A stretch of DNA of 20,642 nucleotides, from the IMG/VR virus record IMGVR_UViG_3300049489_000693, positions 1-20,642 of that record; one strand, written 5' to 3'. A program made the translations under genes and the position numbers. The first letter of the stretch is position 1. Every line of letters starts with the position of its first letter. This document shows, one piece after another, positions 1 to 20,642 of the stretch. The notes under the pieces are model-generated. The model was given only the letters and a program-made list of their open reading frames with translations. It searched no databases and was not told the origin of the DNA. Source of the stretch: a virus.

Positions 1-2007
1 GGCGTAGCCGGTGCCGCCGGGGCGGCAGGTGCCACAGGCGCGACCGGGGCAACGGGGCCCGCGGGTCCGGCCGGAGCAGACGGCGCACCTGGACCAGGTG
101 TCGAGACGGCGGACGTCCGGATCCACATCAATGGTTCGACGGGAAGCGACCTGACCGGGGACGGCAGCTCGGGCAACCCCGTGGCTACGATGGCCGGCGC
201 TGCTGCGCTGGCTCCGGAGGTGTCCACGGCAGCCGTGATCTACCAGTTTGACGGCGTAGGGAACTACGCCTGGGCTGAGTGCCCGACCGTGTTCGGGTCA
301 ACGGGACACTGGGCTCTGTATGCCCATGCAAGCACGCGAGTATCTGTGCTGGCGAGCGGGACAGCGGGCGTCGGGACAGACGCCAACGCAATTGCGGCTT
401 CGGGCCTGACCGTGAATCAATACCAGCACTTCACTCTGGAGATGACGTCAGGGGCAGCTCTCGGCTACCGGCGCACCGTGCAGCAGAACACAGCGACGTC
501 GATCGCCCCGGTGCGCCGATTTGAGAACCAGGCGGGCACCTCAGCCGTTACCCCAGCGTCGGGGGATACCTACGCGATCTACCGACCCGGCGTCGTGATC
601 ACAGGCCTCACGTCGCTCACGGGCAAGAGGGTGGTTTGGTGGGACATTGCTTTCGACACCGTCACGGCCTCTCCTCCGATCACGCACTGCGAGATCTACG
701 CCGCCGGGGTCGAGTTCCGTGGCACGGTCTTTCCCCATTTCCTCGACTGCCGTGGGTCGTTCGGCATGTGGGACCATATCGATTCAGGGTCCGTCCCGGT
801 CAACACGGCATTTACCCACTGGTCGCTGCCTAGCTCAACCGCACAGAGCACCAAGGTTGCAGCTTACTTTGCCTCAGTAGAGCAGAGCACGTCGATCGAC
901 ACCCTGGCCCTGCACCGGGGCTGCGGTGTCTCCTGCCCGAGTGTGGTCGCGACTGTGACCAGTACTACTGGCGGCCACATGCTGTTCACGCAGTGTGCAA
1001 TGTCGCTGCTCGGGGTGTTCGGGGCCGTCTCCCACGATCAGGGTGTCTACCTGATCGGGGGCTACTACTGGGGGAACTGTCGCGCGCACGCGCAGTCAAA
1101 CGTGGTAGTGACAGGCAAATGCGGGTCGGGCGTGAACGTTGCCGAGTCGACGTACTTCCGCAGGCGTATTGACCTGGACCGCAACAGTTCGATGTTCTGC
1201 GCGTCCCCGATCACCAGCATGCCGGGTGGATTTGCTTTCGTGAACGTGATCGACGGCTCTACCCTTACCTTCGCAGGTACGGGGAACGTCCTGGGGAATG
1301 GGACTGCAAACGATAACCTGGGCACGGTCGACCAGAACGGTACGGTCAACTTCACTGGGACAACGACCCTGGCTTTCAACGTGTCCCCGCAAAGCTACAA
1401 CAGCTTCGGCGGGTCCACGCTGTTCAACCATGGGCGCACCCGCTTCCTGGCAGCTACGACAATCACGAACGCAGGCAACCGGCCTTACTGGGTCCGAAAC
1501 GCGATAATGCTTGTGGACGCGGCTGTCACATATACCGGGGCGGGAGGTGTCCTGGTGTCGGACAACGGCATGGTCCGCTGCACCTCGACTCTGACCGTGA
1601 CGAACGGTCCGATCACCGTTGACGGCGGACACTTCACGATGGGCGCCAACGTGTCCGTGGTCACGCCGCCCGGCGACGCACTGATCGTCAAGAACGGCGG
1701 CAACTTCGTGCAGGCCGCTGGCATCCTGTCCTGTGTCGCGACGGCTGGCGACGGCCTATCCTGCGAGGCGGGCGGCAAGGCTCGCCTCCGGTCGAGTACG
1801 AACACCGTCCTAACCGGGGCAGGCGCCGGTAACGTCGGTTGCCGAGCAAAGGCGGGTGCCCAGGTCTGGTTCGACGGGGCTCCGACCTCTGTCACGGGCC
1901 CGGCGGATCTGCAGGTGGCAGGTACGACCTACCCGAACACGGACCTCTCCGCAGATCACACGTTCGTTACGGACGGGTCGGGCACCACGATCGGACGCGC
2001 GGCCTAG
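1..2007 (+). CDS. Tail or head fibre/spike protein, 5'-truncated (collagen-like tract plus predicted beta-helix)
   Basis: The reading frame is open from the first base, so the true start lies upstream; 668 residues are visible. Residues 1-33 are about 11 uninterrupted Gly-X-Y triplets rich in Ala, Thr and Pro, a collagen-like trimeric stalk common in phage fibres. Residues about 40-60 (HINGSTGSDLTGDGSSGNP then VATM) resemble the entry segment of pectin-lyase-fold tail spikes. The rest is rich in Gly, Thr, Val, Asn and short beta-strand-like repeats, most regular near residues 520-640, as expected of a right-handed beta-helix. No catalytic motif was recognised. It lies immediately upstream of the capsid genes rather than with the other fibre gene at 18370, so it could be a head fibre; a displaced tail fibre is the alternative. 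Its stop overlaps the stop of the convergent HNH gene. The fibre role is inferred from composition; the fine function is unknown. Confidence 0.75.
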   Translation, partial: GVAGAAGAAGATGATGATGPAGPAGADGAPGPGVETADVRIHINGSTGSDLTGDGSSGNPVATMAGAAALAPEVSTAAVIYQFDGVGNYAWAECPTVFGSTGHWALYAHASTRVSVLASGTAGVGTDANAIAASGLTVNQYQHFTLEMTSGAALGYRRTVQQNTATSIAPVRRFENQAGTSAVTPASGDTYAIYRPGVVITGLTSLTGKRVVWWDIAFDTVTASPPITHCEIYAAGVEFRGTVFPHFLDCRGSFGMWDHIDSGSVPVNTAFTHWSLPSSTAQSTKVAAYFASVEQSTSIDTLALHRGCGVSCPSVVATVTSTTGGHMLFTQCAMSLLGVFGAVSHDQGVYLIGGYYWGNCRAHAQSNVVVTGKCGSGVNVAESTYFRRRIDLDRNSSMFCASPITSMPGGFAFVNVIDGSTLTFAGTGNVLGNGTANDNLGTVDQNGTVNFTGTTTLAFNVSPQSYNSFGGSTLFNHGRTRFLAATTITNAGNRPYWVRNAIMLVDAAVTYTGAGGVLVSDNGMVRCTSTLTVTNGPITVDGGHFTMGANVSVVTPPGDALIVKNGGNFVQAAGILSCVATAGDGLSCEAGGKARLRSSTNTVLTGAGAGNVGCRAKAGAQVWFDGAPTSVTGPADLQVAGTTYPNTDLSADHTFVTDGSGTTIGRAA

Positions 2008-2351
2008 AACGGGACCCCGGGGCAGGCCCGTCTGCCCCGGTCCCATGCCTCCTGCAGATTCACGCTGGCGTTGCTGTCCTTGAGATGGCTGGGCCGCACA
2101 CACCGCGGATTGTCACACTCGTGCCCGACCAGCTCGGGGCAGCTCCCGGTTTCGAGAATCAGCACGGCCCTGTGTGCCAGCTCCACCCGACCCCAGAGCC
2201 AAAACTTGCCGTGCGGTAGCGGCTGGCCTCCGCCAGGGCGCCAGCGTCCGGGCCTTTTGACGGCCCCTGTCCACTCCCAGCAAGTCTCGGTGAACCGGAC
2301 TTTGCTCCAGAAACGCCAACGAAGTTTGTCGAGGGGGTTGCTTCGGTACAT
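2004..2351 (-). CDS. HNH homing endonuclease
   Basis: A 115-residue protein of the small free-standing phage HNH type (HNH_3-like). The N-terminus has CWEWTGA (24-30), followed by AHR (59-61) and then HECDNPRCVRPSHL (77-90), giving the His-Asn-His/Cys metal-finger pattern, and a later Asn (N98) before DRGR. These are the hallmark positions of HNH nucleases that nick or cut DNA and spread by homing. The frame is open for 36 more codons upstream, but I chose the ATG at 2351 because the family normally starts just before such a segment and because TACCTT lies 7 nt upstream of it (leaderless pattern). It is transcribed against the structural genes and sits between the fibre and protease genes. 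It overlaps the fibre stop by 4 bases. No intron is evident around it. Confidence 0.85.
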   Translation of the reverse strand: MYRSNPLDKLRWRFWSKVRFTETCWEWTGAVKRPGRWRPGGGQPLPHGKFWLWGRVELAHRAVLILETGSCPELVGHECDNPRCVRPSHLKDSNASVNLQEAWDRGRRACPGVPF

Positions 2352-2358
2352 GCCTGCC

Positions 2359-2364
2359 AAGGTA
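2359..2364 (-). promoter_or_regulatory. -10-like box for the HNH gene, leaderless arrangement
   Basis: Read on the minus strand, TACCTT ends 7 nt before the HNH ATG, and no good Shine-Dalgarno sequence precedes that ATG. The arrangement matches TANNNT boxes before several plus-strand genes in this window. No convincing -35 was seen. Promoter activity is inferred. Confidence 0.5.
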
Positions 2365-2395
2365 GCCAAGCCCCGGGCTGTCTGTACAGGGAAAA

Positions 2396-2405
2396 GTGCT
2401 AAGGT
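2396..2405 (+). promoter_or_regulatory. Extended -10 box for the head module
   Basis: GTGCTAAGGT contains an extended -10 pattern (TGC followed by TAAGGT) ending 7 nt before the protease ATG at 2413, so the predicted transcript would start at or next to the start codon. AAGG within the box could alternatively act as a weak Shine-Dalgarno. No -35 is visible. It forms a divergent pair with the HNH box in 2352-2412. Confidence 0.5.
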
Positions 2406-2412
2406 ATCGACG

Positions 2413-3441
2413 ATGGCACTTCGTTTTGATACCGGCACGGTCGGCAAGGTACAGCGCACCCCCCAGGGAGGCCTGCGCGTCGACGCGGCTCTGACCCGGA
2501 CGGGTGTGTTCGTCTACTTCGAAGGCGGACGCGAGATTCGGGAGTACCGCCCGCCTGATGAGGTGTTCAACGCTGACAGCCTGGCCACCCTGGCGGACGC
2601 CCCGGTCACTCTCGAGCACCCCCCGGGAGAGGTAACCCCGGAGAACTATCAAAAATACGCGGTCGGCCTGGTCTCGGGAGAAGCAAGGCAAGACGGCGAG
2701 CTCGTGACCGCCCGGCTAGTTGTCCAGGACGCCCGGACCCTGGCCGCGATCGAGGCAGGCACGCGCGAGGTCTCGTGCGGCTACCACTGCAAATTGGACA
2801 ACACGCCCGGGGTCTCCCCCGCCGGGGAGCCGTTTGACAGGGTGCAAAGATCGATACAATATAACCACGTAGCTATCGTGAAACGTGGTCGCGCGGGGTC
2901 TACCGTAGCACTCCGTTTAGACGCGGAGGGGAACCAAATCCCCTCGGAGGTATCAACAGTGACAGAACAAGAGATCGCGGCCCTGAGGGCCCAACTGGCC
3001 GAGAAGGACGCGCAGATCTCTGCGTTGACGGCACGTGCAGACGTGGCGGAGTCCCGTGCCTCTGACACCTCGGCCCTGGACGCGGCAGTCAATGCGCGCC
3101 TGGCCTTGATCGACAAGGCCCGCAAGTTCCTGGGCGCGGAGTTCAAGGCAGACGGCCTGAGCACCGAGCAGATCCAGGCCAAGGTCATCGCCAAGGTGCG
3201 ACCCACGCTGAAGCTGGACGGCCGTGACGCTGCCTACCTTGCGACGGCCTTCGAGCTCGTGCAGGACCTGGCCCCGGCCGAAGCCCCGCGCGCTGACAGC
3301 GCCGTAACCGAGGCGGCCAAGGCCGTGCTCGAGACCCCCGAACCCCGCAAGGACGCGGCAGACGATGCCAAGGCCAAGCACCAGGCGCGCGTCCGCGCAC
3401 TGGGCACCGCACCCCTCAGCCTCAGCAAGGACAGCAAGTAA
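2413..3441 (+). CDS. Prohead protease (DUF2213) fused to scaffold domain
   Basis: The 342-residue protein starts at the ATG at 2413. An open frame upstream is antisense to the HNH gene and has no family resemblance. Residues 1-170 match the phage DUF2213 family, placed with capsid maturation proteases by gene context. Visible landmarks are TLEHP (His69), REVSCGYHC (Ser121) and YNHVAIVKRGRAG (His152), which could form the His/Ser catalytic set; this assignment is inferred. Residues about 183-215 are a predicted coiled coil (heptad-like LRAQLAEKDAQISALTARAD), followed by an Ala-rich charged tail typical of scaffolds. The protein would cleave scaffold and capsid proteins during prohead maturation. 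It is followed directly by the cement and capsid genes (TAATG overlap). A separate start inside it probably makes free scaffold. Confidence 0.85.
   Translation: MALRFDTGTVGKVQRTPQGGLRVDAALTRTGVFVYFEGGREIREYRPPDEVFNADSLATLADAPVTLEHPPGEVTPENYQKYAVGLVSGEARQDGELVTARLVVQDARTLAAIEAGTREVSCGYHCKLDNTPGVSPAGEPFDRVQRSIQYNHVAIVKRGRAGSTVALRLDAEGNQIPSEVSTVTEQEIAALRAQLAEKDAQISALTARADVAESRASDTSALDAAVNARLALIDKARKFLGAEFKADGLSTEQIQAKVIAKVRPTLKLDGRDAAYLATAFELVQDLAPAEAPRADSAVTEAAKAVLETPEPRKDAADDAKAKHQARVRALGTAPLSLSKDSK
2959..3441 (+). CDS. Nested scaffold protein (internal in-frame start in the protease gene)
   Basis: A GTG at codon 183 of the protease gene is preceded by CGGAGG (2945-2950) with an 8-nt spacer, a better Shine-Dalgarno than the one for the full gene. 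It would yield a 160-residue protein beginning VTEQEIAALRAQL, which is the coiled-coil scaffold portion without the protease domain. Nested scaffolds made this way are known for lambda (Nu3 in C) and Mu-like phages. The start falls exactly at the domain boundary, after the last conserved protease motif, which supports it. Expression of the short form is inferred. Confidence 0.65.
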   Translation: MTEQEIAALRAQLAEKDAQISALTARADVAESRASDTSALDAAVNARLALIDKARKFLGAEFKADGLSTEQIQAKVIAKVRPTLKLDGRDAAYLATAFELVQDLAPAEAPRADSAVTEAAKAVLETPEPRKDAADDAKAKHQARVRALGTAPLSLSKDSK

Positions 3442-4310
3442 TGCAGACCTCAGTCAGCACCAGCAAGCCCTACGGCCGAGCTGGCATGAAGTACGACAAT
3501 AGCTCCTTTGAGAAGATCATCAGCAAGATCTGCGAAGGTAGCGTCAAGGCCGGCCTCGGTGTGTTCCGCGTACCCGGCTACGGCCAGGTCGGGACGACCA
3601 TGGTTGATCCGGGTTCGGTCTACCAAGGCCCCAGCCCGGTAGCGGCTGCCGATGTGGATGCGATCATCGCCTCGGGCGCCAGCGCGGCCACGGAGCAGAC
3701 GATCTCGGGTACGGGCCTGACCGGTGTGGTCGGAGACGACGTGATGTACCCCGCGCGCACCCTGACCTTGGTTCTGTCGAACCACACGGATTGGGACGCG
3801 ACCACGGCAGTCTGGACCGGCAAGAATGAGTACGGCCAGTCAGTCACGGAGAACGTGGCGATCCCTAACGGCGGCAACGGGACCGTAACGACCACGGGCC
3901 GTTTCTCGCAGGTGACCAGCCTCTACATCCCGGCCCAGACCGGTGCGGGTGGTACCTTCACGGCGGGTGTGTCGATCCTGGACGGCACCGTCAACCTGGC
4001 AGACTTCGTGGGCGTGGCCCTCCTGGATCTGTCGATGGTACCCAACGTGGTCCCCTCGCAGGATCAGACCGCTGAGTACCACGACGCAGATACCGTCTCG
4101 GTGATGCGCAAGGGCGCTATCTGGGTCGAAACCGAGGATGCCTGCTCCGAGGGTGGGGACGTCTATGTCCGCGTCGGCACCGGGGCGGGTGGCTCTCAAC
4201 TAGGAGCCTTCCGCAGTGACGCGGACACCGCCTCGGCAGTTCAAATCACAGGCGCACGGTGGGGTAAGGACTCCAGTGCTAGTGGCCTCAACGTATTGGA
4301 GCTCTACTAA
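3441..4310 (+). CDS. Putative capsid cement/decoration protein
   Basis: A 289-residue protein between the prohead protease and the DUF2184 capsid gene, the usual place for a structural cement protein (Gp24-like) in this gene order. The start overlaps the protease stop by one base (TAATG), implying translational coupling; AAGGA lies about 10 nt upstream. The sequence is rich in Gly, Thr, Val and Asp with alternating beta-strand character and no membrane segment or enzyme motif. The C-terminus (ITGARWGKDSSASGLNVLEL) resembles the ending seen in cement proteins. The assignment rests mostly on position and general character; an unrelated minor head protein is possible. Confidence 0.55.
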   Translation: MQTSVSTSKPYGRAGMKYDNSSFEKIISKICEGSVKAGLGVFRVPGYGQVGTTMVDPGSVYQGPSPVAAADVDAIIASGASAATEQTISGTGLTGVVGDDVMYPARTLTLVLSNHTDWDATTAVWTGKNEYGQSVTENVAIPNGGNGTVTTTGRFSQVTSLYIPAQTGAGGTFTAGVSILDGTVNLADFVGVALLDLSMVPNVVPSQDQTAEYHDADTVSVMRKGAIWVETEDACSEGGDVYVRVGTGAGGSQLGAFRSDADTASAVQITGARWGKDSSASGLNVLELY

Positions 4311-5245
4311 TGGATCAGTCTCGTGAAATCGCGGAGATCGCGAGCAAGTTTCGTCTCGACGCGCGAGAGACTGCTGTCTTCTCCCGCCAGCTGGAGCACC
4401 TCCAGGGGCAAACCTATGACGTGCTCTACCCCGAGCTCAAGGGTCGCATGCTTGCGCCCATGGGGGCCGACCAGGCCGGTATTGCAGATACCCAGATCAC
4501 GTACCGTCAATGGGACGGGTTCGGGATGGCAAAGATCATCGCCAACTTTGCGCAGGACCTTCCCAAGGCCGGCGTAGCGGGCAAGGAGTTCTCCGCCCCG
4601 ATCAAGAGCCTTGGCGGTAGCTACGAGGTCTCGATCAATGACGTGCGTGCGGCGGTCTCGACGGGCAACAACCTGCCTACTCGCTTGGCCATGGAAGCCA
4701 AGGAGATGATCGAGCGCGCGATCAACCATATCATCCTGTTCGGCATGGCCGAGGCCGGTACCAAGGGCCTGCTCAACCACCCGAACGTCCCGATCGTTTC
4801 GCTGACCACGGGCACCTGGTCAGGCGCGAGCGCGGTCAACGTCCTGGAAGATCTCCGTATGTTCGTGCAGTCCGTGGTCACCCTCTCGAAGGGTACCATC
4901 CTGCCGGATACGCTCGTCCTTGACCAGGCCTCGTTTGCCGTCCTGACGAAGCCTATCGGCGACAACTACCTGAGCACGATCGGCCAGGTGTTCCTGAATA
5001 CGAACCCGTACATCAAGAACATCGAGCAGGCCGTGGAACTGAACACCGCGGGAGCAGACGGCGGACCTCGCTTGCTGTGCTACAAGCGCGACCCTAAGGT
5101 CGTGGACTTGCAGATCCCGCTGGACTTCGAGCAGCTGCCGCCCGAGGCTCGCAGCCTTGCCTTCGTGACTGCAGTGCACGCGCGTATTGCGGGTGTCCTG
5201 ATCCGCTACCCCTTCGGTCTGGCGTACGCCGATAACGCTGGCTGA
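4310..5245 (+). CDS. Major capsid protein (DUF2184)
   Basis: A 311-residue protein matching the DUF2184 type of HK97-fold major capsid proteins. Features seen include the N-terminal helix with RQLEHLQGQTYDVLYPELKG, the ITYRQWDGFGMAKII segment, an acidic/amphipathic E-loop-like region, EAGTKGLLNHPNVP (about 149-162), LPDTLVLDQASFAVL and the C-terminal RIAGVLIRYPFGLAYAD. It forms the icosahedral shell. The ATG overlaps the preceding stop by one base (TAATG). No long N-terminal delta domain is present, consistent with a separate scaffold made from the protease gene. An intrinsic terminator follows 26 nt after the stop. Confidence 0.9.
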   Translation: MDQSREIAEIASKFRLDARETAVFSRQLEHLQGQTYDVLYPELKGRMLAPMGADQAGIADTQITYRQWDGFGMAKIIANFAQDLPKAGVAGKEFSAPIKSLGGSYEVSINDVRAAVSTGNNLPTRLAMEAKEMIERAINHIILFGMAEAGTKGLLNHPNVPIVSLTTGTWSGASAVNVLEDLRMFVQSVVTLSKGTILPDTLVLDQASFAVLTKPIGDNYLSTIGQVFLNTNPYIKNIEQAVELNTAGADGGPRLLCYKRDPKVVDLQIPLDFEQLPPEARSLAFVTAVHARIAGVLIRYPFGLAYADNAG

Positions 5246-5270
5246 TCCCAGCCTCCGAGTGTAGGATCGT

Positions 5271-5295
5271 AGGGCCTCCGACTGGGGGCCTTTTT
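5271..5295 (+). terminator. Rho-independent terminator after the capsid gene
   Basis: GGCCTCC (5273-5279) pairs with GGGGGCC (5284-5290) around the loop GACT, with one U-G wobble. Two further pairs extend the stem at its base, and five T residues follow (5291-5295). This is a standard intrinsic terminator on the plus strand. It stands 16 nt upstream of the next gene, which has a good ribosome site but no obvious promoter of its own. Confidence 0.85.
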
Positions 5296-5310
5296 CAATT
5301 GGAGGTGTGT

Positions 5311-5676
5311 GTGATTCGAATCGACAATCGAGGGGTGTGCGCGCTAGTGCTCGGCAAGATCGTACTCAGCCCCGGCGGCAACGAAGTGGATCCGAAGGAG
5401 CTGGAGGAGGCCTTGCAGAGCCCCGGCCATCGCAAGAGTCTGGAGCTCTGGCAAGAGACCCGGAAGGTTTCGGTGCACACGCCCGAGGCCAGTGCGTCGC
5501 TCAAGGGCACACCCCTGATCGAGCCGCCGGACAGCCTGGGCGGGTACGGGGAGGCGGCAGCCTTGGCCTTCGTGGAGGTCGAAACGGACGTGAAGGTGCT
5601 CCGCCAGTGGGCCCGAGGCGAGGACCGCCCTGCCGTGAAAAAGGCGATCGACGCGGCTGTCAAGGCTCGCAAGTAG
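5311..5676 (+). CDS. Small head-module protein of unknown function
   Basis: A 121-residue protein. I chose the GTG at 5311 because TTGGAGG (5299-5305) is an ideal Shine-Dalgarno 5 nt upstream; the longer frame beginning at TTG 5299 would place the ribosome site inside the coding region. The N-terminus (LSPGGNEVDPKELEEALQSP) resembles a short PG-x-N-x-V segment often seen in small proteins encoded just after the phage capsid gene. The rest is charged, with helices and no membrane segment. By position it may be a head-completion or minor structural protein, but I do not recognise a family. It is the first gene after the capsid terminator and may be expressed by read-through. Confidence 0.7.
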   Translation: MIRIDNRGVCALVLGKIVLSPGGNEVDPKELEEALQSPGHRKSLELWQETRKVSVHTPEASASLKGTPLIEPPDSLGGYGEAAALAFVEVETDVKVLRQWARGEDRPAVKKAIDAAVKARK

Positions 5677-5681
5677 TGTCC

Positions 5682-5691
5682 GTGCTACCCT
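5682..5691 (+). promoter_or_regulatory. Extended -10 box GTGCTACCCT before the connector gene
   Basis: TGC-TACCCT ends 6 nt before the GTG at 5698. The same 10-mer occurs at 7007 and 14692, each time directly before a start codon. GGCAGG lies between box and start but is too close to serve well as a Shine-Dalgarno. No -35 match was seen. A leaderless promoter is inferred. Confidence 0.6.
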
Positions 5692-5697
5692 GGCAGG

Positions 5698-5979
5698 GTG
5701 GCAATCGACGTAGCGAGTTTCAAATCAGCCTACCCTGAATTCGGCCAGGCCCCGGACGCAACCGTGCAGGAGAAGCTGTCCTCTGCCCAGCGGCAGACCG
5801 ATTCTGGAGTTTGGGGCACGCAGTATGAGGACGGCGTTTTCCTTCGCACGGCGGACCTCCTGGCCAAGTGTCCTTTCGGGCGCAAGATGCAGCTCGTGAA
5901 CAAGGACGGTACTACCGCCTACAGCGCAGATCTCGAGCGCCTAGAACGTATCGCTGCCTGCGGCTACCGTGCCTTTTAA
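5698..5979 (+). CDS. Head-tail connector protein (DUF4054)
   Basis: A 93-residue protein with the DUF4054 pattern: FKSAYPEFGQAPDATVQEKL (8-27) at the N-terminus, then SGVWGTQYEDG and LRTADLLAKCPFG, a helical adaptor that joins the portal ring to the tail. It is a little shorter than typical members. The start is GTG with no spaced Shine-Dalgarno but a TACCCT box 6 nt upstream, so a leaderless message is likely. The 3' end overlaps the next gene by 11 bases, suggesting coupling. It heads the connector block: adaptor, completion protein and terminator. Confidence 0.8.
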   Translation: MAIDVASFKSAYPEFGQAPDATVQEKLSSAQRQTDSGVWGTQYEDGVFLRTADLLAKCPFGRKMQLVNKDGTTAYSADLERLERIAACGYRAF

Positions 5980-6430
5980 GCTCACGGACAAAGGCAAAGG
6001 CGAGCTGGCCAAGCGCGGCAAGAGCTACGCCCAGTCGGGCCGGATCGGCATTCAGGGCAGCAAGGCCAGTGCGCCGCACGGCCAGGGCAAGGGGCAGACG
6101 ATCGGGGAGATCGCAGCAGAGCACGAGCTCGGCCTGGGCGTCCCCCAGCGCTCCTTCTTGCGCGTGTTCTGTGATCAGAACGACAAAGAGATCCGCACCT
6201 GGCTCAAGGCGGCAGCCCTGAAAATAGAGCTCGGGGCCTCCACCCCTGACCGAGAGGTGGGCCTGATCTGCGCGCGCATCCAAGCGGGCGTGCAGGAGTT
6301 CATTGCGAACGGCCAGGTAGAGCCACCTAATGCACCTGCTACGATCGCCCGGAAGAAATCGAGCACGCCCTTGATCGACACCGGGCAGCTGCGAAGTGCC
6401 ATCACCTGGGAGCTGGAGCAGATCAAATGA
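5969..6430 (+). CDS. Tail completion / virion morphogenesis protein (gp10- or gpG-like)
   Basis: A 153-residue protein. The C-terminal segment LIDTGQLRSAITWEL (136-150) is the signature ending of HK97 gp10 / Mu gpG-like head-tail joining proteins, and VPQRSFLRVF (about 69-78) is the matching central motif. These proteins sit at the neck between connector and tail terminator. The GTG start overlaps the upstream gene by 11 bases, and no good ribosome site is visible, so coupling is likely. The first 40 residues are basic and Gly/Lys-rich. The downstream neighbour starts in an ATGA overlap. Confidence 0.8.
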   Translation: MPFKLTDKGKGELAKRGKSYAQSGRIGIQGSKASAPHGQGKGQTIGEIAAEHELGLGVPQRSFLRVFCDQNDKEIRTWLKAAALKIELGASTPDREVGLICARIQAGVQEFIANGQVEPPNAPATIARKKSSTPLIDTGQLRSAITWELEQIK

Positions 6431-7005
6431 GTACCTGGGCCCTGCAAAAAGAGGCAATCCGCGTAGCCGTGCGCGACGTGACGGGCCTGGAGGATGCTGA
6501 TGTCTACTGGGCCGGCACCTCGCAGGAGTCCACCTGGCACGCCTCGGGCGCACCCCAGGCACAGGCCTGCCTGACGATCACAGCCGATCGCGAAGTCGGG
6601 GAGGGTGAGATCCGGCAGACCTACGACGCAGGAAGCGATAGCCGCACGGCAGAGGTCTGTGGATCCCGAGTCATGACCGTGACTGTTCGTATCGAATCTG
6701 AGACGGCAGAGGGGGCGGACGAGGCTGCCGCCCTGGCCCGGCGGATTAGGCTGCGCATCCGCACGCCCGATATTCTGGCCGGCCTCCTGGCCGAGTCGGT
6801 GTCCGTGGCGAAGGTGGACCGGGCCATCCCAGCATCCTACCCCAGCCAGGGTCGGATGATCTCTGTCAACGTCGTGGACCTGATCTTGCACGTGGCGGAA
6901 TCGGAGATTGACGAGCCGTCCGGCACGGGCTGGATCGAGCGCGCACAGGGCACCCTGGAGATCCCGGCCGGCACCGTCGTAGGCACGTTTGATACCGATA
7001 TCTAG
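6427..7005 (+). CDS. Neck / tail terminator protein
   Basis: A 192-residue protein after the connector and completion genes and before the sheath gene, the standard slot of the Gp12-like or LIC_12616-type neck terminator. It has mixed alpha/beta character: LQKEAIRVAVRDVTGLEDADVYWAG at the start, a central strand VMTVTVRIESET, a helix with ADEAAALARRIRLRIR, and later strands. There is no membrane segment. Such proteins cap the polymerised tail and dock it to the neck. The start is an ATGA overlap with the upstream gene. Family assignment rests on order and general pattern rather than a unique motif. Confidence 0.7.
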   Translation: MSTWALQKEAIRVAVRDVTGLEDADVYWAGTSQESTWHASGAPQAQACLTITADREVGEGEIRQTYDAGSDSRTAEVCGSRVMTVTVRIESETAEGADEAAALARRIRLRIRTPDILAGLLAESVSVAKVDRAIPASYPSQGRMISVNVVDLILHVAESEIDEPSGTGWIERAQGTLEIPAGTVVGTFDTDI

Positions 7006-7016
7006 TGTGCTACCCT
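6989..7016 (+). promoter_or_regulatory. Promoter before the tail sheath gene (TTGATA, 16 nt, TGC-TACCCT)
   Basis: TTGATA (6989-6994, five of six consensus -35 bases) is followed by a 16-nt spacer and TACCCT (7011-7016) with an upstream TGC, ending 7 nt before the ATG at 7024. The predicted start of transcription coincides with the ATG. There is no Shine-Dalgarno. This is the most complete example of the repeated promoter element in the window. Confidence 0.65.
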
Positions 7017-7023
7017 GGTCTCA

Positions 7024-8340
7024 ATGGCACGCACACTAGTCGATATCTCGGTGCTCGGGAATACCCGCACCCCTAAGGCGCAGGGGTTCGGCGTCACGGC
7101 TTGCGTGGCGTATCACACGCACAACAGCGATGTTTATCGGGAATATGAAGAGCTGTCCGACATGGTTACGGACGGCTTTACGACCTATGAGCCAGGGTAC
7201 CTCCTGGCCCAGGCCGTGTTCTCCCAGTCGCCTCGCCCCGAGAAGATCTGTCTGGCCCGAGGCCCGATCGTCACGGACACCTGGGACGTCGTAGTTACGA
7301 CCGCGACCGAGGGTCAGGTGATCAGCGTCGAAGTGCGCGAGCCCGGCACCGGCACCTGGGTAACCTGCTCTCGCACGGTCCCCGCGGCGAGCAACACCAC
7401 GGCGGAGGCTGCCGCCCTGGAGCTCCTGATCGAGGCAGTGTCGGGCGTTGCGTCCAGCGCGTCCAGCGCCACGATCACGGTCACCCCCGTCACGTCGGGC
7501 CAGCTGATCATGCTGCGCAACCCCCAGAACTGCACGATCGACTGCAAGTCGGCCGACCCAGGCTACGCGGCTACGCTGTCTGCGTTGAAGGTAGCGGGCG
7601 CAGACTTTTTCTTTGTCGCGACCGAGTGCAACTCCGAGCTCTCCGTGGAGGCCACTGCCGCCTGGGCCGAGTCAAACAAGCGCATGTACGGTTGGAATAC
7701 GAACAACAGCGCTGAGAAGTCCGGCAGCTCTACCCTGTTCGCCGGGCAGCTGGCACTGGGCTACGAGTTCTCATTCGGCTTTTTCGGCTACGACCCCTCC
7801 GAGTACATGGGCGCTCGAGCGTGCGGCTTCGCGGGCGCGCGCGACCCTGGCTCCTACACGATCTCCAGCAAGTCGCTGAAGGCCACCCCGTCAAACCTGA
7901 CCAGCACCGAGCAGACGAACCTGGACACGGCGGGCGCCAATTACTACATCGCGATCGCGAACGGCCTGAACGGCGTGTCCGGTGTCTACAACGGCGGAAT
8001 CACCTCGGGTAATGAATACTTCATCGACACGATCCACGGTCGTGAGTGGTGGATCGCGCGCACGCAGGAGCGTCTGGCCACGGTCCTGGCAAGCCAGGAG
8101 AAGGTAGACTTCACCGACCAGGGCGTGCAAGTCCTAGTCGCGGAGGTGGACGCACAGAATCAACAGGCCGTGCGTCAGAAGCTGTTCGCAGCAGACCCGG
8201 CCCCGACTGCCGAGGCCCTGCCCGTGGCAAACATCAGTGCCGCGAACAAGGCGGCCCGCCTCTACCCCTCGCTCAAGGCCACGGCAACCTATGCCGGTGC
8301 CATCCACGCCACGCAGCTTGTGGCCACGTTCACGGTCTAA
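7024..8340 (+). CDS. Contractile tail sheath protein (DUF3383)
   Basis: A 438-residue protein with the DUF3383 sheath pattern: an N-terminal strand region after LVDISVLGNTRTPKAQGFG, then a long central domain and the C-terminal region that in sheaths packs round the tube. The segments SDMVTDGFTTYEPGYLLAQAVFSQ (split at about 45-68) and PEKICLARG (about 73-81) are characteristic. Contraction of this protein drives DNA delivery, so the particle is myovirus-like. It is followed after 9 nt by the tube gene, the universal sheath-tube pair. The ATG has no Shine-Dalgarno and is probably leaderless. Confidence 0.88.
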   Translation: MARTLVDISVLGNTRTPKAQGFGVTACVAYHTHNSDVYREYEELSDMVTDGFTTYEPGYLLAQAVFSQSPRPEKICLARGPIVTDTWDVVVTTATEGQVISVEVREPGTGTWVTCSRTVPAASNTTAEAAALELLIEAVSGVASSASSATITVTPVTSGQLIMLRNPQNCTIDCKSADPGYAATLSALKVAGADFFFVATECNSELSVEATAAWAESNKRMYGWNTNNSAEKSGSSTLFAGQLALGYEFSFGFFGYDPSEYMGARACGFAGARDPGSYTISSKSLKATPSNLTSTEQTNLDTAGANYYIAIANGLNGVSGVYNGGITSGNEYFIDTIHGREWWIARTQERLATVLASQEKVDFTDQGVQVLVAEVDAQNQQAVRQKLFAADPAPTAEALPVANISAANKAARLYPSLKATATYAGAIHATQLVATFTV

Positions 8341-8349
8341 GGAGATCCC

Positions 8350-8775
8350 ATGGCACTAGGCGTCTACAGTCCCTCCCAGGTCGTGTGCACGATCGGCGGC
8401 TTTCCCATGCAGGGCAAGGCCGAGCAGTTTCTCAAGATCACCATGCTGTCTGACGCGTTCAAGGACAAGTCAGGGGCGGACGGCTACGTCACGCGCATGA
8501 AAACGAACGACCTGCGCGCCACGGTGGAGGTCACGCTAGCCTACGGGTCTGCATCCAATGCAGCCCTGTCCGCGCTCTATGCGGCTGACATCCTGTCCGA
8601 GAACGGGGCAGGCGTCGCGGCCTTCCTGACCAAGGACCTGAACGGCAACAGTCTCTGGACGGCGGAGCACATCTGGGTTGTGAAGGCACCCGATATCGTG
8701 CTCGGTGCCGAGCCTGACGACGTGACCTGGATGCTTCGCGCAGCGAAAATGATACCCTTCGTGGGCGGGCTGTAG
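8350..8775 (+). CDS. Tail tube protein (DUF3277)
   Basis: A 141-residue protein with the DUF3277 tube pattern: YSPSQVVCTIGGFPMQGKAE (6-25), then FLKITMLSDAFKDKSGADGYV and a later TLAYGSASNAALSALYAAD. It forms the inner tube inside the sheath. The ATG is preceded by GGAG (8341-8344) with a 5-nt spacer and lies 9 nt after the sheath stop, so sheath and tube are probably co-transcribed but separately initiated. The length is normal for the family. Confidence 0.85.
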   Translation: MALGVYSPSQVVCTIGGFPMQGKAEQFLKITMLSDAFKDKSGADGYVTRMKTNDLRATVEVTLAYGSASNAALSALYAADILSENGAGVAAFLTKDLNGNSLWTAEHIWVVKAPDIVLGAEPDDVTWMLRAAKMIPFVGGL

Positions 8776-8781
8776 TAAGAT
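8776..8781 (+). promoter_or_regulatory. -10-like box TAAGAT before the chaperone gene
   Basis: TAAGAT ends 6 nt before the GTG at 8788 and directly follows the tube stop codon. There is no Shine-Dalgarno and no recognisable -35 or TGN extension, so this is a weaker member of the leaderless set. Confidence 0.4.
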
Positions 8782-8787
8782 CCTCGG

Positions 8788-9264
8788 GTGGATCTACCTA
8801 CCCGTGAAATCGACATCGGCGACCGCCACTACACGATACACACTCTGCTGCTGAGCAAAGGCCAGGAGGTCCTGCTCCGACTCTTGCGGAACACGGGCCC
8901 TGCTCTCGGGGAGCTCGTGGCAGGCGCCAAGGCCTCGGCCAAGGCGGGTGTGCCAACCACCTCCACGGACGCACTGGGCAAGGCGATCAAGGACCTGTGC
9001 CTTCGGGTGGACTCGGCCGATCTGACGTACATCCGCACGGCCTTCGGCGAGATGACCTACCACAACGGGCAGCCCCTCAGCGCGAAGATCCAGGAGATCC
9101 ACTTCGCCGGGCGCTACGGTGAGATGGTTCGCTGGCTGGAGGAGTGCATCGCGCACAACTACGCGGATTTTTTAGCACTCGCGCTGAGCGCCGCCGGCTC
9201 AGCACGCCAGACACCGGGGGCACCCGAATCCCAGACTGCATCGACTGGCAGCTCTGGAGAATAG
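8788..9264 (+). CDS. Tail assembly chaperone, zero-frame (G-like) product
   Basis: A 158-residue, mostly helical protein between tube and tape measure genes, the position of the tail assembly chaperone. It begins LPTREIDIGDRHYTIHTL, typical of the family in which an N-terminal strand region precedes helices. The last 29 residues, after the slippery site, are Ala/Ser/Pro/Thr-rich and look non-conserved, as in lambda gpG when no frameshift occurs. It coats the tape measure during tail assembly. The start is a GTG with a TAAGAT box 6 nt upstream and no Shine-Dalgarno. Confidence 0.8.
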   Translation: MDLPTREIDIGDRHYTIHTLLLSKGQEVLLRLLRNTGPALGELVAGAKASAKAGVPTTSTDALGKAIKDLCLRVDSADLTYIRTAFGEMTYHNGQPLSAKIQEIHFAGRYGEMVRWLEECIAHNYADFLALALSAAGSARQTPGAPESQTASTGSSGE

Positions 9265-9383
9265 TCGACGCAGGGTTTGGTACCCTCACGGAGATCCGCT
9301 CGTCCTGGTCTCTCTACGACCTGGAGCAAGCGCACCTGATCCTTGACCTGCGAGCAGTGGCCAAGGCGAAGGATCAGGCGTGA
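8788..9383 (+). CDS. Tail assembly chaperone, -1 frameshift (GT-like) product
   Basis: Slipping back one base on T-TTT-TTA (9168-9174) joins the first 129 residues to a 69-residue extension in the -1 frame, ending at the TGA at 9381-9383 (198 residues). The extension includes DCIDWQLWRIVDAG, TLTEIRSSWSLYDLEQAHLI and LDLRA. It is a Trp-rich, helix-forming segment of the kind that links chaperone to tape measure and tail tube in GT proteins. No independent start for the extension is convincing: its only GTG (9144) has GGAGG abutting it. The last 10 bases overlap the end of the convergent minus-strand gene. Confidence 0.82.
9168..9203 (+). promoter_or_regulatory. Programmed -1 ribosomal frameshift signal (slippery heptamer and stem-loop)
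   Basis: The heptamer T-TTT-TTA (9168-9174) lies in the correct X-XXY-YYZ phase relative to the zero frame (GAT TTT TTA). After an 8-nt spacer a perfect 7-bp stem follows: GCTGAGC (9183-9189), loop GCCGCCG, GCTCAGC (9197-9203). Phase, spacing and hairpin all fit the classic -1 signal. Confidence 0.88.
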
Positions 9384-10459
9384 TCGACGGTCAGCACTCC
9401 TTCGCGCATCCAAGCACGTCGGACATCGCTGGGGATGTGTCGGGCCCGTTCCGGCAGAGCCTCCCGCAGAGCTGACGAGAAGTCCACGCCAACCGGCATG
9501 TCGAGCCAGCGCATGGTCTCGCCGTCTAGCAGGCGCCTGCGCAAACTGGCCGGGTCCGGATGCCGTCTCGGAGTGTCGGCCGAGTCGTAGGAGAAAACCA
9601 AGTTCCCGTTCGGGTGAAGCACTGCGCTAGCGATACTGTTCGGTACACCACGGCCGGGGAAAACCTCCCGGACAGCCTGGGTCAGGGTCACGCCCAGTGG
9701 CATGTCCATCCGGGTAAGGGTCTCTCCGGCCAGTAGGCGCCTGCGCAGGCCTGCGACCGAAGCCTGACCCAGCCCGATAGACGGGCAAAAGCGCAGGTAG
9801 TCCTCCTTCGGCGGATAGCCGGCAAGCTCCGCCACGCCCCGTCGGGCCGGCGACCAGTCAAAGTTGCGCTCTCTCGTCCAGGTGCGCTCGGGACCGGCCA
9901 GGCGGGTAAAAAACCCGAGCAGAGCTTTGACCGCCGGGGCCAGGTAATGCTTTCTTGACCACATGCCGAACGGGTCCAGAGAGGGTTTGCGCCTGGGCTC
10001 TGCCGGGATTCGCAGCTCTTTGACCTCCTTCCAGTCCACCTCCATGCCGTCCTTGCTGAACTTGATCTCCCGGGGGGTGGGGAGGTCCGAACTGGCCCCA
10101 ATCCAACCTACCCGTTCTGCTGCGCCGCGTAGAGCCTGTGCAGGGCCATACCCAGCCTTGTTCTGCTCTGCCAGCGTGCCTACAATGCGGTCAAGGTCGG
10201 CCAGGATGTCCTCTGACGGGACCCCCTTCCAGGACTTCTGGAAAGCCTCTTGGATCTCCTCCGCCGAAGGGGTTGCAAATCCCAGAGAGACCTCCACGTG
10301 AATGCCGCCGGGGATTCGCCGGTTTTTCTGGTGCTCCTCCACCCGAGCCACGCCCTGCGCGTGCAGGCGAGCACGGGCCGTCTCGACACACTTCGGGCAA
10401 GTCTCGCGATCCCCGTGGATCAGGTTGTGCGCCCCGCACTTTTTCAGGTCTGTCCGCAT
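9374..10459 (-). CDS. Unknown zinc-motif protein with C-terminal tandem repeat, inserted in the tail operon
   Basis: A 361-residue protein not recognised as any family. The N-terminus has C8-x2-H11-x9-C21-x2-C24, a likely zinc-binding finger of the kind found in many phage nuclease-like and DNA-binding proteins. The middle is charged, with WSRKHYLAPAVKALLGFFTRL (split at about 170-190). The C-terminus holds two copies of a roughly 58-residue unit (233-290 and 304-361), each with LRRRLL-x-GET, then DMP-x-GV, then A-x-RE. The copies share a 13-bp exact DNA match (9531-9543 and 9735-9747). The start ATG has an excellent Shine-Dalgarno (AGGAGG) and an upstream promoter-like signal, unlike its neighbours. 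It is convergent with the chaperone gene (10-base overlap) and divergent from the tape measure gene. A homing-type DNA-binding protein or a moron are possible; no nuclease core was seen. Confidence 0.8.
   Translation of the reverse strand: MRTDLKKCGAHNLIHGDRETCPKCVETARARLHAQGVARVEEHQKNRRIPGGIHVEVSLGFATPSAEEIQEAFQKSWKGVPSEDILADLDRIVGTLAEQNKAGYGPAQALRGAAERVGWIGASSDLPTPREIKFSKDGMEVDWKEVKELRIPAEPRRKPSLDPFGMWSRKHYLAPAVKALLGFFTRLAGPERTWTRERNFDWSPARRGVAELAGYPPKEDYLRFCPSIGLGQASVAGLRRRLLAGETLTRMDMPLGVTLTQAVREVFPGRGVPNSIASAVLHPNGNLVFSYDSADTPRRHPDPASLRRRLLDGETMRWLDMPVGVDFSSALREALPERARHIPSDVRRAWMREGVLTVDHA
9377..9763 (-). repeat. Two tandem protein-level repeat units in the minus-strand gene
   Basis: Residues 233-290 and 304-361 align through LRRRLLAGET/LRRRLLDGET, DMPLGV/DMPVGV and AVRE/ALRE, at an offset of 68 residues (204 bases). 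The plus-strand 13-mer AGGCGCCTGCGCA is identical in both copies. The units look like a duplicated helical module. Confidence 0.7.
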
Positions 10460-10475
10460 GTCTCCTCCTGCCAGA

Positions 10476-10505
10476 ACGGTACCGTAGCCCTGCCCTAGGG
10501 GTCAA
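10476..10505 (-). promoter_or_regulatory. Possible promoter of the minus-strand gene (TTGACC, 18 nt, TACCGT)
   Basis: On the minus strand TTGACC (10500-10505) and TACCGT (10476-10481) are separated by 18 nt. The transcript would have a short leader carrying the AGGAGG ribosome site before the ATG at 10459. It abuts the plus-strand box at 10508-10513, making this interval a compact divergent promoter region. Confidence 0.4.
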
Positions 10506-10507
10506 GC

Positions 10508-10513
10508 TATACT
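10508..10513 (+). promoter_or_regulatory. -10 box TATACT before the tape measure gene
   Basis: TATACT (five of six consensus -10 bases) ends 7 nt before the GTG at 10521, with no Shine-Dalgarno. It fits the leaderless pattern. A promoter is needed here because the minus-strand gene separates the tape measure gene from the upstream tail genes. No -35 was recognised. Confidence 0.55.
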
Positions 10514-10520
10514 TGCTATC

Positions 10521-12128
10521 GTGACGATCGTCCGTGAAATCATTGCGCGTGTAGGCGTCGACGCGGACACGAGCTCTATGGGCCGCATGGAGGGCGGGCT
10601 GAATAGCCTGGTCGGCAAGCTCCAGGCCTTCGGCTCGTTGCTAATCGGCGGGGCAGTAGCCCAGGGGATCCGCTCGTTCGTGCACGATCTCGAGCAGACC
10701 GGCTCGGAGCTGAACGATTCCAGCGAACGGCTCGGCCTGTCTACGGACGCGCTGCAGGAGTGGCGATTCGCAGCCGGGCAGTCCGGGGTTGGCGCGCAGC
10801 AACTTGACGCAGCCTTCGCCCGCCTGACTCTCTCGGCCGAGGCTGCCAGCCAGGGCAGCGCGCGCCATGCGAAGGCCCTGCAAGCTCTCGGGGTCAACTA
10901 CCGGGACGCCCAGGGCGACATTCTACCGATCGGGGACCTCCTGCCCCAGCTCGTGGCGGGTTTCAGCTCGATCGAAGACCAGGGCGAGAAGTCCGCGCTT
11001 GCCGTGGCCTTGTTCGGCCGAGCGGGGCAGCGGCTGTTGCCTATCCTGTCCGGCGGCACCGAGGGCCTGGCCGAGCTCCAGGCGCAGTTCCAAGAGCTCG
11101 GGGGCGGCATGTCTGCCGAGGCTGTGAAGGCGGCAGACGATTACGGAGATGCGATCGGGCGCTTTGACGTGGCGGTCCTTTCTGCCAAGTCCGCAATCGG
11201 CGTACAGTTCTTGCCCGCCCTAGGCCGACTGGCCGATTGGGTCGGGCGTGCCGCCGGGGCGATCGGAAAGCTGATCTCCCAGAGCCATATCCTGGAGGCC
11301 GTGGCGGTCGTGGCGGGCGCGGCTATGGCTAAGTGGGCGGCAGCCTTGGTCGTGGCGCACGCCCCTCTGCTCCTTGACGCGCTGCTCGTGGCAGGCCTCG
11401 TCCTAGCCGTGGAGGAGATGATCGCCCTGTTCTCCGGGGAGGGCACGAGCTCGATCGAGACTTTGGTGGACGAGCTTTTCGGCATGGGCACGGCAGCGGA
11501 GTTCGTAGAGAAGACCGTCAACAGCGTGCGCCTTGCCTGGGCCTCCCTGACCGATCTGGTCAAGGGCACGGACACTTACGATACGATCCTGAACGAGCTG
11601 GCCATGGCCCGGCAGAAAGGGACCGGCGGGGCCTTGTTCGGGGAGGAGCTCACGCACGAGCAGAAGATCCAGCGCAAGTACGGCGGGCGAAACGAGAACG
11701 AAGTGGAGCGCGCCAAGGCTACCCAGTCCGGGGATGTGGCTGCGTACGTTGCGGCCAGGCCGGCAGACCAGACCCGGGAGCAGGCCTTCGAGAGCTTCAA
11801 AGCCGAGCGCAAAGCTGCCGTGGTGTCGGGCCAGGTCGTGGGCACCAAGGAGGAGATGGCAGCCTTCGCCCCGGAGATTCAACAGGCAAAGAGACCTGCC
11901 GCGGCCCTGCCCGGCAGCGCACGCCTGCCGAGCCCTTCGCCTGCGCGCATGGACACGCCAGCCAAGGGTCAAGGCCGTACCGTAACAGTCGGGCCCACCA
12001 CCCTGTCCATCACTGCGTCACAGGGTACTGACCTAGGCAAGGTGGAGCAAATGGCCAAGCGCTTGATTCGAGAACACTCCGAAACTCAGGCCCGGCAGAT
12101 CTCCGCGGCCCTCGGGGAGGAGGGCTAG
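10521..12128 (+). CDS. Tail tape measure protein
   Basis: A 535-residue protein, the largest complete gene here, lying between the chaperone and baseplate genes. The N-terminal third matches tape measure proteins: VGVDADTSSMGRMEGGLNSL, then SSERLGLSTDALQEWRFAAGQSG (about 68-90) and a helical Gln/Ala-rich stretch. A long hydrophobic tract spans about residues 257-304, fitting a membrane-inserting section used during DNA entry. The C-terminal part is charged and then Pro-rich. At roughly 1.5 angstrom per residue, the family rule, the tail would be short, near 80 nm. The GTG start has no Shine-Dalgarno, but TATACT lies 7 nt upstream. The 3' end overlaps the next start (TAGTG). Confidence 0.85.
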   Translation: MTIVREIIARVGVDADTSSMGRMEGGLNSLVGKLQAFGSLLIGGAVAQGIRSFVHDLEQTGSELNDSSERLGLSTDALQEWRFAAGQSGVGAQQLDAAFARLTLSAEAASQGSARHAKALQALGVNYRDAQGDILPIGDLLPQLVAGFSSIEDQGEKSALAVALFGRAGQRLLPILSGGTEGLAELQAQFQELGGGMSAEAVKAADDYGDAIGRFDVAVLSAKSAIGVQFLPALGRLADWVGRAAGAIGKLISQSHILEAVAVVAGAAMAKWAAALVVAHAPLLLDALLVAGLVLAVEEMIALFSGEGTSSIETLVDELFGMGTAAEFVEKTVNSVRLAWASLTDLVKGTDTYDTILNELAMARQKGTGGALFGEELTHEQKIQRKYGGRNENEVERAKATQSGDVAAYVAARPADQTREQAFESFKAERKAAVVSGQVVGTKEEMAAFAPEIQQAKRPAAALPGSARLPSPSPARMDTPAKGQGRTVTVGPTTLSITASQGTDLGKVEQMAKRLIREHSETQARQISAALGEEG

Positions 12129-12919
12129 TGCCGAGCCTCAGCCTGCCGACGATCGACCCTAGGGGCGGTACCACGATCTCCTACACAGACGGGGCCGGGC
12201 AGCTCCGTGTGATCGCCTTCGACTGCACGATCCGCACGGTCCACTCTGGAGAGGCCGAGGTGACCGAACACCCTGTGGAGCTCGGGGCGGACATCTCGGA
12301 CGGCTCTCGCCCGCGCAATCGTCGGATTCTAATCGAGGCGGACGTAACCAACACACCAATCATCGCACCTCCCGGGGTGAGCTCGATCCAGGCCCCGATC
12401 AGTGCGCCCCAGCCCTTCCGCGACTTTCGCCGAACGGCATCGATCTCCGGCTCGGGGGGCCGAGACATCGGCACCTATGGCGTCAACGTGCGTGTGGGCG
12501 CCAAGCCTTTTCGCGTGGAGCCTGCCGTGCGCGCCACGTTCGGCACCTATGGCAGCCTGACCACGCAGCAATTCCCGCTCGTGTTTGACCGCGTGCAGGA
12601 GGTGTGGACCGCGCTTGATACCATCCGGGCAGAGGGAACCCCCGTCACAGTCTCGAGCCGGCTGCACACGTACGACCAGTGCTTGATTGCCAGCCTATCC
12701 GCGCCTGAGGATGCTATGGGCGGGATCACCTTCACGATCGAGCTCGTGGAGATCCGCACGGCAGCGTCCGAGCAGGTTTCGATTAGCCCGCCGGTCTCGA
12801 TACCCCGGGCAGCCCGTCCGGTCTCCGCCGGGGCTCAGCCTCTGTACGAGCTGCCGCCGCAGAAAGAGACGATCGCGCTCTCCCTGGGCGATACGATCAA
12901 AGGGGCGCTCGGCCTATGA
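12128..12919 (+). CDS. Dit-like baseplate/distal tail protein
   Basis: A 263-residue protein directly after the tape measure gene. The segment FDCTIRTVHSGEAEVTEHPV, then ELGADISDGSRPRNRRILIE (residues about 30-70), is the typical N-terminal core of Dit-like proteins that form the ring joining tube and baseplate. The C-terminus is Pro/Ser-rich. GTG overlaps the upstream stop by one base, and GGAGGAGG lies just upstream as a strong Shine-Dalgarno, in contrast with the leaderless starts. The baseplate plug gene follows in an ATGA overlap. Confidence 0.75.
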   Translation: MPSLSLPTIDPRGGTTISYTDGAGQLRVIAFDCTIRTVHSGEAEVTEHPVELGADISDGSRPRNRRILIEADVTNTPIIAPPGVSSIQAPISAPQPFRDFRRTASISGSGGRDIGTYGVNVRVGAKPFRVEPAVRATFGTYGSLTTQQFPLVFDRVQEVWTALDTIRAEGTPVTVSSRLHTYDQCLIASLSAPEDAMGGITFTIELVEIRTAASEQVSISPPVSIPRAARPVSAGAQPLYELPPQKETIALSLGDTIKGALGL

Positions 12920-13242
12920 TTGGGATCAACTTACCTGAGGACAAGCCTTACTTCACCGTGCGCGTCACGCTGGACGAACGGGAGTACTCGCTCGGGTTCA
13001 AGTGGAACCAGCGATCGGAGAAGTGGTACGTGTCCGTTGCGGACGCGGAGGGCACGCAGATCCTGGCCCCGGTCAAGCTCGTGGCGGACTGGCCGATCAA
13101 TCTCTGGGCTGTAGGCGACGACTCCCCGCCGGGCTGGCTCATGTGGAAAGACGACACCGGGCAGGGTCTCGATCCGTACCTGGATGACCTGGCCACCCGT
13201 GGCACGCTGATTTACTTCACGGAGGCGGAGATTGCTGCGTGA
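12916..13242 (+). CDS. Baseplate plug protein (Pam3 gp18-like, DUF6983)
   Basis: A 108-residue protein with the plug-family pattern: YFTVRVTLDEREYSLGFKWN (12-31), then RSEKWYVSVADAEGTQIL, and a later PINLWAVGDDSPPGWLM. In cyanophage Pam3 the equivalent protein plugs the baseplate centre. It starts in an ATGA overlap with the Dit-like gene, and its last 11 bases overlap the hub gene. No membrane segment or enzyme motif is present. Confidence 0.72.
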   Translation: MIGINLPEDKPYFTVRVTLDEREYSLGFKWNQRSEKWYVSVADAEGTQILAPVKLVADWPINLWAVGDDSPPGWLMWKDDTGQGLDPYLDDLATRGTLIYFTEAEIAA

Positions 13243-14059
13243 CCCCTACTATGCGCTCACGCTTGATACGCTGAAGATCACCGGCCTGACCGTTGAATTC
13301 GACATCGAAAAGAGCGTAAAGCGCTCGCCGAACACGGCGGTTATCCGCGTGCGCAACCTGTCCCAGGAGCAGCGCGATCACCTGTCCAGCCTGTCCGTGA
13401 ACCGGGCGAAAGGCCTAGGTAAGATCCGCTGCGAGCTGATCGCAGGGTACAAAGACGAGCATGAGCTGATCTTCCGGGGTGATCTGCGCAACGCGAGCCA
13501 CACCCGGGAGGGTGCCACCTGGGTTACGCAGGTTGAAGGAGAGGACGGCGGGCGAAGCCAGCTCAAGGCCAGGGTGAACCAGACCTTCCCCGCCGGTACC
13601 CCTGTGGCGACGGTCGTGCTCGCCTGCGCGGCTGCCCTGGGCGTCGGGCCGGGCAACCTGCCGAGCCTGGCCGCGCAGCTCTCTACCCGGGGCGGCAAGA
13701 TCTTTCCGGCCGGGACCGTCCTGTCCGGGCAGGCTTCGGAGGAGCTCTATCACCTGCTCGCCTCGTGTGGGTACACCTACTCCGTGCAGAATGGTGCACT
13801 GCAGGTGCAAAAGGCGGGCAAGGCCCTGCTCTCTGTCGGGGCGCTCTTGTCCGAGGCCACGGGCCTGGTCGAAACCCCCTCGGTGAACCCGGACGGTACG
13901 GTATCAGCGAAGACACTGATCATCCCGAACCTGTACCCTGGGGCTCGGTGCGTCCTGGCCTCGGCAGCCGTGCAGGGGCAGTATCAAATCCGATCCATCA
14001 AGTACACCGGCAACTCCTTTACCAAGGATTGGTACGCTAGTCTGGAGCTCAAACCGTGA
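13232..14059 (+). CDS. Baseplate hub protein (gpD/gp27-like)
   Basis: A 275-residue protein. The beta-rich N-terminal domain (LTLDTLKITGLTVEFDIEKS, then NTAVIRVRNLSQEQRDHL) and a later ELIFRGDLRNASHTREGATW match phage baseplate hub proteins, which form a trimer carrying the spike. A middle section (residues about 112-190) has the alpha-helical insert common to hubs. The start is a TTG at 13232 with GGAGG (13221-13225) 6 nt upstream; no ATG or GTG fits better. It overlaps the plug gene by 11 bases and the spike gene by 4 (GTGA). Confidence 0.72.
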   Translation: MLRDPYYALTLDTLKITGLTVEFDIEKSVKRSPNTAVIRVRNLSQEQRDHLSSLSVNRAKGLGKIRCELIAGYKDEHELIFRGDLRNASHTREGATWVTQVEGEDGGRSQLKARVNQTFPAGTPVATVVLACAAALGVGPGNLPSLAAQLSTRGGKIFPAGTVLSGQASEELYHLLASCGYTYSVQNGALQVQKAGKALLSVGALLSEATGLVETPSVNPDGTVSAKTLIIPNLYPGARCVLASAAVQGQYQIRSIKYTGNSFTKDWYASLELKP

Positions 14060-14691
14060 GACTGTCAGCACAGGACGCAATCAGGGCTGCCATCGAGGCA
14101 GGGCAGCGGCAGTCACACACGAACCTGCCCGGGATCGTCGTGTCGTACAACGCGGCCACGAAGCGGGCTGACGTGCAGCCTGCCTTGAACCGGCTCGTTC
14201 CGACCGAGATCGACGGGGAGTTCACCTCGGAGAAACTGCCGGTGATCCCGGACGTGCCTGTGATGTGGCCGGCCGGCGGGGGTTCCTGGTTTCAAGGGGA
14301 TCTGCTGCCCGGGGAGGGTGTCCTGCTCGTGTGCTGCGAGGCAGACCCGTCCGAGTATCTCCGCCGGGGGTCGGTGTCAGACCCGGCCGATGTCCGTCGG
14401 GCCAGCCTCGCACACGCCGTGGCGATCCCGGGCCTGCGCGCTGACGGCTCTGTGATCCCTGCCAGCCCCGCAGCTGCGATCGGGGGCGTGCTCTATTCGG
14501 CAGCCGTGGCGGAGCGCGTGTTTCAGTTCGCCCAGTTGCTGATCACTGGGCTGAACGCGGCGGCGGGCGCACCCCAGACCGGGACGTCCCTGTCTGCGAT
14601 CATCACGGCGGCCCTGACCGGCATGTCCGCCCCAGTGGTGCCGGGTGTGGCAGGCGCCTTCGGTTCGGCAGCATTGAAGCTGGGCTCATGA
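14056..14691 (+). CDS. Membrane-puncturing spike protein (gp138-like)
   Basis: A 211-residue protein whose N-terminal part follows the gp138 pattern: NLPGIVVSYNAATKRADVQP (23-42), then KLPVIPDVPVMWPAGGGSWF (about 60-79) and GDLLPGEGVLLVCCEADPSEYL. These proteins form the OB-fold base of the central spike that pierces the outer membrane. The C-terminal half is Ala/Gly/Ser-rich with little motif content. The GTG start overlaps the hub stop (GTGA). No His-rich iron-binding tip motif was seen in the C-terminus. Confidence 0.78.
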   Translation: MRLSAQDAIRAAIEAGQRQSHTNLPGIVVSYNAATKRADVQPALNRLVPTEIDGEFTSEKLPVIPDVPVMWPAGGGSWFQGDLLPGEGVLLVCCEADPSEYLRRGSVSDPADVRRASLAHAVAIPGLRADGSVIPASPAAAIGGVLYSAAVAERVFQFAQLLITGLNAAAGAPQTGTSLSAIITAALTGMSAPVVPGVAGAFGSAALKLGS

Positions 14692-14701
14692 GTGCTACCC
14701 T
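14674..14701 (+). promoter_or_regulatory. Promoter before the gp25-like gene (TTGAAG, 16 nt, TGC-TACCCT)
   Basis: TTGAAG (14674-14679) lies 16 nt upstream of TACCCT (14696-14701), whose preceding bases complete the repeated 10-mer GTGCTACCCT. The box ends 6 nt before the GTG at 14708, and there is no Shine-Dalgarno. Spacer length and geometry match the sheath promoter at 6989. Confidence 0.6.
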
Positions 14702-14707
14702 AACCCG

Positions 14708-15118
14708 GTGGAGCGCGCCCTAGTCCTAGTAGCAGACGCGGAGAACCCCGACGTGGGCGATCTCCTGCTCGAGCACGGCAGGACGGTTCTAACCTCGGAC
14801 CTCGCGGAGGAAGTAGCGCAACGCCTGCGCGTGCGTTTCAATTTCTGGAAACAGGAATGGTTCAGGGACACCCGGCTCGGCACTCCCTACCTGGAGGCCA
14901 TCTTTGAGAAGGGTGTACCGGACGGTACGATCCGGTCTGTCTACACACAGATCATCCTGGGCACTGAGGGCGTGGCCAGCCTGGACGCGCTCTCCTGGAC
15001 GGTCAGTTCGACCCGTCAAATGGTTCTGACGTTCACGGCGCGTCTGCAGGACGGCAACACGTTCCGGTCAAGCCAGTATGGCCCCTTCATCGTGAGGCTA
15101 GATGCCAGCGGTACTTGA
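14708..15118 (+). CDS. Baseplate wedge protein (gp25/gpW-like)
   Basis: A 136-residue protein with the gp25-type core: SDLAEEVAQRLRVRFNFWKQ (30-49), EWFRDTRLGTPYLEAIFEKG (50-69), then a beta-rich C-terminus. Such proteins link the sheath to the baseplate wedge. It directly precedes the J-like gene, the expected order, and overlaps it by 17 bases. The GTG start follows TACCCT by 6 nt and lacks a Shine-Dalgarno. Confidence 0.8.
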   Translation: MERALVLVADAENPDVGDLLLEHGRTVLTSDLAEEVAQRLRVRFNFWKQEWFRDTRLGTPYLEAIFEKGVPDGTIRSVYTQIILGTEGVASLDALSWTVSSTRQMVLTFTARLQDGNTFRSSQYGPFIVRLDASGT

Positions 15119-16283
15119 TAGCACGGGCCTGACAGTCCCGGATCTCACCGAGATCAATGACGAGATTGTGGACGGCCTGCTCTCGGCCTTCCCCGGTCTC
15201 GATCTGACCGAGGAAAGCTACGACGGGCAGCTGATCGGGTCGTTCGCTGATCGGCTCGCTGCCTGTTACGAACTTCTGGCCGAGGTCTATGCGGGTTACG
15301 ACCCGAGCCAGGCCTCGGGGCACCAGCTGCACGCGATCTCCGCACGCACGGGCACGGTCGTAAAGCGAGCCACCAAGGGGTATCTAGTCTGCTCCCTTGA
15401 CCTGGACGCGGGTACCTATGCGATCGGGTCCCTGGTCGCCAACGTGGCAGACGAGCCGACCAAGCGGTATGAGAACCTGACCGAGGTCGTAAGCTCCGGG
15501 GGCGCCACGACTGTGACCCTCACGGCGCAGGCCGCTGGGCGCGTGGTCGTGTCGGCAGCGACGTTGACCGAGATCTCCGCGGCTGTGACGGGATGGAACA
15601 GTGTCACGAACGCGGCGAGCTCCGAGGCCTCGGGCAACAGCTCGGGCACGAACGCAGAGACCGATACCGAGCTACGACTCCGCCGGGCGGCAGAGTTGGC
15701 TCGCTCGGGCTCGAGCACGGCGGCAGCTATTCGGGCAGACCTCCTGGAAGTTACCGGGGTGGTCTCGGCCCTTGTCGTGGAGAACGACACAGACGCGACT
15801 GTCGACGGCATCCCGGCCCACTCTGTGGCCTGTTACGTCCGAGGCTCCGCGGCGGCGGCAGACATCCGAGCTCAGATCCTGGCAAGCAAGCCTGCAGGGA
15901 TCCAGGCTTTCGGATCGAGCACCGGCAACGTAACGGACGAGCAGGGCGAGACCCACTCGATCGGCTACACGGCCCCGAGCTCGGTGCGCACCTACTGTAA
16001 CGTGTCCGTGTCCGTGATTGCGGATACTTACGAGGGTGAGACCGCTTTGAAGGCCGCGCTAGTCGCGGTCGTGACCGGCGATACTGGCAAGGACGTGATC
16101 CGGAGTAAACTCCTGGCCGCTGCGTCGAACCTGGGCGGGGTCGTGGACGTCACGGCGTTGACGATCGATACCGTCGATCCTCCGGTCAGTACTTTGAACG
16201 TCACGATCACAAGCGGCCAGTATGCGTACCTGGATGCCGTCGACATCGATGTCACGGTGACCTACGTCACGGGGGCGCCATGA
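15102..16283 (+). CDS. Baseplate J-like wedge protein
   Basis: A 393-residue protein of the baseplate J family. Seen are an N-terminal helix region with FPGLDLTEESYDGQLIGSFA (about 30-49), a central AETDTELRLRRAAELARSGS (about 186-205) that is the family hallmark, LEVTGVVSALVVENDTD, and a GKDVIRSKLLAAASNLGGVV segment near the end. It forms the wedge ring that anchors fibres and triggers sheath contraction. The ATG lies in the end of the gp25-like gene (17-base overlap) with GAGG 4 nt upstream. The next gene starts in an ATGA overlap. Confidence 0.87.
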   Translation: MPAVLDSTGLTVPDLTEINDEIVDGLLSAFPGLDLTEESYDGQLIGSFADRLAACYELLAEVYAGYDPSQASGHQLHAISARTGTVVKRATKGYLVCSLDLDAGTYAIGSLVANVADEPTKRYENLTEVVSSGGATTVTLTAQAAGRVVVSAATLTEISAAVTGWNSVTNAASSEASGNSSGTNAETDTELRLRRAAELARSGSSTAAAIRADLLEVTGVVSALVVENDTDATVDGIPAHSVACYVRGSAAAADIRAQILASKPAGIQAFGSSTGNVTDEQGETHSIGYTAPSSVRTYCNVSVSVIADTYEGETALKAALVAVVTGDTGKDVIRSKLLAAASNLGGVVDVTALTIDTVDPPVSTLNVTITSGQYAYLDAVDIDVTVTYVTGAP

Positions 16284-16534
16284 CCGTAGCGTTCATTGAC
16301 ACGGACGGGGCCGAGCTCCAGGGGAAAACAGCCCCGGTTCGCTTCACCTACTCCGAGACACTCCACAGGATCGATGTTGTGTTCGCGTCGGGCAAGGCGG
16401 AGATCGCCTACCGCTCGGGTGCCTTCACCTCGCAGTACGGAGACAGCGCCGACGTGTTCGGTACCGTCACGGTCTACCGCCGGCAAGGCTGGCCCGAGCA
16501 CTTCCAGATCCTAATCACAGAGGACGAATCCTAA
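16280..16534 (+). CDS. Small baseplate-cluster protein of unknown function
   Basis: An 84-residue protein in an ATGA overlap with the J-like gene, one base before the next gene's start region. It is predicted to be mostly beta-strand (RIDVVFASGKAEIAYRSGAF, then VFGTVTVYRRQGWPEHFQIL) with no membrane segment. No family was recognised. Its tight packing inside the wedge cluster suggests a structural or assembly role, but that is inference only. Confidence 0.7.
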   Translation: MTVAFIDTDGAELQGKTAPVRFTYSETLHRIDVVFASGKAEIAYRSGAFTSQYGDSADVFGTVTVYRRQGWPEHFQILITEDES

Positions 16535-16535
16535 G

Positions 16536-17558
16536 ATGGCCCGCACCGGCACAGTCAATCAGACCCCTGCCACGGGCGCCGTGGCGATCTATCAGGTGAT
16601 CTCGCAGCTGGTCTCATCCGGCTGGACAAAGATCGCGGATTCGGATGGGACTACCTACTCGTCCGGCGGGACGCAGGTCACCTCGGGCGCAGCGGGCGCA
16701 GGCGGGCTGGGTAACTCGCTTGCCTGGTTCGTCCTCCGAGATCCCGGCAGTCGTCGGCAGTTCTGCTTCCAGAAGAGCTCAGCCAACAACACCCAGTGGC
16801 GCATCAAATTCTCGGAGTCGGCCGGATTCTCTGGCGGCAGCCCCGGTGCGACGCGCGTGCCGAGCGCTACGGACGAGCAGGTGCTACTTGGCTCGGGTTC
16901 CGACGCAGCGCCAACTATGGCCACCCTGCTCTACACGGACGGGGCTTACAAGTTTCACGTGGTTTCCGAGTCTGCGGTCGTGACCGGCTCGGATGTGTAC
17001 ATGTTCTGGTTTGGCTCGGCTCGGATTACGACAGGGGAGTGTGACGCGCTCTTCTGTGTAGACGGCCTTCGTGCGGGCACATACGACCCGGCAGACACGA
17101 GCCCTTGCGTGGTCTGGTGTAGCTACGATGCCAGTTTCGGCGGAATCCTGTATACGTGGTTCGGCGTGTCTACCCCTGTCGCAGGGAATAACGTCAAGGG
17201 GTGGTTCAGACACGGGCTGGGCGGATCGGCATTTCAGGGTTTGGTAGCTGCGGCTTTCGGTACAGCAAACGTGGGCTATCCTATGTACTCCGGGACGTCG
17301 GGGGCGGTCGGCCAATGGGCGGCAGACTCATATGATGGCGCGATCGAGCTGTTTTTCTGCCGGCCCAACAACAACTCTACGCCGAATGGGCCTAAGGGCT
17401 GCGCGGCGCACATGAAGCACAGTTTCTTTCCTCGCAGCTTTCCTAATACTTACGGGTACAATGCAGGGGATCCGTATGTGTATTGGGGTAAGACTACAGG
17501 CGGAGGCGGTACGAATATCCTCCTACCCTGGATTACAGGAACAGTCCCGGTGCTCTAA
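16536..17558 (+). CDS. Tail/baseplate-associated structural protein, unknown family
   Basis: A 340-residue protein beginning NQTPATGAVAIYQ (8-20), then VISQLVSSGWTKIADSDGTT (22-41), a start I associate with proteins encoded between J-like and I-like genes in similar phages. It is rich in Gly, Ser, Thr and aromatics, with about ten cysteines (for example FCFQK, CDALFC, CVVWCS, FFCRP), unusual for the window. No enzyme motif was recognised. The likely role is a peripheral baseplate or fibre-attachment component. The ATG follows the upstream stop by one base; GAGGA lies about 11 nt upstream. The next gene's GTG follows its stop directly. Confidence 0.7.
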   Translation: MARTGTVNQTPATGAVAIYQVISQLVSSGWTKIADSDGTTYSSGGTQVTSGAAGAGGLGNSLAWFVLRDPGSRRQFCFQKSSANNTQWRIKFSESAGFSGGSPGATRVPSATDEQVLLGSGSDAAPTMATLLYTDGAYKFHVVSESAVVTGSDVYMFWFGSARITTGECDALFCVDGLRAGTYDPADTSPCVVWCSYDASFGGILYTWFGVSTPVAGNNVKGWFRHGLGGSAFQGLVAAAFGTANVGYPMYSGTSGAVGQWAADSYDGAIELFFCRPNNNSTPNGPKGCAAHMKHSFFPRSFPNTYGYNAGDPYVYWGKTTGGGGTNILLPWITGTVPVL

Positions 17559-18347
17559 GTGGCGGACTACTCCCCCAGATCCGTAACGCTAGATACTGAC
17601 CTAGGCTTGGTTGGCGGCGGCGACTCCTTCCCCCGTACACTCACGGTGGACGGCAACCCCTACACCGTATACTCGGCCAGCTACTCTGTGCGCGGGTGGG
17701 AGTATCACCCTGAGGTAAGCCTGACCGAGGCCCGAGGGATCGGCTCGGCCCTCACGGACGTGGACGGCAGCCCAGACGGGCAGATCCTCGATCACGCAGA
17801 TCAGGCCCTGGGCCGGCTGATCCTCTACTTCCAGAAGAAAGCGCGCATGGAGGCTTACCTCCGAGCCTGCCTCGCCCCGGTACAGACCCTGGAGAACTTG
17901 CTCTGGTCTGTCCTGGAGTTGCAGGACGCGGACCTAGACAATCTGGAAGGAGTGCACCTGGACAGGGAGGGGGCGATCATCGGAGAGGCCCGAGGCGATC
18001 GCACGGACGCGGAATACCGCCCGGCACTGCGCGCTCGCATCCTGATCAACCGGTCAGACGGCAAGCTCGGACAGCTCTACGAGATCCTGGAGCTCCTGAT
18101 CCCGGGAAACGCGGCCAAGATCTCAACCATGCATCCGGCCCACATCCTGGTCACTCTCGACACCGAGGGCGCCACGACCCAGGAGGAGGTAGCAAGGCTG
18201 CTACGTCAGGCCAAGCCTGCGGGCGTGCGGCTCGACGTCGGTTTCGGGGGCGGAACGATCGGGGATGTGGGCGGCAGCCCGGCGGGTGCTGTGATCGGGG
18301 ACGTAGGCGGCAGCCCGGCTGGTTTCCTCATTGGCGCGGTAGGGTAG
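17559..18347 (+). CDS. Tail protein I-like baseplate wedge protein (DUF2612-like) with N-terminal extension
   Basis: A 262-residue protein. Residues about 85-200 match the I-like/DUF2612 pattern: LENLLWSVLELQDADLDNLE, HLDREGAIIGEARGDRTDAE, YRPALRARILINRSDGKLGQ. About 80 residues at the N-terminus are extra and beta-rich (SYSVRGWEYHPEVSLTEARG). The C-terminus carries two and a half copies of a 12-residue Gly-rich unit (IGDVGGSPAG plus two residues). The GTG start follows the preceding stop directly, and no strong ribosome site is present. I-like proteins attach fibres to the wedge, consistent with the fibre gene next door. Confidence 0.78.
   Translation: MADYSPRSVTLDTDLGLVGGGDSFPRTLTVDGNPYTVYSASYSVRGWEYHPEVSLTEARGIGSALTDVDGSPDGQILDHADQALGRLILYFQKKARMEAYLRACLAPVQTLENLLWSVLELQDADLDNLEGVHLDREGAIIGEARGDRTDAEYRPALRARILINRSDGKLGQLYEILELLIPGNAAKISTMHPAHILVTLDTEGATTQEEVARLLRQAKPAGVRLDVGFGGGTIGDVGGSPAGAVIGDVGGSPAGFLIGAVG
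18258..18323 (+). repeat. Direct repeat encoding IGDVGGSPAG
   Basis: Two 30-base copies (18258-18287 and 18294-18323) match at 27 of 30 positions with a 36-base period. All three differences are synonymous. A partial third unit (IGAVG) ends the protein. Synonymous-only divergence suggests an older duplication under protein-level constraint. Confidence 0.85.
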
Positions 18348-18360
18348 CAAGTTCTATACT
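18331..18360 (+). promoter_or_regulatory. Promoter before the tail fibre gene (TTGGCG, 18 nt, TATACT)
   Basis: TTGGCG (18331-18336) and TATACT (18355-18360) are separated by 18 nt, with the box 9 nt before the ATG at 18370. A transcript starting 6-8 nt after the box would have almost no leader, and no Shine-Dalgarno is present. The -35 lies inside the end of the I-like gene. Confidence 0.55.
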
Positions 18361-18369
18361 GCGTAGGCC

Positions 18370-19446
18370 ATGGCCAAACCTTCTACGCTACCCGAGTGGG
18401 CGTCTGACACCAACTTTTCGAGCGGCACGAAGTCCGGCACGGTCACCAAGCTTGAGCCCGCGCTCGCGTACAAGAAGCAAGGCTGGGTACCGTCCCTGCA
18501 ATGGTTCGGGCAGTACGCCAATTGGTTGCTGAACCTGGTCTACCAGTGGTGCGCTTACCTGGACAACCTGCACGGGGAGGCGGATTTCCTGAACAAGGCC
18601 TACGCATGGGTAGGCTCGCATTCGTTTACCCCTGCCACGGCTACGGCAGCGGGTCTGACCTCCACGGGAAACACCTCGGGTGCGGGTATCGTCGCCACGG
18701 GCGGCACGTCCGGCCGAGGTGCAACGTTTGCGGCAGGGGGAGGTAATAACTACGGCGCACACTGCACGGGCTCTGGCACGTTCTCCGGTGTGCACGGTGT
18801 GGGCGGCGCTACGGGTGCGGGTGTCACCGGAACGGGCGGCGCCAGTGGCGGTATCGGGGTCTTCGGCCAGGGTACGACCAATTCGGCGGGCGTGTCTGGA
18901 ATCGGCAACGGCACTGCCATGGGCGTCTACGGCCAAGGCGGCAACACAGACGGGATTGGCGTGTACGGGCTCGGGCAGGGGGCGGGTGCGGGCGGCTATT
19001 TCCAAGGCGGCGCCAGCAACGGCAAGGGTATCGTGGTTATCGGAGACGGATCGGCCCTTGGGATCGAGGTCGATGCCGACACGAACTATGCGATCGAGGC
19101 CACTTCGACGGCGAGCGCAATCAACGCTGTTTCGACGGGCAGCGGAGGTGGCAACTATGGCGTGCTTGGCTCCGGGTACACTGGCAACGGCAACGGTGTG
19201 GTGGGCCAAGGCCAGGGCACAGGCGCAGGCGGGAGGTTCCGCGCGCCTACGGACGGGGCAGGCCCTGCGATCACGCTGGTCACAGACACGACAGGCGCAG
19301 TAGGTCCGCACATCCGCATGAACGATCTAGGCTCCGCCACAGTATCTGTCTCTGACGGGGATATCTGGTTCTCAAACGGAGAGCTCCAGATTCGATCAGG
19401 CGGCGTGACCTACAGCTTTACTTCCAGTGGTTTGACGTACGCATAA
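18370..19446 (+). CDS. Tail fibre protein with Gly-rich repeat shaft
   Basis: A 358-residue protein. The N-terminal 85 residues (LPEWASDTNFSSGTKSGTVT, then WFGQYANWLLNLVYQWCAYL) resemble the baseplate-attachment domain of many phage tail fibres. From about 95 to 275 there is a repetitive shaft with recurring GV-x-G-x-G and GVYG-x-G units (for example GVFGQG, GVYGQG, GVYGLG, GVVGQG), as in short fibre or beta-helix stalks. The C-terminal 70 residues form a small beta-rich end with VSDGDIWFSNGELQIRSGGV. No chaperone domain or enzyme motif was seen. It follows the I-like attachment protein, consistent with being the receptor-binding fibre. Confidence 0.8.
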   Translation: MAKPSTLPEWASDTNFSSGTKSGTVTKLEPALAYKKQGWVPSLQWFGQYANWLLNLVYQWCAYLDNLHGEADFLNKAYAWVGSHSFTPATATAAGLTSTGNTSGAGIVATGGTSGRGATFAAGGGNNYGAHCTGSGTFSGVHGVGGATGAGVTGTGGASGGIGVFGQGTTNSAGVSGIGNGTAMGVYGQGGNTDGIGVYGLGQGAGAGGYFQGGASNGKGIVVIGDGSALGIEVDADTNYAIEATSTASAINAVSTGSGGGNYGVLGSGYTGNGNGVVGQGQGTGAGGRFRAPTDGAGPAITLVTDTTGAVGPHIRMNDLGSATVSVSDGDIWFSNGELQIRSGGVTYSFTSSGLTYA

Positions 19447-19455
19447 GGAGTTCTC

Positions 19456-19599
19456 GTGAACAAAGCTAAGATTTTCGCAGCCTGTATCGCCGCCGCTCTG
19501 GCAGCGGTGGGCGTTCTGTTCCCTGAGTTCAAAGAGGCCGCCGCGCTGATCGCAGGGCTGGCCATGGGTAAGGAATTCTTCCCCCAGGCCGACAAGTGA
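19456..19599 (+). CDS. Small membrane protein, possible holin
   Basis: A 47-residue ORF beginning with GTG at 19456, preceded by AAGGAG (19445-19450) with a 5-nt spacer, a strong ribosome site. It starts MNKAKIFAACIAAALAAVGV, a basic start followed by one hydrophobic stretch (residues about 6-22), then FPEFKE and a second stretch (AAALIAGLAMG, about 28-38). This is compatible with a two-segment holin-like protein, but Ala-rich short segments make membrane insertion uncertain. It opens the lysis-type cluster after the fibre gene and overlaps the next ORF by 4 bases (GTGA). Confidence 0.6.
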   Translation: MNKAKIFAACIAAALAAVGVLFPEFKEAAALIAGLAMGKEFFPQADK

Positions 19600-19733
19600 T
19601 CACCGGCATCGTGATAGCAGCCCTGGGCCTCGGCAGCGCGATCGCAGGTCTCTGGAAAACCAAGCGCGCACGGAGGGCTGCGAAGGCCCTTGATCTGGCG
19701 TCACGGGCAGCACAAGCACTCCCCAGGAAGTAG
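19596..19733 (+). CDS. Small single-pass membrane protein, unknown function
   Basis: A 45-residue ORF starting with GTG in a GTGA overlap with the preceding gene. It begins MITGIVIAALGLGSAIAGLW (residues 1-20, one membrane segment), followed by a strongly basic tail with KTKRARRAAK and ending LPRK. A short membrane segment with a basic cytoplasmic tail is common among small phage lysis or anti-lysis proteins. No family is recognised. It lies 6 nt before the metzincin gene. Confidence 0.55.
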   Translation: MITGIVIAALGLGSAIAGLWKTKRARRAAKALDLASRAAQALPRK

Positions 19734-19739
19734 GACAGC

Positions 19740-20366
19740 ATGGCCACAGTGCCCGAGCGGTTGGCGAGCATTGAAGCGCACCTAGCACACGTCCGAAAGG
19801 ACTTGGGCGAGATCAAGAGCCAGGGAACCAGGATCGGCTCGCTCGAGCGCTGGCGGGCTTACATCACCGGAGGCCTAGTCCTGGTCTCTGTCCTGCTCGG
19901 CCTGCTGCACCTCGGAGGCTGTGCCGCGGCGCCGATCGTCCCCGAGGCCAAGCCCTTCGCCACCCGGCCCATGCGTGTCCTGTACGATTCGAGCATGGAC
20001 GCAGAGTGCCAGGAATCTGTCTGGTTCGCTGCGCTGTTCTGGTCGCTGCACGGGGTGGATTACCTGACCGTAGAGCCGGCCCACCCCAGCTCCGCCCCGG
20101 CATTGGGTCTCCCTCGCGAGGGGGAGGTAGGCATTCACCAGGGACCGCTCAGTCCGAACCGGCTCGGTGAAACGTGGTCGTGGGGTCGGAGCAGGACGAA
20201 CGCGGCAGATATCACACTGGCCGTCTGTGACAACTGGGTCACCACACACGAGCTCGGGCACGCTCTCGGTCTGCCTCACGTGGCGGGCGAAGGCTCGGTG
20301 ATGTCCGTGGCCTTCGAGATAGGCGGGTGGGCTGTCAGCCCGAGGGAGTTGCAATGGTTACGGTAG
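19740..20366 (+). CDS. Membrane-anchored metzincin metalloprotease with holin-like (XhlA-type) N-terminus
   Basis: A 208-residue protein. Residues 1-38 form an amphipathic coiled-coil region (ERLASIEAHLAHVRKDLGEI), followed by a membrane segment at about 41-58, together resembling small XhlA-like holin proteins. The segment ends LGGC (58-61), a possible but imperfect lipobox. The rest is a small protease domain with HELGHALGLPH (170-180): zinc ligands His170, His174 and His180, catalytic Glu171, and a Met-turn SVM (Met188), the full metzincin/matrixin signature. It therefore should be an active zinc endopeptidase held at the membrane with its domain outside the cytoplasm. It sits between two tiny membrane proteins and an unknown ORF, in the lysis region. 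Substrate and role (envelope protein cleavage, lysis, or host takeover) are unknown. A separate lipoprotein starting at an internal CTG after GGAGG is possible but unlikely. Confidence 0.8.
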   Translation: MATVPERLASIEAHLAHVRKDLGEIKSQGTRIGSLERWRAYITGGLVLVSVLLGLLHLGGCAAAPIVPEAKPFATRPMRVLYDSSMDAECQESVWFAALFWSLHGVDYLTVEPAHPSSAPALGLPREGEVGIHQGPLSPNRLGETWSWGRSRTNAADITLAVCDNWVTTHELGHALGLPHVAGEGSVMSVAFEIGGWAVSPRELQWLR

Positions 20367-20642
20367 GCATGCGAGGGTTCGTCTGCCGCCCCGCCTTCGA
20401 TACGCTAGGCAAGCGCGACACCTCCGGGGCTTTCGCGCCCGAGGCTGCCCGCTTCATAAAGGCAACCGGGATCCACGCGAGTCAGCGGATCTTCGACAAT
20501 AACCAGGCCATGCCTGATCGCAGGCGGGAAGTGTCGATCGCGCTTGATCGCTGCTCGGGCCTCGATCTGCAGGTCGTGGCGTTCTTCTGCCACGGCTACC
20601 GGACGGGAATCCAGGCGGGCTACACGGCGCAGACCGTGGGTA
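20354..20642 (+). CDS. Unknown protein, 3'-truncated by the window edge
   Basis: The frame is open from the ATG at 20354 to the window end (96 codons visible). GGAG (20345-20348) lies 5 nt upstream, and the start overlaps the metzincin gene by 13 bases, indicating coupling. The visible part begins MVTVGMRGFVCRPAFDTLGK, then APEAARFIKATG, and includes LDLQVVAFFCHGYRTGIQAG (about 74-93). The hydrophobic strand ending in FFCHG is like the His-Gly step of clan CD (caspase/CHAT-type) peptidases, but I do not claim the family, as the catalytic Cys region lies outside the window. An endolysin or a peptidase would be plausible at this place. No signal peptide or membrane segment is visible. Confidence 0.65.
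   Translation, partial: MVTVGMRGFVCRPAFDTLGKRDTSGAFAPEAARFIKATGIHASQRIFDNNQAMPDRRREVSIALDRCSGLDLQVVAFFCHGYRTGIQAGYTAQTVG

Follow-up and report, generated by a model that had tools for sequence, protein, structure and literature searches.

A single gene, lying 3′ of the tail genes of a contractile-tailed phage, joins a holin-like membrane anchor to a protease of the matrixin family. As far as the sequence can tell, the fusion of the two halves is genuine, the active site is intact, the predicted fold is that of a metzincin and the genomic slot of the gene is conserved. We think that its product is probably a component of the lysis cassette: a module made of a coiled coil and a transmembrane (TM) segment, as in holin-type proteins, would carry an active metalloprotease that cuts envelope proteins from the periplasmic side, thereby aiding rupture.

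The window and its genes

The window, by which we mean the whole stretch of DNA analysed, is the IMG/VR virus record IMGVR_UViG_3300049489_000693, with its 20,642 bases. Its tail module is that of a phage with a contractile tail and includes genes for sheath (phrog_205, E = 7e-67), tape measure, baseplate wedge, a DUF2612 baseplate-type protein and the tail fibre. Downstream of the fibre gene come, in this order, ORFs of 47 and 45 residues, the fusion ORF of 208 residues and the start of an overlapping gene:

15102..16283, plus strand: baseplate wedge (J-like) gene (phrog_6, E = 1.4e-42)
17559..18347, plus strand: baseplate-type gene (Pfam DUF2612, 24.1 bits; phrog_6277, 3e-20; phrog_1160 baseplate, 2e-10)
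18370..19446, plus strand: tail-fibre gene, its N-terminus homologous across all five orthologous loci (tblastn, 38-50% identity, E 1e-14 to 1e-24)
19456..19599, plus strand: hydrophobic 47-aa ORF, a holin-like candidate (weak PHROG holin match, E = 0.73; SD-like AAGGAG upstream)
19596..19733, plus strand: 45-aa ORF with a single hydrophobic segment, overlapping the 47-aa ORF
19740..20366, plus strand: coiled-coil/TM anchor and metzincin protease, 208 aa, in one gene (open frame; Pfam Matrixin; three further fused orthologues)
20354..20641, plus strand: next gene, truncated at the end of the contig after 96 N-terminal residues; it starts at an ATG within the protease gene, with an overlap of 13 bp, and occupies a slot held by an endolysin gene in three orthologous loci

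The 45-aa ORF has no convincing family match in Pfam or PHROG. Two ORFs run opposite to the tail genes: one (2004-2459, minus strand) has GHECDNPRCVRPSHL and is HNH endonuclease-like, the other (9374-10459, minus strand) encodes 361 residues inside the tail operon.

A fusion protein in one frame

The initial annotation had located the fusion ORF at 19740-20366, and there it stands: it runs in one frame from an ATG at 19740 to a stop codon at 20364-20366 with no internal stop, AGGA is found upstream, and its codon-position GC (0.66/0.51/0.79) is similar to that of the adjoining tail genes. The two-part layout then described is visible both in this single open frame and in an AlphaFold2 model of the protein, where helices 4-28 and 32-59 are followed by a mixed alpha/beta protease core (mean pLDDT 79.5 overall, about 90-96 in the best blocks of the core). 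PHROG gave no match to the 208-aa protein, and tblastn against named phages at E 1 gave no homologue. Its parts are as follows:

19740..19916, plus strand: holin-like anchor module, residues 1-59, with a long helix, an R-[IV]-x-x-L-E motif and a TM segment at about 39-59 (homology to a stand-alone protein of viral contig L002; model helices; hydrophobic residues 39-64)
19920..19922, plus strand: Cys61, lipobox-like, just after the TM segment; conserved in 5/5 loci, formal lipobox pattern failed
19968..20363, plus strand: metzincin catalytic domain, residues about 77-208 (model core; Foldseek; family profile against MMP-1)
20007..20009, plus strand: Cys90, possible disulfide partner of Cys163; conserved in 5/5
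20226..20228, plus strand: Cys163, possible disulfide partner of Cys90; conserved in 5/5
20247..20279, plus strand: zinc-binding signature HELGHALGLPH, residues 170-180, with zinc residues that do not vary across an alignment of 22 phage-contig metzincins
20301..20303, plus strand: Met188, the Met-turn methionine, invariant in the same alignment

The protease half

Three hallmarks of a metzincin (clan MA(M)) are found, namely the HExxHxxGxxH/D signature, the methionine of the Met-turn and, in the model, the metzincin fold. The pattern HExxHxxGxxH...M is present once in the six frames of the window and turned up a single time in a total of 300 shuffled windows; with about 0.003 expected per window, the zinc signature is not a chance occurrence. 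H170, E171, G173, H174, G177, H180 and M188 are invariant in the alignment of 22 phage-contig metzincins. Pfam Matrixin (PF00413) is matched with 26.7 bits against a curated cut-off of 24, over residues 164-193 only; a profile built from the 22 relatives matches MMP-1 (E = 1e-11) and other MMPs as well. Foldseek, run with the model, relates it to karilysin, MMP-7 and MMP-16 with probability 1.00 (E 5e-4 to 7e-4), at modest TM-scores of about 0.4 across the whole model, anchor helices included. The protease half is thus, on its sequence and model, an intact matrixin-type metzincin, predicted to be active. This is what had been claimed from the zinc signature and the Met-turn, and the structural comparison then proposed agrees with it; every close homologue retains the zinc ligands, and the domain is not degenerate.

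Matrixins and MMP-like enzymes (karilysin, MMPs; MEROPS M10) have the zinc signature, the Met-turn and the fold in common with the window protease. Unlike them, it has neither pro-domain nor cysteine switch, comprises about 130 residues and sits on an anchor that is a phage module.

The anchor half

XhlA-type proteins of lysis cassettes are small and have a coiled coil at the N-terminus and a TM segment after it. Residues 1-62 of the window protein have this layout, as do two stand-alone proteins, those of L002 and L187 (below). With the 72-aa protein of L002 the window segment shares 41% identity (shuffle z = 14.6, coil and TM parts shuffled separately), showing that the anchor half is a module that exists by itself. 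Downstream of its anchor gene, L002 has two small ORFs and then a 202-aa ORF that looks NlpC/YiiX-like by eye and has no Pfam match. The earlier comparison of the anchor with XhlA survives as far as this holin-like arrangement goes, but not as family membership: none of the five anchor modules reaches the cut-off of Pfam XhlA (PF10779), the best E being 0.24, in one of the five, and we rejected the anchor as a member. It also differs from XhlA in being fused to a protease, which XhlA lacks. We therefore call the anchor half no more than holin-like, by its predicted layout.

Orthologues and the conserved slot

Related loci, designated by L-numbers, were found by a motif scan of viral contigs and then by two wider searches. 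The scan gave L016, a fused protein of 233 aa and identical layout (31% identity over 226 residues, E = 2e-17). The wider searches added a 256-aa fused protein in one lineage (L136/L163/L183/L184) and a 233-aa one (L186:7998-8699) in which the third zinc ligand is Asp (HEIGHALGLDD), an accepted variant among metzincins. Phage proteins with the two-part layout that the initial annotation suggested looking for are thus present in three further lineages (L016, L136/L184 and L186), at about 30-36% identity, their catalytic residues preserved. A search at the DNA level for the C-terminal pattern GGWxVS...WLR recovered L016 again together with two chance matches, L054 and L055, which we discarded. 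Bacterial genomes scanned with a stricter motif gave seven matches, six long proteins and one of 236 aa, none with the fusion layout.

Every fused gene lies directly 3′ of a fibre gene whose N-terminus is homologous to that of the window fibre, with baseplate genes before it; this N-terminus, shared by all five loci, anchors the synteny. L187, on the same contig as L066, keeps the two halves in the same slot as separate adjacent genes, in the order fibre, coil/TM protein of 86 aa, lipoprotein-like metzincin of 176 aa with its own SD, and M15 endolysin. The coil encoded in L187 is similar to the N-terminal part of the fused L186 protein (shuffle z = 5.9, 0/1000). Each of the five slot proteins scores above the Matrixin cut-off, and the protease parts resemble one another outside the zinc motif too (shuffle z 2.8-15.2). 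That the same slot holds the fused form in some loci and the split form in another speaks for cooperation between the two halves.

In 5/5 loci the gene that follows begins before the protease stop, with an overlap of 4-13 bp. It encodes an Amidase_2 protein in L186 (E = 2e-17), an M15_4 protein above cut-off in L187, and in L136 a match to the phrog_465 endolysin (E = 2e-5) with a weak Pfam M15 match. The protease gene is therefore beside an endolysin gene in L136, L186 and L187, and these neighbours, being of two kinds, make an association with lysis the best reading for the protein group. For L016 and for the window, whose copy comprises the N-terminal 96 aa, the next protein belongs to no recognised family and has no endolysin match, so that in the window endolysin adjacency follows by synteny only; a structure model of the L016 protein (pLDDT 47) was unusable. 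The lysis region announced for the window is in this way borne out from its orthologues. As a separate observation, the window ORF at 20354-20641, with VVAFFCHGYRTG, and an ORF elsewhere (L087:821-1486, with LVICCHGG...LAACWCGG) both bear by eye a likeness to caspase-type His/Cys motifs, with no family match.

Neighbouring tail genes invite two other readings. The protease might alter a surface receptor of the host, in superinfection exclusion or lysogenic conversion, with no role in lysis; the gene does adjoin a tail fibre, and exclusion proteins use lipoprotein-type anchors. We find this improbable: in three lineages the gene overlaps an endolysin gene and is presumably translated together with it, and the split version is placed between a holin-like gene and an endolysin. 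Still further down comes a protease of the virion or of tail assembly, which the position directly 3′ of the tail genes would fit; an N-terminal membrane segment, its homology to a stand-alone coil/TM protein and the placement of the orthologues before endolysins make it very improbable.

Cysteines and topology

Three cysteines are conserved in 5/5 proteins: after the TM segment, in the region of the first helix of the protease, and just before HExxH. A possible lipobox had been seen at the junction. Its cysteine, Cys61, is indeed kept throughout and three of the five proteins (L016, L184 and L186) pass the SPII pattern, but L187 fails it and so does the window's own LLHLGGC, because of its His at -4. 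The other two, Cys90 and Cys163, may be joined by a disulfide bond, as would suit a protease domain located in the periplasm.

We count one hydrophobic segment in the window protein, whereas L016, L136 and L186 seem by eye to have two ahead of the Cys, not cleanly separated in a simple hydropathy scan. If both were inserted and the N-terminus were inside, the protease would be cytoplasmic in these three. A separate internal start would resolve this conflict; Met codons in frame are candidates for producing a separate lipoprotein in L136 and L186, with no clear SD by eye, and we do not claim it.

An anchor of this kind brings spanins to mind. In phages without Rz/Rz1 the anchored protease might, as a third lysis component, remove the outer-membrane barrier by cutting proteins of the outer membrane or proteins that tether peptidoglycan. 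The slot adjoins an endolysin, the protein has a membrane anchor with a lipobox-like Cys, and a search of the five records for Rz-type spanins (PF03245) gave no match. Against this, the five records may be incomplete, spanins diverge too far for profiles to find them, and the host may not be diderm; we regard the substitution as possible yet unlikely. A search with phrog_739 spanins was uninformative because it matched all 14 controls as well. Spanins (Rz/Rz1, u-spanins; PMC6139136) are likewise membrane-anchored or lipoprotein components encoded among lysis genes, but they are not proteases.

Known systems and other phage metzincins

The initial annotation knew of no established family with such a fusion. 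We too found, in the open-access literature, no description of a metzincin fused to a holin-like anchor, of its lipobox relatives or of its placement before an endolysin; phage metzincins that aid lysis, by contrast, do have a precedent. A secreted metzincin of phage origin, Mtz, sensitises Listeria to phage lysis together with the lipoprotein Tim, the enhancement needs catalytic activity, and the pair is often found downstream of holin-lysin in prophages (Boichis et al. 2021; PMC8235301). Compared by description rather than by sequence, Mtz and the fusion protein are both small phage-linked metzincins near lysis genes. Mtz differs in its SPI signal peptide, its secretion, its TIMP-like lipoprotein partner and its Gram-positive host, and a coiled-coil/TM fusion has not been reported for it.

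By analogy with Mtz, which is thought to cut Tim (PMC8235301), the window protease might process a holin, an antiholin or a lipoprotein so as to time or sharpen lysis. The holin-like anchor would put it at the right membrane, and two small hydrophobic ORFs lie just upstream in the window. This partner processing is nevertheless doubtful, since reading the neighbourhoods of L184, L186 and L187 revealed no TIMP-like partner gene, and in L136 and L186 the stretch from fibre to endolysin contains no additional holin-like ORF.

A Mycobacterium abscessus prophage (L190, Mycobacterium phage prophiGD12-2, record 43630-50140) has an annotated pair of metallopeptidase and metalloproteinase inhibitor near LysA/LysB/holin, which lie on the opposite strand; the arrangement recalls Mtz-Tim in an actinobacterial setting. 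With Listeria Mtz, it gives lysis-linked phage metzincins a precedent. We rejected the idea that small phage metzincins as a whole are linked to lysis genes, since many of them adjoin none that is recognised.

The searches brought up other metzincins, in a set that includes some contigs that look bacterial, such as L108. Most of the 49 loci of the motif scan (L005-L052, e.g. L007:3355-4173) encode a protein of about 270 aa combining PG_binding_1, the cysteine-switch-like R(P/R)CGLPDF and a full matrixin domain. It aligns with human pro-MMPs, among them MMP-9 with its pro-region (E = 8e-18), and has the look of an MMP zymogen encoded by a virus, complete with an animal-type latency switch. Several of the source contigs measure about 200 kb. 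In L151:1-1577 (minus strand) a TM-anchored metzincin has on one side an M23 endopeptidase, which exceeds its Pfam cut-off, and on the other a TM/coiled-coil-like ORF; this may be an independent lysis cassette built on the same principle. L087:1635-2412 and L175:9204-9960 each encode a small metzincin of lipoprotein type, with a TM and coiled-coil-like ORF behind it and no recognised endolysin adjoining. Finally, a family of TM-anchored metzincins is paired with a lipoprotein gene in L098, L108, L143, L153 and L165; these contigs are listed as viral, but some carry bacterial-looking genes (DnaK in L108) and may be mis-sorted.

Proposed role

Returning to the lysis-cassette component that we favour, the protein would be made late, co-translated with the next gene, an endolysin gene in three orthologous loci. 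Its N-terminal helix and TM segment would hold it in the inner membrane; in the longer relatives, the lipobox might instead allow lipidation after export. The protease domain would face the periplasm, presumably stabilised by the conserved cysteine pair, and as lysis begins it would cut envelope proteins, perhaps those tying peptidoglycan to the outer membrane or to a surface layer, or perhaps another lysis protein. Proteolysis may then let the action of the endolysin reach full rupture. A bolder idea, and an unlikely one, is that a class of tailed phages breaks the outermost layer of the envelope with an anchored metzincin fused to a holin-like module, used as third lysis enzyme instead of spanins.

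The standard account of phage lysis calls for a holin, a peptidoglycan hydrolase and, in diderms, a spanin. With a conserved and catalytically intact protease in their cassettes, fused in some and split in another, several diverged phages would extend this account by a step of proteolysis. Anchored phage metzincins make Listeria Mtz, the sole tested precedent that we found, look like part of something broader, and the fusion offers a compact, testable enzyme that may strip proteins from the envelope.
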